A stretch of DNA of 64,000 nucleotides from Weeksellaceae bacterium (GTDB lineage Bacteria; Bacteroidota; Bacteroidia; Flavobacteriales; Weeksellaceae), in contig JAIBEX010000020.1 of NCBI GenBank assembly GCA_019459455.1, positions 248,001 to 312,000 of the forward strand, written 5' to 3'. Under the pieces are notes generated by a model, which saw only the letters and a list, made by a program, of their open reading frames with translations, searched no databases and had not been told where the DNA came from. Each line of letters begins with the position of its first letter. Position 1 is the stretch's first letter. Positions 1-64,000 of this stretch are shown here, one piece after another. The translations under genes were made by a program, and so were the position numbers.

Positions 1-332
1 GTACTGCAGCCGGCAATCCAGATCCTGATGAAAGGGTAGGTTCCCAGTTTGGGCAGGATTTCGTTTCTCAGTGTTTTATAGAATTCCGGATCCCGGAACA
101 TCTCCGTTACATTGATCGTGATTTGCTCCAGAAAACGGTTAAAGTAACCCGCATCGGTCCTGATCTTATACCGGTATTCCGCAAAGCTTACAAAACCGTC
201 CAGCTGGTACAGCCGTACGATCCGCCGCTTCAGCGAGGCACGCGAATACCCTGTAAAATCGTAACCGTACAGTTCCAGAACGTCGGAAAGCAGGATCTCA
301 ACATGCTCGTCGAAATTTTCGGAGGTATTCAC
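1..332 (-). CDS. cheR: CheR-type protein-glutamate methyltransferase, N-terminal part (runs off left edge)
   Basis: About 110 residues are visible. They match the N-terminal helical domain of CheR: a YGYDFTGYSR-like segment, a basic helix (SLKRRIVRLY), then the ITINVTEMFRDP stretch and the beginning of the SAM-binding fold (RIWIAGCST). CheR proteins transfer methyl groups from S-adenosylmethionine to glutamates, classically on chemoreceptors. The start is probably GTG at 332, because an in-frame TAA (the stop of the upstream response regulator) lies one codon before it and no ATG occurs nearby. Only three bases separate it from that regulator, so the two are co-transcribed. No chemoreceptor, CheA or CheW gene is visible. 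A CheB gene may follow outside the window, as is common in Bacteroidota, but this cannot be seen. Confidence 0.9.
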   Translation of the reverse strand, partial: MNTSENFDEHVEILLSDVLELYGYDFTGYSRASLKRRIVRLYQLDGFVSFAEYRYKIRTDAGYFNRFLEQITINVTEMFRDPEFYKTLRNEILPKLGTYPFIRIWIAGCS

Positions 333-335
333 GTT

Positions 336-710
336 TTAGTTCATCATTTTGTTAAGCAGTTGCAAAAGCTCGTCCACATTTACGGGCTTCGAAAGGTAGC
401 CGTCTGCACCGGCTTCCAGGCATTTTTCCTTGTCTCCGGTCATGGCCTGCGCCGTAATCGCAACTACCGGAATGGCTTTCAGTCCTTCGTCGCTCTTCAT
501 TTTTCTGATGGCATCATAACCATCCATTTCCGGCATCATCATATCCATCAGTACCACCCCAATATTGGGATTGGAGGTAAGGATGTTAAATCCCTGCTCT
601 GCGCTGAGCGCGGAAACGCAACGGTATTTTTTGGCCGCGAGAACAGCGCTGAGGGCAAATATATTTTTACTGTCATCGTCGACGATGAGAATTTCCCTGA
701 TTTTTTTCAT
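336..710 (-). CDS. Single-domain (CheY-like) response regulator
   Basis: A 124-residue receiver domain with no output domain. The acidic pocket D11-D12-D13, phospho-acceptor D56 (VLMDMMMP), T86 and K108 (LSKP) are all present, so it should accept phosphate. An ATG at 734 would give eight extra residues and overlap the kinase gene. The ATG at 710 is preferred because it follows TTAGAGGGT, a good ribosome binding site, and gives the usual MKK-REILIVDDD start. It lies between a hybrid kinase and CheR on one strand and probably receives phosphate from that kinase. Its receiver closely resembles the third receiver of the kinase (same MDMMMPEMDGY block), which suggests internal duplication. Confidence 0.93.
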   Translation of the reverse strand: MKKIREILIVDDDSKNIFALSAVLAAKKYRCVSALSAEQGFNILTSNPNIGVVLMDMMMPEMDGYDAIRKMKSDEGLKAIPVVAITAQAMTGDKEKCLEAGADGYLSKPVNVDELLQLLNKMMN

Positions 711-720
711 ACCCTCTAAT

Positions 721-3700
721 TTAAATTTTATCATACAACCAGACTCTTAAGAGAGAGACCAACTGATCGATATCCACAGGTTTGGAAATATAATCTGAAG
801 CTCCCACCGCGATGCATTTTTCCCGGTCACCCATCATGGCTTTGGAAGTAACCGCCAGCACAGGCAGATGCCTGAATTTTTGGGAAGCCCTGATTTCGCG
901 TATCGTTTCATAGCCATCCATTTCGGGCATCATCATGTCCATGAGCACCACATCTATGGCGGGTTCATTTTCCAGTGCTTTAATTGCCTCTTTGCCGTCC
1001 ATGGCGGGCAGCACCTTCATACCGTGAACCTCCAGTGCTTTGGTAAGCGAAAATATATTCCGCACATCATCGTCCGCAATCAATACGGTTTTATCCTTCA
1101 GGATATTCCTGAGCTCGCCCAGATTCTCGAGTCCGGCGGAACGCTGCGCACGTTTCCGGTTCTTCTCTTCCACCAGATGAAGGAAAAGTCCTGCTTCGTC
1201 CAAAATACGCTGGTAGGAATAGGCCGTTTTCACGACGATGGAATCTGCATATTTCTTAATCCGGCTTTCTTCGCCCTGAGAAAGGTTTTTACCGGTAAAT
1301 ACAATGATGGGAAGGTGTTCCAGTCCTTTGTTCTGCTTGATGGTTTCCAGCGTATCGTAGGCATTCCGGTCGGGAACACCCATGTCCAGGATTACGCAGT
1401 CGATCTCCCGGTTGTGAAGTGACTCAATGCTGTCTGAAACATTGGTCGCAATATCGGTGGTAATGTTATTTGCACTCAGGAAATAGCTTAAAGCTTTTGC
1501 GTGCTGCTCATTTTCCTCCACGATCAGTACTTTTTTTGGCGACCGGTTAAGGGCATCTTCCAGTTTCCTGAATATTTCCTGCATTTGATCCAGTGCGAAG
1601 GGTTTATTGATGAAATCCACTGCACCCCGCAGGAGGCTTTCCTGCTTAAATTTCATTGAGGACATGATGTGCACCGGAATCGGTTTGGTTTCCGGATTGG
1701 ATTTCAGGGCTTCCATGACCTCCCATCCGTCCATTACAGGTAACTGAATGTCGAGAAGAATGGCCACCGGCTTATAGTGCTGGGCCATCTCGAGCCCTGC
1801 ATCTCCCCGCACCGCTACAATGCCTTTGTATTTTCTGGTACGTGCAAAATCCAGCAGTATTTTTGCAAAAGCGGTATCGTCTTCGATGATCAGGATGACC
1901 TTATCGCCTTCAGCTATTTCATCGCGGTCATCCTCAATAGGTTGTGGTATGTGGTCTGCAATAAAACGCTCGGGCTGTTTCTGTTCTTCCTGTACAGGAT
2001 AAACTTTGGTTTCTTCTTCCGTCTCTGCCGGAAAAGTTTGTGCCTTTTCCGTATCAATCGGTATCGTGAGTGTAAATTCGCTGCCAACGCCTTCTTTGCT
2101 TTCCAGTTCAATTTGCCCACCCAGCAAACGGGCAAGTTCCCGGCTGATGGAGAGCCCCAGTCCGGTTCCGCCGTATTTCCGCTGTGTAGACCCGTCGGCC
2201 TGCTGAAAGGCTTCAAATACGAGGCGCATCTTGTCCTTCGCGATTCCGATTCCTGTATCAGTTACTTTGAAAATCACTTTCTCTCTGGTGGAGTCATTAC
2301 TTACATGAAGCGTAATGCTTCCTTCGGAAGTGAATTTAATGGCATTGGAAAGGAGGTTTTTAAGCACCTGCTCCAGGCGGAGTTTGTCGGTGTGTAAGAT
2401 TTCAATGGTTTCCGGGTCGGTTTCGATGTTCAGGTCCAGGTTTTTTTCTTTCGCCATCGGACTGAAGAGCATCTGCATATCCGAAGTAATCTCCTTTAGG
2501 GGAACATCGTCGATTTCCAGTGTCATTTTACCTGATTCTATCTTGGAAAGGTCCAGGATTTCGTCAATCAGCGTCAGTAAGCCCTGACCGGAACTCTGCA
2601 TGACTTCGGCATATTCCACATACTGTTCATCGAGGTCATCACTCTCCGTCATCAGTTTGGAGAGGAGTAAAATGGAATTTAGCGGCGTACGCAGTTCGTG
2701 CGACATATTCGCCAGGAATTCCGACTTGTATTTCGTGCTCTGTTCCAGTTCAATGGATTTCTGCTGAATGTCGATATTCCGTTCTTCAATGAGCGCGTTT
2801 TTCTCTTCCAGCAAACTGGTCCTTTCCTCCAGCTCCTGGTTGCTTTGCATGAGCTCTTCCTGCTGAACGCGCAGTTCTTCTTCGGAGGCAAGCAGTTTCT
2901 GCGACTGTGCTTCCAGTTCAGCATTGATGTTTTCGAGCTCTGAATGCTGGGTCTGTAATTCTTCGGATTGTGCCTGGGTTTCTTCCAGAAGTTCCTGCAG
3001 CTTTATGCGGCTTTGCGCACTGTGGAAGGCGAGGCCAATGTTACCTGCAACCGCCTGGAGAAATTCCAGTTGGCGTGGCGAAAAATCCCCAGTTGTACCC
3101 AGTTCCAGAACTCCAAGCGGGATCTTATACCTCGTAATCGGAAGGGCTACGATATTCTTTGGTTTGGTATTTCCGGTTGCATAGCTTATGGTTGCAGCGC
3201 TGTCCGCTATGTTTTGAACGGTGATCATTTTCCCGGAGCGGAAGGCCTCGCCAGCAATTCCTTCACCGGTTTTGAGTGTTTTCTTTGCTTCACCTTCTGC
3301 TAAAGCATAGCTCCCAATCAGGTGAAGCTGCTGGTGGTCAGTCTGCAGATAGAGCGCTGCAACCCGGCTGTCCGTGTGTGCGGTAATGCTGTCTAAAACA
3401 TCTGCAGCAAGCTTTTCGGTGCTTTTTTCGCCCATCATGCGTTCATTGAGCTGCGCGATGGAGGTGCTGAGCCATTCCTTTTCTTCCAGTGCATTGAATG
3501 AACTCTGAAGGGAGTCGGCCATATTGTTCAGGGGTTCTGCAACGCTACCGAGGGTTTCCTGGGCGTTTTGGTCCCACAGGATATTATAGTCGCCCCGCGA
3601 AATCTGTGCTGCCACCTTTTCTATGGCAATCAGACGGTTGGCGGTTTCTTCATTTTTTGTTTCAAGTTCCTCCGTGAGTTTTGTTTTTGCATTGAAGTCC

Positions 3701-4302
3701 TGCAGTACTTTACGGTAAAAAATAAGGGTGATGGTAATGGCCAAAAGCGCAGAAACAATAATCAGCCAGGGCGTGTAAGCGGCGAAACGGTCCATTGTTT
3801 CCGTTCTTGCCTGCAAAATAGCCTCTTCCTCTGCCTGCATAATGGCTACTTTATTTCGGATGGCATCCATATACTTCTTTCCGCTTAGTAGTTGCTCCGG
3901 GTTTACGGTATTGTGATCTCTTTTGTAAATGAGGTTTCGTTCCAGGATCTCCAACCTGTTTTCCACATGAGACTTTAACTTCTCCAGGTTTTTGCTTTGC
4001 GTATTGGTTTTACTGATCTCAATGGAAAGCTTCTGGATGGCATCGGCAATTTTCTCCTTAGCATTGCTGTAGGGTTCGAGAAACCGGTCATCTCTTGTAA
4101 GAAGATATCCCCTTTGTCCTGTTTCAGCATCTTTAACCAAAGAAGAGATAAGGCCTATATCTTTAATGGTCCGATTGCTGTCCCTGACCAATGAAGAATT
4201 TTCAATGAGGTTTCTGATGCTGATGAAAGATGCTACAGAGCTCGTAAACAAAAGAATCAGTGACAGGCCGAGCCCGTAGAGCAGGTTATTCTTAAAATTC
4301 AT
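721..4302 (-). CDS. Hybrid sensor histidine kinase: CHASE3-HAMP-GAF-HisKA-HATPase with three receiver domains
   Basis: 1193 residues. A membrane segment (about 5-27), a CHASE3-like periplasmic helical region (about 30-175, with the GQRGYLLT motif) and a second membrane segment (177-197) are followed by a HAMP-like region (200-265), a GAF domain (285-430) and a long Gln/Glu-rich coiled coil (430-525). HisKA carries H535 in SHELRTP, and the ATPase has N, G1 (DTGIGI) and G2 (GGTGLGLS) boxes up to about 750. Three receivers follow, with acceptors D851, D973 and D1122. Receiver 2 has EE instead of DD in its acidic pocket but keeps D973, T and K. The protein probably senses an envelope or cytoplasmic signal and passes phosphate through its own receivers to the neighbouring regulator. 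It starts 11 bases after the upstream kinase gene. The signal is unknown. Confidence 0.95.
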   Translation of the reverse strand: MNFKNNLLYGLGLSLILLFTSSVASFISIRNLIENSSLVRDSNRTIKDIGLISSLVKDAETGQRGYLLTRDDRFLEPYSNAKEKIADAIQKLSIEISKTNTQSKNLEKLKSHVENRLEILERNLIYKRDHNTVNPEQLLSGKKYMDAIRNKVAIMQAEEEAILQARTETMDRFAAYTPWLIIVSALLAITITLIFYRKVLQDFNAKTKLTEELETKNEETANRLIAIEKVAAQISRGDYNILWDQNAQETLGSVAEPLNNMADSLQSSFNALEEKEWLSTSIAQLNERMMGEKSTEKLAADVLDSITAHTDSRVAALYLQTDHQQLHLIGSYALAEGEAKKTLKTGEGIAGEAFRSGKMITVQNIADSAATISYATGNTKPKNIVALPITRYKIPLGVLELGTTGDFSPRQLEFLQAVAGNIGLAFHSAQSRIKLQELLEETQAQSEELQTQHSELENINAELEAQSQKLLASEEELRVQQEELMQSNQELEERTSLLEEKNALIEERNIDIQQKSIELEQSTKYKSEFLANMSHELRTPLNSILLLSKLMTESDDLDEQYVEYAEVMQSSGQGLLTLIDEILDLSKIESGKMTLEIDDVPLKEITSDMQMLFSPMAKEKNLDLNIETDPETIEILHTDKLRLEQVLKNLLSNAIKFTSEGSITLHVSNDSTREKVIFKVTDTGIGIAKDKMRLVFEAFQQADGSTQRKYGGTGLGLSISRELARLLGGQIELESKEGVGSEFTLTIPIDTEKAQTFPAETEEETKVYPVQEEQKQPERFIADHIPQPIEDDRDEIAEGDKVILIIEDDTAFAKILLDFARTRKYKGIVAVRGDAGLEMAQHYKPVAILLDIQLPVMDGWEVMEALKSNPETKPIPVHIMSSMKFKQESLLRGAVDFINKPFALDQMQEIFRKLEDALNRSPKKVLIVEENEQHAKALSYFLSANNITTDIATNVSDSIESLHNREIDCVILDMGVPDRNAYDTLETIKQNKGLEHLPIIVFTGKNLSQGEESRIKKYADSIVVKTAYSYQRILDEAGLFLHLVEEKNRKRAQRSAGLENLGELRNILKDKTVLIADDDVRNIFSLTKALEVHGMKVLPAMDGKEAIKALENEPAIDVVLMDMMMPEMDGYETIREIRASQKFRHLPVLAVTSKAMMGDREKCIAVGASDYISKPVDIDQLVSLLRVWLYDKI

Positions 4303-4313
4303 AGTGATACTTA

Positions 4314-5438
4314 TTAATTTTTTTCCATTTCAGGATTTACCGGTATTAAAAAATAAAATTCGGAACCTTCGCCCGGGGTACTGTGAACGCCGATGCGGCC
4401 CTGGTGACGGTCTATGATTTCCTGGCAGATGTACAGGCCAATGCCAAGTCCCTGGAAGCGTTCGGAGGTTTCCTCGATGCGGTAAAATTTGTCGAAAATC
4501 TTCTGTTGATGCTCTTCAGACATCCCAATCCCGAAATCCTGCACCGAAAAGTAGACTTCGTCGCCCCGGATTTCCGAGTGGAGGTGAATCTCGTCCGTTC
4601 CGGGCGCATATTTTATCGCGTTCGTGATAAAGTTCACCATGACCTGTTCAATGCGCATCTCGTCTCCATAGACCGGCCCTTCAACCCGACCTTTCTTAAT
4701 GATCTTAACCTCGGGATTGGATTGCTGCATCACTTCCAGGATGTGTTCCAGCACTTCATCAAATGAAAAGTACTTTTTGTTAAATTTCAGCTTTCCACTT
4801 TCAATCTTTGAAATATCAAGGAGGTCGGCAACGAGTAAATTTAATTTTTCTACCTGATTCTGCACCTTTTGCAGGCGGATTCTTACCGTGTCCAGGTCAT
4901 TTTTATCCAGGCTTCTTTCAAGCAGCTGAATATAGCCTTTGATGCTGGTCATGGGTGTTTTGAGTTCATGGCTGGCAATACTGATAAACTCATCTTTTTT
5001 CCGTTCCGCCTCTTTCCGGAATTCTATTTCCTCCCGCAGGGCTTTCTGCATATGGTTAAGTGCGCGGCTCTGTTCATAAATCCGGTAGAACGTCTGTACT
5101 TTCAGAAGCAGGATGTTCATATCTACCGGTTTGCTTATATAGTCCAGGCCTCCGGATGAGTAGCCCCGGGTGATCAGTTTCACATCGGCACTGGCGGCTG
5201 AGAGGAAAATAATGGCGGTCTCTTTGGCCTTGCTGTACCCAGAGATTGCTTCTGCTACCTCAAAACCGTCCATGCCGGGCATCTGTACATCCAGGATAAT
5301 CAGGACGTACGATTTCTTCAGTATCTTTTTCAGTGCCTCTTCACCCGATGATGCGGTATCTACCTCAAAATCATTTTTTTCGAGGACTTTTTTCAGAGAT
5401 ATAATGTTTTCCGGAGAATCATCAACAATCAGGATCAT
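4314..5438 (-). CDS. Response regulator-histidine kinase fusion (REC-HisKA-HATPase)
   Basis: A soluble 374-residue protein. The receiver domain (1-120) has D6-D7, acceptor D50 (ILDVQMPGMDG) and K103 (ISKP). A short coiled linker leads to HisKA with H157 (SHELKTP) and an ATPase domain with DFGIGMS (301-307) and GLGIGLY. There are no membrane segments. Such proteins take phosphate on their N-terminal receiver and may gate their own kinase activity. It is the first gene of the minus-strand signalling operon, read from a promoter at about 5475-5504, with the large hybrid kinase 11 bases downstream. Partner specificity cannot be read from sequence. Confidence 0.93.
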   Translation of the reverse strand: MILIVDDSPENIISLKKVLEKNDFEVDTASSGEEALKKILKKSYVLIILDVQMPGMDGFEVAEAISGYSKAKETAIIFLSAASADVKLITRGYSSGGLDYISKPVDMNILLLKVQTFYRIYEQSRALNHMQKALREEIEFRKEAERKKDEFISIASHELKTPMTSIKGYIQLLERSLDKNDLDTVRIRLQKVQNQVEKLNLLVADLLDISKIESGKLKFNKKYFSFDEVLEHILEVMQQSNPEVKIIKKGRVEGPVYGDEMRIEQVMVNFITNAIKYAPGTDEIHLHSEIRGDEVYFSVQDFGIGMSEEHQQKIFDKFYRIEETSERFQGLGIGLYICQEIIDRHQGRIGVHSTPGEGSEFYFLIPVNPEMEKN

Positions 5439-5474
5439 TTATTAAAATAGATTTAAACGCAATTAAAAAGTCAC

Positions 5475-5504
5475 CAAAGATAAGGTTTTCACAATTTCCC
5501 GCAA
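5475..5504 (-). promoter_or_regulatory. Promoter of the kinase-CheR operon
   Basis: On the minus strand a TTG (5504-5502) lies 19 bases before TATCTTTG (5482-5475). This fits the Bacteroidota promoter pattern TTG-N17-23-TAnnTTTG. Transcription would start around 5470, leaving a leader of about 30 bases before the ATG at 5438. Confidence 0.55.
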
Positions 5505-5541
5505 CTGCAAAGGACAGGAGGATAGTTGGGTGTGTCCGCGG

Positions 5542-5569
5542 TTAAAGTTGCGCATGAGACCCTGCGGCT
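5542..5569 (+). repeat. Imperfect direct repeat, copy 1 (partner at 6534-6563)
   Basis: Begins with the 14-base word TTAAAGTTGCGCAT and continues GAGACCCTGCGGCT. A second copy with the same first 14 bases and a similar continuation lies 992 bases away in the same orientation. The pair brackets the SDR gene. The intergenic stretch 5439-5703 holds this repeat, the kinase promoter and a near-palindrome (TGCGCAATTGCACA, about 5606-5619), and no convincing gene. Confidence 0.5.
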
Positions 5570-5703
5570 ACTACGGAACTGCTAAGACCGTTATTACGAT
5601 AAAAGTGCGCAATTGCACAATCCCATCCAAACTTCCTTTTTCATGGTGGACCCTGATGAAGACATTACATACTTCCTTCAGTTTACTTAATAACTAATCT
5701 TTT

Positions 5704-6504
5704 TCAGGAATCTGGTTTGGGGCTTTTTGAAATTATTAATCTCATCAATCCGGGAAACCATCGCTGCACGCCGACAAATACTTTACCGTGTCCGGTGAAA
5801 ACATAATTTCTTTTCCGTTTTAAAACAGCCCTTACCATTACTTTTGCAGCTTTATCAGTAGGCCAGATTAAATTGGACGGACGCGGGTCCGCTCTGTCGG
5901 GATGCCAGACCCCGTCATTATCCATTCTTGCAATTTCTGAAACCACAAATCCGGGATGCATGGTAGTGCAGCTCACGCCTGTACCCATTAATTCAACCTG
6001 TAACGTCTGGCCGATTGAATGTACTGCAGCTTTTGAAGCACCATAGGCACCTAAATTAGGATTAGGAAGAAATGCGCCTACACTGCCCACTAAACCAATC
6101 CTCCCTTTGTTTTTCTTTAAATGGGGCAGCGCATATTTAACCGTCAGGGCTAAGCCGGTGACATTTCCCTGTAATTGTCTGTTCCAGTCTTTGGCTGTCA
6201 GTTTTTCCACACTTCCGAAAACACCAAAACCGGCATTAGCTATAACTATATCCAAACGCCCCCAGGTTTTAATGATTTGCTGTACGGCATTTTCAATAGC
6301 GGTTTCTTCCATGATATCACAGGGTATTACCAATGCTTCCCCGCCTGAATGCCCAATCTCTTCTGCCACTTTATCCAATAGTTCTTTACGTCTGGAGGAA
6401 AGAACAACTTTATATCCCAATCTTGCCCATTCGAAGGCCATAGATTTGCCAATGCCGGATGAAGCTCCGGTTATCCATACGACGTGTTCCTGTGGATTAG
6501 TCAT
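5704..6504 (-). CDS. Short-chain dehydrogenase/reductase (SDR)
   Basis: A 266-residue classical SDR with the cofactor motif TGASSGIG (12-19), NAG (90-92), catalytic S141, and the Y154-x3-K158 pair (YGASK). It should catalyse NAD(P)-dependent oxidation or reduction of a hydroxyl/carbonyl; the substrate cannot be inferred. A C-terminal basic amphipathic tail (about 225-262, RWFPGLMRLIISK) could touch the membrane. The gene stands alone on the minus strand between two copies of an imperfect direct repeat and at the edge of an accessory region with several broken genes, so recent acquisition is possible. Confidence 0.9.
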   Translation of the reverse strand: MTNPQEHVVWITGASSGIGKSMAFEWARLGYKVVLSSRRKELLDKVAEEIGHSGGEALVIPCDIMEETAIENAVQQIIKTWGRLDIVIANAGFGVFGSVEKLTAKDWNRQLQGNVTGLALTVKYALPHLKKNKGRIGLVGSVGAFLPNPNLGAYGASKAAVHSIGQTLQVELMGTGVSCTTMHPGFVVSEIARMDNDGVWHPDRADPRPSNLIWPTDKAAKVMVRAVLKRKRNYVFTGHGKVFVGVQRWFPGLMRLIISKSPKPDS

Positions 6505-6533
6505 TTTAAGCGTTTTAGTTATTAGGATTGTTT

Positions 6534-6563
6534 TTAAAGTTGCGCATAAGGACCCGCCTGGCT
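6534..6563 (+). repeat. Imperfect direct repeat, copy 2
   Basis: Shares TTAAAGTTGCGCAT exactly with copy 1 at 5542, then AAGGACCCGCCTGGCT against GAGACCCTGCGGCT. It lies about 30-60 bases upstream of the SDR start, so it may also be part of that gene's control region. Confidence 0.5.
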
Positions 6564-6630
6564 TTAGATGGCCATGATAACATTAGGTTTTGAACCCCAT
6601 ATTTTTCACGGTGCGTGTATCACAGATTTT

Positions 6631-7128
6631 TTATTTTTTACGAGTGATGTAATAATAATGTTGAAATCTACTTTCCTGTACCTCATAACTACCTGTATAC
6701 CATTTTTCCCAATTGTAATTTTCACTAACATATAAAGTATCTTCCTTAAATATAATCTCTTTAGTGAGTCAGGCTCCCTCAGCGGTCGTATTAACTGTGT
6801 GATTTTTAACATTTTTAGCAAAGAGATAATCTAATTTTAACAGATCGTAACTGTTAAGGGAAAGTAAGATGGATCCAAAGGCTAAAAGAAAAATCCCACA
6901 GAAAATAAATGGTGACCAGAAGTCAAATTTGCTGTCAAATACCAAAAAGCTTAAAACAGAAACGGCAAAAGTCACCGTAAAATAAAAAGAATAGGTATTG
7001 AAAGTCATCTTTTCAGGATAAAAGGCCTGTTCAAAATCAACTGCCACAGATTTTAATGCCACCATACAAAATACAATAATGATATGTATAACGAGAGGAA
7101 TCTTCCTGAATTTTTTTCTGTTGATCAT
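6631..7128 (-). pseudogene. Small multi-spanning membrane protein interrupted by an in-frame TGA
   Basis: The first 119 codons encode three or four hydrophobic segments (about 10-30, 45-63, 70-95) and no recognised family. A TGA at 6771-6769 ends this frame. The same frame then continues for 45 codons to a TAA at 6633-6631 with a hydrophilic, aromatic, protein-like tail (KEIIFKEDTLYVSENYNWEK, then WYTGSYEVQESRFQHYYY). The tail reads like a genuine soluble C-terminus, so the TGA is probably a nonsense mutation of a 165-codon gene. Alternatives are a sequencing error or a protein that really ends at the TGA. A differently framed ORF over 6606-6821 looks like a by-product. Start ATG at 7128. Confidence 0.55.
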
Positions 7129-7328
7129 TTTTGTAAAGCTTCTTATGGTCTGAAGATTTCTTTTATTTTTATGTAGGTGTTTTTCTTACCGGAGGCCCTC
7201 ACCCCTTATTTTCCTTTTCGGGCACAAGCCATCCGGCACAAGTTAATTGCAGTGAATTAAAGAATTAAGCTAGTTTCAGACTTCGGGAATACTCTATCAA
7301 GCAATTCACTAAGTAAAAGAATGATAGA

Positions 7329-7479
7329 TTATGTCTTACGTTTGATTTCCAAAGCCTTTGAATCCTTTCTCCTTACTGAACTGGTGGAAAGAACAGTTTG
7401 ATTGTTAACCGTGACCGCCTGTTCTTTCTTTTCAGAAGTTTTTTTAGTTCCTTTCTGGTGTAGATTGTTTTTTTTTCAT
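7329..7479 (-). pseudogene. Microprotein frame broken at an A9 run after its ATG
   Basis: ATG at 7479 is followed by nine A residues (opposite 7468-7476). As written the frame stops after about ten codons. With one A fewer it would read MKKNNLHQKGTKKTSEKKEQ and on to KALEIKRKT, stop at 7331-7329, a 49-residue Lys/Ser/Thr-rich soluble protein. The 46 codons after the run are open and protein-like. It is either a slippage-prone or phase-variable start, a pseudogene, or a base-call error at the homopolymer. The family is not recognised. The rest of 7129-7510 holds nothing else I can support. Confidence 0.4.
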
Positions 7480-7510
7480 GACTCAGTTTTTATGTGGTTA
7501 TTGGTGTAAT

Positions 7511-7783
7511 TTATTCAGCAGTAGTCGGGTCAATAACTGTCACCACTTCGCTAACTGAATTAGCAGGAAAACCTCCCTGTTTTGCATGTTCACGAACCAT
7601 CTCTTCATTTGGGGCTATGTAAACGCAATAGATTTTGTCCCCTGTAACGTAGCTTTGAAGCCATTGGATTTGAGGTCCCATATTGCTTAGTACTCCACAT
7701 GAAGTCTGAGAAATACCTTTCAGTTGTTCCGGAGTCAGATTACCTGCTCCGGGAATTTCACGTTCAATTACATACTTAGGCAT
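7511..7783 (-). CDS. DUF4242-family small protein
   Basis: A 90-residue soluble protein beginning MPKYVIEREIPGAG with a central KIYCVYIAPNEEMVREHA segment followed by GGFPANSV, the pattern of the DUF4242 family (ferredoxin-like alpha/beta barrel; some actinobacterial relatives bind nickel). A structural or metal-binding role is possible, but no catalytic residues can be assigned. It is isolated, with spacers of about 270 bases (to the start of the broken gene) and 86 bases on its sides, within the accessory stretch. Confidence 0.8.
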   Translation of the reverse strand: MPKYVIEREIPGAGNLTPEQLKGISQTSCGVLSNMGPQIQWLQSYVTGDKIYCVYIAPNEEMVREHAKQGGFPANSVSEVVTVIDPTTAE

Positions 7784-7869
7784 GGTGTGTTAATTTAAAT
7801 TCCTACTCGTATGGCTTTTCGGTTTCGCCCCGTTTTTTTAGTGGTCGCTGGTCTCCACTTTTGTTCGCA

Positions 7870-8784
7870 TTAAGGCTGACCTTCAATATTTCTAATGATT
7901 TTTGCCAACTTTTTAATTTCCGTATTTTGATCCAGGTGATATTCTGCCAGAAACCTTAAATAATTACCAAGAAGCGGAGATTTTCTGGGGGTTTGCAAAA
8001 CAGCTTTAATCTTTTCCTCATTGGTTTTTTGAAAATCGTATCCGTAGTTATTTAAAAACGCAATAAGTGTCAGGTTAAATAAGTGTAAACGGTCCCAACG
8101 CAGTCTGTTTTCATTGGGAGATACATGGTCTAAATACACATATATGGGTTTTAATTGGGTTACCGTCTGGGGAATTGTGGACTTAAATTCACCATAAGAC
8201 TGGATCTTATCATCAACAATCAAAGAATCGGAAAGAATTTCAAAGTTGTTTCTAAAAAAATGATCTGTAGCATGGGTTCCGCGCGGATTTATGCCGCCTA
8301 AAAAACTAAGATTACAGAACAATTGCGGAAATATTTTTAAAAACTTAATAAATTCCATGTCCTCCTTTTCAGCAATGGTAGTGTCTAAAAAAATCATTTC
8401 CTTTTCGATTTTTTTTACCCATGCAAAAACAGCGAGAATCCGGTAGGCCGATGAGTGAAAATAGTGACTTTCTTTTTGATAGTTTCCTTCAATATTTAGC
8501 CAGCCTTCCTGATGATTCCGTGCTATACTCCACAACCGATGGTTTAAATCGTCGCAGGCGCTCACCAAATGGACTTTGTATTTTGCAATTGCTTCTTTAA
8601 TTTTTTTCTGTTCCTGAAATCTATGGTCTGTTTTTAATTTTCCTAAATGAAGTTTACTGTCAAAATAATTCTTTATCCAGTTGGTAACAAGGACCGTAAT
8701 GATGGATACCGTTGCACTGATTACCGCTATTTGATATTTGTCAACAGTATACTTCTCTATGATGGTTTGTATTTGTTCGTTCAT
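7870..8784 (-). CDS. Unknown membrane-anchored protein
   Basis: 304 residues. One N-terminal membrane segment (about 17-37, AVISATVSIITVLVTNW) is followed by a basic, mostly helical cytoplasmic region. No domain is recognised. Aromatic and charged residues are frequent and there is no signal peptide cleavage site. Low GC and lack of a family match are consistent with an accessory gene. Similar single-anchor proteins occur near defence or stress genes, but nothing in the surroundings supports a specific role. Confidence 0.7.
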   Translation of the reverse strand: MNEQIQTIIEKYTVDKYQIAVISATVSIITVLVTNWIKNYFDSKLHLGKLKTDHRFQEQKKIKEAIAKYKVHLVSACDDLNHRLWSIARNHQEGWLNIEGNYQKESHYFHSSAYRILAVFAWVKKIEKEMIFLDTTIAEKEDMEFIKFLKIFPQLFCNLSFLGGINPRGTHATDHFFRNNFEILSDSLIVDDKIQSYGEFKSTIPQTVTQLKPIYVYLDHVSPNENRLRWDRLHLFNLTLIAFLNNYGYDFQKTNEEKIKAVLQTPRKSPLLGNYLRFLAEYHLDQNTEIKKLAKIIRNIEGQP

Positions 8785-8968
8785 ATATGCTGTGTTAATA
8801 CTAGTGCATTTAGAGGACCATCAATTGGAAACCAAGGAATCTAATTTGGCTAAAAAACCTAACCCAAATATAATAAAAAGTAGTTTACATATCACCAAAC
8901 GGCATTAATCTGCTAACCGGCATGAACTAAAAATTACTAAATTGGCCTTCCCAAAGAATCAATCTTAT

Positions 8969-9409
8969 ATGGATAAAACAGCACTCCTTAAAAGCGTAAA
9001 GGGCCGGCTCTCGGAAAAGGTGGCCGGCCTACAGCACCTTATTGATGAAACCCGGGCATCCAACAGTGATACGAAGAGTTCCATGGGCGATAAGTATGAA
9101 ACGGGACGCGAAATGCTCCAGCAGGAAATCAACACCCTCCAGCGGCAGCTGAATGAAGCGATGGCTCAGGACCGGTCCCTACAACAACTAACAGATGGCG
9201 CAAACAAAACCGCCGACTTCGGTGCGGTAGTCGAAACCGGCCTGGGCCTCTTTTATATCGCGACTGCGGTGGGGGAAATCCAGTCCGGGAACAGCAGGGT
9301 GGTTACCATTTCAGCCGAAAGCCCGCTCGCAAAAGCAATGAACGGCAGGCGCGCAGGGGAAGTGTTTATCCTTAACAGCAGGAGTCAGATCATTAAAAAT
9401 ATTTGGTAA
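8969..9409 (+). CDS. GreA/GreB-like C-terminal domain protein
   Basis: 146 residues from the ATG at 8969; the open frame extends upstream only through a TTG. An N-terminal coiled helical part (to about 90) rich in Asp/Glu/Gln is followed by a beta-rich part with GAVVETGLGLFYIATAVGEI and ISAESPLAKAMNGRRAGEVF. The latter matches the FKBP-like C-terminal domain of Gre transcript-cleavage factors (SPLGKALLGKKVGD in GreA). Relatives in Bacteroidota are often labelled 3-oxoacyl-ACP synthase without support. It may bind RNA polymerase, but the coiled part lacks a clear GreA-like acidic tip, so a cleavage role is uncertain. Confidence 0.75.
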   Translation: MDKTALLKSVKGRLSEKVAGLQHLIDETRASNSDTKSSMGDKYETGREMLQQEINTLQRQLNEAMAQDRSLQQLTDGANKTADFGAVVETGLGLFYIATAVGEIQSGNSRVVTISAESPLAKAMNGRRAGEVFILNSRSQIIKNIW

Positions 9410-9460
9410 AATTTCCTTTAATTTGTAGTTTATTGACCCTAAAACCCCCATTCTCCATAA

Positions 9461-10255
9461 ATGCAAAATTACCTTGACCTCCTTCAGCATATCCTTGACC
9501 ATGGAACCGATAAAACCGACCGTACCGGCACGGGAACACGGAGTATTTTCGGGTACCAGCTGCGGTACGACCTAAGCAAAGGTTTTCCCCTCGTGACAAC
9601 CAAAAAAGTGCACCTTAAATCAATTGTGTATGAACTGCTGTGGTTCCTGAAAGGCGATACCAACATTAAATATCTCACCGATAACGGCGTTTCCATTTGG
9701 AACGAATGGGCAGATGAAAACGGAAACCTGGGTCCCGTGTATGGCGCCCAGTGGCGGAGCTGGACCGGAGCCGACGGAAAGGTGGTGGACCAGATTGCGG
9801 ACGTCATTGGCCAGATTAAAAAGAACCCTGATTCCCGCCGGCTCATGGTTTCTGCCTGGAACGTGACTGAAATCCCGAACATGGCACTGGCGCCCTGCCA
9901 CACGATGTTCCAGTTTTATGTTGCGGACGGGAAACTCTCTCTGCAGCTCTACCAGCGCAGTGCCGATGTTTTCCTCGGTGTCCCCTTCAACATTGCCAGT
10001 TATGCCTTACTCTTAATGATGGTGGCGCAGGTCTGTGACCTGAAAGTAGGGGATTATGTGCACACTTTTGGCGATGTCCACATTTACAACAACCATTTTG
10101 AGCAGGTGAAGAAGCAGCTCTCCAGAACACCACGCGGCCTGCCACAAATGAAACTGAATCCGGAAATTAAGGATATCTTCGGCTTTGGCTTTGAGGATTT
10201 CACGTTGGAAAATTACGATCCGTATCCCGGAATCAAGGCACCGGTGGCGGTGTAG
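9461..10255 (+). CDS. thyA: Thymidylate synthase ThyA
   Basis: 264 residues, the same length as the E. coli enzyme. It methylates dUMP to dTMP using methylenetetrahydrofolate, in the cytoplasm. Visible hallmarks are the folate/phosphate segment [11 protein letters not shown], the catalytic cysteine C146 in [11 protein letters not shown], the [20 protein letters not shown] block that binds dUMP, and [12 protein letters not shown]. It starts 51 bases after the Gre-like gene on the same strand. No dihydrofolate reductase gene is present nearby, unlike many genomes where folA follows thyA. Confidence 0.98.
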
Positions 10256-10342
10256 TAAACAATCAGTGAGGTCTTTACTTCGCTTTTTTTGTAACGATTC
10301 AATGTCTTTTCAGACTAATTTTTTACACCAAATACAACACCA

Positions 10343-11659
10343 ATGAACAAATTTGCCTCTTTTATCGCCGTCATTGCTTTTTCATCTGTCATTGCGCAGA
10401 CTTTCAACACCGAAAAGATGAACGGTTTCATGGACGCCCTGGACCAGAACAAAAAATTCATGGGGAGTGTAGCTGTAGCTGAAAACGGAAAAATGGTTTA
10501 CAGCAAAGCAATCGGCTATGCCGATGTGGAAAACAAAATCAAAAATACCCCCGAAACGAAGTTCAGGGTTGGTTCCATCAGCAAGACCTTTACCGCAGCG
10601 CTCGTAATGAAGGCGGTGGAAGAAAACAGACTTAAACTGGACGACAGGCTTTCCAAATTCTACCCCGAAATCAAAAATGCCGACAAAATTACGCTGGAGC
10701 AACTGCTGAACCACCGCAGTGGCATTCACAATGTTACGGCCGCCACTGATTATTTGGCCTGGAGCAAAAGCGCCGTTACGCCAAAGCAAATGGTGGCCAA
10801 AATCGTTACCGGTGGAAATGATTTCGAACCGGGGGCTTCCATGAGCTACAGCAATTCCAATTATATATTGTTAAGCTATATCCTGGAATCCGTTTACAAA
10901 AAGCCTTACGCAAAACTGCTGGAGGAAAAGATCACAAAGCCTTTGGCGCTTGCCAATACCTATTATGGAGGTACGATAAGCACAAAAAACAAGGAGGCTT
11001 TCTCTTATGAGGCTGCTGAAAACTATATTAAAGACGGCGAAACCGATATGTCTGTTCCATCCGGTGCCGGCGCCGTGGTTTCCAACACTGCCGACCTGCT
11101 GAAATTTGCGGATGGGCTGTTCAGCGGAAAACTGGTTTCTGCAGCAAGCCTTGATAAAATGATGAAAATGACAGACGGATACGGGTATGGCCTCTTCACT
11201 GTCCCGTTTAATGAACACACCGGTTACGGTCATAACGGCGGTATCGACGGGTTCACGTCGGCACTGTATTATTTCCCGCAAAGCAAGACCGGATATGTCA
11301 TGCTCTCCAACGGAACGGCATTCGACAATAACAGAATCGCCATTGCTGCCCTTAGTTCAGCCTATGGAAAGGATTTCCAGATGCCCGATTTCAAGACTTT
11401 TGCTGTAAAGTCCGAAGACCTGAAGAAACTGGAAGGAACCTATGCCTCTACACAGATTCCGTTAAAAATTGACGTAAGGTCCAGAAACGGAAAACTGTAT
11501 GCGCAGGCCACCGGCCAGGGTGAATTTCCCCTTGATGCAAAGAGCGCAACCGTATTCACTTTTGAAGGCGCAGGCATAGAAATGGTATTTACTCCAGCGA
11601 AAAGCGAAATGGCCATCAGTCAGGGCGGAACAAACACCCTCTTCACCAAAGAAAAGTAG
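10343..11659 (+). CDS. Serine hydrolase of the beta-lactamase/DD-peptidase (S12) family, exported
   Basis: 438 residues with an N-terminal signal peptide (about 1-19, cleaved after IAQ). Catalytic motifs are S78-I-S-K81, Y169-S-N171 and H297-N-G299. The core fold ends near 350, and a small lipocalin-like C-terminal beta domain follows (375-438, LEGTYAS...). Family members hydrolyse peptides, esters or cell-wall stems; only some are beta-lactamases. Location should be periplasmic. The next small gene starts two bases after its stop, so the two are co-transcribed. There is no evidence for a resistance function. Confidence 0.9.
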   Translation: MNKFASFIAVIAFSSVIAQTFNTEKMNGFMDALDQNKKFMGSVAVAENGKMVYSKAIGYADVENKIKNTPETKFRVGSISKTFTAALVMKAVEENRLKLDDRLSKFYPEIKNADKITLEQLLNHRSGIHNVTAATDYLAWSKSAVTPKQMVAKIVTGGNDFEPGASMSYSNSNYILLSYILESVYKKPYAKLLEEKITKPLALANTYYGGTISTKNKEAFSYEAAENYIKDGETDMSVPSGAGAVVSNTADLLKFADGLFSGKLVSAASLDKMMKMTDGYGYGLFTVPFNEHTGYGHNGGIDGFTSALYYFPQSKTGYVMLSNGTAFDNNRIAIAALSSAYGKDFQMPDFKTFAVKSEDLKKLEGTYASTQIPLKIDVRSRNGKLYAQATGQGEFPLDAKSATVFTFEGAGIEMVFTPAKSEMAISQGGTNTLFTKEK

Positions 11660-11660
11660 A

Positions 11661-11888
11661 ATGAAATACATAAAAGTCCTGTTAGAGGAAAATGTGGAGG
11701 CAGAAAATCTTCAGGAAGTACTTGCAAATATAAAAGGGATCAGAACCACAGAAATTGTGGACGAGGAGAATCCCGAAAGTGAACTGAAAAAGGCCTTTAA
11801 CAAAAGCAAGGAACAGCTTAAGAAGGGCGAGTACGAAAATATTGTGAACGATATCTTTGACATTCTGGTGCATCCCAAGACCAAATAA
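11661..11888 (+). CDS. Small acidic protein of unknown function
   Basis: A 75-residue soluble protein, rich in Glu and Lys. The beginning (MKYIKVLLEENVEAENLQEV) suggests a beta strand plus helix, with helices after it. No family is recognised with confidence; the shape is reminiscent of small antitoxin-like proteins, but no toxin partner is adjacent. Its start is one base from the stop of the serine hydrolase and it ends 21 bases before the aminopeptidase gene, so all three probably share one transcript. Confidence 0.7.
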   Translation: MKYIKVLLEENVEAENLQEVLANIKGIRTTEIVDEENPESELKKAFNKSKEQLKKGEYENIVNDIFDILVHPKTK

Positions 11889-11909
11889 TCACATCAAACC
11901 ATTTTTTAT

Positions 11910-14417
11910 ATGAAGAAATTTATTATAGCGGTTTCTTTACTCGGTATATTGTTTACCGGTAGCGCCTTTGCACAAACCGAAACTTCCGGCAGGACCGAAA
12001 CCTACCGGGCCACCCACACCAAATCAACAGAACTTAAACATACCAAACTCCGAGTTAATTTCGATTACGCGAAAGAGCAGATGAACGGCGAGGAATGGCT
12101 TACCGCTTCCCCGTATTTCTATCCTTCGGATTCACTGGTCCTGGATGCGAAAGCGATGCTCATTCATGAAGTGGCGCTGGACCGTAATGGTTCGAAAACT
12201 CCTTTGAAATATGACTACAAAAATGATGTTTTAAAAGTAAATTTAGATAAGACCTACAACCGGAATCAGGATTATACGGTCTACATAAAATACACTTCAC
12301 GCCCGAATGAGGTAAAAGACAAAGGCAGCGCGGCCATTACCGAGGCGAAAGGGCTTTACTTCGTGAATGCTCAGGGCAAAGAGGGCGACAAACCCACACA
12401 AATCTGGACTCAGGGTGAGACCGAAGCCAGTTCAGCGTGGTTCCCAACGATAGACAAACCGAATCAGAAGACCACACAGGAAATCTACATGACCGTCCCG
12501 GACAAATATGTGACGCTTTCTAACGGACTGATGAAATCTTCCACCCAAGAAAGCAACGGTCTGCGCACCGACCACTGGGTGATGGACAAAAAACACGCAC
12601 CCTACCTTTTCTTTATGGGAGTGGGCGAATACGCGGTTGTGAAAGACAAATGGAGGAGCATTCCCGTGGATTATTATGTTGAAAAAGAATACGAGCCCTA
12701 TGCAAAACAGATTTTCGGGAATACGCCCGAGATGATGGAATTTTTCTCCAAGAAACTGAACTACGATTACCCCTGGTCCAAATATGCACAGATTACCGCC
12801 CGGGATTATGTCTCCGGTGCCATGGAAAACACCACCGCCGTACTTCATCAGGAATCCGCTCAGCAGAAGCCCGGTGACCTAATTGATGAAAACCGCTGGG
12901 AGGACGTCATTTCCCATGAACTCTTCCACCACTGGTTCGGGGACCTTGTGACCACGGAGAGCTGGAGCAACCTTACGGTGAATGAATCATTTGCCAACTA
13001 TTCCGAATACCTTTGGAACGAGCATAAATACGGTAAGGATTTCGCTGATTATACCCTGATGAAAGCTGCGGAAGGTTACTTCCGCGACCCTTCCAACATC
13101 TCCAAAGACCTCGTACGTTTTAACTATCACACCAGGGAGGATATGTTTGATGGGGTTTCCTATAACAAGGGCGGATCCATACTTCACATGCTGAGAAATT
13201 ATCTTGGTGATGACGCTTTTTATGCCGGACTTCACGATTATCTGAAGACGAATGAATACGGCACCGGAGAGGCATCCCAAGTCCGTCTTTCTCTGGAAAA
13301 AGTTTCCGGTAAGGACCTGAACTGGTTCTTTAACGAGTGGTATTACAGCAGCGGCCATCCGAAGATTTCCTATACCACCACTTATGAACCCGTGAAGAAG
13401 CAGGTATTGATAACGGTGACGCAGAACCAGGCGGGCGAGGCCTTCCAGTTCCCCTTAGCCGTGGATGTCTACGAAAACGGAAAACCGACGCGGAAAAATG
13501 TCTGGGTGAATGCAAAATCCCGGAACATGTTCAGTTTCCCGGTTACTAAAAATCCGGATTTTGTGAACATCAATGCTGATGGTGTTCTGCTTGCAGATAT
13601 TAGCGAAACCAAGACACCGGAGCAGTACTTCATGCAATATTCTGCTTCAAAAGAGTTTTTAAGCCGTTACAAAGCTGTGGAAAATGCGGCAGCGAACGCT
13701 TCACAGGCGGCCTCCCTTAAAACATTGGTGGCAGCACTGAAAGACCAGAATTTCCGCATCCGCATGCAGGCACTTAGCGGGCTGGACCTTTCAAGACCTG
13801 ATCACGCCAAGGCTGGCCTTGCTGAGGTTGAAAAACTGGCGTCCGGCGATCCGAAAACATTGGTTCAGGGTGCTGCACTATCGGCATTGGCGAAGACGAA
13901 GGACAAAAAGTATATGCCCATTTTTGAAAAAGGCATGGGTGCCGTATCCAATGCAGTGAAGGCCAATTCCCTTGCGAGTATATCAGCCATGGATCCCTCC
14001 AGGGTGGTTGCATTGGCGGACCGTATTGATTTGGAAAATGCCAGTGAAGATTTAATGGCGCAACTTCTGCCGATCATTGTAAAGAGTAAAATTGAAAAGC
14101 AGATGCCTGCTATTGCATCTACAGCAGCGTTTTATCCTTTCCTGAAATTCCAGAATCCTGAACTGGGCGGTGCGGCGGAGGAGGGGTTCAACTGGATCAT
14201 GAGTTCCGACAACCTGAAGGCAACCGAAAATTTAACAAAGATCCTGATTCAGGCCAAGGGCCAGATCGGAGAGAATCCACAGGCTAAAATGATGATTGTA
14301 CAGATGCTGAAGGAAGGCCTTACCAAAAAAATGACCGTCCTGAAAGCCAATCCTGCTAGCCCGACCATTAATCAGCAAATTGATCTGATCAATAAGGCGA
14401 TTGAGGCGTATAAATAA
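11910..14417 (+). CDS. M1-family zinc aminopeptidase with C-terminal HEAT-like repeats
   Basis: 835 residues. A signal peptide (1-21, ending SAFA/Q) is followed by the M1 N-terminal beta domain, the substrate motif GAMEN (303-307) and the zinc site H336-E-x2-H340 with E359 18 residues on (HELFHHWF...NESFANY). The C-terminal 230 residues are helical, HEAT-like. It removes N-terminal amino acids from peptides, probably in the periplasm. The final 45-70 codons and the terminator are repeated in decayed form at 16915-17153, which is unusual. It closes the operon that begins with the serine hydrolase. Confidence 0.95.
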   Translation: MKKFIIAVSLLGILFTGSAFAQTETSGRTETYRATHTKSTELKHTKLRVNFDYAKEQMNGEEWLTASPYFYPSDSLVLDAKAMLIHEVALDRNGSKTPLKYDYKNDVLKVNLDKTYNRNQDYTVYIKYTSRPNEVKDKGSAAITEAKGLYFVNAQGKEGDKPTQIWTQGETEASSAWFPTIDKPNQKTTQEIYMTVPDKYVTLSNGLMKSSTQESNGLRTDHWVMDKKHAPYLFFMGVGEYAVVKDKWRSIPVDYYVEKEYEPYAKQIFGNTPEMMEFFSKKLNYDYPWSKYAQITARDYVSGAMENTTAVLHQESAQQKPGDLIDENRWEDVISHELFHHWFGDLVTTESWSNLTVNESFANYSEYLWNEHKYGKDFADYTLMKAAEGYFRDPSNISKDLVRFNYHTREDMFDGVSYNKGGSILHMLRNYLGDDAFYAGLHDYLKTNEYGTGEASQVRLSLEKVSGKDLNWFFNEWYYSSGHPKISYTTTYEPVKKQVLITVTQNQAGEAFQFPLAVDVYENGKPTRKNVWVNAKSRNMFSFPVTKNPDFVNINADGVLLADISETKTPEQYFMQYSASKEFLSRYKAVENAAANASQAASLKTLVAALKDQNFRIRMQALSGLDLSRPDHAKAGLAEVEKLASGDPKTLVQGAALSALAKTKDKKYMPIFEKGMGAVSNAVKANSLASISAMDPSRVVALADRIDLENASEDLMAQLLPIIVKSKIEKQMPAIASTAAFYPFLKFQNPELGGAAEEGFNWIMSSDNLKATENLTKILIQAKGQIGENPQAKMMIVQMLKEGLTKKMTVLKANPASPTINQQIDLINKAIEAYK

Positions 14418-14435
14418 TTCAGCTTACATTAACAT

Positions 14436-14465
14436 AAAAGGCTGTTCCTGTTGGAGCGGCCTTTT
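14436..14465 (+). terminator. Intrinsic terminator after the aminopeptidase gene
   Basis: AAAAGGC pairs perfectly with GCCTTTT; the inner part TGTTCC/GGAGCG pairs with two G-U wobbles around a TGTT loop, and the 3' arm ends in T residues. A diverged copy lies at 17124-17153. Confidence 0.8.
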
Positions 14466-14672
14466 GGTGTTTTAACAGTATGCTTTAACACTTTTATGCG
14501 ATCCTGGCTGTATTATCTTCATCCAAAATAAATACTATACCGATACATGTTCTTTAATCTTACTTTCTTTTTCTCAAATTGTTTAAAGTAATGATGACTG
14601 ATAAAATGATTAAAATATTCTCATAATTTTGTGAAAATTAATAACTTTGTTTTAAACAATAAATGCAATAAA

Positions 14673-16877
14673 ATGAAAAATTATTATCTCCCACTGCTGT
14701 TTTTTCTACTAACTTCTTTGGTAGCCTACGCCCAGCCTCCACAAATGTATTCTCAAAATTTTAATGGAAATCAGTTTTTTGTAAGTCCTACAACAGCAAA
14801 CTTAAATGCCGGAAACACCTTTACTTATGAAGCCTGGGTGTTTATAACAGAAGCAAGCCCTTACGGAGTTGTTGCTGGAAAGGTTTTTGCGCCCCGAGCT
14901 GATGATCCTTTTATTAACTATACTTTAGGGTTTGGGGATACTGGTTTGCGACCAGAATTTGTACAAACAACGGGTCTTTCAGGTTCTTATAAAGCCGCAG
15001 CCTCAACCACCAATATACAGTTGAATACATGGACGCATCTTGCCGCAACTTCTGATAACGGTTCTATGAAACTGTATATTAACGGCATCCTTGCAGCAAC
15101 CAATGCCAGTACAGGAATGCCAAATCCCAGTCCCGACGTTCCATTTGCAATAGGCTCTGGTGCCACGCCTTCTTTGCAACCAACCTGTTGCGGAATCAAA
15201 GGTAATATAATGCAGGTACGTATATGGAACACCGCCCGAAGCGTTACAGAGCTAACAGCTAATATGAACAGTCAGTTGAGCGGAAATGAAACAAATCTGG
15301 TGGCATATTACCCAATGAATGAAAATGCCGGTCAAATCCTACAAGATAAGACCAGCAATGCTTTGCATCTTCAGAGAGGAACAGCTACTGGAACCGATCC
15401 CGCAGACCCGATAGCAACTCCTAACGCCACTAACGGCCAATATTTTATTTACAGCAATATAACAGTGCCTTCTCTAGCATCAGCTAATGAAGACCTGTAT
15501 ATTATTGATTTTGATAACGATGCAAAACTGGATTTTTTAGTATCGGGACTCCAATGGCCGCCAACGATGCCCGCAACAACAGTTCCTATACAGGCTTTCA
15601 AAAACAATGGATTGATGAGTTTTAGCAGTAACAGTGCATTTATAGGTAACAATGAAGCAGTTCATCCGAGAAGTTACGTTGTTGCGGATTATAATGGAGA
15701 CGGGAAATCTGATCTTTTTATAGCGGATCATGGAACTGATGTATCTCCCTTCCCTGGACAAGCAAATAAACTATTCCTTCAAAACACTACGGGTAAATTG
15801 GTAGATTCCCCTGCTAATATTCCCTCACAGCCTGATTTTTCACATTACACCACTGCTGCAGATATTGATGCTGATGGTGATATTGACATTTATGTATCCA
15901 ATATTTGGGGACAGGCATTGGTGGGCCCTTACTTCCTGATAAATAATGGCAATGGAAACTTTACCAAAATGACTTCCAATTTCCCTGCCGCCATTCAAAA
16001 TCTGAACCAAGTGTACATGTCCAGTATATTTGCAGATATTGATAATGATAATGACCAGGATCTTATATTGGGTGCCGTCGATAATTCTAATTTGGTAAGT
16101 GACTTAATTCTTCTAAATAATGGAACTGGCACATTCACTCCTGGTTCTGCATTACCACCTAGATATGGTAATGCGAGTTGGGGAACTGTCGGTATCACAA
16201 AAGGTGATTTTAATAATGACGGCTTTGTGGATTTGGTAATGTCAACGTTGGTAGGATATCAAACATGCATGGTGCAGCTATTACTAAACAACGGAAATGG
16301 AACATTTTCAGATCACACTTCAAATATTCCCCAGAACTGGCCAACTTCAAACACCTGGATAAAATGGATTGAAGCCGGAGATATTAATAATGATGGCCAC
16401 CTGGATTTAGTTTTTGCTACGCACTTTGCTGCAACTCCCAAATTATATTACAATAATGGCAATGGGTTTTTTACAGATGCATCCAGCACACTTAATCCAT
16501 CCGGCATGAACGGAATTAGAAGTACACGTGTACGGGATTTCGATGGTGATGGGCAAATGGATATCGCATTTTTAGGAGAAACAAAGGTTGTAATCGCTAA
16601 AGCAGTGCAAAATTTTGTTCTGTCAGCAGTTGAAATCATGCCTGTAAGCAAGAAGTTAATTATATTTCCTAATCCCACTACGGGCTCATTTTCAGTAAAG
16701 CTACCCGATAACGAAATTTTTGTGAAATTAGAAGTCTTTGATTTGAATGGCAGGGCTGTTTTTTCTTCAGATAAATACCGTGATTCTTACAACCTTGAAA
16801 ATTTTTCCGCGGGTATATATATTGTGAAAATTAGCACCAAACTAGGAAACTATAGTGCCAAATTAATTAAGAGATAG
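14673..16877 (+). CDS. Secreted LamG plus VCBS/FG-GAP repeat protein with T9SS sorting domain
   Basis: 734 residues from the ATG at 14673, which gives a clean signal peptide (MKNYYLPLLFFLLTSLVAYA). An upstream GTG at 14631 is rejected because it overlaps a TAATTTTG promoter element (14624-14631). A concanavalin-like LamG domain covers about 30-200. Seven calcium-type Asp repeats follow (DFDNDAKLD, DYNGDGKSD, DIDADGDID, DIDNDNDQD, DFNNDGFVD, DINNDGHLD, DFDGDGQMD), as in VCBS/FG-GAP propellers. The last 85 residues are a type A T9SS sorting domain (PNPTTGSF...GIYIVKI). It is probably a cell-surface adhesin or glycan binder. It is AT-richer than its neighbours and lies between the aminopeptidase gene and a decayed copy of that gene's end. 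Confidence 0.9.
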   Translation: MKNYYLPLLFFLLTSLVAYAQPPQMYSQNFNGNQFFVSPTTANLNAGNTFTYEAWVFITEASPYGVVAGKVFAPRADDPFINYTLGFGDTGLRPEFVQTTGLSGSYKAAASTTNIQLNTWTHLAATSDNGSMKLYINGILAATNASTGMPNPSPDVPFAIGSGATPSLQPTCCGIKGNIMQVRIWNTARSVTELTANMNSQLSGNETNLVAYYPMNENAGQILQDKTSNALHLQRGTATGTDPADPIATPNATNGQYFIYSNITVPSLASANEDLYIIDFDNDAKLDFLVSGLQWPPTMPATTVPIQAFKNNGLMSFSSNSAFIGNNEAVHPRSYVVADYNGDGKSDLFIADHGTDVSPFPGQANKLFLQNTTGKLVDSPANIPSQPDFSHYTTAADIDADGDIDIYVSNIWGQALVGPYFLINNGNGNFTKMTSNFPAAIQNLNQVYMSSIFADIDNDNDQDLILGAVDNSNLVSDLILLNNGTGTFTPGSALPPRYGNASWGTVGITKGDFNNDGFVDLVMSTLVGYQTCMVQLLLNNGNGTFSDHTSNIPQNWPTSNTWIKWIEAGDINNDGHLDLVFATHFAATPKLYYNNGNGFFTDASSTLNPSGMNGIRSTRVRDFDGDGQMDIAFLGETKVVIAKAVQNFVLSAVEIMPVSKKLIIFPNPTTGSFSVKLPDNEIFVKLEVFDLNGRAVFSSDKYRDSYNLENFSAGIYIVKISTKLGNYSAKLIKR

Positions 16878-16914
16878 GAAACAAATTACTTGTAAAAGGT
16901 CGGTTATCCTCTCT

Positions 16915-17105
16915 GCTGATCAAAGTTTCATGATTCCATGCATAAAGACAGATCGTATAGAATCCAAAGGCCAAAGAGATGATTATAGAGATGCTGAAGG
17001 AAGGTCTTGCCAGAAAAAGTGACCGTCCTGAAAGCCAATCCTGCCAGCCCGACCATCAACCAGCAAATGGATCTGATCAATAAAGCGATTGAGGCGTATA
17101 AATAA
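16915..17105 (+). pseudogene. Decayed second copy of the aminopeptidase 3' end
   Basis: From about 16915 the sequence aligns with the aminopeptidase gene from about 14230 on. The match is weak at first, then strong: from ATGCTGAAGGAAGG to the terminator I count about 16 differences over some 170 positions by eye. One extra base in the A-run near 17010 shifts the frame. The last codons (DLINKAIEAYK, stop 17103-17105) are preserved. Many differences are third-position transitions, suggesting the copy diverged under coding constraint before decay. Confidence 0.8.
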
Positions 17106-17123
17106 TTCAGCTTACATCAACAT

Positions 17124-17153
17124 AAAAGACCGTTCCTGTGGGAGCGGCCTTTC
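17124..17153 (+). terminator. Diverged copy of the aminopeptidase terminator
   Basis: Left arm AAAAGACCGTTCC, loop TGTG, right arm GGAGCGGCCTTT. It corresponds base for base to the terminator at 14436-14465 with a few changes, and completes the duplicated 3' segment. It could still stop transcripts of the LamG gene. The rest of 16878-17247 holds nothing I can support. Confidence 0.65.
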
Positions 17154-17247
17154 ATGTTTTAATGGTTTGTATAGTAAATTGGAGATTTGCCTTCAAATCC
17201 GTTAATAAAAATCCGTTTTATCCTCATCGGCTAAATCAATAAACGCA

Positions 17248-18765
17248 CTATTCAGAGTCACTTTTAAAATTAACGGTATCATACAGATCCGTCCTTCTGT
17301 CGCTCATGGTACGTACTGCACCGTAATGATGAAGTTCCTTCAGCAGGTTCAAATCCACATCCACAATCAGGGTGGTTTCCGTGTTTGGAGTGGCTTCCCC
17401 TTTAATGGCATTGGATGGGAAAGCAAAATCGGAAGGCGTGAAAACCGCCGCCTGACCGAACTGGATGTCCATATTGTTTACGCCCGGCAGGTTACCCACA
17501 CAGCCTGCAATTGCAACATAACATTCATTTTCAATAGCCCTTGCCGCAGCACAGTGGCGAACGCGCGTATAAGCATTTTGGGTATCGGTAAGATAAGGAA
17601 CGAAGAGGATTTTCATGCCCTGATCGGCCAGGATTCTTGGCAGTTCGGGGAATTCCACATCATAACAGATTACAAGTCCCACTTTTCCGCAGTCGGTATC
17701 GATGACCTTGATCTCGTTTCCGCCTTTCATACCGTAATATTTCCTTTCGTTCGGCGTGATGTGTATTTTACGGTGCTCGTCGATCTTGCCGTCGCGGTGC
17801 AGCAGATAACTGATATTGTATAGTTCATCATTATCAACAATCGGCATACTTCCGGCGATGATGTTAATGTTATAACTGATGGCAAACTCTGAGATTTTGT
17901 TCTTGATCTCTTCGGTGAGTTCCGCAAGCTTAAACATACTTTCCCTTTCCGACAGGTGGTTGAAGGGGGCGAGCAGCGGCGTATTGAAGAGTTCAGGGAA
18001 CATGATGAAATCCGACTTGTAATCAGCCATTACATTTACAAAGAATTCCACCTGTTCGTAAAATGCATCCAGGGTTTTGAAATGCCTCATCTGCCACTGC
18101 ACCAGGCCGAGCCGGATCACCGAATCCTGCATGGTGTTGGGTTTATTGCTGTAATAGATGTTGTTCCACTGCAGCAGTACGGCATTCTCCTCGGAGTGCA
18201 GGTCTTCCGGCAGGTAATTCTTAAGGATCCTTACGGGCAGGAAGTTGTTGGCAAGCTGGAAACTGAGCACCGGGTCATAGATTTCCTTGTTCCTGACCTT
18301 CTGGATGTAATCCCGCGGCGAAAACTCAGCACTGTGCAGGTGATAATTCGGAATCCTGCCGCCTACCATGATGGATTTCAGGTTCAGGGTTTCGCAAAGT
18401 TCTTTCCTTACGTCATAGAGTCGTCGGGCCAACCTCAATTTCCGGTATTCCGGGTCTACAAAAACCTCAATGCCATACAGGACATCCCCTGTATCCGAAT
18501 GCGTATTGAACGTGTAGTTTCCTGTAATTTCTTTATAGGTGTGCTCGTCGCCATACAATTTATACTGAACGATGAGTGCAAGCGAAACCGCCGCAATTTT
18601 TCCGTCAACAGTAATGCAGGTCTGCCCCGCAGGGAAAATGCGCAGCAGCTTCTGTATGCTTTTCTTTGACCAGATACTTTCGGACATGGCGGGATAGGCT
18701 TTCTGCATGGTCTCCTTCAGTTCTTCGTAATCTTCTATGGCCAGTTTTCTTATATCAATCTGCAT
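17248..18765 (-). CDS. GNAT acetyltransferase fused to a nitrilase-family (carbon-nitrogen) hydrolase
   Basis: 505 residues. Residues 1-205 form a GNAT domain (IDIRKLAIEDYEEL..., acetyl-CoA loop region around PEYRKLRLARRLYDVRK). Residues 217-500 form a nitrilase-superfamily hydrolase with triad E258 (MFPELF), K333 (HRKIHITP) and C367 (LVICYDVEFPEL). Such hydrolases cleave amide C-N bonds. The fusion recurs in bacteria as a bifunctional protein of unproven substrate, and the domains may act in sequence on one amine or amide. It is a single gene, minus strand, cytoplasmic. Start ATG at 18765. Confidence 0.9.
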   Translation of the reverse strand: MQIDIRKLAIEDYEELKETMQKAYPAMSESIWSKKSIQKLLRIFPAGQTCITVDGKIAAVSLALIVQYKLYGDEHTYKEITGNYTFNTHSDTGDVLYGIEVFVDPEYRKLRLARRLYDVRKELCETLNLKSIMVGGRIPNYHLHSAEFSPRDYIQKVRNKEIYDPVLSFQLANNFLPVRILKNYLPEDLHSEENAVLLQWNNIYYSNKPNTMQDSVIRLGLVQWQMRHFKTLDAFYEQVEFFVNVMADYKSDFIMFPELFNTPLLAPFNHLSERESMFKLAELTEEIKNKISEFAISYNINIIAGSMPIVDNDELYNISYLLHRDGKIDEHRKIHITPNERKYYGMKGGNEIKVIDTDCGKVGLVICYDVEFPELPRILADQGMKILFVPYLTDTQNAYTRVRHCAAARAIENECYVAIAGCVGNLPGVNNMDIQFGQAAVFTPSDFAFPSNAIKGEATPNTETTLIVDVDLNLLKELHHYGAVRTMSDRRTDLYDTVNFKSDSE

Positions 18766-18851
18766 TTTCTTTTATGTTGGTTTATTGATTAATCTACTTT
18801 TTGCAAAGGTAAGAAGCAAATGCCAAATTTCATCCGCTCATAAGTGAATAG

Positions 18852-20081
18852 TTACAATGCAAACTCCTTCGGTTCCTCAAACTTCTCGCCGGATATTTTC
18901 GTTACAAACATGGCAGCAACGGTATCGCCGGTGGAGTTCAGGACGGTAGCAAGCGGATCCACGAGCGTACCGATAATCATCACCGCAGGAATGGCCTCCA
19001 CCGGAAGCTGGTATACCGAAATCATGAGCATTTCGCCAATGTAACCACCGTTTGGGATTCCACCCGCAACAATGCTCACAAAAACCGTGATTCCCACGGC
19101 AAGCAGCAGGTTCATCGGGTCGAAAAAATCCCGTCCGATAATCAGGAAGGCGACATAAATCTTGATGATGGACGACATGGAGGAGCCGTTTTTGTGCAGC
19201 GTGCTCCCAATCGGGATTACAATATTGGCAATGGCATCCGGGACGCCGATTCTTGCAGCCGCCTGCAGATTCACGGGCATCGTGGCAAAACTGCTGCATG
19301 TGGAGATGGCTGTTAGGCTCGGGTAGATGTTGTTTTTCCAGAATTTCCGGATGCCGTCTTTCCCTTTCGCTATAAATGCATACAGGGTAAAGAAAACAAA
19401 GAAATACACCGTTCCCGCGGCGTAATAAAGTCCGAGCGGTTTCGCATAAAATCCGAAAAGCTGTGGTCCGATCGTCGCCACCTGATAAGCAAAGTACGCG
19501 CCCAGTCCCACCGGCGCGGCTTTCATTACGATGAGCAAAAGTTCCTTCATGACCTCATAGCCCGAAGCAAGGAAAAGCGTAAAATGCCTTCCTGCTTCGC
19601 CGGTCTTACGGGCCGCCATTCCCGTAAGAAAGGCGAATATGAGTAAAGCAAGCATGTTTTTCCGTGAAAAGAGTTCTGTGAACTCACCTACTGTGAAAAA
19701 CCGTACGATGCGGTCGCCCCAGGTATCGTCGCCGCCCGTTTCTGGCAACTCCTCCGGCGTGGAGGGCAGGGCTTCCGTAGGGAAGAAGTAGACTGCTCCT
19801 ATGGTGAACAGGGCAGCAATTATGATGAAGAGGAGAAAAGTGAGCGTCATGGAGAAGATGATCTTTCCGAATTGGGACTGCCGTTCCAGTGAGGCGATGG
19901 AATTCGAAACCGCGAAAAAAACCAGCGGCACTACACTAACGAAAAGAAGATTCAGGAAAATGTCGCCAAACGGTTTCAGATATTCCACGGCTCCGGGGAA
20001 AAAGATCCCGATGATGCTTCCTGCGATGATTCCGGTAAGGAGCAGTAAAATTCCGGCGTAATTTTTCAGCACTTCCTTCAT
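18852..20081 (-). CDS. DAACS (GltP/SstT-type) transporter with substituted cation- and substrate-site residues
   Basis: 409 residues with eight membrane segments and two re-entrant loops typical of the dicarboxylate/amino acid:cation symporter family. The first hairpin is CSSFATMPV (262-270) and the second GGIPNGG (340-346). The TM7 signature, usually NMDGT, here reads H296-K297-N298-G299-S300. In TM8 the usual D-x-x-R-T-x-x-N-x-x-x-D is D375-x-x-A378-T379-x-x-N382-x-x-x-D386, so the arginine that binds the side-chain carboxylate of Glu/Asp is an alanine. The fold is secure, but an acidic amino acid:sodium label would be unsafe. A promoter element lies at 20106-20099. Confidence 0.9.
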   Translation of the reverse strand: MKEVLKNYAGILLLLTGIIAGSIIGIFFPGAVEYLKPFGDIFLNLLFVSVVPLVFFAVSNSIASLERQSQFGKIIFSMTLTFLLFIIIAALFTIGAVYFFPTEALPSTPEELPETGGDDTWGDRIVRFFTVGEFTELFSRKNMLALLIFAFLTGMAARKTGEAGRHFTLFLASGYEVMKELLLIVMKAAPVGLGAYFAYQVATIGPQLFGFYAKPLGLYYAAGTVYFFVFFTLYAFIAKGKDGIRKFWKNNIYPSLTAISTCSSFATMPVNLQAAARIGVPDAIANIVIPIGSTLHKNGSSMSSIIKIYVAFLIIGRDFFDPMNLLLAVGITVFVSIVAGGIPNGGYIGEMLMISVYQLPVEAIPAVMIIGTLVDPLATVLNSTGDTVAAMFVTKISGEKFEEPKEFAL

Positions 20082-20098
20082 AAAAGTCTAATTTTTCT

Positions 20099-20140
20099 CA
20101 AAGTTAAAGGAAAAATATCTTCCAAAAATTCTTAAATTTG
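20099..20140. promoter_or_regulatory. Divergent promoter elements between the DAACS gene and cbpA
   Basis: Minus strand: TAACTTTG at 20106-20099, with a TTTTTG about 16 bases upstream, drives the transporter (leader about 12 bases). Plus strand: TAAATTTG at 20133-20140 drives cbpA, 18 bases before its ATG. Both match TAnnTTTG. Confidence 0.5.
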
Positions 20141-20157
20141 AGGAAAGCCCGACAAAA

Positions 20158-21078
20158 ATGGCATATATAGACTATTATAAAATTTTAGGGATTACAAAAA
20201 CCGCTACTCCGGAAGAGGTTAAGAAAGCCTACCGCAAACTGGCGCGGAAGTATCACCCCGACGTCAATCCCGGCGATAAGGAGGCCGAAAAAAGATTCAA
20301 GGAAATAAATGAAGCCAATGAAGTGCTGAGCAGTGCCGAAAATCGTGAGAAGTACGACAAATATGGAGAACACTGGAAACATGGCGACGAGTATGAGAAG
20401 GCACAGCAGCAACAGCGTCAGTATCAGCATTCCCAGGGTGGCGGTGCTGGTTTTTCCGGAGATTTTGGGGAGGGAGAAGACTTTTCCGACTTCTTTCAGA
20501 GCATGTTTGGAGGTGGAGCAGGAGCCGGGTTTGGAAAGGGTTCCCGCGGATCAGCTTCAGGGAAATTCCGGGGACAGGATGTTGCTGCGGAACTCCAGCT
20601 TCATCTTCGTGATGCGGCGAAGACCCACCAACAAACCTTTGACATCAACGGAAAGAAAGTGCGGATTACCATCCCTGCAGGAATCCACGACGGACAGAAG
20701 ATTAAGCTGGCCGGACACGGAAACCCGGGTTACAACGGCGGACCGAACGGCGATCTTTACATTACGTTCGCGATTGCTGAAGATCCGCACTTCAAAAGAA
20801 ACGGTGACAATCTGACGGCCGACGTGGAAATAGACCTCTACACCGCACTCCTGGGTGGCGAGGTGAATGTAAAGACGCTGGACAGCGAGGTGAACCTGAA
20901 AGTGAAACCTGAAACGCAGAACGGCACCAGGGTGAGGCTGAAAGGGAAAGGATTCCCTTTTTATAAAAAGGAAGGGGAGTTCGGCGACCTGTTCGTCACT
21001 TACCGCATCAGACTGCCGAAAAATCTGACGGAGCGCGAAAAAGAACTGTTTGTGGAACTTAAAAAATTAAGAAAATGA
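20158..21078 (+). CDS. cbpA: DnaJ-like co-chaperone CbpA
   Basis: 306 residues. The J domain (1-70) has the HPD tripeptide in [10 protein letters not shown] Gly/Phe/Ser-rich linker (about 85-135) follows. The two beta-barrel substrate-binding domains start near 140, and there is no cysteine zinc finger, which separates CbpA from DnaJ. It delivers unfolded clients to DnaK and stimulates its ATPase. The next gene overlaps by four bases (ATGA) and encodes its modulator CbpM, which strengthens the assignment. Confidence 0.95.
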
Positions 21079-21389
21079 GCCAGAGAATATCACGCGAAGA
21101 GCTTGTAGCGCTTTACAACATAGAAATTACCTTTTTTGATGAACTGGAAGAATGCGGCCTTCTGCGAACCGAAACCGATAACGAGGTTAAATATCTTTAC
21201 TATGAGGAACTGCCGGCTTTTGAACGCTTCATAAACTGGCATTATGACCTGGAAGTGAACCTGCCCGGCCTGGAAGTCATCAGCCACCTGCTGGAGCAGA
21301 TTGAAGCGCTGCATGAGGAAAGAAGGACCCTGCTGAACCAAATGCTTTCCGAACAGCATTATTTGGGCGACAACAAGGAAGAATGGTAA
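21075..21389 (+). CDS. cbpM: Chaperone modulator CbpM
   Basis: A 104-residue MerR-like helical protein ([20 protein letters not shown], then ECGLL, the helix-turn-helix-like start of CbpM) ending in a helix that forms the coiled dimer region. CbpM binds the J domain of CbpA and blocks its use of DnaK. Coupled by ATGA overlap with cbpA, so the two are made together. It ends 45 bases before a bidirectional terminator shared with the convergent cysteine-synthase-family gene. Confidence 0.9.
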
Positions 21390-21434
21390 TTTCTAGTGAC
21401 GCTCCAAAAATAATTAACGGTCAAACTAATGAAC

Positions 21435-21464
21435 AAACCCCTTCAGCAAAAGCCAAAGGGGTTT
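21435..21464. terminator. Bidirectional terminator between cbpM and the convergent PLP-enzyme gene
   Basis: Arms AAACCCCTT (21435-21443) and AAGGGGTTT (21456-21464) around a 12-base loop, with A before and T after, so it can act in both directions. Confidence 0.75.
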
Positions 21465-21489
21465 ATTATGAAATCTTACTTTCTAAAAA

Positions 21490-22473
21490 TTAATCCAGCC
21501 AGCCCATTTCCTTCATCCATTCGTCATTGTAGATCTTGGCAACATAACGGGAACCGTGGTCGTGCAGCAAGACGACAATGATATCGTCCTTCGTAAACTG
21601 ATCCTGCATCTGCTTCAGTGCAGCGATGGCGCTTCCCGCAGAATACCCGCAGAAAATGCCTTCTTCCTTGGCCAGTTTCCTGGCGTAAATGGCCCCGTCT
21701 TTATCCGTCACCTTTTCAAAATGATCGATGACGCTCATGTCGTAGTTTTCCGGCAGGATGTCTTCGCCAATGCCTTCGGTAATGTAGGAGTAGGCATTTT
21801 CCAGGTGGATTTCGCCTGTTTCATGGATTTCCTTCAGGATGGATCCGTAAGTATCCACCCCAATCACTTTGATATCCGGATTTCTCTCCTTAAAATATCT
21901 GCCACAACCGGTTACGGTACCTCCGGTTCCTGCTCCCGCAACAAAATGCGTGAGTTTACCTTCTGTCTGTTCCCAGATTTCAGGAGCGGTCTGCTCGTAG
22001 TGTGCCTCCCGGTTGGAAAGGTTGTCGTACTGGTTTACATACCAGCCGTTTTCGGTTTCCGCTGCCAGCCTTTTTGATACGGAATAATAAGAGCGGGGAT
22101 CGGTAGGTTTCACATCGGTTGGGCACACAATCACTTCCGCACCCACGGCCCTCAGGATATCACATTTTTCCTTGGACTGCTTTGCATTTGTTACAAAGAT
22201 GCATTTATAGCCTTTCACAATAGCGCAGAGGGCGAGTCCCATACCGGTATTCCCGGAGGTTCCTTCAATGATGGTTCCGCCGGGTTTCAGACGTCCGTCT
22301 TTTTCGGCATCTTCAATCATTTTTACAGCCATACGGTCCTTTATGGAATTCCCGGGGTTGAAGGTTTCTACTTTCGCCAAAACCAAAGCAGGAAAGTCCG
22401 GTCCGAGCACTTTATTGAGTTTCACCAGAGGCGTATTTCCTATGGTTTCGAGTATATTATTGGCAAATTTCAT
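21490..22473 (-). CDS. Cystathionine beta-synthase / cysteine synthase family PLP enzyme
   Basis: 327 residues, fold-type II PLP enzyme. The Schiff-base lysine is K45 in NPGNSIKDR, the substrate loop GTSGNTG is at 71-77, and the phosphate cup GAGTGGT lies near 178. The ending HDHGSRYVAKIYNDEWM is typical of cystathionine beta-synthase catalytic cores (human CBS has a similar ...DRWM end) rather than CysK. No regulatory CBS domains are present. It should join serine (or O-acetylserine) to homocysteine or sulfide in the cytoplasm. Which substrate it prefers is not settled by sequence. Confidence 0.9.
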   Translation of the reverse strand: MKFANNILETIGNTPLVKLNKVLGPDFPALVLAKVETFNPGNSIKDRMAVKMIEDAEKDGRLKPGGTIIEGTSGNTGMGLALCAIVKGYKCIFVTNAKQSKEKCDILRAVGAEVIVCPTDVKPTDPRSYYSVSKRLAAETENGWYVNQYDNLSNREAHYEQTAPEIWEQTEGKLTHFVAGAGTGGTVTGCGRYFKERNPDIKVIGVDTYGSILKEIHETGEIHLENAYSYITEGIGEDILPENYDMSVIDHFEKVTDKDGAIYARKLAKEEGIFCGYSAGSAIAALKQMQDQFTKDDIIVVLLHDHGSRYVAKIYNDEWMKEMGWLD

Positions 22474-22503
22474 ATCTGAATAAAAAATATTTAAAGGTTA
22501 AAA

Positions 22504-23733
22504 TCAGGTGTATTTGATGGATTTCACCGGCGAGATCTTGCTGATCAGGTAACTGGGGAAAACAAGTGCAAAGGCTGATACCAGCAATATGCCTGCCGAT
22601 ATCATAAAGGGGATCATGGGGTTCATGTCCACCGGAACGGTAGAGATATAATAATTTTCCGGGTTGAGTTTGATGATTCCAAAAAACTTCTGAAGCCCCA
22701 GTAAAATGAAGCCTATAAGGTTGCCGAAGATGAGCCCCGGAACCATAATGAGCAGCGTGTAGTAGATGAAAATAGTCCGGATCTGTCCGTTGCTCGCCCC
22801 CAGGGTTTTCAGCAGGCCAATTGAATTGGTCCTTTCAATGATCAGGATCAGCAGCACCATAATGATGTTGATGATGACTACAATGAGCATGATGATAATG
22901 ATGACCGCGATGTTGTTATCAAAAATATTAATCCAGTCCACGATTTGCGGATACTTTTCCGTGGCTTTTTCGGTGTAGTTCTTTATCCCGACATTTTTGT
23001 CGATTTCGGGCGTCTCTTTGTCAATGTCGTTTACGTTTTTCAGGAAAATATCTACACCACCGGCGTCGTCTTTTTCCATATCCAGGATTTTGCGCGCGTG
23101 GTTGATATCACCTATTACAAACTGGTCGTCAATCATCTTGATGTCCGTCTTGTAGATGCCCACAACTTCGAAGTTCCGGTATAGCGGCTGTTGGTCGACC
23201 TTGGAGAAAATCGCCACAATGCTGTCTTTTACTTTTAGGTGAAGGTCGCTGGCTATTTTTTCAGACAGGGTCACCCCGTTGTTGTAGCCATTTTCCGTTA
23301 CTTTCGGTGTGGTGCCCTCGATGATAAATTTACTGAACCGTTCGTGGTCAAAATCCTTGCCGATTCCCTTGAAGACGATCCCGGCAAAATTGTGTTCATT
23401 CCTTAAGATCCCGCTGGCACTCACGTAGTTCTGGAGGCCTGCCACATCGGGATTATCCTTTATTTTCTTAAGGTTCAGACCCTTTTTATCCAATACAGAA
23501 GAATCATAAGACGAGTTGGAACGTTTGGATTTTATGTTGATGTGCCCGCTGAAATCTGCCATCCGTAGTTTAATGGCTTCCTTGGATCCGAAACCAACCG
23601 ATACCGTAATGAGCGAGACAATGATGCCAAGAGCTACGGAAAGCCTTCCGATAAGGATGATAATCCGTGAGAGATTATTTTTGTTATCTTTGGAAAAAGC
23701 AATTTTTTTGGAAAAATATAACGGAAACTTCAA
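22504..23733 (-). CDS. LolC/LolE-type ABC transporter permease (FtsX-like)
   Basis: An N-terminal membrane segment (GRLSVALGIIVSLITV), a large MacB-like periplasmic domain (about 60-255) and three C-terminal membrane segments form the FtsX/LolCE fold. Proteins of this kind extract lipoproteins from the inner membrane for transport to the outer membrane, with an ATPase encoded elsewhere. No ATG is available: TTG at 23733 gives the customary KFPLYFSKKIAFSKDNKNNL start, and a TTG seven codons earlier is less likely because it would overlap the divergent namZ gene. A TAATTTTG element (23759-23752) fits a start at 23733. Confidence 0.87.
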   Translation of the reverse strand: MKFPLYFSKKIAFSKDNKNNLSRIIILIGRLSVALGIIVSLITVSVGFGSKEAIKLRMADFSGHINIKSKRSNSSYDSSVLDKKGLNLKKIKDNPDVAGLQNYVSASGILRNEHNFAGIVFKGIGKDFDHERFSKFIIEGTTPKVTENGYNNGVTLSEKIASDLHLKVKDSIVAIFSKVDQQPLYRNFEVVGIYKTDIKMIDDQFVIGDINHARKILDMEKDDAGGVDIFLKNVNDIDKETPEIDKNVGIKNYTEKATEKYPQIVDWINIFDNNIAVIIIIMLIVVIINIIMVLLILIIERTNSIGLLKTLGASNGQIRTIFIYYTLLIMVPGLIFGNLIGFILLGLQKFFGIIKLNPENYYISTVPVDMNPMIPFMISAGILLVSAFALVFPSYLISKISPVKSIKYT

Positions 23734-23737
23734 GCAG

Positions 23738-24931
23738 ATGATTTTAGATGCCAAAATTAAAGATTTACTTCTTATTTGCCTAATCTTTTTGGGAATTACG
23801 GGTTTTAAAGCACAAAATACGGATGCCTTGTGTTTCCTGGCTGCTGCGGACCGCTCCGAACTCTATTTACCGCTGCTGAAGAACAAAACCATCGGCGTGG
23901 TGACCAACCAGACCGGCCTTTTGAAAGACCGTACCCACCTTGTGGATTTTCTGGTGAAAAATAATATTAAGATAAAGACCATTTTCGCTCCCGAACACGG
24001 CTTCCGGGGTACCGCTGATGCCGGCGAACATGTGAAAAACGGTGTGGATACCAAAACCGGAATTCCCATCGTGTCACTCTACGGAAACAACAAAAAACCC
24101 ACTGCAGAGCAGCTAAAAGATTTGGACATGGTCCTTTTTGACATCCAGGATGTTGGGGTACGGTTTTACACCTATATTTCCACACTTACTTATGTGATGG
24201 AAGCCGGTGCCGAGCACAATGTGGAGGTCATGGTGTTGGACAGGCCAAATCCACACGACGGTTATACAGACGGTCCGGTACTTAAGGAGGGCTGGACCAG
24301 TTTTATCGGGATGCACAAAGTTCCGGTGGTGTACGGGCTTACCATGGGGGAGTACGGACACATGGTGAACGGTGAAAAATGGCTGAAAAATGGTGTACAG
24401 GCAAAATACACCTTGATTCCAATGCGGGGATACCACAAAAAACAGCGTTACGGGATGCACGAAAAACCGTCACCTAACCTTTCCAATGACAAGTCGGTGA
24501 ACCTGTATCCGAGCCTTTGTTTCTTCGAGGGAACTCAGGTTTCTGTGGGGCGGGGCACCGAACTTCCGTTCCAGATCTATGGTTCTCCGTGGACGAAAGA
24601 GTTGCCTTACCGGTTTACGCCCAGGCCTACTGCTGGTGCAAAGGATCCATTTCTGAACGGGAAACTGTGCTACGGAGAGAATCTTTCCGTTTACCCGGAA
24701 GATTTACGTGCAATCAATCTGGAATGGCTACTTAAATCCTACAAAATTTATAAAAACCCGCAGCAGGATTTCTTTCTGAAGAATCTTTTCTTCGATAAAC
24801 TCGCTGGTTCAGACGAGCTGCGGAAACAGATCATTGCCGGGAAAAGTGAAGACGAAATCATAGCCAGCTGGCAAAACGGTCTCGCAGATTTCGAAAAGAT
24901 CAGGGTGAAATATGTCCTGTATGAGGATTAA
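23738..24931 (+). CDS. namZ: Exo-beta-N-acetylmuramidase NamZ (DUF1343)
   Basis: 397 residues from the ATG at 23738, with a signal peptide (DLLLICLIFLGITGFKAQ). The body has the family blocks GVVTNQTG, FAPEHGFRGTADAGE, SLYG, FDIQDVGVRFYTYISTL and DRPNPHDG..., then an EGTQVSVGRGTELPFQ region. Characterised members release MurNAc from the non-reducing ends of peptidoglycan fragments. It should act in the periplasm in cell-wall recycling. A TATCTTTG element lies at 23685-23692. Its start codon lies only four bases from the divergent permease start, so the promoters sit inside the opposite genes. Confidence 0.9.
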   Translation: MILDAKIKDLLLICLIFLGITGFKAQNTDALCFLAAADRSELYLPLLKNKTIGVVTNQTGLLKDRTHLVDFLVKNNIKIKTIFAPEHGFRGTADAGEHVKNGVDTKTGIPIVSLYGNNKKPTAEQLKDLDMVLFDIQDVGVRFYTYISTLTYVMEAGAEHNVEVMVLDRPNPHDGYTDGPVLKEGWTSFIGMHKVPVVYGLTMGEYGHMVNGEKWLKNGVQAKYTLIPMRGYHKKQRYGMHEKPSPNLSNDKSVNLYPSLCFFEGTQVSVGRGTELPFQIYGSPWTKELPYRFTPRPTAGAKDPFLNGKLCYGENLSVYPEDLRAINLEWLLKSYKIYKNPQQDFFLKNLFFDKLAGSDELRKQIIAGKSEDEIIASWQNGLADFEKIRVKYVLYED

Positions 24932-25131
24932 TCGAAATGGTGATGCGTATCGTCCTTCCGGTTCCTGTACACAAACCACATTCCTATGGTGAGTCCGACG
25001 ACACCGGCCACAGCAGTCATCAGCGCACGCGACAGTCGGTCCGCTTCAGGATTACCGATATAGTTCATCGCGAAGAGAATGATGAAGGTAATGAGGGCAA
25101 CGATGAGGTATTTTGTACTTTTTATATTCAT
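24928..25131 (-). CDS. Small two-span membrane protein
   Basis: 67 residues with two hydrophobic segments (about 7-25 and 36-56), a charged loop (NPEADRLSRA) and a His-rich tail (DDTHHHFD). No function is recognised. Its 3' end overlaps the convergent namZ end by four bases, and its start codon overlaps the last base of the upstream DUF3575 gene, so it is translated from the same message as that gene. Confidence 0.75.
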   Translation of the reverse strand: MNIKSTKYLIVALITFIILFAMNYIGNPEADRLSRALMTAVAGVVGLTIGMWFVYRNRKDDTHHHFD

Positions 25132-25739
25132 TATCTTAATTTATACGAAATCATAATTCCGCCGCGGTAAGGAATCCATTCGCCGCTTTTATTCCAGCCT
25201 GTCATCTCATCATATCTTACACCCAGGGTATTGTGGTAGCCTTTATAGAAACTCTGAGTCATTCCCCCACCCACAAACAGATCCATATTCCACTTCTCCG
25301 CTAACTGGAACTGATATCCTACCGTGGCACCCAGCATGATGGAATATCCGTCCTGGTAAAGATCGGATTTATTGTAAATTGGCGAGTTCTCGGTAAGTTG
25401 ATATGGACCATCGCGCCAGTGATTCCACTTTTGTGCAATAAAACGAAGCCCACTGAGGTTGGCACCAATATACCATCGTCGGAAAGCCTGATCCAAATAA
25501 TACCGCCCATCAACCCCCACCATGTACAGTTGGGCTTCATGTCCTGCGAAGGATTTCCAAGGGGATATGAGAACATCACCCTGCACCGTGAATTTATTGC
25601 TCAACTGATACTCTGCGCCAGCATTCAGAATACCGAGAGGAAGCAACGCAGCATTTCCTTTTAGATATACCGATTTCTGGTCCTGCGCACTGCAACAAAT
25701 TGCGGTGATAAACGATAGAATAATGAGGGTTTTTTTCAA
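25131..25739 (-). CDS. Outer-membrane beta-barrel protein, DUF3575-like
   Basis: 202 residues. A signal peptide (1-18, CCSAQ) is followed by alternating beta strands with many aromatic residues (AGAEYQLSNKFTVQGDVLIS, GVDGRYYLDQAFRRWYIGAN, VGYQFQLAEKWNMDLFVGGG) and a final strand ending SYKLR. This is a small outer-membrane barrel of the DUF3575 type. The role is unknown; relatives are associated with surface structures. It is transcribed with the thioredoxin-fold gene (4 bases upstream) and the small membrane protein downstream. Confidence 0.8.
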   Translation of the reverse strand: MKKTLIILSFITAICCSAQDQKSVYLKGNAALLPLGILNAGAEYQLSNKFTVQGDVLISPWKSFAGHEAQLYMVGVDGRYYLDQAFRRWYIGANLSGLRFIAQKWNHWRDGPYQLTENSPIYNKSDLYQDGYSIMLGATVGYQFQLAEKWNMDLFVGGGMTQSFYKGYHNTLGVRYDEMTGWNKSGEWIPYRGGIMISYKLR

Positions 25740-25743
25740 TGGC

Positions 25744-26916
25744 TTATTTTAGTTCCTGTAATAGTTTTTCAGCTGCTGAAGAATCTGCTTCCTTCTGTTT
25801 GGCAAGCCTGATGGAAGATTCAGCATACATCCTGGCTTCAGCTGCTTTTCCTGATCTCTGATAGAGTTTTGCCAAAATATAGGTATTTTCGGGCGTTTCG
25901 CGTTGCAAGACTGACTTTTCAGCCCACATTTGCGCGGTTTTCAGGGCGTATCTGTCGGTGGCTTTGTCGGAAAAAATCCAGGCTGCCTTCAAAAGTTCGG
26001 AGGGATCAAACTGCTCGGGGATTTTGAAATATTCCAAAGCGGTAGCCTGGTAAGAAGGAAAGTTATCTTTTAGTTCGTAGTAACTCAGTTTCAACCGATT
26101 CAGCGTTTTTTGTGCATGCTCTTTACCTACTAATGGTTCTGCTGAGGTCAGGAAAAAAAGGTCGTTGACGGTTCCCGTGTCCGTAGCAACAGAAGATTCC
26201 CAAATTTTCTGTATTTTAAGTTGATTGTCAAAGTCCACAAAGGTCTGGGCAGGAAAATGAGGGGTAATCTGGCTTTGGTTCTGCTTAAAAATCTTATAGT
26301 TTGGGTCGTCCACCGATTTTACAAAAAAGAGCAGGTAACCGACCTCGTCTTTCGTAAATTCTTTTGAGTTTTTGTGCTGAAAATACCGTTCAGACGCAAG
26401 TTTAGCAAACTGATAGTCCGAATTTGAATGAAGTTTGATGATGTTGATGAGGAAATCAGGGTCTTTTTCTCCTTTGTCAAAACGGTCTCTCATAGAGTCA
26501 ATATTCTTTAGAGCAGCATTGGCCTCTTTCCCAAGTTCCAGAAAGGTGCTTTCGGGCAAATAGCCCATGTTCTTGGATATGAGTTGTCCGTCACCGTTGA
26601 TGAAAAGAAAGGTGGGATAGGAGCGTACGCCGTAACGGGCGGCTAACGCTATGCCTTCGCCCTTTTCCATATCGAACTTCCCGTTAATGAAATTGGTGTT
26701 AAAATAATCTCCTACTGATTTTTGTGTGAAAACATTTTTATCCATCAGTTTGCAGGGTCCGCACCAAACCGCCATTGCATCTATAAAGACCAGTTTGTTC
26801 TCTTTTTTTGCCTGCTCCAGAAGTTTGGCAAAGCTGTTTTTTTGAAACTGTATGCCCTGCTGTGCAAAGACAGACAGCCATAAAAGAAGGAATAATGCTG
26901 AGAATATATTTTTCAT
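25744..26916 (-). CDS. Periplasmic thioredoxin-fold protein with TPR-like tail
   Basis: 390 residues from the ATG at 26916, chosen because it begins a clear signal peptide (MKNIFSALFLLLWLSVFA). A longer frame from 27024 adds 36 residues of poor composition. The thioredoxin domain (about 25-140) carries W-C-G-P-C-K and the cis-proline segment VRSYPTFLF. The remaining 250 residues are helical, with a TPR-like end (YILAKLYQRSGKAAEARMYAESS). It probably reduces or isomerises disulfides in the periplasm. First gene of a three-gene minus-strand unit with the DUF3575 and small membrane proteins. Confidence 0.87.
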   Translation of the reverse strand: MKNIFSALFLLLWLSVFAQQGIQFQKNSFAKLLEQAKKENKLVFIDAMAVWCGPCKLMDKNVFTQKSVGDYFNTNFINGKFDMEKGEGIALAARYGVRSYPTFLFINGDGQLISKNMGYLPESTFLELGKEANAALKNIDSMRDRFDKGEKDPDFLINIIKLHSNSDYQFAKLASERYFQHKNSKEFTKDEVGYLLFFVKSVDDPNYKIFKQNQSQITPHFPAQTFVDFDNQLKIQKIWESSVATDTGTVNDLFFLTSAEPLVGKEHAQKTLNRLKLSYYELKDNFPSYQATALEYFKIPEQFDPSELLKAAWIFSDKATDRYALKTAQMWAEKSVLQRETPENTYILAKLYQRSGKAAEARMYAESSIRLAKQKEADSSAAEKLLQELK

Positions 26917-27285
26917 TTTTTTTTTAAAGATTTCGGAAGCGAAGATAATTAATATTTTTTTTACACCGATAATGCATTCGGAACACCTCATCATTGTTGG
27001 AATAATGAATGCTTGCCACCCCATTCTATTGCAGGAGGCTCATACTGCTGTTACAATTTTTTGGATTTTTCCATAAGCTGGGCTTTCCACTTTAAAACAT
27101 TAAAACGGTAAAGTATTGAAGGATATGTACTGTAGCACGTTTGAATGCATGAATAATTGAAAGAAATGTAAAAAAAATATTATATAATTAAAAATAATAA
27201 TTACATAATTAGATATTAACAGAAAATTTATATTAAAAACATAATTATATTATCAAAATAAAAATTTTTTGCACGATTTTTGATA

Positions 27286-27293
27286 TACCTTTG
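27286..27293 (+). promoter_or_regulatory. -7 element of the ice-binding protein gene
   Basis: TACCTTTG matches TAnnTTTG. Transcription would start near 27299-27301, giving a leader of about 35 bases. A TTTTTTG lies only 14 bases upstream, shorter than the usual spacing, so the -33 element is uncertain. Confidence 0.5.
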
Positions 27294-27299
27294 TCTTAC

Positions 27300-27321
27300 G
27301 TTGTGATAATAATGTCACAAC
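27300..27321 (+). promoter_or_regulatory. Inverted repeat at the predicted transcription start of the ice-binding gene
   Basis: Perfect 7-base arms GTTGTGA and TCACAAC around TAATAATG. It lies directly after the -7 element and 15 bases before the ATG, so it could be an operator for a dimeric regulator or a stem-loop at the 5' end of the message. Confidence 0.45.
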
Positions 27322-27335
27322 TAATCCACTAACTC

Positions 27336-28946
27336 ATGAATAAATTTTTAAAATTGGTAATGTCGCTTACCATGATGTGTTTTATTTACACATTGCATGC
27401 CCAGGCGCCGACACTCGGAGCAACTGCAAATTTTGCCGTATTTTCGTCGAACGGTGCTGTTTCTGATACCGGATCGGCGCTCATAACAGGAGATGTAGGT
27501 ACGAATGCTGGACTCCTGTCCGGATTCGGAAATGTGGACGGCGTTATGCACCCTGGCCCTAATGCTACAACCCTTGCAGCAGCCGGTTCGCTTACTGTTC
27601 TCTACAACGAACTAAACGCAGCAATTGCAAATATGCCTGAGCCTGCCCCAGTGCTCGGAAACGGAGCAACCTATACTCCTGGAGTCTACTCAATCGGGCA
27701 AGCTGCAAGTATTAATGGTACAATGATTTTGGACGGTGGCGGGAACCCGAATGCTCTGTTTATCTTCAAAATACAGGGTGCGCTATCCACAAGTGCGAAT
27801 GCACAGGTTGTGCTTATCAATAACGCACTTGCCTGTAATGTGTTCTGGAAAGTAGAACCTACGGGTGTCACCATGGGCACTAATACGATTATGAAGGGAA
27901 CAATTGTTGCGAACGGTGCCATCGTTCTCAATACCGGGGTAAATCTGGAAGGACGAGCACTTTCAACTGTCGGTGCCATTTCCGTACTAGGCGCTACCAT
28001 AACCAAGCCCCTAGGATGTGGAGCTACTGTACTTACAGGTCCTGTTGTTCCACCATTAAACACGGTTTCCTGTTTTGCCCTATTCACAGCAAGTGGAGCG
28101 ATTGGTAATACCGGTGTTTCTAGTGTTACGGGTGATATCGGTTTCGCTGCGATAGGTCCTGTGGCTGGTTTTGAGACTTCTACTGTCAACGGAACCATAC
28201 ACACCACCGCTGATACTACTACGGCCCTGGCTGCAACAGAACTCAACGTTGTTTATACGTATATCACTGGTTTGCCTACAGATATCCAACTGCTTTACCC
28301 GGCAGCGTTTGGAAATGGCCTGGTGCTGACACCACATACCTACCATTTGAATGGAGCGACTGCTCTTACCGGTAACGTATATCTGAATGCACAGGGTAAT
28401 CCTAATGCGGTGTTTGTAATCAAGATTAACGGAGCCCTTACTACAAGTGTCGGTGCTGCGGTTATTTTACAGAACGGAGCGCAGGCTAAAAACGTTTTCT
28501 GGCATGTTACCGGCGGGTCCATTACGCTGAATTCTAATACGAGCTTTAGAGGAACCTTAATGGGTAACGCAGCAGTGAGTTTGGCTTCGGGTGTGATGGT
28601 TGAAGGCAGTGTTCTTACAACCAGCGGCGCAATTGCTACCTCGAGTGTTAACGTACAAATGACTCCGGGATGTGGAGTATTAGCAACCGGTTCCAGTACA
28701 ATCGTGAACCTTGGAGCTAAGTTGTACCCAAATCCTTTTTCATCAGTTTTAAATGTAACTTTGGACGGAGTGGACAATGGGTCTAGCCTTAAACTTTATA
28801 ATGCTGCAGGCTCGAAGGTATTGGACGTGCGTTTGTCAAACAAAACGACTTCACTGCCAATCAATCTTCCCGCAGGTGTTTACTTCTACCAATTAACTGG
28901 TAAGAACGGTGAACAGCAGGGTGGTAAGCTGATTTCAAAGCCATAA
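27336..28946 (+). CDS. Ice-binding-like protein with two DUF3494 domains and T9SS sorting domain
   Basis: 536 residues. A signal peptide (1-22) is followed by two tandem DUF3494 domains (about 24-225 and 243-447). Each starts with a FAVFSSNGAVSDTGS or FALFTASGAIGNTGVSS block and contains the NPNALFIFKIQGALST / NPNAVFVIKINGALTT and NVFWKV / NVFWHV hallmarks. The last 75 residues are a T9SS sorting domain (LYPNPFSS...GVYFYQLTG). DUF3494 is the fold of many microbial antifreeze/ice-adhesion proteins, but not all members bind ice. It is secreted or surface-attached. Two domains plus a T9SS signal fit an ice- or surface-adhesion role. A strong terminator follows. Confidence 0.92.
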   Translation: MNKFLKLVMSLTMMCFIYTLHAQAPTLGATANFAVFSSNGAVSDTGSALITGDVGTNAGLLSGFGNVDGVMHPGPNATTLAAAGSLTVLYNELNAAIANMPEPAPVLGNGATYTPGVYSIGQAASINGTMILDGGGNPNALFIFKIQGALSTSANAQVVLINNALACNVFWKVEPTGVTMGTNTIMKGTIVANGAIVLNTGVNLEGRALSTVGAISVLGATITKPLGCGATVLTGPVVPPLNTVSCFALFTASGAIGNTGVSSVTGDIGFAAIGPVAGFETSTVNGTIHTTADTTTALAATELNVVYTYITGLPTDIQLLYPAAFGNGLVLTPHTYHLNGATALTGNVYLNAQGNPNAVFVIKINGALTTSVGAAVILQNGAQAKNVFWHVTGGSITLNSNTSFRGTLMGNAAVSLASGVMVEGSVLTTSGAIATSSVNVQMTPGCGVLATGSSTIVNLGAKLYPNPFSSVLNVTLDGVDNGSSLKLYNAAGSKVLDVRLSNKTTSLPINLPAGVYFYQLTGKNGEQQGGKLISKP

Positions 28947-28962
28947 CATTATAGTTCTTATG

Positions 28963-28990
28963 AAGCCCCGCCATTCGGCGGGGCTTTTTT
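28963..28990. terminator. Strong intrinsic terminator after the ice-binding gene
   Basis: Perfect 10-base arms AAGCCCCGCC / GGCGGGGCTT with an ATTC loop and a T-run to 28990. Confidence 0.9.
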
Positions 28991-29019
28991 GTTAGTAAAA
29001 CATTGTAACTTTGATATAA

Positions 29020-29118
29020 TCAAAAAAAACCTCTAATCCTTAGATTTTGGGGTTTTGGTTTGACCTTTGGGTTTATTTGTTTCTCCAGAGGATTTAAGAT
29101 GAAATCCCCCCCCCCCAT
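29020..29118 (-). CDS. Possible microprotein with a G11 run right after its ATG
   Basis: ATG at 29118 is followed at once by an 11-G tract (opposite C11 at 29106-29116). As written the frame gives 32 residues (MGGGDFILNPLEKQ...). With one more G, or two fewer, the frame would instead read FHLKSSGETNKPKGQTKTPK and stop at 29035-29033, which looks more like a small soluble Lys/Pro/Thr-rich protein. No family is recognised. The tract length decides which product, if any, is made. A sequencing error cannot be excluded. Confidence 0.3.
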   Translation of the reverse strand: MGGGDFILNPLEKQINPKVKPKPQNLRIRGFF

Positions 29119-29315
29119 AATTCCACGATGGTGATTGTTTTCTTCCTTATTGATTTCAAGGGATTAGTTATGCTGTACAGCCGTTACCGCCCGTTGAGTA
29201 TTAATAACATTGGTTTGCGTATTCAAGAATGGTTTCCGGAGTGAGATCCAATACAGCGTGGTCGATAGTATTACAGGTAAATCGAACAACAAATCGCGCA
29301 GAACCCACAAAGGCA
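29119..29315. other. Intergenic stretch between the microprotein frame and the tRNA terminator
   Basis: No gene, RNA or repeat that I can support. Short open frames on the minus strand run through the tRNA and are not protein-like. Confidence 0.5.
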
Positions 29316-29347
29316 TAAAAAAACCACCTACATTGCTGTAAGTGGTT
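29316..29347 (-). terminator. Terminator of tRNA-Phe
   Basis: On the minus strand AACCACTTACA pairs with TGTAGGTGGTT (one mismatch) around GCAA, followed by a run of seven T. It lies ten bases past the tRNA 3' end. Confidence 0.8.
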
Positions 29348-29356
29348 GGTTATGAG

Positions 29357-29429
29357 TGGTTTCTCCAGGGATCGAACCAGGGACACATGGATTTTCAATC
29401 CATTGCTCTACCAACTGAGCTAAGAAACC
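29357..29429 (-). tRNA. tRNA-Phe (anticodon GAA)
   Basis: 73 bases forming a full cloverleaf: acceptor GGTTTCT with AGAAACC plus discriminator A, D-arm GCTCAGTTGGTAGAGC, anticodon stem-loop ATGGATTGAAAATCCAT with GAA, and T-arm CCTGGTTCGATCCCTGG. The 3' CCA is not encoded (the next bases are CTC), so it must be added by the CCA enzyme. A terminator follows. Confidence 0.97.
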
Positions 29430-29524
29430 ATCACTTTATTCTGACGTTTAAAGTGGTGCAAAAATAACATCTTTTAGCTAACGTTCCAACTATTTTAGTA
29501 GTTTTTCCTACTTTTTTATTAAAC

Positions 29525-31369
29525 TTACTGATTCTCAGAAATATTATTTTCCTGTTCCTTCCGCATCTCGTCACTCATTTCCTCCAAAACCGGTTTTATG
29601 GTGCTTTCAGGGAGGTCGCTGATGCGAATATACATGAGTCCGTCTATCGCATCATTGAAGTGGGGATCCACATTGAAGGCAACCACCTTCGCATTCTGTT
29701 TAATGTATTTTTTAATGAGGACGGGCAGCCGCAACTTCGGTTCCAGATCATCTATAATTTTGTCCAGTTTGTTAAGATCTGCTTCCACTTCCTCCAAAAA
29801 CATTTGCTTGTCGCGGTCCCGGAGTTTAATCTTGAACTCGTGTTTCGGATGGATATACTGCCCAACGGCAGAATCGTAATAGTTGGACCGCATGAACTCA
29901 ATGATAAGGGATTTGGAAAAATCGGAAAACTTGTCGGAAATGCTGACGCCACCCATCAGGAATTTATGGTCTGGGTTTCTAAGGCATACATGTACAATCC
30001 CACGCCACAAAAGAAAGAGCGGAAGCGGCTTCATCTGATATTCCTCTAGGATGTAGGCCCGGCCCATCTCAATGACTTTGCGGAAGAAAGGGTGGATTTC
30101 CTGGTCAAATTCAAAAAGAGAATTTGTATAAAAGCCACTCACACCCTGTTTCTTCATGATTTCCTTACCAAGGCCCATGCGGTACGCGCCGGCTATTTTC
30201 TGGGCGTCGCTGTCCCAAAGGAAGAGGTGATAGTAGTGCTGGTCGAATTCATCCAGGTCGTACGGAAGGTTACAGCCTTCGCCAATCGCGCGGAAGGTCA
30301 GTTCGCGCTGCCTGCCGATTTCCCTCATAATTGAGGGTATTTCGCTGTAGGCCGCGAAATAAACCTCATAATTGCCGTTACTGAAAAACATCTTATCATT
30401 CTTCCGGAGTGCCTCAATTTCCTTCACCAGGTCTTCTTTCGGAGTTTCGTCAATGATGTTCTGGATGATATTCTCATCCTTCAGCAGCAGAGGAAATTTA
30501 ATATTAAGATTAGGGAGTTTAAGGATGTCCGGCAGCGATTTTCGCCGTTCATAATAGGATTTCATCATGTAAACCTTGCGTTTCAGGAATTCGCCCAGCT
30601 CTTCTATATCTTCCTGTTCCTCGATTGCTTTCAGCGAGATGGGTTTTCCAATCCTCATGCGGATGGGTTTGTCCCGGTTATGCATCATTTCTGATGGTAA
30701 AAGGACGGTCTGAAGGTTGGGATGCATCTTTGCCAGCTGGTAAAACACCTTACTGTTCTTGGCATGGAAATACATGGGTACCACAGGAACTTTGGCCATC
30801 CTGATCAGTTTTATCGCAGGCTTTTCCCACTCTTTATCCAGAATTTCACCGAAAGGATTGTTTTTATTTGATACTTCGCCGGCGGGGAAGATTCCTACGC
30901 AACCGCCATTTTCCAGATGCTTCAGAGTTTCACGCATACCGGCCGAACTGTTGTGGAGTTCTTTTCTGTTTTCAAATGGATTTACCGAGATTACGTAGGG
31001 CTGCATCGGTTGGATCCTTGACAGCAGAAAATTTCCCATAATCTTGAAATCAGGTCTGATTTCAGACAGGATTTTCGTCATCAGAATACCGTCAATAGCA
31101 CCTAACGGATGGTTGGCCACTAAAATAAATGCTCCTGTTTTGGGAATCTTTGCAAGGTCCTCCTCAAAAACAATATATTTCAGATGGCGTTCCCGTACAA
31201 AAGAATCAAAGAATTCTTTCCCTTCTTTGTCCTTCACCTTGTTGTACAGGCTGTTAACCTCGTCTATCTTTGAAAGACGCATCAGGGCAGACGATACAGG
31301 ATTTTTCATAAAACCTAATCTGCTCATTCCTGAAGCATCGATCAAATCCTGTTTTGAAATTAAACTCAT
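29525..31369 (-). CDS. olsF: Bifunctional aminolipid acyltransferase, OlsF type (PlsC plus OlsB-like GNAT)
   Basis: 614 residues with two acyltransferase halves. The N-terminal half (about 55-280) is PlsC-like with NHPLGAIDG (H87 and D93) and FPAGEVS. The C-terminal half (about 320-530) is the OlsB/hemolysin-type N-acyltransferase (RQRELTFRAIGEG, YRMGLG, EMGRAYI). OlsF proteins of Serratia and Flavobacterium make ornithine lipids by adding a 3-hydroxyacyl chain to the amine and then a second chain to its hydroxyl; Bacteroidota relatives also make glycine lipids. It should act at the inner membrane. It follows the aspartate kinase gene by 23 bases. Which amino acid is the head group is not settled. 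Confidence 0.85.
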   Translation of the reverse strand: MSLISKQDLIDASGMSRLGFMKNPVSSALMRLSKIDEVNSLYNKVKDKEGKEFFDSFVRERHLKYIVFEEDLAKIPKTGAFILVANHPLGAIDGILMTKILSEIRPDFKIMGNFLLSRIQPMQPYVISVNPFENRKELHNSSAGMRETLKHLENGGCVGIFPAGEVSNKNNPFGEILDKEWEKPAIKLIRMAKVPVVPMYFHAKNSKVFYQLAKMHPNLQTVLLPSEMMHNRDKPIRMRIGKPISLKAIEEQEDIEELGEFLKRKVYMMKSYYERRKSLPDILKLPNLNIKFPLLLKDENIIQNIIDETPKEDLVKEIEALRKNDKMFFSNGNYEVYFAAYSEIPSIMREIGRQRELTFRAIGEGCNLPYDLDEFDQHYYHLFLWDSDAQKIAGAYRMGLGKEIMKKQGVSGFYTNSLFEFDQEIHPFFRKVIEMGRAYILEEYQMKPLPLFLLWRGIVHVCLRNPDHKFLMGGVSISDKFSDFSKSLIIEFMRSNYYDSAVGQYIHPKHEFKIKLRDRDKQMFLEEVEADLNKLDKIIDDLEPKLRLPVLIKKYIKQNAKVVAFNVDPHFNDAIDGLMYIRISDLPESTIKPVLEEMSDEMRKEQENNISENQ

Positions 31370-31392
31370 GATTTTCGGGTCTGGTTATTAGT

Positions 31393-32631
31393 TTATTGGG
31401 TGACCATTTGAACCGTATTCCTGGAAATCTGCTCCAACAGCACTTTTTTGTCTTTATAAAATTTCGAAAGTTCTTTCAGGTCGGTGTTCCGTATGGTAAA
31501 CAGGGAAACTTTCTTTATCGTTTCGGTGTTAAATTCTCCGGCCAGTTCTGTATTGAATGCATCAATATTTCCGTATTTATCCTCCAGGCACAAAGCCAGG
31601 GATATCGCAGTGTTCTGCATCAGGGAAACCTTTATTTTAAATTTGGCGAGAAGATTGAAAATCTGGCTGATGTGGTCCTCGGCAATAAAGGAAAAGTCGC
31701 GGGTTGCAATCCGCATAAGGTGCTGATTCTCCTTCAGGATATAGGTCTCAATCTCCTGATTTTTTTTTGTCAAACTTACTTTTGTACCATCTTTTTTAGG
31801 GTCGAGGAAAGATTTCACGAAAAAGGGTATATTTTTCTGCTTCAGAGGTTGCAGCGTCTTCGGGTGAATGACGGACGCCCCGTAATAGGCCATTTCAATC
31901 GCTTCTTCATAAGAGATGTTGGCCAGCAACTTAACTTCCTCGAATTTGCGGGGATCACCCGTCATGACGCCTGGAACGTCTTTCCAGATTGTGAGCGCCT
32001 CGGCATCAAGACAGTAGGCAAATACAGCAGCAGTGTAATCTGATCCCTCCCTTCCCAAGGTGGTTGTAAAATTGTTCTCATCGGATCCAATAAACCCCTG
32101 GGTAACATAGCTCACGTCCTTTTGCAGGGTACGGATGAACGCCTCGGTTTTCTGCCAGTTTACAACGCCCTCCCGGTAAGTTTCGTCGGTTTTTATGTAA
32201 TCTCTGGCGTCCAGCCATTGGTTGGAATAATTCGTTTCATTCAGATATTCGCTGACAATTTTTGAAGAAATCATTTCGCCACAGCTTACCACCTGATCAT
32301 ATACGAAACTGTAGTTTGGGGATTTATTCCGTCTTAAAAAAGATTCAAGGTCATCGAAAAACAAAGAGATCTCATTGAATACTTCATTTTCCCTGGAGAA
32401 CAGGCCTTCCGCAATCTGGATGTGGTTTCTTTTTATTTGCGCGATGTGTTCCTGATAGTCATCCTTCTTGAAATAAAGATCAACTACCTGCTCCAGTGCA
32501 TTGGTGGTCTTGCCCATAGCCGAAACCACCAGCAGACAGGCGTCAAAACCCTGGCTTTCCAAAACCCTGGCTACATTTTTCACTCCCTCCGCATCCTTTA
32601 CCGACGCGCCTCCAAACTTAAAAACCTTCAT
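31393..32631 (-). CDS. lysC: Aspartate kinase (monofunctional)
   Basis: 412 residues beginning MKVFKFGGASVKD, the amino-acid-kinase phosphate loop, with the aspartate-kinase signature block TLGREGSDYTA and a WKDVPGVMTGDP segment. The C-terminal 120 residues hold ACT-type regulatory folds. It phosphorylates aspartate, the first step to lysine, threonine, methionine and diaminopimelate. It is not fused to homoserine dehydrogenase. A TATTTTTG promoter element lies at 32702-32695. It is co-transcribed with the aminolipid acyltransferase gene 23 bases downstream. Confidence 0.95.
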   Translation of the reverse strand: MKVFKFGGASVKDAEGVKNVARVLESQGFDACLLVVSAMGKTTNALEQVVDLYFKKDDYQEHIAQIKRNHIQIAEGLFSRENEVFNEISLFFDDLESFLRRNKSPNYSFVYDQVVSCGEMISSKIVSEYLNETNYSNQWLDARDYIKTDETYREGVVNWQKTEAFIRTLQKDVSYVTQGFIGSDENNFTTTLGREGSDYTAAVFAYCLDAEALTIWKDVPGVMTGDPRKFEEVKLLANISYEEAIEMAYYGASVIHPKTLQPLKQKNIPFFVKSFLDPKKDGTKVSLTKKNQEIETYILKENQHLMRIATRDFSFIAEDHISQIFNLLAKFKIKVSLMQNTAISLALCLEDKYGNIDAFNTELAGEFNTETIKKVSLFTIRNTDLKELSKFYKDKKVLLEQISRNTVQMVTQ

Positions 32632-32694
32632 AATATGCTTAATATCAATATAATATAACCACTGCTTTTTCTACTCAGGACTGTTAATAATTTT

Positions 32695-32702
32695 CAAAAA
32701 TA
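32695..32702 (-). promoter_or_regulatory. -7 element of lysC-olsF
   Basis: TATTTTTG on the minus strand matches TAnnTTTG; the leader to the lysC ATG would be about 55-60 bases. An inverted repeat lies about 32 bases upstream. Confidence 0.45.
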
Positions 32703-32733
32703 GTATTTTAGAATGAGAAATGAAAACTGCTAA

Positions 32734-32752
32734 ACCACAACAGGGTTGTGGT
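32734..32752. promoter_or_regulatory. Perfect inverted repeat between lysC and fbp
   Basis: ACCACAAC-AGG-GTTGTGGT, 8-base arms and a 3-base centre. It is placed just upstream of the lysC -7/-33 region and 87 bases before the fbp ATG, with no T-run on either side, which fits an operator better than a terminator. Confidence 0.45.
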
Positions 32753-32838
32753 AATTTCCTCCTCAAATGATTTTCCTCATTGAATACATTTTATTCAAAG
32801 AAATTTCCGAAATTTGTAGAAATCTCAAAAATCCAGAA

Positions 32839-33858
32839 ATGTCAGAAAATGCATTACAGACCCTCGGCGAATTTATAATTGATAAACAGGACGATTTCCA
32901 GTATTCCACCGGTGAATTTTCAAGACTCCTAAGCGCCATCAGGTTGGCCTCGAAAGTTGTGAACCGCGATGTGAACAAAGCAGGAATTGCGGATATCGTA
33001 GGTCATGCAGGAAATACAAATGTTCAGGGCGAGGAGCAGCAGAAACTTGACGTGCTGGCCAATGAAATTTTCATTACCGCGCTTTCCCAAAGGGAGGTGG
33101 TTTGTGGAATTGCTTCGGAGGAAAGTGATGATTTCATCGACATAAAATGCGGACCCAATGGGCATTTGAGTAAGTATGTGGTCCTTATTGACCCGCTGGA
33201 TGGTTCCTCAAATATTGATGTTAATGTTTCCGTGGGAACAATTTTCTCAATCTATCGCCGGGTTACGGAACCGGGAACGCCGGTTCAGCTTGAAGACTTC
33301 CTGCAAAAAGGGGTGGATCAGGTTGCTGCGGGATACGTGGTGTACGGATCTTCCACAATGATTGTGTACACGACGGGCAACGGAGTCAACGGCTTTACGC
33401 TCGATCCAAGCCTCGGGACCTATTATCTGTCCCACCCGAACATGAAATATCCTGAAAAAGGGAAAATATATTCCATAAACGAAGGGAACTATGTGAAATT
33501 TCCCCAGGGAGTGAAGAATTATTTGAAATTCTGTCAGATGATGGAGGGCGACCGTCCCTATACGTCACGTTACATCGGTTCATTGGTGTCCGATTTTCAC
33601 AGAAATATGATTAAAGGCGGGATTTATATTTATCCTTCCTATGCAAATGCTCCCACCGGGAAACTGCGATTGCTTTATGAATGTAATCCGATGGCCTTTC
33701 TTGCTGAACAGGCCGGTGGAAAAGCATCCGACGGCTTCAACAGAATTATGGAGTTTGAACCCACGGAACTTCACCAGCGCACCCCATTTTTCTGCGGCAA
33801 CAGGGACATGGTCGAAAAGGCAGAAGAATTCATGCGTATTGATGTTTTAAGGGATTAG
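32839..33858 (+). CDS. fbp: Fructose-1,6-bisphosphatase, class I
   Basis: 339 residues from the ATG at 32839; an upstream in-frame ATG at 32767 would add 24 residues that do not fit the family. Metal-site motifs EESDD and [10 protein letters not shown] are present, with the [15 protein letters not shown] and YVGSLVSD-like ([11 protein letters not shown]) substrate blocks and a final [13 protein letters not shown]. It hydrolyses fructose 1,6-bisphosphate to fructose 6-phosphate in gluconeogenesis, in the cytoplasm. It is divergent from lysC and followed by menC 63 bases later. Confidence 0.96.
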
Positions 33859-33884
33859 GAACCAATCAGATAGAAATTTATGAA

Positions 33885-33902
33885 GGCGCGATTTATCGCG
33901 TC
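33885..33902. repeat. Palindrome GGCGCGAT-TT-ATCGCGTC
   Basis: Near-perfect 8-base arms (one G-T pair) around TT, in the short gap between fbp and menC, followed by CTTTG. It resembles small dispersed palindromes seen in several bacterial phyla and could also form a weak terminator. I saw no second copy in the window. Confidence 0.4.
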
Positions 33903-33921
33903 TTTGCCTTTAAATCAAAAT

Positions 33922-34932
33922 ATGAGAACGGCGAAATATTTTAGGCATATTTTAGAATTCAAAAGGCCCGGAGGTACTTCCAGGGGCGTTCTAAGCACCA
34001 AAGAAACCTATATCCTCGAAATTTATGAAGAGAAGCGGAAAGGAATTGGCGAATGCGGAATTTTTCGGGGGTTAAGTTATGATGATGTGCCGGAATATGA
34101 TGACAAACTGAAATGGCTTTGCCTTCACATCAATGAAGATGTGGGATTCCTGAAAGAAGAACTGCGGCATTTTCCCTCCATTTGGTTTGGTTATGAGCAG
34201 GCCTCGCGAAACCTGGAGTTCGGCGGAGACCTTTATTTTCAATCAGATTTTACCACAGGTAAACCTTCACTCAAGATTAACGGACTGATCTGGATGGGTG
34301 ATGCGGACTATATGCAGTCACAGATTTCCCTGAAACTGCAGCAGGGTTTTGACTGTATCAAACTCAAGATTGGGGTGAATTGGGGGGCAGAACGGGAGGT
34401 TCTTACCAAATTGCGGCAGCGTTTTCCGAAAGAGCAACTTGAGCTCCGTGTTGACGCTAACGGTGCGTTCTCTTTCGACGATGCAAAGGGAGTGTTGGAA
34501 CAGTTGGCAGAACTGGATATTCATTCCATTGAGCAGCCGCTAAAAGCAGGAAACATTGTGCAGATGGCTCACCTTTGCAGGTTTTCACCTACACCCATTG
34601 CTCTGGACGAGGAACTGATTGGGATTACAGACAGTCATGAAAAACAGGCACTCTTAGAAGCAATCAGGCCTCAGTATATCATCCTGAAACCTTCTTTAGT
34701 AGGTGGATTCTCAGGGTCTGATGAATGGATTGCACTGGCTGAAGTCCTTGGAATCGGGTGGTGGATTACTTCGGCACTGGAGAGCAATATCGGACTCAAC
34801 GCCATCGCACAGTACACGTACACAAAAAATAATCCGATGCCGCAGGGATTGGGTACCGGCAGCCTGTTTACGAACAATTTTGAAAGCCGTTTAAAGTTAG
34901 AGGGTGATCAGCTGTACTTCATAAAGAGTTAA
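33922..34932 (+). CDS. menC: o-Succinylbenzoate synthase (MenC), enolase superfamily
   Basis: 336 residues from the ATG at 33922, chosen because MRTAKYFRHILEFKRPGGTSRG matches the usual start; an ATG at 33880 would read through a palindrome. Enolase-superfamily residues are K147-x-K149 (IKLKIG), metal ligands D178 (VDANGAF), E204 (SIEQP) and D229 (ALDEEL), and K256 (LKPSLVGG). It dehydrates SHCHC to o-succinylbenzoate in menaquinone synthesis. The related dipeptide epimerases share the fold, but the SIEQP and LKPSLVGG blocks and an isochorismate synthase elsewhere in the window favour MenC. It ends one base before a convergent gene. Confidence 0.88.
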   Translation: MRTAKYFRHILEFKRPGGTSRGVLSTKETYILEIYEEKRKGIGECGIFRGLSYDDVPEYDDKLKWLCLHINEDVGFLKEELRHFPSIWFGYEQASRNLEFGGDLYFQSDFTTGKPSLKINGLIWMGDADYMQSQISLKLQQGFDCIKLKIGVNWGAEREVLTKLRQRFPKEQLELRVDANGAFSFDDAKGVLEQLAELDIHSIEQPLKAGNIVQMAHLCRFSPTPIALDEELIGITDSHEKQALLEAIRPQYIILKPSLVGGFSGSDEWIALAEVLGIGWWITSALESNIGLNAIAQYTYTKNNPMPQGLGTGSLFTNNFESRLKLEGDQLYFIKS

Positions 34933-34933
34933 C

Positions 34934-35410
34934 TTATTTCTTCTCCTCTTCTTCATAAACATCACATTTTATCTTTCTGATGTTCCATCCCTTTAATGAC
35001 TTATCCCAAAAGAAACTGTAGCAATTTCCTGTTTTTATGGAGTAGGCAAGTTCCGTTTTTTTTGTTTTGATGACGAAATTGACCCAATAATCATTCAGTA
35101 TTCCGGCCCAGACACCCTTAGGTTCCGTCTGGTCCATTCTCATAAGGTCGTTGGTGCCGATGGCAAAATGGATGGGAACATCGTAAGGATTTACGATGTT
35201 GATTGAATATTCGCTCGCCGAGGTTGCCGGTAACTGCATCTTTTTAAAATTAAGGTCCTGCGCTCCCTGCCCGCTGTTTTCTATTTTAGAGGACTGGATT
35301 TTGTTGAGCTTCAGTGCAATTGGGCGGATTGGATTTTTGGTCTCAATCTTTAACTGTGGAAAAAAAAGCACAGGCAGACAAATTAAAAAGATGAATACAG
35401 AATCTTTCAT
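34934..35410 (-). CDS. Exported protein of unknown function
   Basis: 158 residues from the ATG at 35410, which starts a signal sequence (MKDSVFIFLICLPVLFFPQ); an ATG five codons earlier is possible. The mature part is beta-rich with several Trp/Phe (FVIKTKK, GNCYSFFWDKSLKGWNI) and an acidic-basic C-terminus (YEEEEKK). No family is recognised. It is convergent with menC, one base apart, with no visible terminator between them. Confidence 0.7.
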   Translation of the reverse strand: MKDSVFIFLICLPVLFFPQLKIETKNPIRPIALKLNKIQSSKIENSGQGAQDLNFKKMQLPATSASEYSINIVNPYDVPIHFAIGTNDLMRMDQTEPKGVWAGILNDYWVNFVIKTKKTELAYSIKTGNCYSFFWDKSLKGWNIRKIKCDVYEEEEKK

Positions 35411-35523
35411 TTTTTTCGATAACATGATGAATGAGGTCTTAGATTTAAAATAATGGAAAAATAGTAATTTTATTGTTCCGGTGTAGTGTTAGTGGAATTC
35501 TGCTTGATGAACGATGTATGAAT

Positions 35524-36345
35524 TTATGTAGTATATCTGCTCTTTCTCACCAGTTGACGGTTAATGATTAATGTCTTAACGAAAGCCGGCAAGAATTTGT
35601 TGATATGGTAAAAGGATTTGTTAATCAGTCCTGGGATGATGATGGTTTCATTGTTAAACATGGAGTCTATTGCAACCTTTGCCAGCTTTTCGGGTTCAAA
35701 AACGGATTTCTTAGCGATACCTTTCAGCTCCGAAATGACCATCCTGCTGTTCATATTACTGTTAACTCCTCCCGGGCAGAGAAGAACCACTTTTATTCCA
35801 CAGGGTTCAAGCTCGTACCGCAGCGATTTGCTGAATGAATGGATGAATGCTTTTGATGCCACGTAACTCACTTTTTCCGGTATGCAGAAAAAACCGCCCA
35901 AACTTCCCATATTGAGGATATAGGAAGGCCCCGATGATTTCAGGTTGTCAATCATCAGCCTCGTAAGAATCACAGCGTTTACCACGTTCACCATGAGCTG
36001 TCGTTTATAAAACTCAATGTCAATCTTTTCAAATATTTCTTTTGATCCTATGCCTGCATTATTTATGAGAATATTTACACTGAACTCATTTTCAGTCACC
36101 CATTGGTGGATTTCTGCCGGCGCATTTCCTTCTGACAGGTCTACTCCAAGCGTATGACAACTTACCCCATAACGGTCCTCAATCTGCTTTTTAAAATGTT
36201 CAAGGTTTTCGTCCTGCAGGGCAACTATAAGAATTGAATGGCCCCGCGAAGCAAGTTCGCAGGCAAAAGCAGCACCGATACCCGAACTTCCGCCCGTGAT
36301 TAGTGCAAACTTTTTTTCCTTTTTATTGACTGGAGATGCTGTCAT
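35524..36345 (-). CDS. Short-chain dehydrogenase/reductase
   Basis: 273 residues from the ATG at 36345, although an ATG at 36369 is open. Classical SDR features are TGGSSGIG (17-24), NNAGIG (95-100), catalytic S148 and Y161-x3-K165 (YVASK). The length and the C-terminal region (IIPGLINKSFYHINKFLPAF) fit the group annotated as SDR acting on lipids or long acyl substrates, but the substrate is unknown. Its start overlaps the end of the epimerase-like gene upstream by 23 bases, so translation is coupled. Confidence 0.87.
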   Translation of the reverse strand: MTASPVNKKEKKFALITGGSSGIGAAFACELASRGHSILIVALQDENLEHFKKQIEDRYGVSCHTLGVDLSEGNAPAEIHQWVTENEFSVNILINNAGIGSKEIFEKIDIEFYKRQLMVNVVNAVILTRLMIDNLKSSGPSYILNMGSLGGFFCIPEKVSYVASKAFIHSFSKSLRYELEPCGIKVVLLCPGGVNSNMNSRMVISELKGIAKKSVFEPEKLAKVAIDSMFNNETIIIPGLINKSFYHINKFLPAFVKTLIINRQLVRKSRYTT

Positions 36346-37303
36346 ACGTTTGCTTAATTCCCTGTTCAAAATTTCTGTACGTGTAGCCCAGTTCTTTTTG
36401 TGCCTTGGAGCAGTCCAGTGCGTAATTGTAACTGTATTTTTTTATCCATTTTGGTGTAATCATGGGTGGCTGTCCTGTTATTTTTTCCCGCAGGTTCATA
36501 AGATGTCCGGCCAGCATCATGAGTGGCAGCGGTATGTGAAACAGGGGGTAGTTTTTTCCGGTGACCTTTTTAATGATGTCAAAAAACTCGTCGTAGGAAA
36601 GGTTTTCGCCGGAAAGGATATATCGTTCCCCGGGTTTACCGTGTTTCATTGCCAGCAAATGACCTTTTGCAACATCTTCTACATGAACGTAACTTCCTAT
36701 TCCTTTTCCGTTGCCGGGAATGATGTTCCATTTTCCCGCAGCATACATTTTCAGCAGCCTCGTTAAGGAATTGCTTTCCGTATCCACGCCCGGCCCATAG
36801 ACCCTTGGCGGATTCACTGTCACGATATTCATGTTTTTTTCAGCAACATATCTCAGGCAAAGTTCTTCCGCCATCGTTTTAGAATCCTCATACTCATTCA
36901 TGACCTCTCCAATCCGGGTGTCATGCTCCGCGACGGGAGTGCGATGTGAGGGCCCCAGGACTCCTGCGGTAGAAGTGAATACGATCTTTTCAACATTATT
37001 TCTGAAAGCGGCATCGAGGAGCCCCTGTACAGCGTGAAGGTTCATTTCGTAGTAGACTGCAGGGTCCTTGGCCCACGGCTTCGCATAGGCGGCCAAATGA
37101 TAAACCTGATTGCAGCCGGCAATTGCAATTTCAATAACCTTCTCATCGGTAAGGTCTCCCTTATATAATTTGAGATTGGGGTGATCATTTTCCATCTTTT
37201 CAGGATTCCTGCAAAGTGCATGTAACGTGTGGCCTTCCTGCAGCAGGAGGTCTTTTACATAGCTGCCAATATATCCTGTGGCTCCTGTAAGAAAGATTTT
37301 CAT
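36323..37303 (-). CDS. NAD-dependent epimerase/dehydratase family protein (extended SDR)
   Basis: 326 residues. Cofactor motif TGATGYIG (6-13), then STAG catalytic region (111-114) and Y138-x3-K142 (YEDSK). The sequence resembles dihydroflavonol-4-reductase/HpnA-like extended SDRs (VYHLAAYAKPW, NPPRVYGPG). It likely reduces or oxidises a hydroxyl group on a bulky substrate. It forms a two-gene unit with the overlapping SDR downstream, suggesting consecutive steps on one metabolite. Confidence 0.87.
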   Translation of the reverse strand: MKIFLTGATGYIGSYVKDLLLQEGHTLHALCRNPEKMENDHPNLKLYKGDLTDEKVIEIAIAGCNQVYHLAAYAKPWAKDPAVYYEMNLHAVQGLLDAAFRNNVEKIVFTSTAGVLGPSHRTPVAEHDTRIGEVMNEYEDSKTMAEELCLRYVAEKNMNIVTVNPPRVYGPGVDTESNSLTRLLKMYAAGKWNIIPGNGKGIGSYVHVEDVAKGHLLAMKHGKPGERYILSGENLSYDEFFDIIKKVTGKNYPLFHIPLPLMMLAGHLMNLREKITGQPPMITPKWIKKYSYNYALDCSKAQKELGYTYRNFEQGIKQTYDSISSQ

Positions 37304-37506
37304 TTAAGATTCGCTCATTTTAAAGCTATAAAAGTAGGTAAAAATCCAATCTTCCTGTCAAAAAAATAGCTACAGCGTTAACTCACCAAAAAAAATTAAA
37401 CAGGAAGGCTTTTTTTATTGAGATTAGGCGACGCCGACCAATGTAAATGCATTCTTTGACGTGAATGTTAATGCACTCCCTGCTTTCACGAACTCTTTTA
37501 TTTACT

Positions 37507-37514
37507 TAAATTTG
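37507..37514 (+). promoter_or_regulatory. -7 element of glnS
   Basis: TAAATTTG, matching TAnnTTTG, 18 bases before the glnS ATG. No clear -33 TTG was seen at the usual distance. Confidence 0.4.
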
Positions 37515-37532
37515 CCCTTACATTCAATTTCC

Positions 37533-39206
37533 ATGGAAGAAGAAAAAAAACCACTCAACTTCATTGAGCAAATAATAGAAGAAGATTTGGCAAACGGCCT
37601 GCCACAGGATAAACTGCGATTCCGCTTTCCTCCGGAACCTAATGGCTATCTGCACATAGGTCATACCAAAGCCATCTGCATAAATTTCGGACTTGGCGAA
37701 AAATACGGTGCCCCGGTAAATCTTCGCTTTGATGACACAAACCCCGAAAAAGAAGAACAGGAATTTGTTGATGCTATAAAAGCGGACATTGACTGGCTGG
37801 GTTTTAAATATGATCAGGAACTGTATGCTTCAGATTATTTTGACCAGCTGTATGGTTGGGCAGTTCAAATGATTAAAGATGGCAAGGCATACGTGGATGA
37901 ACAGCCGTCGGAAGAAATTACTACGCAAAGAATGAATCCGTTTGAAGACGGAATAGAATCACCATACAGGAACAGACCTGTTGAGGAAAGTCTGGGTCTT
38001 TTCGAGAAGATGAAAAACGGGGAATTTGACGAAGGCGCAATGTCACTCCGCGCAAAAATAGACATGAAGTCGCCCAACATGAACATGCGGGATCCCGTGA
38101 TGTACCGAATCCTGAAGAGACCGCACCACAGAACCGGCGAAAAATGGAAGATCTACCCGATGTATGACTGGGCCCATGGCGAGTCCGACTATATTGAACA
38201 GATTTCACATTCCCTCTGTTCGCTGGAGTTTGAGAACCACAGACCACTCTACGACTGGTATCTGGACCAAGTGTACCAGGAAAATACTGTCAGGAACAAG
38301 CAAAGGGAATTTGCAAGGATGAATGTATCTTACATGATCACCTCCAAAAGAAAACTGCAGCGGCTGGTGGCCGAAAATGCGGTGACAGGATGGGATGATC
38401 CGCGGATGCCCACGATTTCAGGAATGCGGAGACTTGGTTTTACCGCTGCAGCGATCAAAAATTTTATTGAAAGGGTAGGTGTAGCGAAGAGGGAGAACCT
38501 TATTGACATCCAGCTTCTGGAATTTTCAGTACGTGAAGACCTGAATAAGATTGCGACCCGCGTAATGTCGGTTATTGATCCCGTGAAACTGGTGATTGAA
38601 AACTATCCCGAAAATGAAGAGGAGTGGCTGGAAACCGAAAACAATCCTGAGGATGACAACGCCGGTATCAGAGAAGTTCCTTTCTCCAGGGAGCTTTATA
38701 TTGAACGGGAGGATTTCCAGGAAGAAGCCAACAAAAAATTCTTCAGGCTTAAACTTGGAGGGGAAGTGCGCCTTAAATCTGCATACATTATAAAGGCAGA
38801 ACGCGTGGAGAAAGACGCAAACGGAGAGATCACCACAATTTACGCCAGCTATGACCCGAAAAGCAAGTCCGGAAGCGGCACAGAAGAGAGTTTAAGAAAG
38901 GTAAAAGGCACGCTTCACTGGGTTTCTGCGAAGCATGCGCTGCCCGTAGAGGTGCGGATATACGACCGCCTCTTCACTACGCCACAGCCCGACGCTGAGA
39001 AAGAAACGGACTTTATGGAATTCATTAATCCTGAAAGTTTGAAGTTGGTGCAGGGATTTGCCGAGCCAAGTCTGAAGGAGGCGGAAGTAGGCCAACCCTA
39101 TCAGTTCCAAAGGATCGGGTATTTCACAAAAGACCGTGATTCCACAACGGAAAAATTGGTTTTTAACAGAACAGTAACACTTAAGGACGGATATAAACCG
39201 GACTGA
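37533..39206 (+). CDS. glnS: Glutaminyl-tRNA synthetase
   Basis: 557 residues from the ATG at 37533; the frame is open 24 codons upstream but that extension contains the promoter. Class I signatures are PPEPNGYLHIGHTKAICINF (HIGH) and ITSKRKL (KMSKS equivalent). The GlnRS-specific beta-barrel anticodon domain forms the C-terminal 200 residues. It attaches glutamine to tRNA-Gln directly, so the organism need not rely on the GatCAB route for Gln. A single-gene unit with a perfect terminator. Confidence 0.97.
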   Translation: MEEEKKPLNFIEQIIEEDLANGLPQDKLRFRFPPEPNGYLHIGHTKAICINFGLGEKYGAPVNLRFDDTNPEKEEQEFVDAIKADIDWLGFKYDQELYASDYFDQLYGWAVQMIKDGKAYVDEQPSEEITTQRMNPFEDGIESPYRNRPVEESLGLFEKMKNGEFDEGAMSLRAKIDMKSPNMNMRDPVMYRILKRPHHRTGEKWKIYPMYDWAHGESDYIEQISHSLCSLEFENHRPLYDWYLDQVYQENTVRNKQREFARMNVSYMITSKRKLQRLVAENAVTGWDDPRMPTISGMRRLGFTAAAIKNFIERVGVAKRENLIDIQLLEFSVREDLNKIATRVMSVIDPVKLVIENYPENEEEWLETENNPEDDNAGIREVPFSRELYIEREDFQEEANKKFFRLKLGGEVRLKSAYIIKAERVEKDANGEITTIYASYDPKSKSGSGTEESLRKVKGTLHWVSAKHALPVEVRIYDRLFTTPQPDAEKETDFMEFINPESLKLVQGFAEPSLKEAEVGQPYQFQRIGYFTKDRDSTTEKLVFNRTVTLKDGYKPD

Positions 39207-39213
39207 TTATAGG

Positions 39214-39247
39214 AAAAGAAACTCCGGGAATTCCCGGAGTTTCTTTT
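39214..39247. terminator. Perfect 34-base palindromic terminator after glnS
   Basis: AAAAGAAACTCCGGGAA is followed directly by its exact reverse complement TTCCCGGAGTTTCTTTT. It is A-rich before and T-rich after, so it works in both directions. Confidence 0.85.
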
Positions 39248-39479
39248 AAACGGTCCCTTTAACAAAAAGTTGTTGCCGTATTTTTCTAAAGATCAGCCTG
39301 TAACTGATCATGATTTTGGAGTACATAGGTTTTTTCATTTTTCATGTTTTTTGTGTGCATAAATATAGTAAATTACTGGCAAATGTATGTTACAGCGATT
39401 TTAATTGTTTGTATACTGAAGATGAACGATCATACTAACGTGTGAACCCTTTATAACAGGTGATATTTTTATAAATACC

Positions 39480-41507
39480 ATGATTTTCAAAACCTTTTTC
39501 TTATTTTTTAGTATTTCACTGTTTGCGCAGGAAAAGGATTCTGCAATGCTTATTTCCGAAGTCGAAATCGACGCGCACCGGAAATCCACGAAGGTTCTGA
39601 CCTCCACCAAGTCCGTTTCGGTCGCAAATTCAAACTTCCTTTTACAAAATGCCTCGGACCGGCTGCTGGAATCCGTAAATCTCTTACCGGGGGCAAAAAT
39701 GGAGGAGCGGTCACCCGGAAGCTACCGCTTTTCGGTTCGCGGCAGCACCTTAAGGTCTCCTTTTGGGGTCCGTAATGTAAAGATTTATCTGGATGATTTT
39801 ATACTTACCGATGCCTCGGGCAACACCTATCTAAATGTACTGGACCCGGAAATAATTGGCAGTATTGAAGTATATAAAGGTCCGGAAGGGGGCGAATTCG
39901 GTGCTGTGACGGGTGGGACCGTACAGTTGCATACACGGAATTCGGACGAAATGAGTTTTGGAATTTCAGGCACCTCATTTAACGGGTACAAAGGAAAGAT
40001 GAGGTATGCAGATCATGTTGGAGAACATAAGTTGCAGGCCTATTCCAGTTACCAGACAACCGATTCATACCGGAAACAGTCGGCTTTGGAAAGACAAATA
40101 CTATTTTTGAAAGACCGCTTCAGATATTCGGAGAAAGGAGAGGTCGGTTTTCTCTTTTTGAATTCAAATATGCACTACGAAACGCCTGGGGGTCTTACCC
40201 TTGCTCAGATGCAGGCAGATTCACGTCAGGCACGGCCTAAGACCCCTGTGTTGCCCGGGGCGCAGGAGCAGCAGGCCGGAATTTACAACCGCATGGTTTT
40301 GGGGGGCATTTCCCATATTTATGAATTCGTACCACATTTAAGTCATTTTATGTCGGTACAGGGCAGTTACAACGATTTTAAAAACCCGTTCATTACGAAC
40401 TTTGAGCAGCGTTACGAACGAAATTTTGCTGTTAGGACCCATCTTAATTTTGAGAAATGGAGCGGTGAAAATTTTTATCAGACCAGGGTTGGCTTCGAAG
40501 CAGGAATGAACCGTTCACGGATACGGAACTTTGAGAATAATGGCGGTGTACCCGGGAATTCTCAGAACCATGATGACCTTTTCGCAGAAAGTGGCTATCT
40601 GTTTCTTGCCCAGAAAGCGGAACTCTCAGACCGCTTCTTCATTGACGGGTCAGTAAGTCTGAATATGATGAAGTACCGCTGGAACCGTTCTTTCCCAAAT
40701 GATTTTTCCGGGACAAAAACGCTGGAAAGAGAAGTGCTTCCAGGTTTTGCAGTTTCCTATTTACTTGCACAGGGGCTTTCAGTACGGGGTAAGATTAGCA
40801 AAGGGAATTCTGCACCGACAATGGAAGAGTTGCGGTCTTCCACCCAGGAGATCAATGAAAATCTGTCTCCGGAATACGGCTGGAGCCGGGAAGTAGGTTT
40901 CCGCAAGCAGTTCGGTAATTTCCTGTATCTGGAAGCCAGTCTTTTCGATTTCCGGCTGAAGCAAGCAATCGTGCGAAGGCAGACAGAAGAAGGGCAGGAA
41001 TATTTCGTGAATGCTGGGGAAACTGTACAGCGGGGAATAGAGGCCGTGGCGGAAACCAAAGTTTTCATTTTCAGCAATCCCGTCCTGAAATCGCTTAAAT
41101 TTTGGTTTTCAGGGAGTTTTTATGATTTCAAATTTAAAGAGTACAGGCAAAATGAGAATGACTATTCCGGAAACCGGCTTACCGGAGTTCCTAAAACTTC
41201 TTTGCAAAGCCTTATAAATCTGAAGTTCGGCAACGGCATCGGTCTGGATCTCACCCATTTCTATATTTCGGAAATATCGCTTAACGACAGTAATTCGGTC
41301 ACCGCTGAACCTTCACTTGTGGGGAATGTAACGCTGCGCTATCCTTTGATAACACGTGATTTTAAAGTGGATTTCAGTGTCAGTATCATCAATGTGTATG
41401 ACGCCAAATACAGTCTGGGTCATGATATTAACGCGTTTGGAAACCGATTTTACAATCCTGCAGCGGGCAGGAATGTGATGGCAGGTGCAAATTTTTACAT
41501 CAAATAA
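39480..41507 (+). CDS. TonB-dependent outer-membrane receptor
   Basis: 675 residues. A signal peptide (1-16, SLFAQ) is followed by a TonB-box-like stretch and a plug domain (about 35-150: GAKMEERSPGSYRFSVRGST, DPEIIGSIEVYKGPEGGEFG). A 22-strand type barrel ends ...NPAAGRNVMAGANFYIK. There is no N-terminal carboxypeptidase-like domain and no SusD partner, so it is a classical siderophore/vitamin-type receptor rather than a SusC. The substrate is unknown. A lipoprotein gene starts 35 bases downstream and may be functionally paired. Confidence 0.92.
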   Translation: MIFKTFFLFFSISLFAQEKDSAMLISEVEIDAHRKSTKVLTSTKSVSVANSNFLLQNASDRLLESVNLLPGAKMEERSPGSYRFSVRGSTLRSPFGVRNVKIYLDDFILTDASGNTYLNVLDPEIIGSIEVYKGPEGGEFGAVTGGTVQLHTRNSDEMSFGISGTSFNGYKGKMRYADHVGEHKLQAYSSYQTTDSYRKQSALERQILFLKDRFRYSEKGEVGFLFLNSNMHYETPGGLTLAQMQADSRQARPKTPVLPGAQEQQAGIYNRMVLGGISHIYEFVPHLSHFMSVQGSYNDFKNPFITNFEQRYERNFAVRTHLNFEKWSGENFYQTRVGFEAGMNRSRIRNFENNGGVPGNSQNHDDLFAESGYLFLAQKAELSDRFFIDGSVSLNMMKYRWNRSFPNDFSGTKTLEREVLPGFAVSYLLAQGLSVRGKISKGNSAPTMEELRSSTQEINENLSPEYGWSREVGFRKQFGNFLYLEASLFDFRLKQAIVRRQTEEGQEYFVNAGETVQRGIEAVAETKVFIFSNPVLKSLKFWFSGSFYDFKFKEYRQNENDYSGNRLTGVPKTSLQSLINLKFGNGIGLDLTHFYISEISLNDSNSVTAEPSLVGNVTLRYPLITRDFKVDFSVSIINVYDAKYSLGHDINAFGNRFYNPAAGRNVMAGANFYIK

Positions 41508-41542
41508 TTTCCAAATGCGACGATTTTTGCATTCCTTAAATC

Positions 41543-42190
41543 ATGAAAAAAATTATATTTCTTGTTTTAGGCTTTTTACTCAATTCCTGCACAAAGGAAA
41601 ATTCCAGAGTCGTGCAGAAACAGGATTCCCAAATACAGAAGCCTGATTCTGTTCTGGTTGAACGTAAAGACACTGTACAGCACAGCCTGACCAAAGAAGA
41701 AACCCTCAAAAAGTTAAACGACGGTATTCTGAAGGCCTTGAAGGCGAAGGATTACCGGTCACTCGCGGATAATATTCATCCGGAAAAAGGGGTGCGTTTT
41801 TCCATGTATGGCTATGTAAACCCTGCGCGGGACAAGAAGTTCAGCCTGTCTGATTTTCGGAAATATGTTTACAGCAATACGAAGTTTACCTTTGGGGGAA
41901 GAGACGGTAGCGGTGACATTTACGTCGTCACCATTAAGGATTACCTCGCAAAATGGGTTTTTAAAAGGGATTTTACGAAAGGTCAGTATTTGCTGAATCA
42001 TTTCCGGGGAGAAGGGAACTCACTGAATAACCTTAAAGAAATCTATCCTGGAGCCTATTTTACTGAAAATTACATTGCCGGAAGTGAAAAGTACAGCGGC
42101 ATGGACTGGAATGCGTTACGGCTTGTTTTTGAAGAATTCAACGGGAGATACTACCTGATTGCCGTCGTAAATGATGAGTGGACGATTTAA
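41543..42190 (+). CDS. Lipoprotein of unknown function
   Basis: 215 residues with a lipoprotein signal (MKKIIFLVLGFLLNSC; lipobox LLNSC, lipidated Cys16). A Lys/Gln/Asp-rich linker (17-50) leads to a globular domain of about 160 residues (KLNDGILKALKAKDYRSLADNIHPEKG...RYYLIAVVNDEWTI) that looks like an NTF2/SnoaL-like cone domain. No family name is certain. Probably co-transcribed with the TonB-dependent receptor just upstream and convergent with the glycosyltransferase downstream. Confidence 0.8.
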   Translation: MKKIIFLVLGFLLNSCTKENSRVVQKQDSQIQKPDSVLVERKDTVQHSLTKEETLKKLNDGILKALKAKDYRSLADNIHPEKGVRFSMYGYVNPARDKKFSLSDFRKYVYSNTKFTFGGRDGSGDIYVVTIKDYLAKWVFKRDFTKGQYLLNHFRGEGNSLNNLKEIYPGAYFTENYIAGSEKYSGMDWNALRLVFEEFNGRYYLIAVVNDEWTI

Positions 42191-42220
42191 AAACCGCTAT
42201 AATTACTCTACGCGAAATGC

Positions 42221-43498
42221 TTATAATATTTCTGCAAGTTTGCCGGTCAGGAATTTTCTTGAATATTGAGTGATGTCCCTTTTCCCATTCGTAAGATTTC
42301 CTTCTTTCCAGTTGCGGAACTGTTCCAGCATATAAGCTTTCAACTCGTCCTCATCTTCATAGGAAAAGTGTTGACCTGCGCCGGTTTCTTCCAGTATCCT
42401 TTTCACATCGCTCTGTGGCGGTCCGAAGGAAAGAATCTGCCTGCCTGTTGCCAGATATTCAAAAATTTTTCCCGGAATGATACCCTGTGAGTTCTCATCG
42501 GGAAAATTGGTAATGAGCAGCAGATCGGAAGTGTGCATTTCAGTCTGCGCAGCTCTGTGGTTCAGATATCCGAGGTTGCGCACAGAATTTTTAAGTTCAA
42601 GATCCTTGATATGATGCAGGATCCGGTCGTCTATCCGGCCAACAAACTTCAGTTCAAAGTTATTTCTGAATTCACTGTTATGATGAATGAGACGATCAAG
42701 TACCTTCCAAAGGAGTTCCGGATTTCTGAGCTGCTCCAGCACACCGATATAACTTAGCGTGAATTTTCTGTTCCTGATTTTGGACTCTTCGGCATTAGAG
42801 TCGAAGCCGTTGGTGATACACACCGCATTCGCTCCTTTCTTCCGGAAGTTTTCCGCATCGGTAAAGCTGGTGGCCAGCGTGATATCTGCGCTGTTAAAAA
42901 CCTGATGTTCCAGTTTACGGTGTTTTTGGTCGGCAGTTTTGGAAAGTTTGAGGTGTTTGTAGTAAGAGATTTCTGTCCAGGGATCGCGGAAATCGGCAAT
43001 CCATTTCAGCCCCGGAAATTCTTTCTTCAGTTCGAGGCCAATTAAATGCAGGGAATGGGGTGGGCCGGTGGTGACAAAGGCATCGAAATGGTTTTCCTTC
43101 AGGTATTTCTTCAGATATTTTACCGAAGGCTTCACCCAGAACACGCGCGCGTCCGGAATGAAGAAATTTCCCCTTACCCAAATGGAAAGTTTCGACTTCC
43201 AGGTTTGGTTTTTGCCTACATCGAACTGTCCGGCCTTGAATTTCTTATTGTCCTTCCCAAAAAGTTCTGCCAAATGATAGGGTTCCCAGATTTTAGTTCT
43301 GACGATTTCCAGTCCGTCTGGTACCTCTTTAACCAGCGTTTCATCAACAATCGGATAACTGGGATTTTCAGGCGTAAAAATCGCGGGCGTCCAGCCGAAC
43401 TCCGGCAGATACTTCGCAAATTTTAACCAACGCTGTACTCCCGGACCCCCTGCAGGCGGCCAGTAATAGGTGATGATCAGTATTTTTTTGCTATCCAA
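42221..43498 (-). CDS. GT4-type glycosyltransferase
   Basis: 425 residues, GT-B fold. The N-terminal half begins KKILIITYYWPPAGGPGVQRW, and the C-terminal half contains ITNGFD, LSYIGVLEQLRNPELL and a donor-site region SQGIIPGKIFEYLATGR (the E of EYLATGR being the nucleotide-sugar ligand). It transfers a sugar from a nucleotide donor, probably in surface polysaccharide or glycoconjugate synthesis at the inner face of the inner membrane. The last gene of the minus-strand run, 68 bases after the YfhO gene. Confidence 0.88.
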   Translation of the reverse strand: MDSKKILIITYYWPPAGGPGVQRWLKFAKYLPEFGWTPAIFTPENPSYPIVDETLVKEVPDGLEIVRTKIWEPYHLAELFGKDNKKFKAGQFDVGKNQTWKSKLSIWVRGNFFIPDARVFWVKPSVKYLKKYLKENHFDAFVTTGPPHSLHLIGLELKKEFPGLKWIADFRDPWTEISYYKHLKLSKTADQKHRKLEHQVFNSADITLATSFTDAENFRKKGANAVCITNGFDSNAEESKIRNRKFTLSYIGVLEQLRNPELLWKVLDRLIHHNSEFRNNFELKFVGRIDDRILHHIKDLELKNSVRNLGYLNHRAAQTEMHTSDLLLITNFPDENSQGIIPGKIFEYLATGRQILSFGPPQSDVKRILEETGAGQHFSYEDEDELKAYMLEQFRNWKEGNLTNGKRDITQYSRKFLTGKLAEIL

Positions 43499-43566
43499 GT
43501 ATTTAAGATTTCAGCAATATTGCTACCTTGATGATTCCACAAAATAAAGACGAAACTTTGAGCTCA

Positions 43567-46104
43567 CTAATTTTGAATTTGAAGGTTCCTCGCAGTCCGT
43601 TTTTTATACAACCAAAATATGCCACCTATACTCATCAGCAAAAACAGTCCGAACGAAATCATGGATACCATTTTTCCTGTCTGAATCACCGCCGGTTCGA
43701 AAACCATCCTAACGGTGTGGACTCCAGCCGGAACGTAAACCGCTCTCAGAAGATAGTTTGCTTTTATATAAGGAACTTCTTTTTCATCAATGAACATCTT
43801 CCAGCCTTTCGGATAGTAGATCTCAGAGAAAACAGCCAGTTGCGGAGTCTTGCTTTCCGTGCGGAACTCCAGCGCATCAGCGCGGTAGCCGGAAAGTTTT
43901 AAGATTGCAGTGCTGTCTGCAGTCATTGGTTTTCCTTCAAAGTACTTTCGGTCCGCATCGGCAATTACCGCAGTCCGTTTGGTATCAACTTCACCGATCT
44001 CTTTAATTTCCTGATTCGGTGTAGCGACAAATTTAAGGTCAGAAACAAACCATGCATTGCCGTTGGCCTGTGGATTGGGAACTGCTTCCGGATTTTGGGC
44101 ATCACCAAAGATCATGTATTTGGTGTTTAGCATGTTCAGGATTCGGGGAATCCGTACGGTGTCCATTTTGCTGAAATACTCACCAATCAGATCATCATAC
44201 CGGCGCAGTTTTACGGCATGATAACCGCCCACGGATGCCTTGAAGTAAGACGTGTTGGTTTCCCCAAACGGATTGATGGCCTGGTTATAAATCCGGTAAT
44301 GGCCTTTGTCCCTTTCGGCAATGGTCTCCAGGGTTTTGTTTACGTTCGCATTCATAAGCAAGGACTGCAGTTCGCGGTTGTCACCCACTTTTTCAACCAT
44401 CAGGTCGCTGGTCTCGGTCTGAAATGGATTTTCGGCGAATACGGCATCCACAAAATTCTCTTCATTCAAATAGCGCTTATTAACGGTCCAAAGATCAAAA
44501 AGGCTAACTACTCCAATGATGATGAGTGCTACATTCTGGCTCAGTTTGTTCTTCAACGAAAAAAACAATACGCCAGCACAAATTCCTACATAAAGTAACG
44601 CTTTGAGCGCATCTGCGCGCAACATTTTGAAACGCTCTTCTGTTAAATAATCCAGCAGGTAAGGAGGCAGGTAGGTTTTCTCGTTGGCCGTGTAAAAACC
44701 AAGCGCAGACTTACCGAAAACAATAAGAACGACAAGGATGCCTGCAAACACTGCAGTTACCCAGGTCAGTATTTTCTTTTTGTATTCAGGGTCCAGATTT
44801 TCATCAGTAAAGAACCGGTAAAGGCCAATGATCGCGATTAACGGCAGAAGCAGTTCCACAACGACCAGGATTGAAGATGGCGCCCTGAATTTATTGTAGA
44901 AGGGTACAAAATCAATAAAAAGATCTGAAAGAGGCATGAAATTACTTCCCCAGGCCAGCATAATGGTGAGTATGGAAGCGCCCAAAATCCAGTAACGGTA
45001 TTTTTTCCATGCAAAGAAAAATCCAAGCACCGCAAGGAAGATTACGATGGCTCCCTGATATGCAGGACCTGATGTCCCCGGCTGTTCACCCCAATAGGTT
45101 GCACTGCTGAGTCCTTTTACAATATCATCTACTTCTGCCTGTGACCGGGCATTGTCCTGCACCAACTGTTGGATGTCACCCATCATTTTTTCGCCTTCCT
45201 TTTCGTTGCTGCCGCCGCCCATCAGTCTGGGGAGAAAGAGGTTAAAAGTTTCCAGTTTTCCGTAGCTCCACATCAGCATGCTTTCCTTGTCCATTCCGGA
45301 CGTGTTGGCGGTGTGGGTTTCATTGGTCAGGATCTGTTTACCGCGCACGGTTTCTGTTACGTATTCGGCATTGGCCATAATCCGCTGCGAATTCATGCCT
45401 ACTCCCAGGGCGAAGGCAAGTGCCAGCACGCCTGTCGAGATTCCAAAATGTTTCCAGTCGGTCTTTCCCTGCACGGCACGAATGAGTTCAGACAGGAACA
45501 GGAATCCAAGCGCAATGAAAAGGTAATAAGTCATCTGCGGGTGGTTTGCGGCTACCTGAAGACCCATGAAAAGGGCTGTTACAATGAATCCGACAATATA
45601 GTTGCGACGGATGTATACAAGGAGTATTCCCGCCAGCAGAGGCGCAAAGTAGGCAATCGTATGTACCTTGCCATTGTGTCCTGCCGCAATGATGATGTAA
45701 AAATACGTGGACATCCCAAAGAAGAGTGCTCCGAGAAGCGCGTACTTCCAGTTCCTTACGGTTACAAGACCTAAAAGAAAAAATCCTGAAAAGAGCAGGA
45801 ACAAATAATTTACCGGTTTGGGAAGGAAATTCAGGGCATTATCAACCTGTTTGATGAGGTCGCCACGAAACTGGGAACCCATCTGGTAGGTAGGCATTCC
45901 CCCGAACATACTGTCGCTCCAATAGGTTTCTTCACCGTGTTGCGCACGGTGATCCAGAAGTTCCTTTGCCCCACCTTTATACTGCACGATGTCATGCTGG
46001 AACAGCTGTTTTCCGGAAAGTACAGGATTGGCATACAGAAGACCAAGGATTATAAAGAGCACGAGGCATGCTGCAATATAGATGAGGTTCTTGTTTTTAG
46101 TCAT
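43567..46104 (-). CDS. YfhO-family integral membrane protein
   Basis: 845 residues from the ATG at 46104 (MTKNKNLIYIAACLVLF); an ATG five codons earlier is possible. About 12-13 membrane segments in the first 550 residues, including KYALLGALFFGMSTYFYI and the QHDIVQYKGGAKELL / YWSDSMFGGMPTYQM loops of GT-C type membrane glycosyltransferases. A soluble beta-rich tail follows, with one final membrane segment (about 820). YfhO of Gram-positives glycosylates lipoteichoic acid; in Bacteroidota the acceptor is unknown. Followed by a GT4 glycosyltransferase, which supports a role in surface glycan assembly. Confidence 0.88.
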   Translation of the reverse strand: MTKNKNLIYIAACLVLFIILGLLYANPVLSGKQLFQHDIVQYKGGAKELLDHRAQHGEETYWSDSMFGGMPTYQMGSQFRGDLIKQVDNALNFLPKPVNYLFLLFSGFFLLGLVTVRNWKYALLGALFFGMSTYFYIIIAAGHNGKVHTIAYFAPLLAGILLVYIRRNYIVGFIVTALFMGLQVAANHPQMTYYLFIALGFLFLSELIRAVQGKTDWKHFGISTGVLALAFALGVGMNSQRIMANAEYVTETVRGKQILTNETHTANTSGMDKESMLMWSYGKLETFNLFLPRLMGGGSNEKEGEKMMGDIQQLVQDNARSQAEVDDIVKGLSSATYWGEQPGTSGPAYQGAIVIFLAVLGFFFAWKKYRYWILGASILTIMLAWGSNFMPLSDLFIDFVPFYNKFRAPSSILVVVELLLPLIAIIGLYRFFTDENLDPEYKKKILTWVTAVFAGILVVLIVFGKSALGFYTANEKTYLPPYLLDYLTEERFKMLRADALKALLYVGICAGVLFFSLKNKLSQNVALIIIGVVSLFDLWTVNKRYLNEENFVDAVFAENPFQTETSDLMVEKVGDNRELQSLLMNANVNKTLETIAERDKGHYRIYNQAINPFGETNTSYFKASVGGYHAVKLRRYDDLIGEYFSKMDTVRIPRILNMLNTKYMIFGDAQNPEAVPNPQANGNAWFVSDLKFVATPNQEIKEIGEVDTKRTAVIADADRKYFEGKPMTADSTAILKLSGYRADALEFRTESKTPQLAVFSEIYYPKGWKMFIDEKEVPYIKANYLLRAVYVPAGVHTVRMVFEPAVIQTGKMVSMISFGLFLLMSIGGIFWLYKKRTARNLQIQN

Positions 46105-46124
46105 TAGTTTAAATTTCAAAAAAT

Positions 46125-46337
46125 TCAGTTTTTTTTCTCCTGTTCCTTCACCTCCTCGTAATCCACGGTTTCTGCGTCCCAGTTTACCTTCTGCGAAATG
46201 GTTCCACTGCTTTTTTCTTTCTCTTCAAAGCGCGCGGCCGCATTATTATAAAACTTCGTGAAAAAAATCTTCTTTAAAATATTCCACACAAAAAAAATGA
46301 TGATGGTGCTTAAAATCGTTAAAAGTATGAATTTCAT
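46125..46337 (-). CDS. DUF4834-like small membrane protein
   Basis: 70 residues. One N-terminal membrane segment (about 2-22, ILLTILSTIIIFFVWN) followed by a basic then acidic tail (NWDAETVDYEEVKEQ). The layout matches the DUF4834 family of Bacteroidota, of unknown role, found next to YfhO or DUF6263-type genes. Spaced 5 and 6 bases from its neighbours, so it is in their operon. Confidence 0.75.
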   Translation of the reverse strand: MKFILLTILSTIIIFFVWNILKKIFFTKFYNNAAARFEEKEKSSGTISQKVNWDAETVDYEEVKEQEKKN

Positions 46338-46343
46338 TGGCTT

Positions 46344-47399
46344 CTATTTGCTGGGATTTACAATGACGTTTGAATTGGTTGTGTTTTTCATGGTTTCGGA
46401 TTTTTTACCGTCGCTGAAGGTTTGGCTCTGCAATGTCTTGACCTTGATATCCTGACCGATGATCCAGCCGGAATTAACATCAAACCGGTAGGTTCCGTTT
46501 TGAGAAAGTTCTGAACTTACAGTCTGGGTTATCGCACCCTGACTTTCTTTCTGGCTCTGCTTTGGGATGCCGCCGGTGACGGTTATCTCGGCCACCCCGT
46601 CCTTTACATTTTTAAGGGTGTAGTTTGAATTGATCTTCACTTTTCCGTCTGGCGATGCGCTCTCCGAAACAGTCCATTTTTCACCAATCTTCGCACCTTT
46701 CTTCGGCATAATGAATATGTTCTTGGAAAACTGATCCCTCAGGACTTCTTCATTGAACGATGCTTTCAGTTGATCCAGAATGCCCTTTCTCTCGTTGGCA
46801 TCCTTCGTAAGACTGTTCACCGTGGTTGAAAATTTTGCATAGATGGGTTCAAAACCGGTAATGGAAAGGATTTTACCGTTTTCGTCAATCTTCATATTCA
46901 GTTTGTTACCGGTCATTGCCTTGTCTATTGTCCATCTGTTTTTCAGGGCCTCATCTTTCGGGGCAGCGGCTTTCGTATCAACGGTTTGGGTTTGTCCCTG
47001 CGCGGACTGCGAGGTTTTTTTTGCGATAAAGTTAATGGTCACATCATAAACCCTGTTTGCAAAATTATTTACCGTAAAGCTGATCTCGTCGGTATTCTCG
47101 CGGTTCATACTCTGTGATTTACCGTCGGGCATTGTGGAGGTTGCCACATCCTTCTGTTGCGTAACGAAGGGATAAGTTTTGCCTTTTTCAAGTTTCAGGG
47201 TTTGTTTGAAGACTCCTGCTGAATCTTTTATAGCTGCTTTTGCCGCCATTTCCTGAGCTACTTTTGTAGAATCCTCAGCAGTAACTTCTATTTTGATGGT
47301 ATCCCCGGTAATCGGATCTATTTTGGTGATTGTTTTGTTTTCCTTTTTACAGGCAATGAGGGCAAGGGATATTAGCGCAATGGCTGCGATGTTCTTCAT
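46344..47399 (-). CDS. DUF6263-like lipoprotein
   Basis: 351 residues with a lipoprotein signal (MKNIAAIALISLALIAC; Cys17). The mature part carries repeated beta-strand segments with Lys/Thr/Asp. The GKTYPFVTQQKDVATSTMPD and FSKNIFIMPKKGAKIGEKW blocks resemble the DUF6263 family. The function is unknown; it is an outer-membrane or periplasmic lipoprotein. It lies six bases before the DUF4834 gene and 11 bases after the exported protein gene, in one operon. Confidence 0.8.
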   Translation of the reverse strand: MKNIAAIALISLALIACKKENKTITKIDPITGDTIKIEVTAEDSTKVAQEMAAKAAIKDSAGVFKQTLKLEKGKTYPFVTQQKDVATSTMPDGKSQSMNRENTDEISFTVNNFANRVYDVTINFIAKKTSQSAQGQTQTVDTKAAAPKDEALKNRWTIDKAMTGNKLNMKIDENGKILSITGFEPIYAKFSTTVNSLTKDANERKGILDQLKASFNEEVLRDQFSKNIFIMPKKGAKIGEKWTVSESASPDGKVKINSNYTLKNVKDGVAEITVTGGIPKQSQKESQGAITQTVSSELSQNGTYRFDVNSGWIIGQDIKVKTLQSQTFSDGKKSETMKNTTNSNVIVNPSK

Positions 47400-47410
47400 A
47401 TAATTTAAAT

Positions 47411-48004
47411 TTATTTAGCTTTTTTAGTTTTCTGGACGTCCAGATTGTTGTATGTTTCCTGAAATTCCTTACTGTCTGAAAGGTTCCATATTTTTTCTGA
47501 AAAATATTTGATGAGTTTTGGCCGCAGGGGATGATTTTCGTCCATGCAGTCTTTATTTTGCGAATCGAACACGTTTACCGCAGCATACATATGTTTAAAG
47601 CTGCGTACGCCGTTTGCAAACACAGTGAAAGTTTCTCCAGAATCGGCGAAAAGCTTCACATCCCGCCACACCAGCGTAGGGTCGCTTCCCAGTGAAACAA
47701 TTTCCCGGTCCCACTTTCCAAACTGATCGTACATCAGTTTCTTGGTATAGTGCTGGGAATAGACACTGTTGAACCGCAGTTCACTGTACGACTTACTAAC
47801 ATCCTGAGCTTTGGTCTCAATTTTGACCACCTGATAGTCCCTGAACCCTTTGATGTAGAGGTACTGGGTAAAGGGATTTGCAGTCTTAGTAAAGCCCTTA
47901 CTTTTTACCTTCTTCGGGTTTTCTGTGGGGCCGATCTGTGCAGTCGCTAAGACAGACACCGTGCAAAGGAACAGAGCAAACAGTAATTTTATTGAATTTT
48001 TCAT
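47411..48004 (-). CDS. Exported protein of unknown function
   Basis: 197 residues with a signal peptide (1-22, ATAQ). The mature region is mixed alpha/beta with the segments YLYIKGFRDYQVVKIETKAQ and SFKHMYAAVNVFDSQNKDC. No family is recognised. It lies in the minus-strand run between rlmB (90 bases upstream) and the DUF6263-like lipoprotein (11 bases downstream), so it probably belongs with the envelope genes rather than rlmB. Confidence 0.75.
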   Translation of the reverse strand: MKNSIKLLFALFLCTVSVLATAQIGPTENPKKVKSKGFTKTANPFTQYLYIKGFRDYQVVKIETKAQDVSKSYSELRFNSVYSQHYTKKLMYDQFGKWDREIVSLGSDPTLVWRDVKLFADSGETFTVFANGVRSFKHMYAAVNVFDSQNKDCMDENHPLRPKLIKYFSEKIWNLSDSKEFQETYNNLDVQKTKKAK

Positions 48005-48094
48005 AATATTTCCTGAAATTTTAAATTGGGTTGATGAATCATCTGAGGTGTTTCAAAAATTAATCCATTATCCAATTTCCATCTCATCTGTGTG

Positions 48095-48847
48095 CTATAC
48101 AGTAGCTGTAATCTTTTGCCTAACCGCTTCATACAGAATAGCTCCACATGCCACCGACACATTCAGCGACTGGGTCTTACCCTCAATCGGGAGCTTAATT
48201 TTCTCGTCGGAATGATGCAGGACTTCTTTAGAAATCCCGGTCTCTTCGTTACCCATCACGACCGCACAGGGGGTAGTAAAATCGACATCATACACGAGTT
48301 TTTGAGCCTTCTCCGTAGCCGCGTAGACCTGTACCCCGGACTGTTGCAGGAAATCCACTGCATGGGCAAGGTTTTTCTCTTTACAGATCTTCAGGTTATA
48401 GATGGCACCCGCAGAGGTCTTAATTGCATCAGAATTAATAGGCGCGGCACCTTTTTCCGGCAAAATTATCGCATGAATTCCGACGCATTCGGCTGTCCGG
48501 CAGATGGCGCCAAAATTGCGCACATCGGTCAGCCGGTCCAGGATCAGCAGAAACGGCGTCTTTCCTTCTTCATAGAGCTGCGGCAGCACATCTTCAATGG
48601 ATTCAAAAGGCACATCAGAAATAAAGGCCACGACCCCCTGATGGTTTTTTCTCGTAAAACGGTTCAGCTTTTCTACAGGTACATAGTTCGGGCGGATTTT
48701 GTGTTTTGCCAGGAGCTGCTTAAGTTCCTGATGGATGTCCCCCTGCAGCGCATTCTGGACAAAAATCTTGTCAATGGTCTTTCCTGCTTCCAGGGCTTCA
48801 ATTACCGGCCTTAAACCAAATATGAAATCATCTTTCTTGTCTGTCAT
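48095..48847 (-). CDS. rlmB: 23S rRNA 2'-O-methyltransferase RlmB (TrmH/SpoU family)
   Basis: 250 residues. An N-terminal L30e-like substrate-binding domain (FIFGLRPVIEALEAGKTIDKI) is followed by the SpoU alpha/beta-knot domain with motif 1 (DRLTDVRNFGAICRTAECVG), motif 2 (AVVMGNEETGIS) and motif 3 (IPIEG... here LPIEGKTQSLNVSVACG). It methylates the ribose of a guanosine in 23S rRNA (G2251 in E. coli). It starts three bases after the DinB-family gene. Confidence 0.93.
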   Translation of the reverse strand: MTDKKDDFIFGLRPVIEALEAGKTIDKIFVQNALQGDIHQELKQLLAKHKIRPNYVPVEKLNRFTRKNHQGVVAFISDVPFESIEDVLPQLYEEGKTPFLLILDRLTDVRNFGAICRTAECVGIHAIILPEKGAAPINSDAIKTSAGAIYNLKICKEKNLAHAVDFLQQSGVQVYAATEKAQKLVYDVDFTTPCAVVMGNEETGISKEVLHHSDEKIKLPIEGKTQSLNVSVACGAILYEAVRQKITATV

Positions 48848-48850
48848 TTT

Positions 48851-49321
48851 CTAATATTTTTCACCCATGATTGCCCGTTTCTGAGCGAGGGCATAACCGT
48901 AATGTAAACTTTCGTGCATGTTGTTGTAAATGATGGCATCCTGAATGTTCTTCAGGTCCAAACCAAAACTGGTGGTGTAGGGCGTATATTCTGAAAAGAA
49001 ATCCGCATCAAAGTCCTTCATGAGGATCCTGGAGGTTTCGGTTAAAAGGAATGCCAAATCCTCTACCTCCGACTGTTGTACATTCATATTGGGAAGGGTT
49101 CCTTTTTTATAGCTTTCAATCCAGTACTTGTCTATCCGGAACGGATTGCCGCTCAGGTAATAGCACAGCAGCTGCTGGGTAGCTACGGTGTGGGCGATAT
49201 TCCAGTAAATATTGTTGTTGAATCCATCCGGAATCGTGATCAAATCTTGGTGAGAAGTATTTTGCAGGATATCGAGAAGGTTTTTTCGGACTTGTCGGTG
49301 AGCCTGAAAATGATAGTTCAT
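48851..49321 (-). CDS. DinB-family four-helix-bundle protein
   Basis: A 156-residue all-helical protein. DinB-type metal ligands appear as WNIAHTVATQ (first His) and NNMHESLHYGYA (last two His). These are putative metal-dependent thiol transferases or hydrolases. Substrate unknown. First gene of the minus-strand run, with a well-formed promoter (49371-49341), followed by rlmB three bases later. Confidence 0.85.
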   Translation of the reverse strand: MNYHFQAHRQVRKNLLDILQNTSHQDLITIPDGFNNNIYWNIAHTVATQQLLCYYLSGNPFRIDKYWIESYKKGTLPNMNVQQSEVEDLAFLLTETSRILMKDFDADFFSEYTPYTTSFGLDLKNIQDAIIYNNMHESLHYGYALAQKRAIMGEKY

Positions 49322-49340
49322 CTTGAAAAAATTTAATCGT

Positions 49341-49371
49341 CAAAAATAGTTTAATTAACTGAAAATCACAA
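49341..49371 (-). promoter_or_regulatory. Promoter of the DinB-rlmB transcript
   Basis: TTG (49371-49369) and TATTTTTG (49348-49341) with exactly 20 bases between, matching the flavobacterial consensus. The leader would be about 15 bases. Confidence 0.6.
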
Positions 49372-49560
49372 TTCGGTTCGGGCGGTATCTCCACATTTTA
49401 CCAGATTTTATGATTATGATGCTTCATAATCTCCAAAATTTAGCGTGATGCCCTACAATGCTGAAAAAAGATTAACAAACTTTAACTCATTTATGGCATT
49501 AATTGTGTTGATTGGTGTGGGTATTTATCAGAAATTTACACTTTAAATATTGAGGAACAT

Positions 49561-50565
49561 ATGTCAGAACTACATCAGGCGGAAGATATCAGACAGCTAA
49601 CAGAAAAAGTAAGGGAACAGAATTACTTTTTTTCGCTTTTAAAGCAGGAAATCAACAAAGCAATTATCGGACAGGAATATATGGTGGACCGTTTGTTAAT
49701 CGGTCTTTTAGGGAATGGACATGTCCTGCTGGAAGGTGTTCCTGGCCTGGCTAAAACGCTGGCGATCAAAACTTTGGCAGAAGCTGTTCACGGACAGTTT
49801 TCAAGGATACAGTTTACCCCCGATCTTTTGCCTGCAGATGTGATTGGCACCCAAATCTATAACATCAAGGAAAATGATTTTTCGATAAAAAGAGGCCCCA
49901 TTTTCGCCAATTTCGTTTTAGCCGATGAGATTAACCGTGCACCATCCAAGGTGCAGTCCGCACTCCTTGAAGCCATGCAGGAAAAGCAGGTCACGATCGG
50001 TGATGAAACCATGGCCCTGCCCAAACCGTTTTTGGTATTGGCTACACAGAACCCCATCGATCAGGAAGGAACTTATATTCTGCCGGAAGCACAGAGCGAC
50101 CGTTTTATGCTCAAATGTAAGATTGACTACCCGTCTCTGGAGGATGAAAGAAAAATCATGAAAATGGTGGCTACGGCTCACCAGCCGGAAATACGTCCTG
50201 TTATTTCCCTTTCAAACATTGTAGATGCGAAGAATCTCATCAACCAGATTTATCAGGACGAAAAAATTGAGAAATACATACTCGATATGGTATTTGCTAC
50301 CCGTTTTCCTGAGAAGTATGGACTCAGCGAACTCAAGAACTACATCAGTTTCGGAGCCTCGCCACGGGCCTCCATCAATCTGGCAATCGCGTCGCGTGCG
50401 CTCGCATTCCTGAAAAACCGCGCCTTTGTAATACCTGAAGACGTAAAAGACATCGCGAAAGACATCCTGCGACACCGCATCGGCCTAAGTTTCGAAGCAG
50501 AAGCGGAGGAAATAACCGCAGACGAGATTGTTGACAGGATCCTGGCAAAAATTCAGGCACCGTAA
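49561..50565 (+). CDS. MoxR-family AAA ATPase
   Basis: 334 residues. Walker A is G59-VPGLAKT-66, Walker B VLADEINRAPSK, and the sensor/arginine region TQNPIDQEGTYILPEAQSDRF matches MoxR proteins. MoxR ATPases act with VWA-domain partners as chaperones for complex assembly or envelope stress. Here it leads the bat cluster, followed by the DUF58 gene 45 bases later. Cytoplasmic. Confidence 0.95.
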   Translation: MSELHQAEDIRQLTEKVREQNYFFSLLKQEINKAIIGQEYMVDRLLIGLLGNGHVLLEGVPGLAKTLAIKTLAEAVHGQFSRIQFTPDLLPADVIGTQIYNIKENDFSIKRGPIFANFVLADEINRAPSKVQSALLEAMQEKQVTIGDETMALPKPFLVLATQNPIDQEGTYILPEAQSDRFMLKCKIDYPSLEDERKIMKMVATAHQPEIRPVISLSNIVDAKNLINQIYQDEKIEKYILDMVFATRFPEKYGLSELKNYISFGASPRASINLAIASRALAFLKNRAFVIPEDVKDIAKDILRHRIGLSFEAEAEEITADEIVDRILAKIQAP

Positions 50566-50610
50566 AAAATTAAGCTATAAAGTCCACACTGATAATTTTC
50601 TTCTCGAACC

Positions 50611-51474
50611 GTGCAGATTAAAGACATCATAAAAAAGGTAAAGCAGATTGAGATCCGGACCCGGAAAAAGTCGGAAGCTACCTTAATGGGACAGTATCAC
50701 AGTGCGTTCAAAGGGCAGGGGATGACTTTATCGGAAGTGCGTCCGTATCAGTACGGCGATGAGATTCGCAGGATAGACTGGAACAAGACCGCCAGGTTCC
50801 GCGAACCTTTCGTAAAGGTGATGGAGGAGGAAAGGGAACTCACGATGATGCTCCTGGTGGACATTTCTGCATCCATGGATTACGGGACAAGGACACAGCT
50901 TAAAAGGGAATTTGTTGCTGAAATTGCGGCAAGTCTGGGATTTTCGGCGGCAGGAAACAACGATAAGGTAGGACTTATACTTTTTGCGGACAAGGTGTAT
51001 AAGGTGATTCCACCACAAAAGGGCCGCAAACACATCCTCGCCATCATTTCCAATATCCTGACAGCCGATTATGTTTCTGCTCCCGCAAAGATAGACACTG
51101 CTCTGGAGTATATGATGGGTATTTTCAAGAGAAAATCCCTCGTTTTTATGTTTTCGGATTTTGAAGATGCCTACGACTCAAAAATACTGAAGATTGCCTC
51201 AAAGAAACATCAGGTTCTCGGAATGCGGATTTATGATGACAAAGACGAGCAGATTCCCGACGTGGGTTATACGCTTTTCCGAGATGCGGAGACCGGAAAG
51301 CAGGTTTGGGCCAATACGTCCAGCAAGAGATGGCGGTATGATTTTGCAGAAAGTCAGAAACAGAAACAACGGCGTGTGGAGGAGGATTTCGAAAATTCAT
51401 CGGCCAGTTATATGAACATCAATACCGGCGAAGATTACTCCCGGTTCCTGTATCAGTATTTCCGTAAAAAATAG
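50611..51474 (+). CDS. DUF58 protein (VWA-like), MoxR partner
   Basis: 287 residues. It carries the DUF58 signature RRIDWNKTARFREPFVKVME and a degenerate VWA fold with DISASM as MIDAS. The start codon is GTG at 50611 (QIKDIIKKVKQIEIRTRKKSE); no ATG fits. DUF58 proteins always neighbour MoxR and are thought to be its substrate adaptor or membrane-side partner. The next gene begins directly after its stop, showing tight coupling. Confidence 0.93.
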   Translation: MQIKDIIKKVKQIEIRTRKKSEATLMGQYHSAFKGQGMTLSEVRPYQYGDEIRRIDWNKTARFREPFVKVMEEERELTMMLLVDISASMDYGTRTQLKREFVAEIAASLGFSAAGNNDKVGLILFADKVYKVIPPQKGRKHILAIISNILTADYVSAPAKIDTALEYMMGIFKRKSLVFMFSDFEDAYDSKILKIASKKHQVLGMRIYDDKDEQIPDVGYTLFRDAETGKQVWANTSSKRWRYDFAESQKQKQRRVEEDFENSSASYMNINTGEDYSRFLYQYFRKK

Positions 51475-52395
51475 ATGAAGCTGATTAAAATAATGATCTT
51501 GAAAAAAATACTTTACTTTCTTTTTATACTCCTCAGTGTCTCTGCATCGGCACAGACCCTGGGATCCAAATTGGACAAAAACACCATTGCGCTTGGCGAA
51601 GTGGGTCTGTATACCGTTTACATATCCGGGGTTCAGGGTAAAGAAGTGCTTTCGGCACCAAAAAACGAGCTGCTGCCCTTTCATTTTGAGGAAATTTCCG
51701 ATTCAATCACTACCTCGCCCGATTTCTATGAGCGCGTAATAGAATTTGCGGTGTTTGAAGAAGGCACCTACACCATTCCCGCGCTGGAATTCAACATTGG
51801 AGGATCGGTCCAGAAAACAATCCCCTATGAAGTGGAGGTTGTGAATACAGCTAACAAAGGAGATGAGATCAGTGACATCAGAAAGAACAAAGAGGTGAAA
51901 CTGGAAGTCGTGGATTACTGGGAGCTTTACAAATGGTACATCATCGCGCTGCTGGCAGTCCTGGCGCTTATCTTACTGATCATCCTTTTGCGCAGGTATG
52001 CAAAGAGGCGCAAAAACTCACCGGTGATCATGACGAACAAGACAATCAGGGAGCTTGATGCCCTTAAGAAAAAGAAATTTATTGAATCCGGGGATTACCG
52101 TTCCTTCTATGTGGAACTCATTGATATTTCAAGAAATTTTATAAGCAAACAGTATCCGATACCAGCCGACGTCTTACTCACCGATGACCTCATTGAAGTG
52201 ATGAAGCGGACGAACAGCATCTCACCGGAAAATGAAAAGATAGTGGAGGAAGTGTTTTTACGCGGCGACCTCGTAAAGTTTGCCAAGACCTTTCCCGATC
52301 AGCCTGTGATGGAAAAGGATTTTAATGATATCCGGGATTTTGTAAAACGTTCGGCCAGGGATCTGGAAGCAGAACAACTGCGTACCGGCGTTTAG
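51475..52395 (+). CDS. BatD-like exported/membrane protein of the Bat cluster
   Basis: 306 residues. A signal peptide (with an alternative start at Met7, 51493) is followed by a beta-rich periplasmic domain (about 27-135), one membrane segment (155-175, WYIIALLAVLALILLIILL) and a cytoplasmic helical tail (180-306). This is the protein usually found between DUF58 and batA in Bacteroidota, often unnamed or called DUF4381/BatD-like. It probably anchors the MoxR-Bat complex across the inner membrane. It starts one base after the DUF58 stop and ends 11 bases before batA. Confidence 0.83.
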   Translation: MKLIKIMILKKILYFLFILLSVSASAQTLGSKLDKNTIALGEVGLYTVYISGVQGKEVLSAPKNELLPFHFEEISDSITTSPDFYERVIEFAVFEEGTYTIPALEFNIGGSVQKTIPYEVEVVNTANKGDEISDIRKNKEVKLEVVDYWELYKWYIIALLAVLALILLIILLRRYAKRRKNSPVIMTNKTIRELDALKKKKFIESGDYRSFYVELIDISRNFISKQYPIPADVLLTDDLIEVMKRTNSISPENEKIVEEVFLRGDLVKFAKTFPDQPVMEKDFNDIRDFVKRSARDLEAEQLRTGV

Positions 52396-52406
52396 AAAGA
52401 TAACCT

Positions 52407-53411
52407 ATGGAATTTGATTTTTTAAACTTTGAGTTTTACAGCCCGTATTTCCTTTTGCTGTTTCTGCTGTTTATTCCGTTGCTTATCCGGGACAAGCGGA
52501 AAAAGAAAAGGACCGGCATCACCGTGCCATCCACCGGTAACATGAAGGAGAGCGGTGGGATTCTTTTCGTTCTTTTCATGCTTAAAATTTCAAAATATCT
52601 CCTGCTTTCTGCATTAATCCTGGCAATGGCCCGACCCAGGACCTTCTCTGTGTCTGAAGACCGCGATGAAACCAAGGGAATTGATATTATGCTTTCGGTA
52701 GATGTTTCCTTAAGCATGCTTGCACGGGATCTGGAGCCCGACCGACTTACCGCATTGCAGAATATCGCAAAAAGGTTTGTGGAAAAACGACCGAACGACC
52801 GGCTTGGGCTGGTTACGTACTCGGGTGAAGCCTTTACGAAGGTGCCGGTTACCTCGGACCATCAGGTATTATTGGATGAACTTTCCAGTCTTGATCCTCT
52901 GGAACTTCAGCCGGGCACCGCAATAGGGGAAGGTCTTTCCGTAGCGGTAAACCACCTGAAGGACAGCAAGGCTAAGAGTAAGATCATCATTCTGATGACC
53001 GATGGGGTAAATACGATACAGAATGCAATGAACCCCCAGATTGCGGCCCAACTGGCCCAGGGAACCGGCATCAAGGTGTATTCCATTGGAATAGGTACCA
53101 ACGGCTATGCGCTTATGCCTACACGGACTGATATTTTTGGGGACCTGATTTTTACGGAAACAGAAGTGCGTATCGATGAACCGACGCTTAAAGATATTGC
53201 AGAGATTACGGGAGGGAAATACTTCCGGGCCACCTCCAACGAGTCTCTGGAGAATGTCTATGAAGAGATTAACCTGCTGGAAAAGTCGGACAACAAAGCA
53301 TCCAAGCTCTACAATTACAAGGAATTTTTCAGGTATTTTCTCTGGTTTGCATTGGCAATCCTGGTACTGGATGCACTACTGCGCTGGTGGATGTACAGAT
53401 TATTGAACTAA
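52407..53411 (+). CDS. batA: Aerotolerance protein BatA (VWA domain)
   Basis: 334 residues. Two N-terminal membrane segments (about 12-26 and 54-74), a von Willebrand A domain with a full MIDAS D-V-S-L-S (near 95), and a C-terminal membrane segment (311-328). BatA and BatB form a membrane-associated complex linked to oxygen tolerance and envelope stress in Bacteroides and Leptospira. The VWA domain faces the periplasm or cytoplasm depending on topology, which sequence alone does not settle. Upstream of batB by 33 bases. Confidence 0.93.
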   Translation: MEFDFLNFEFYSPYFLLLFLLFIPLLIRDKRKKKRTGITVPSTGNMKESGGILFVLFMLKISKYLLLSALILAMARPRTFSVSEDRDETKGIDIMLSVDVSLSMLARDLEPDRLTALQNIAKRFVEKRPNDRLGLVTYSGEAFTKVPVTSDHQVLLDELSSLDPLELQPGTAIGEGLSVAVNHLKDSKAKSKIIILMTDGVNTIQNAMNPQIAAQLAQGTGIKVYSIGIGTNGYALMPTRTDIFGDLIFTETEVRIDEPTLKDIAEITGGKYFRATSNESLENVYEEINLLEKSDNKASKLYNYKEFFRYFLWFALAILVLDALLRWWMYRLLN

Positions 53412-53444
53412 AATAAGGGTTAAAATAAAATAGTTAATACATAA

Positions 53445-54452
53445 ATGGACTTTACAATAGGCAATTACTGGTATCTTCTATTGCTGCTGCTCCTGCCGCT
53501 GCTCGCGCTGGTATTGCTGAATTATCTGAAATGGAGAAAGAAAAAAAGAAATGCTTTTGCTGAGGAACGTTTTCAGGAAAACCTGTTTGATAGTCATCCG
53601 CGTTTTCTGAAGTTCTTTCCGGTTTTATACCTTTTAGCAACACTTTTCCTCCTGTTTTCAATCATTGATCTGCTGGGTGCCAACGAAGAGGTTAAGTCCA
53701 GCCAGAAGATGAACAATGTAATTTTCCTGTTGGATGTATCCAACTCCATGAATGCCGAGGACATTCAGCCCAACCGTCTGCTCATGGCTAAAAACATCAT
53801 GATCAGTACCATGGAGAAAATGAAGAATGACCGGGTGGGAATCGTGGTTTTTGCTGGCGAAGCAGCATCCATAATGCCTTTGACCACCGATTATTCGGCT
53901 GCTGAAACATATATCAGCGGAATCGAGACCAGCATGATGAAAATCCAGGGCACTGATTTTCTGAAAGCCATGCAGGAAACGGCCAGGAAATTCAAGAACG
54001 TAGCGAAAGGGTCACGTAAAGTCGTTTTGATTAGTGACGGGGAAGATAACGAAGGAAATGAGGACAAAGCGATAAGCAGGGCAAAAAGCGAGGGCATCCG
54101 GGTCATATCGGTTGGTGTAGGGACCGAACAGGGAGCACCCGTTCCGGAATATGTGTTTGGCCAGCTGATGGGCTACAAAACGGACCGCATGGGCCAGACC
54201 GTCCTTTCTCAAAGGCAGACAAATGCGTTGGAGAAGATGGCAGATGCCACGGGTGGCGGGTATATTGATGGCAACAGCCTGGAGGAAGCTTCAGTACAGA
54301 TAATTGACGCACTGAATCAAAACTCTTCGTCTTCTGTAACCATGGTACAGTCCCAAAACCGTATTCACTACTATCAGTATTTTCTGGCAGTCTCGATATT
54401 TTTATTCATCCTCATTTATCTGCTGAATCCGAAGCGGGATTTCAATCTTTAG
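53445..54452 (+). CDS. batB: Aerotolerance protein BatB (VWA domain)
   Basis: 335 residues with the same architecture as BatA: two N-terminal membrane segments (7-25 and 52-72), a VWA domain with MIDAS D-V-S-N-S (LLDVSNSMNAEDIQPNRL) and a C-terminal membrane segment (307-325). It is probably a paralogue that pairs with BatA. The 101-base gap to batC holds an internal promoter element. Confidence 0.93.
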   Translation: MDFTIGNYWYLLLLLLLPLLALVLLNYLKWRKKKRNAFAEERFQENLFDSHPRFLKFFPVLYLLATLFLLFSIIDLLGANEEVKSSQKMNNVIFLLDVSNSMNAEDIQPNRLLMAKNIMISTMEKMKNDRVGIVVFAGEAASIMPLTTDYSAAETYISGIETSMMKIQGTDFLKAMQETARKFKNVAKGSRKVVLISDGEDNEGNEDKAISRAKSEGIRVISVGVGTEQGAPVPEYVFGQLMGYKTDRMGQTVLSQRQTNALEKMADATGGGYIDGNSLEEASVQIIDALNQNSSSSVTMVQSQNRIHYYQYFLAVSIFLFILIYLLNPKRDFNL

Positions 54453-54540
54453 ATCAATTCTCCCTAATTATCAGGCTTTTGGCACGTTATTTAACCTAAA
54501 TTTAACGCGGTCGCATGTTTTTTATTAACATATAAAGGAA

Positions 54541-54548
54541 TATTTTTG
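54541..54548 (+). promoter_or_regulatory. Internal -7 element immediately before batC
   Basis: TATTTTTG ends only five bases before the batC ATG at 54554. With the normal 5-7 base distance the first transcribed base would be at or next to the A of the start codon, giving a leaderless or nearly leaderless message. Confidence 0.4.
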
Positions 54549-54553
54549 CAACA

Positions 54554-55300
54554 ATGGATTATAGAACCCTTTTTACCACGGTATTTGCCCTGTTTATCGG
54601 AGCAGGATTCCTTTCTGCGCAGAAGAGTTTCAATGCATTGATGTACGAAGGAAATAAGCTGTTCGACCAGAATAAATATGAGGCTGCTGCATCCCGCTAT
54701 ATCGAAGCTGCAAAGCAGAGTGAGAAGGATTATGCGGCTCACTATAATCTGGGTAACGCGCTGTACAAAAGTAAAAAGTACGAGGAGGCCCGGGCGGAGT
54801 ATGAAAAAGCTACCCAATTGTCTCATACCCTGGAAGACAAGGCAGCAGCGCTGCACAACCTGGGGAATTCCTATATGCAGTTGAATCAACCCGATAAAGC
54901 AGCCGAGTTCTACAAGCAGTCCCTGAAGCAGGAGCCCCGGAATGAAGCCACCCGCAAAAATTATGAAATTGCCAAGCTGAAAGAGAAAGAAAACCAGCAA
55001 AGCCAAAAGGATAAAGGTGGTGGTGGTGGCGGCAACGGTCAGAAACAGAAAGAGCAGCAGGGATCCGGTGATCAGAAAAAAGAAGGACCTGGGGGAAGTG
55101 GAAGCGGTCCCGAAGGTGATGGGGAGGACAGCGACGGAAATAATCCAAATCCAAACGGGAGGAACAATAACGGAGCACTACCAAAAGGTACACAGGATGC
55201 TATCCTGAACCGGGTTTCAGATAAGGAAAGAGAAACTGCAAAAAGGATTCTGAACAAAGATTCCTACTCGATGCCCGAGAGCAACGAGAAGGATTGGTGA
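54554..55300 (+). CDS. batC: Aerotolerance protein BatC (TPR)
   Basis: 248 residues. A signal peptide (1-22, LSAQ) is followed by about three TPR repeats (28-150; KYEAAASRYIEAAK, AAHYNLGNALYKSKKYEEA, ALHNLGNSYMQLNQPDKAAEF), then a Gly/Asn/Gln/Lys-rich low-complexity tail (about 150-215) and a conserved ending (ILNRVSDKERETAKRIL). It is a periplasmic scaffold of the Bat complex. Its stop overlaps the batD ATG by one base (TGATG). Confidence 0.9.
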   Translation: MDYRTLFTTVFALFIGAGFLSAQKSFNALMYEGNKLFDQNKYEAAASRYIEAAKQSEKDYAAHYNLGNALYKSKKYEEARAEYEKATQLSHTLEDKAAALHNLGNSYMQLNQPDKAAEFYKQSLKQEPRNEATRKNYEIAKLKEKENQQSQKDKGGGGGGNGQKQKEQQGSGDQKKEGPGGSGSGPEGDGEDSDGNNPNPNGRNNNGALPKGTQDAILNRVSDKERETAKRILNKDSYSMPESNEKDW

Positions 55301-57024
55301 TGAGAAAAATTTACAACATACTTCTTATTTTAACTGCCGTATTCTCGTACGGGCAGGTAAACCTGATCGTTGAAACGGAGAATAACACGAGGGATTTTCG
55401 CGAGAATGATGAGGTTATCGTAAATATCCTTCTGGAAGTCGCGGGAAAAGATATGGTGCAGCAAACCCCACTTCGGATGTTTGACACCTCTAAATTCGAT
55501 GTGATTGCAAACGGATCGGACCAAAATACCTTTATAGATTCCAAGACCGGATTCCGGGTAAACCGTACCCTGTATCAGTATGTCCTGAGACCGAAACGGA
55601 CAGGTAAAATCAAGGTTGGTTCCGCCTCCGTAATCATCAATGAAAAACTGTATTATACGGAACCTTTCGATATCTTCATTGTGGAATCGGACAAGAAAAT
55701 AATTGTCGACAAAAACTTTGACGATGTGTATCTTAATGTGGAACTCGGTGAAAGTGAGGTCTATAAAAATCAGCCAACGGTTGCCGTCCTGCGCGCCTAT
55801 TCCAAAAATTTTGACAATTTCCGCAAAGTGAGGAACATCCGTTTCCCAAATCAGGACAATATCAACATCAGACAGATCAGTCACACAAAATCCGAAATAG
55901 AGCCCGCAGGGAACATGGCATCGCAGATTCTGGCGGTTTTCCTCATTTATCCAAAAGAAGCCGGCAGGCTCGAACTTGCACCGGTCTCAGCCAATCTATC
56001 ATCAGATAAACACAGGATTGTTTCAAACAAGGTTAAGCTTAGAGTGAAAAGTTTGCCAAAAAATTCGCCCGCAGATTACAAAAATGCGGTCGGTAAATTC
56101 GATGTAAATCTCACCTACACCGGCGAAAAGGTAGAGGTCGAGAAGCCGGTGAATGTTTCAGTTAAGATAAGCGGAGAGGGAAACTTTGGAAACCTGAATC
56201 TTCCAAAAATAAAAGAGTCGCCGGATTACAGCGTCTTCTCACCAAAAATTATTAGAAATACAACATCGTCTAAAGCAGGGGTAAAAGGGGACGTGATAGC
56301 CAATTATGTGATTGTTCCAAAGAAAGCCGGGCCCATAACCATCATCACAGAGAATTTTTCTTATTTCGATCCGGCGGCAAATGAGTATGTGGACCTTGGA
56401 GTTAAGAGTTTGGTACTCGATGCGTTTACACATAATGAAATCCTGGCAGCCCGGAGTCCACTGGAAAGAGTAAACGAATATACGAACACGGTTCTTGAAA
56501 CGGTGGATAATCCTGTTATAAAGACCACCGGCCTGAAGGTGAAGGAAAAGAAAGCCCTGAACTGGAGTGCATTCTGGATTAACCTGGGGGTGCTGTTTCT
56601 CGCATTTTTGGGATTCCTCTTATTCAGAGGATATAAGCGGAGAAATCGGGAAAAAAAATCAACTGTACAGCCCTTGAATCTGGGCTCGGTTGCCGAGACT
56701 GAAAATCAGATACGTGCAGGGCAAAAGACGGATATCAATGACTACTTCGCGTTTATGACCACGCTTAAGGACAGCGGTGATTATGAAAGATTTTTCGGCA
56801 CAATGGAAGAACTGGACCAGGAGGTACAAAAACAGTATGAGGTGAACTCCGTTGCTGATTTGCGTGTATCCCTTGAAAAGAACAGCGGACAGCAGGTTGC
56901 CGAGGAGTACAGAAGCCTGCAGCATCAGATACAGATTGAAAGGTACGCACCGGTCCACACCCCGGAGTACATTAATGATCTTTTGGACAATGCGGTTAAT
57001 TTATATACACAGATTAGCAAATAG
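55300..57024 (+). CDS. batD: Aerotolerance protein BatD
   Basis: 574 residues from the ATG at 55300; TTG/GTG codons two triplets earlier are open but not needed. A signal peptide (1-18), several immunoglobulin-like beta domains (20-395), one membrane segment (about 425-445, FWINLGVLFLAFLGFLLF) and a helical cytoplasmic tail (450-574). It is the large periplasmic component of the Bat system. The usual next gene, batE, is absent; marC follows. Confidence 0.9.
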   Translation: MRKIYNILLILTAVFSYGQVNLIVETENNTRDFRENDEVIVNILLEVAGKDMVQQTPLRMFDTSKFDVIANGSDQNTFIDSKTGFRVNRTLYQYVLRPKRTGKIKVGSASVIINEKLYYTEPFDIFIVESDKKIIVDKNFDDVYLNVELGESEVYKNQPTVAVLRAYSKNFDNFRKVRNIRFPNQDNINIRQISHTKSEIEPAGNMASQILAVFLIYPKEAGRLELAPVSANLSSDKHRIVSNKVKLRVKSLPKNSPADYKNAVGKFDVNLTYTGEKVEVEKPVNVSVKISGEGNFGNLNLPKIKESPDYSVFSPKIIRNTTSSKAGVKGDVIANYVIVPKKAGPITIITENFSYFDPAANEYVDLGVKSLVLDAFTHNEILAARSPLERVNEYTNTVLETVDNPVIKTTGLKVKEKKALNWSAFWINLGVLFLAFLGFLLFRGYKRRNREKKSTVQPLNLGSVAETENQIRAGQKTDINDYFAFMTTLKDSGDYERFFGTMEELDQEVQKQYEVNSVADLRVSLEKNSGQQVAEEYRSLQHQIQIERYAPVHTPEYINDLLDNAVNLYTQISK

Positions 57025-57067
57025 ACAAAAATTATTCATATTTTTGCGAAATTATTAATTTCAGTAT

Positions 57068-57664
57068 ATGTTTGAGCACTTTTCCTGGAAGGAAATTCTT
57101 ACCTGTTTCATGGTTTTATTTGCGGTGATCGATATCGTTGGATCCATTCCTATCATCGTTAGTCTGAAGCAGAAATTCGGAAAGATTGAAGCTGAGAAAG
57201 CTTCGATAGTTGCCGGAATACTTATGATCGTCTTTCTGTTCGTCGGAAAGCAAATCCTTAAATTTATAGGCGTTGATGTTAATTCATTTGCAATTGCAGG
57301 GGCTTTCGTTATTTTCATCATCGCCCTAGAAATGATCCTGGGAATACAGATCCAGCGGAATACAGAAGCGAAGTCGGCTTCCATTGTTCCCATCGCTTTT
57401 CCACTGATAGCAGGTGCCGGGACTTTAACCACAACACTTTCCCTGAAGGCTGAGTATCACGACATCAATATTATTTTCGGAATTATCCTCAATACGGTGG
57501 TCGTTTACATCGTTTTAAGGTCCGCAAACTGGATTGAAAGAAAAATAGGGGAAGGCACGCTGAAAGTTATTGAAAAAGTTTTTGGAATTATTCTTTTGGC
57601 AATCTCCATTAAATTATTTACTGCTAACTTTGCGCAGCTTTTTCAAACATATGTTAACTTTTAA
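57068..57664 (+). CDS. marC: MarC-family integral membrane protein
   Basis: 198 residues with six membrane segments and the family blocks FMVLFAVIDIVGSIPI and IVPIAFPLIAGAGTLTT. MarC proteins (NAAT family) were once linked to multiple antibiotic resistance, which has not held up; their function is unclear. A TATTTTTG element (57039-57046) suggests its own promoter after batD. A small membrane-protein gene follows nine bases later. Confidence 0.9.
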   Translation: MFEHFSWKEILTCFMVLFAVIDIVGSIPIIVSLKQKFGKIEAEKASIVAGILMIVFLFVGKQILKFIGVDVNSFAIAGAFVIFIIALEMILGIQIQRNTEAKSASIVPIAFPLIAGAGTLTTTLSLKAEYHDINIIFGIILNTVVVYIVLRSANWIERKIGEGTLKVIEKVFGIILLAISIKLFTANFAQLFQTYVNF

Positions 57665-57673
57665 AATATAACG

Positions 57674-57868
57674 ATGCAGCTTTTTTATAAAATATTTTTA
57701 GTTCTGTTTATTATTTTTATCGCTTTTAACCTTTACGCAGTGGAGTGGAGCCTAGGTTTAATGAGTGAGGATAATTTAAAGTATGTTTTTTCCCTCTCTG
57801 CAGCGTTAGTCGGACTTATCCTTGTTTTTGTACTGCACACGTGGAGTAAGCTGAAGGTTAAGCAGTAA
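57674..57868 (+). CDS. Small two-span membrane protein
   Basis: 64 residues, two hydrophobic segments (about 6-24 and 38-56) and a basic end (HTWSKLKVKQ). The family is not recognised. It is co-transcribed with marC. Its 3' end overlaps the convergent isochorismate synthase gene by 11 bases. Confidence 0.75.
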   Translation: MQLFYKIFLVLFIIFIAFNLYAVEWSLGLMSEDNLKYVFSLSAALVGLILVFVLHTWSKLKVKQ

Positions 57869-58847
57869 CGAGGTTTTTCAGAACGGCTTCTGCCTTGAGT
57901 TCGGTTTCGCGCCATTCCTTTTCCGGGTCACTTTGGGCGGTAATGCCGCCACCTACATACAGATACGCCGTGGCAGGGGTGAACTCTGCACACCTCAGGT
58001 TAACAAAATACCGGATGAATTCATCTGTTTCGCTCCGGATATATCCGGCGTAATAACGTCTCGGATATTTTTCGAAAGTTGCAATCGCATTTTTACAGAC
58101 TTCCTTGGGAATCCCGCATACCGCAGGGGTTGGATGAAGTTCTGAAATGAGACTTTCGAGTTGACCGGTATCAATTATTGCTTTATAATCGGTACGCAGA
58201 TGTTTGATATTTCCCGAAATATGGTCGTAAGTATCAGATATTTCCACATCATTACTGTATTTTTCCAGAATCTGTTTAATGAACGCTGAAACGGGTTTCT
58301 GCTCCTCAATTTCTTTTTCCGTCCAGGATCCTGCAATGGGAAGCGTTCCGGCAAGACTCATTGTTTCAAATTCGGAAGTTTTTTTGTTGAATTTCCCCAA
58401 TAGTTCTGAAAATGCACCCATCCAGCAGGTGCCGTCCTTCTGAAAAAGGTATACAAATGCATTGGGATAGGAGGAACATAAGCTCAGAAATGAGCGGTTC
58501 AGATCAATGGCGCCATCTGGTGATAGATCGTTGTAACGCACATGTTTTTGCCTCGAAATGACCAGTTTCTGAAGATTGTTTCTTCTGATGAAGTTAATGA
58601 CCGCAGTTAACTTTTCAGTATATTCTTCCTTTGTTTCCTCATGGAGGCTTTCCTGGTTAATATTGCAGAGGTTACGGGTAGTGTACGGTTCTTCCTTGAT
58701 TTCGTCCGCAGTAACTTCCTTGATCGGGCCCCTGAAGTCAATCCGGTTTTTTTCATCAAAGGAAACAAAACTGACGGTTTTCTCCCCTGAATCTCCATCG
58801 GTCGTCCGGTAGATGCTTTCAGTGAAGGGAAATTTGAAGAGGAGCAT
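57858..58847 (-). CDS. menF: Isochorismate synthase (chorismate-binding family)
   Basis: 329 residues, a compact chorismate-binding enzyme. Hallmarks are KLVISRQKHV, AGTLP (MSLAGTLPI), HPTPAVCGIPK, the RRYYAGYIR strand and GGGITAQSDPEKEWRETELKA (metal-binding Glu). It converts chorismate to isochorismate; for menaquinone this is MenF, and EntC-like enzymes share the fold. The partner thioesterase overlapping by one base upstream and a menC gene in the window favour menaquinone. No other siderophore genes are present. Confidence 0.88.
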   Translation of the reverse strand: MLLFKFPFTESIYRTTDGDSGEKTVSFVSFDEKNRIDFRGPIKEVTADEIKEEPYTTRNLCNINQESLHEETKEEYTEKLTAVINFIRRNNLQKLVISRQKHVRYNDLSPDGAIDLNRSFLSLCSSYPNAFVYLFQKDGTCWMGAFSELLGKFNKKTSEFETMSLAGTLPIAGSWTEKEIEEQKPVSAFIKQILEKYSNDVEISDTYDHISGNIKHLRTDYKAIIDTGQLESLISELHPTPAVCGIPKEVCKNAIATFEKYPRRYYAGYIRSETDEFIRYFVNLRCAEFTPATAYLYVGGGITAQSDPEKEWRETELKAEAVLKNLVTA

Positions 58848-59281
58848 CAGGAAAGTTTGCTGTGCGGCAGTATATTGTTCGTCATGGTGGTATGGTTGAT
58901 CAGGTGTCCCTTTTCATCCCGGATTTCAATCTGCGAAACGTGAACCGTAGTACCCTTGCGGATGAAGGTTGCCGTACCGGTGAGCATGCCCGACCTGATG
59001 GCGCGGAGGTGATTGGAATTGATGTTCGTTCCGACAGGCGCAAATTTTTCAATGTCCACATGGATTACCGAAAGGCAGGATCCAAGAGTCTCTGCCAGTG
59101 AAACGCTGGCTCCGCCGTGCAGTATTCCGTACGGCTGATGAACTCTCGGAGTCACGGGCATTGTGGCGGTAAGTGAACCATCACCAACTTCCGTGAAGGT
59201 GATGTTCAGCGTCTTCCCTAAATTTTCTTCTCCCCAGGTGTTAAGCCTTTCCAGTATCTCTTTTTTTCTGCCTTCGTCCAT
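58847..59281 (-). CDS. Hotdog-fold acyl-CoA thioesterase (PaaI/MenI-like)
   Basis: 144 residues. Hotdog fold with the VHQPYGILHGGASVSLAETLGS active-site helix (conserved Gln/His then HGG and E) and GTNINSNHLRAIRSG. These enzymes hydrolyse aromatic acyl-CoAs, including 1,4-dihydroxy-2-naphthoyl-CoA in menaquinone synthesis. Its stop codon overlaps the isochorismate synthase start by one base, so a role as MenI is a reasonable inference. Confidence 0.85.
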   Translation of the reverse strand: MDEGRKKEILERLNTWGEENLGKTLNITFTEVGDGSLTATMPVTPRVHQPYGILHGGASVSLAETLGSCLSVIHVDIEKFAPVGTNINSNHLRAIRSGMLTGTATFIRKGTTVHVSQIEIRDEKGHLINHTTMTNNILPHSKLS

Positions 59282-59319
59282 CTTCTTGAATTAGTTGTTT
59301 ATCCGTAAATTTAATTGAC

Positions 59320-59892
59320 TCACACGATATCCGGGTTCCAGTTTTCAGCGATTTTTGGGGTTATGTCATATTTCGCATAATAGTCACGGATTTTCTTCAG
59401 GACTTCTTCGTAAGTCATTTTTGTAAGTTCCTCGTAAGGGATCGTATATCCCAGATAAACGATATTTCTCTTAAAGTCGCCCGCGCCAAGTACGATGGGG
59501 ACCTTTGCCTGAAGTGCCATGTGATAGAACCCCTTCCGCCATTTGGGTACCCAACTGCGGGTGCCTTCCGGAGTGATTACGAGGCTGAAATCTTCTTTTT
59601 CAAACTCGCGGGCTACGAAATTCACGAGGTCATTCTTCTGGGAGCGGTCAATCCCAATTCCTCCCAATGCCTTCACGATGCCGCCATACCAACTTTTGGT
59701 ATGGGAATCCTTGATGATAATCTTTAAAGGTTTGCCCAGGGCCCAGTAGGAAAAATTTCCGAGGATATATTCCATATTGTGGGTGTGCGGGGCTATGACG
59801 AGTATGCAGCGGTTAAGGACCATCGGGTCGCCGTGCAGCACGATCTTCCAGCCTATTAATTTCATTGCAAGTGCACCGATGATTTTCTTCAT
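59320..59892 (-). CDS. PlsC-like 1-acyl-glycerol-3-phosphate acyltransferase, HX4E variant
   Basis: 190 residues, a short member of the acyltransferase family. The catalytic box normally H-x4-D reads PHTHNMEY, so the aspartate is a glutamate; TPEGTRS supplies the second motif and GGIGIDRS the glycerol-phosphate binding segment. It should acylate a lysophospholipid-like acceptor at the inner membrane. It stands alone 38 bases after the thioesterase gene start. A terminator-type hairpin lies directly upstream of its ATG, which suggests control of transcription. Confidence 0.85.
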   Translation of the reverse strand: MKKIIGALAMKLIGWKIVLHGDPMVLNRCILVIAPHTHNMEYILGNFSYWALGKPLKIIIKDSHTKSWYGGIVKALGGIGIDRSQKNDLVNFVAREFEKEDFSLVITPEGTRSWVPKWRKGFYHMALQAKVPIVLGAGDFKRNIVYLGYTIPYEELTKMTYEEVLKKIRDYYAKYDITPKIAENWNPDIV

Positions 59893-59910
59893 GAAGTTCA
59901 GGTTTGAAAC

Positions 59911-59940
59911 AAAAAAAGTATAACCAACGGGTTATACTTT
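59911..59940 (-). terminator. Terminator-like hairpin in the leader of the acyltransferase gene
   Basis: On the minus strand AAAGTATAACC and GGTTATACTTT form perfect 11-base arms around a four-base loop, followed by a run of T (seven with the stem end). The ATG of the acyltransferase is 18-20 bases downstream. It is either an attenuator of that gene or a late stop for the PspC transcript. Confidence 0.65.
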
Positions 59941-60133
59941 ACAAATATATCGAAATATTAACTCTCCTAAAACAAACTGCTTACTAAATAAACAATCTTC
60001 AATACAATTTCTAAGACTAGCTGTACCATGGTTATATGATTTTTAGATTTGGTGAAACGAAATTACAATATTATTTCCGATAATTAAAATACTGATAATG
60101 TTAAATTTCCATTAATTTTTTACTTTGAAAAGG

Positions 60134-60178
60134 AACGGGCGGATAAAACCTGAACTTGAACTTGAAAATCCACCCGTT
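60134..60178 (-). terminator. Stem-loop after the pspC gene
   Basis: Arms AACGGGTGGAT and ATCCGCCCGTT (one U-G pair) with a 23-base loop containing the tandem CAAGTT-CAAGTT-CAGGTT, then CCTTTTC. It lies 13 bases after the pspC stop. Confidence 0.55.
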
Positions 60179-60190
60179 GCCAAATCACAT

Positions 60191-61855
60191 TTATTTAGTT
60201 TTAATGGATATTTCCTTTTTACCGTTTTTTATGGAGATGTTTACATCCTCAATGCTGTCGGTGTCTATCTTGATTTTTTTAATCAAGAGGTCTGCTTCTT
60301 CCTTGCTGACTTTTTTACCGTTCACGATGATGGAATCTGCATTGTCGGACGGAACTACGATAGAGTTTGTTCCCGACTGCACCGATATGCCATCTTGGTC
60401 ACCTTCATCCCGGTCATCATTTACGGAGAATCCTCTTTCGTCATTTAGGGCGATAACGCTCATGTCCTTCGGAACAACCAGTTCGTAATCCACGCGGTAG
60501 TCCCGGAATCTGTAATCGTACGGGTAAGAGAAATAATTTGGCAGCATAATCTTGTTTCCCACAATTTCCACAGGGATGTTTACTTTAAGTGGAAGATTGT
60601 AGCCGTCTGCTCTCTTTTTTACTTCCAGATACGGTGCTTTTACATCTGCTCTCCTCACGTCAATGCTTGGATAGTCCTGTTTGTAAATGGTTCTACCATC
60701 GGAATAAACATCGTCCCAGTAAGATTTGAAATTCTGTGGAATGGTCACTTTCTTAACATCAATCAGAATCGAATCCGATACAGTGGTAATCGCTACGTTT
60801 TCAGTTTCATCGTTGTTTCCACTGTATTGTGTTTTAAATTTAACCGCGCTGAAGCCGGCAAAGGCAGCAAGTGCTATCCAGATCAGGACCAGGCCTCCAA
60901 TCACATATCCTGTATTGTTGAGTCTCGTCTTCGGGGAGAATAATTTCATCGCCAGATAGCAGAAAATCAATGCCGGGATAAATACGGTAAGGAATGCCAG
61001 TGCTATAGCCACGAAGCCCAGATTGCTGTCCTGAAGATAGAATCCTAGGTTATCAAAGAAGTTTACATTGCTTGTTCCCGCAATTCCAAATACGCTGAAC
61101 GATGCAAGAAGCATGGAAAGACCAATAAGTGCGAAAATCCCACCCAAGATATAGCGGATTACGTTCCAGAGGCCGTTGCCGGCATTGCTGATATAGGGTT
61201 TGTTCTCCGTGTAGATTTCTCCGACCCTCTGTGTAGATTCATTTGCAAACTGTACCAGTTTGTTGGATTCATTTTTAAGATTGTCGAAGTTCATGGGCTT
61301 TCCCTTCATTTTCAGAAAATCTGCTGCAGTCTGGGCCTTTGGTAACACGATCCAGAGGATAATGTAGAGCAGTGCAATAAGCCATGCGCTGGCTGCAGCC
61401 GGGATGAGGATAAGGAAAACAATAACCCAAATTGCGCGCATCGCGGTGATATCCATCCCCACATAATGTGCCAGACCTGCACAAACACCGGCTATCTTTT
61501 GCCTTTCCGGATCACGGAACAACTGTTTTGCGTTTCCTTCATTTCCAAATGCCCTGCGCTGTTTTCTGCTGGTTTTTTCAGAAAAATAGGCTTCTTCCTG
61601 TTCTTCGATAAGTTCAGGTTTTCCAATCTGAAAGATAACCCTTTCCACATCGGCATCGTTTATAACTTCTCTTTTTCCGAGGGTATCCTTGAAGATCTCG
61701 ACCATCCGGATTTCGATGTCGTGCATTACCTCGTCAGCTTCTGCTGCATCCAAAGAATTTCTTAGGGCCGCAAGATAGTCGCTGAGCTTTATATATGCGT
61801 GTTCCTCAATAGTGAATGAGAAACCTGCGAGTCCAATTGAGAGTGTCTTGTTCAT
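60191..61855 (-). CDS. PspC-domain membrane protein
   Basis: 554 residues. An N-terminal soluble helical region (1-105) is followed by a PspC domain (about 110-170; RDPERQKIAGVCAGLAHYVGMDITAMR) with a membrane segment, several more membrane segments (about 230-350) and a C-terminal beta-repeat domain of DUF4097/LiaF type (370-554). PspC proteins sense or relieve inner-membrane stress. It follows the PadR regulator gene by four bases, the common PadR-controlled envelope-stress pair in Bacteroidota. Confidence 0.88.
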   Translation of the reverse strand: MNKTLSIGLAGFSFTIEEHAYIKLSDYLAALRNSLDAAEADEVMHDIEIRMVEIFKDTLGKREVINDADVERVIFQIGKPELIEEQEEAYFSEKTSRKQRRAFGNEGNAKQLFRDPERQKIAGVCAGLAHYVGMDITAMRAIWVIVFLILIPAAASAWLIALLYIILWIVLPKAQTAADFLKMKGKPMNFDNLKNESNKLVQFANESTQRVGEIYTENKPYISNAGNGLWNVIRYILGGIFALIGLSMLLASFSVFGIAGTSNVNFFDNLGFYLQDSNLGFVAIALAFLTVFIPALIFCYLAMKLFSPKTRLNNTGYVIGGLVLIWIALAAFAGFSAVKFKTQYSGNNDETENVAITTVSDSILIDVKKVTIPQNFKSYWDDVYSDGRTIYKQDYPSIDVRRADVKAPYLEVKKRADGYNLPLKVNIPVEIVGNKIMLPNYFSYPYDYRFRDYRVDYELVVPKDMSVIALNDERGFSVNDDRDEGDQDGISVQSGTNSIVVPSDNADSIIVNGKKVSKEEADLLIKKIKIDTDSIEDVNISIKNGKKEISIKTK

Positions 61856-61859
61856 AGTT

Positions 61860-62231
61860 TTAAGAATTTGGTTGGAACGAAGTTTCAGGTCCGTTCGTCT
61901 GATTATTGTTTTTTGTGATTTGGTTTACAGATTCATTCAGTTCTTTCCAAGTGTTCACGAGTTCAGCCAGAAACAGATTTCCTTTATCGGTGATCTGGTA
62001 GTATTTTCTTGGCGGTCCTCCAGTAGATTCTTCCCATCGGTAGGAAAGAAACTCGCCGTTTTTTAAGCGGGTGAGAAGGGGATAGAGTGTTCCTTCCACT
62101 ACGTCCAGTCTTCCTTTTTTAAGCTCTTCCATAAGGTCGGAAACATACATTTCCCTTTCGTGGATGAGACTCAAAATGCAGAATTCCAGAATTCCTTTGC
62201 GCATTTGCGCTTTTGTGTTTTCGGTGTTCAT
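61860..62231 (-). CDS. PadR-family transcriptional regulator
   Basis: 123 residues. The PadR winged helix is clear: QMRKGILEFCILSLIHEREM, then YVSDLMEEL, EGTLYPLLTRLKNGEFLSYRWEES and GPPRKYYQITDKGNLFL. The C-terminal helix (about 95-110) forms the dimer. It should repress its own operon with the pspC gene; a pair of similar boxes lies over the promoter at 62302-62365. The ligand or inducing signal is unknown. Confidence 0.92.
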   Translation of the reverse strand: MNTENTKAQMRKGILEFCILSLIHEREMYVSDLMEELKKGRLDVVEGTLYPLLTRLKNGEFLSYRWEESTGGPPRKYYQITDKGNLFLAELVNTWKELNESVNQITKNNNQTNGPETSFQPNS

Positions 62232-62301
62232 TTATTTTGATGTTATTAGCGTTAATAAATTCCAAGTTGTCTGGTTAAGCTATGCCTTCAACTTAACGAT
62301 A

Positions 62302-62365
62302 CAAAGATATGTTTATATTTTAGTAATATGCAATACAAAGTAGTAAAATAATGCAATATATTTTG
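62302..62365 (-). promoter_or_regulatory. padR-pspC promoter with two operator-like boxes
   Basis: The minus strand has TTG (62333-62331), 21 bases, then TATCTTTG (62309-62302). On the plus strand two similar boxes occur head to tail: TAGTAATATGCAATAC (from 62321) and TAGTAAAATAATGCAATA (from 62341). The first overlaps the -33 element, so PadR binding there would block RNA polymerase. Confidence 0.55.
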
Positions 62366-62612
62366 TAAAGCGCTGATAATCAAAAGTAAAAATTTAATAC
62401 CCTTGGTCTTATTTATTTGATATACAAAGATATTAGCTGCTGTGCATTTCCAAAATAAATATGAAAAGCTTGTCCATTATATCAAAATCTGTGCATTTAC
62501 TTGATTACCAGCCTATTCTAAAATAAACGGACAGTTTTCCAATCATATATATTTGGCAAAAACTTTTCAAAGCTTTGCCACTCGAATCCTATCAAAAATA
62601 ACTTCTTTTACC

Positions 62613-63163
62613 ATGATTCAATACCTTTATATGCTGAACGATATTGTTTTAGGGAAGAAGTTTAGCATTCTTAAACAATTATGAAAGTACTCTTGTTAAT
62701 ATTATTAAAGCACAAAAAATCTACGTAAAAGAGGGTTCAGATTACACAAATGATTCACCACAAGTGTTGCAGATTATTTTTAATGAAATGAAGAAAAGTG
62801 GGAATGAGAAAGATTTTTATAGGATTGCTTAAGAAAATGAAGCAGACATCAACCAAAATTAGGCAGCGTTTTCGGTATTTTTTAAAATGTTCGGAAATAT
62901 ACTCTGAATTTTTGTGTGCAGGTGGTAATATCTTGGGATACGTAAAATGCTTTACAGGAGTTGGATAAGGTTCTAGTTCAGCTAAGAAAAATGGAAGACG
63001 ACGCTTGGGTTGAATTTCGGATCATAAAAACAAAATTACCGAAAAAGGAAGGACTTTCACCAGAAATGTCGCGATGATGGATTTAAAAATGCTGCGCAAT
63101 AAGCCCAATATCAGAATTCTTTATGACTATTTAGATTTAGGCGGCGGCATCGCCGCCGCCTAA
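62613..63163 (+). pseudogene. Decayed gene(s), including remains of a winged-helix regulator
   Basis: Open, protein-like pieces in different frames. 62653-62832 has 59 codons (AQKIYVKEGSDYTNDSPQVL, then QIIFNEMKKSGNEKDF) ending in TAA, with an ATG-led piece (62613, MIQYLYMLNDIVLGKK) in another frame before it. 62946-63077 reads NALQELDKVLVQLRKMEDDA then WVEF. 63014-63163 reads DHKNKITEKGRTFTRNVAMM then DLKMLRNKPNIRIL. Joined after WVEF, the last two pieces look like a winged-helix domain (L-K-E-D-WVEF ... KITEKGR). At least two frameshifts and stops make the locus non-functional. The rest of 62232-63172 holds only the padR promoter. Confidence 0.55.
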
Positions 63164-63167
63164 ATCT
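63133..63167. repeat. GC-rich perfect palindrome, 16-base arms
   Basis: AGATTTAGGCGGCGGC, loop ATC, then the exact reverse complement GCCGCCGCCTAAATCT. It lies 5 bases past the stop of the sugar dehydrogenase gene in AT-rich surroundings and could end that transcript, though no long T-run follows on the minus strand. Confidence 0.7.
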
Positions 63168-63172
63168 TACCA

Positions 63173-64000
63173 TCATTTCACCAATAATTTTTGGGAGTAG
63201 ATATTCATATTTTCCGAGTGTAGGGTAACGAAATAAATCCCCGGAATCAAACCGGAAATATCAACGCTGCCGTCATCTTTTATTATTGATTCCCAAACCA
63301 TGCGACCCTCTGCATTGGTAAAATTGGCCTTCAGATTTTTCTCGGTCAGTCCTTTTATAAAGATTTTTCCTGATGCCGGAATTGGATATATTCTGATGCC
63401 GTCCTGTACATGTTCCTGAGTTCCCAGCGTGGTTGTGGTAAGTTTATAGAGTTTTCCGTTGCTGATGGACGCTACGTAGAGTTCTTTCTGCGAATCCTGC
63501 CCGAAGGTTGAGAAATTGTTACCGGAGAATGCTGTAGTCCAGGTTATCGAATTATCAGGATTCATCATCCCAATCTGCGCAGAGCAATAATCTGCGAAAA
63601 AATATTTTCCTGCAAATGCCGGATACAGACTGCCGCGGTAAACATAGCCCCCGGTAATTGAACATTTTCCACCGGAGTGGTCATAGGTAGCCACAGGAAA
63701 GGTCATCGTAGACGCTGCTGCGCAACCTCCCGTATTGTACGCAGAGTTTCCTTCATAACACCGCCATCCATAATTGATGGCAACCTGGGAAATCGGCATC
63801 CGGTTGATTTCTTCGATCTGATTCTGTCCAACATCAGCGACCATCACATTCCCTGCAGTAAGGTCAAAAGAAAACTTCCACGCATTTCTGAGGCCATAGG
63901 ACCAAACTTCGTCGGCTCCGTCAATTCCGACAAAGGGGTTGCTGGGGGGGATGTTGTAGGGTCCCGTGGAATTGACATCGATCCTTAGCATTTTAGCCAG
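63173..64000 (-). CDS. PQQ-dependent sugar dehydrogenase-like protein with T9SS sorting domain, C-terminal part
   Basis: 275 residues are visible; the gene continues past the right edge (the frame remains open as LAK before the internal Met at 63991). It has the soluble glucose/sorbosone dehydrogenase beta-propeller blocks EVWSYGLRNAWKFSFD, VADVGQNQIEEINR, NYGWRCYEG and GGYVYRGSLYPAFAGKYFFADY. The last 75 residues are a T9SS type A sorting domain (IRIYPIPASGKIF...GIYFVTL). It should be secreted and oxidise sugars using a pyrroloquinoline quinone-type cofactor or a related ligand. The substrate cannot be inferred. Confidence 0.9.
   Translation of the reverse strand: MAKMLRIDVNSTGPYNIPPSNPFVGIDGADEVWSYGLRNAWKFSFDLTAGNVMVADVGQNQIEEINRMPISQVAINYGWRCYEGNSAYNTGGCAAASTMTFPVATYDHSGGKCSITGGYVYRGSLYPAFAGKYFFADYCSAQIGMMNPDNSITWTTAFSGNNFSTFGQDSQKELYVASISNGKLYKLTTTTLGTQEHVQDGIRIYPIPASGKIFIKGLTEKNLKANFTNAEGRMVWESIIKDDGSVDISGLIPGIYFVTLHSENMNIYSQKLLVK

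Follow-up and report, generated by a model that had tools for sequence, protein, structure and literature searches.

The SDF/SLC1 family includes the human glutamate transporters, and how a carrier of this kind comes to switch from one driving ion to another is an open question. A gene of a Weeksellaceae bacterium raises this question directly, as its product carries a lysine in the motif that forms part of the sodium sites of its relatives. The gene is located at 18852..20081 on the minus strand of the analysed stretch of 64,000 nucleotides (hereafter the window), starts with an ATG at 20081 and encodes 409 amino acids with no internal stop. It is a clear member of the SDF/DAACS (SLC1-type) family, matching PF00375 in full length and above the gathering score (residues 13-395, 276 bits with the cut-off at 27.9, E=6.4e-82). 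At the same time, scores against the equivalog (SstT, GltP) and subfamily (DctA) models of named carriers place it outside SstT (80.6 bits, cut-off 308; NCBIfam PRK13628.1), DctA (87.4 against 513 for PRK01663.1 and 61.7 against 570 for PRK13027.1) and GltP (57 against 638; PRK11283.1). Could such a carrier have exchanged a sodium ion for a charged side chain of its own?

Placement of the residues against solved structures

To place the residues, solved structures were searched with phmmer and with an hmmsearch profile, PDB entry 9bgz serving as the reference, for which the correspondence to GltPh numbering is published (M289 = M311, T292 = T314, D366 = D394, R369 = R397, N373 = N401 and T78/T79 = T92/S93; PMC12668577). 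The alignment runs without gaps through TM3, TM7, HP2 and TM8 (E = 7.7e-75, profile A2). In TM7, 'TLHKNGSS' of the carrier sits gap-free on 'TINMDGTA' of 9bgz, so that the directly read motif H296-K297-N298-G299-S300 (19182..19196, minus strand, as all features of the carrier below) takes the NMDGT position, GltPh 310-314. Individual pairs are H296 = N310, K297 = M311, N298 = D312, S300 = T314 and, further on, S303 = Y317. K297 itself (19191..19193) thereby takes the position of GltPh M311 and GltTk M314, between Na1, Na2 and the substrate (PMC5110648). In TM8, 'VDPLATVLNSTGD' of the carrier lies on 'LDMARTTVNVTGD' of 9bgz, where R369 corresponds to R397, and residues 375-386 (DPLATVLNSTGD; 18924..18959) pair as D375 = D394, A378 = R397, T379 = T398, N382 = N401 and D386 = D405. 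TM3 is represented by F82-L-L-F85-I86 (19824..19838), with F82 = Y89, F85 = T92 and I86 = S93, and is devoid of Na3 ligands. The HP1 tip, T261-C262-S263-S264-F265-A266-T267-M268-P269 (19275..19301), has C262 at the position of GltPh R276.

A sequence-only reading had placed HKNGS on NMDGT and A378 on the TM8 arginine by eye, and had listed D375, T379, N382 and D386 as kept. The profile alignment gives identical residue pairs, the by-eye placement is therefore correct, and the translation agrees for the four kept residues; misalignment as a source of the HKNGS/A378 reading was rejected. The strand and the loss of the TM3 sodium-site residues were added here. An AlphaFold model based on 38 Weeksellaceae homologues reached a mean pLDDT of 40.6, and no conclusion was drawn from it.

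According to the alignment, all side-chain ligands of Na3 are absent from the carrier, the Na1 carboxylate is retained as D386 (= D405), and the tyrosine partner of R397, Y317, is a serine (S303). Compared with the published signature of Na+-coupled DAACS carriers ([S/T]92-93, N310, [M/S]311, [D/E]312, [D/E]405; PMC12668577), the carrier differs at F85, I86, H296, K297 and N298 and matches only at D386. The signature of H+-coupled members ([ALIVMF]92, L311, N405; PMC12668577) fits at F85, but not at K297 and D386. Arg397, the mark of acidic amino-acid carriers, is replaced by A378, and the residues binding the substrate backbone, D394 and N401, are present as D375 and N382 in 130/130 subfamily sequences.

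This combination differs from that of every known system compared. GltPh and GltTk, Na+-coupled aspartate carriers, and Anc-Int, the reconstructed uncoupled ancestor (PDB 9bgz; PMC12668577), share the family, the topology and the D394, T398, N401 and D405 equivalents with the carrier, which in turn has Ala for R397, Ser for Y317, Lys for M311, His for N310, Asn for D312 and Phe/Ile for T92/S93; its identity to Anc-Int is only 28%. GltP, DctA and GltT-Bc, H+-coupled members that departed from sodium within the same family, are likewise hydrophobic at 92, but have Leu 311, Asn 405 and R397 where the carrier has Lys, Asp and Ala. The Ser/Thr:Na+ symporter SstT of E. coli also lacks the TM8 arginine and transports neutral amino acids, as is presumed for the carrier, yet it retains NM (NMAGA) at 310-311, has Glu at 397 and is 20% identical. 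ASCT1/ASCT2 and GltPh-R397C have, like the carrier, a small residue in place of Arg397 and transport neutral amino acids, but they are still Na+-dependent and have an intact sodium-site motif (PMC5750217), while the motif is changed in the carrier. A lysine in a former sodium site of a Na+-independent amino-acid carrier is found in BasC, ApcT and GkApcT of the APC superfamily (PMC6472337), whose unrelated fold makes this an analogy only.

A bounded subfamily and the order of its residue changes

Far from being peculiar to a single genome, the carrier falls in a sharply bounded, unnamed subfamily. Profile A1 scores at least 518 bits in 30 of the 395 Bacteroidota genomes sampled, and the next SDF protein reaches 165. 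Closest among the named orthologues are those of Kaistella and Chryseobacterium. Presence in phyla other than Bacteroidota rests on two plasmid matches, the viral contigs searched held no relative, and the literature search returned no paper mentioning an HKNGS motif in a carrier.

Among the 130 distinct sequences pooled from all searches, most of them close relatives within one family, residue 297 is Lys in 126 and Met in four, His296 occurs in 127, and Ala378, D375, N382, K307 and E350 are invariant. Chance as the origin of HKNGS/A378 is excluded by the conservation of K297 and Ala378. In none of the 26 other SDF proteins compared is the residue at K307 in TM7b (19161..19163) a Lys or otherwise charged, and E350 in HP2 (motif GGYIGE; 19032..19034) is replaced there by uncharged, mostly hydrophobic residues; the two could pair in a salt bridge or interact with a charged end of the substrate. 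The loss of otherwise conserved motif residues might also suggest a degenerate, non-transporting protein. This was rejected as extremely improbable, since full-length frames are intact in many genera and the new residues are invariant, pointing to strong selection.

Given this close relatedness of most of the sequences, counts of changes on the tree outweigh raw counts. In trees calculated without the trait columns, with Arg397-type SDF proteins as the root, the subfamily was monophyletic (support 99/99 and 100/100). Its first-branching members bear Met in the form of HMDGS or HMEGS, and only four of them were found, one from Firmicutes (L142) and three from Bacteroidota (L031, L205, L209). 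Residue 297 changed to Lys once on the tree, with support for the Lys clade of 92/89, or 94/88 after removal of the longest branches, which is slightly below the starred level. Further state changes number three at residue 298 (D/E or not), four at residue 85 (T/S or not) and four at D386. All losses of D/E298, T85 or D386 fall within the Lys clade, and all four Met-bearing members retain all three residues. Residues 85 and 298, two of the Na3 ligands, covary (F+N in 98 sequences, T+D/E in 27, T+N in 1), although this amounts to only three independent pairs (sign test p 0.25). The Met-bearing members already have Ala378, so the loss of R397 preceded Lys throughout the subfamily, and Ala378 and K297 are consequently separate events rather than one change.

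The steps are preserved in living relatives, from HMDGS over HKDGS, where T92, D312 and D405 equivalents are present, to HKNGS, where these are lost. Each step can therefore be assayed without ancestor reconstruction, and, as far as the aligned residues indicate, the carrier adds to a known family a variant with a natural series of intermediates. Two genomes from the window genome's own genus (L171, L177) combine HKDGS and T85 in place of the HKNGS/F85 pair, pointing to a reversal or to mixed inheritance.

The window genome comprises 2.6 Mb in 22 contigs and holds one other SDF gene (L001 1339-2766; G000 contig C13), with NLDGT, Ala at 92, Asn at 405 and R397 kept; its NLDGT, Ala 92 and Asn 405 fit the published H+-coupling signature. 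One Weeksellaceae genome of 690 contigs has the carrier gene broken into two frames with an internal TAG (L190; G417 contig C309), representing a pseudogene or an assembly error.

Possible role of the lysine

In regard to the function of K297, we favour, with a confidence close to even, an elevator-type neutral amino-acid carrier in which this lysine would act as a tethered cation, making transport sodium-free or much weakening its coupling to sodium. Ions, drive and cargo are what we infer from the aligned residues. The substrate backbone would be held as in the relatives, by D375 for the amino group and N382 for the carboxylate, the residues being aligned and their function presumed, while the side-chain pocket would be devoid of both the carboxylate-binding arginine (A378) and its tyrosine partner (S303). 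K297, placed where M311/M314 links the substrate with Na1 and Na2, would replace at least Na2 and take over from that ion the task of holding the binding loop in a high-affinity shape. The deeper Na3 site would then be free to decay, as might be reflected in F85, I86, H296 and N298, and Na1 would be decaying in those relatives where D386 became Q or N. Transport would most likely be coupled to protons, with K297 and/or H296 taking them up and releasing them, or otherwise be driven by amino-acid exchange, and the likely cargo would be a neutral amino acid that is small or contains sulfur.

In GltTk, the methionine aligned with K297 is the centre of a triangle of aspartate, Na1 and Na2 (PMC5110648), and every known SLC1 transporter coupled to Na+ retains it, with Leu in the H+-coupled ones (PMC8431971). 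Lys154 of BasC and Lys158 of ApcT occupy the Na2 site in Na+-independent carriers of another fold (PMC6472337). An ammonium group of K297 at the Na2 position is a prediction supported by sequence alignment. The earlier interpretation is supported in part: its suggestion that one cation may have given way to a fixed Lys has gained from the aligned Met between substrate, Na1 and Na2 (PMC5110648), from the single origin of the Lys, and from the restriction of sodium-ligand losses to the Lys clade, and the replacement itself keeps its conditional standing. Speaking against a simple reading, mutating the GltTk Met to Cys or Ser leaves the stoichiometry at 3:1 (PMC8431971), so the residue at this position need not set the coupling alone.

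The single Met-to-Lys change may also be seen as a third way for the glutamate-carrier fold to leave sodium coupling, an idea we hold somewhat more tentatively: with a permanent cation where ions and substrate meet, sodium would become unnecessary, after which the Na3 and then the Na1 ligands would be lost. Such a route would differ both from the proton route with Leu311/Asn405 and from Anc-Int, where uncoupling is allosteric.

Retention of D386 and N382 in the window protein speaks against a sodium-free carrier, as the Na1 site may remain, and residual Na1 coupling is for this reason the main rival. Accordingly worded, it would be a sodium-coupled neutral carrier with reduced stoichiometry, in which Na1, formed by D386, N382 and the backbone, drives uptake, K297 replaces Na2 only, and Na3 is gone. 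D386 is kept in 108/130 and N382 in 130/130 sequences, and GltPh-R397C is still Na+-driven and concentrative (PMC5750217). On the other hand, D386 is Q or N in 22/130 sequences, through four inferred changes and with the rest of the site alike, and N310, whose backbone carbonyl helps to form Na1, is a His here. We regard this alternative as rather unlikely.

Alternatively, K297 could be an anion-binding stand-in for the lost arginine, contacting the substrate carboxylate or another anionic group, in which case acidic or bulky amino acids may be the cargo. In structures, M311 contacts the bound aspartate through its side chain (PMC12668577) and a Lys there could do likewise, and the invariant K307 and E350 bring charges to two segments that line the pocket region, TM7b and HP2. 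However, R397 was gone before the Lys appeared, as the Met-bearing members with Ala378 indicate, and its tyrosine partner was lost as well (S303), which together make a stand-in improbable.

If K297 does replace a sodium ion, the glutamate-carrier fold and the unrelated LeuT fold would share one solution, a convergence that can be tested, and the label 'dicarboxylate/amino acid:cation symporter', borne by both annotated relatives, may mislead. From the residues compared, the carrier is a promising candidate for a sodium ion swapped for the protein's own charged side chain.

Cargo and gene neighbourhoods

GltPh-R397C lost aspartate transport and gained Ser, Ala and Cys, its Ser uptake being inhibited by Met (PMC5750217). 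The earlier claim that the carrier takes no acidic substrates fits this mutant (PMC5750217) and is plausible, though K297 itself could face an anionic group.

Gene neighbourhoods offer a lead from one genus. In five Flavobacterium-like loci (L210-L214), which belong to one genus of the sister family, taken as Flavobacterium from Flavo-1 RNAs and gene content, the carrier adjoins a split metH and metF in 5/5 fetched. It is colinear with metF in four of them, and L211 has an ABC gene on the opposite strand between the two. A SAM riboswitch precedes metH in L210, L211 and L214, and the stretch searched in the other two contains none. This may be a single arrangement handed down within one genus, and no link to methionine or sulfur genes was found in Weeksellaceae and Sphingobacteriaceae-like neighbourhoods, nor any riboswitch at 16000-26000 of the window. 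As a lead and not a result, the cargo may thus be amino acids that contain sulfur or are small and neutral. A further alternative is that K297 is always charged and the carrier a pure exchanger or facilitator, with no ion gradient driving net uptake. Transport by Anc-Int depends on neither Na+ nor H+ (PMC12668577), and the Na+-independent BasC is an exchanger (PMC6472337), but an importer linked to biosynthesis in Flavobacterium would benefit from concentrative uptake, and we find a pure exchanger or facilitator quite improbable.

Other neighbours were rejected as cargo clues. Downstream of the carrier by 86 bp lies an ORF of 505 aa (17248-18765, minus strand) with a C-terminal CN_hydrolase (carbon-nitrogen hydrolase) domain and an N-terminus that appears GNAT acetyltransferase-like by eye, with no Pfam match; this nitrilase-type ORF is found beside only two other orthologues (L033, L035). 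Nothing consistent emerged from the neighbours of the Sphingobacteriaceae-like genes (thiL, nadA) or of the Met-bearing members (rRNA methyltransferase, corA). A DnaJ/CbpA-like and CbpM-like pair (20158-21389, plus strand) was set aside as it is divergent from the carrier, and it is conserved there in most Chryseobacterium and Kaistella loci.

The sulfur lead also draws on a conjugative Salmonella plasmid (CP054717; L143 2899-5356), the only record of its type in the plasmid collection, which carries a distant Lys-bearing relative with NKGGV and 32% identity, adjoining metC and a divergent LysR regulator.
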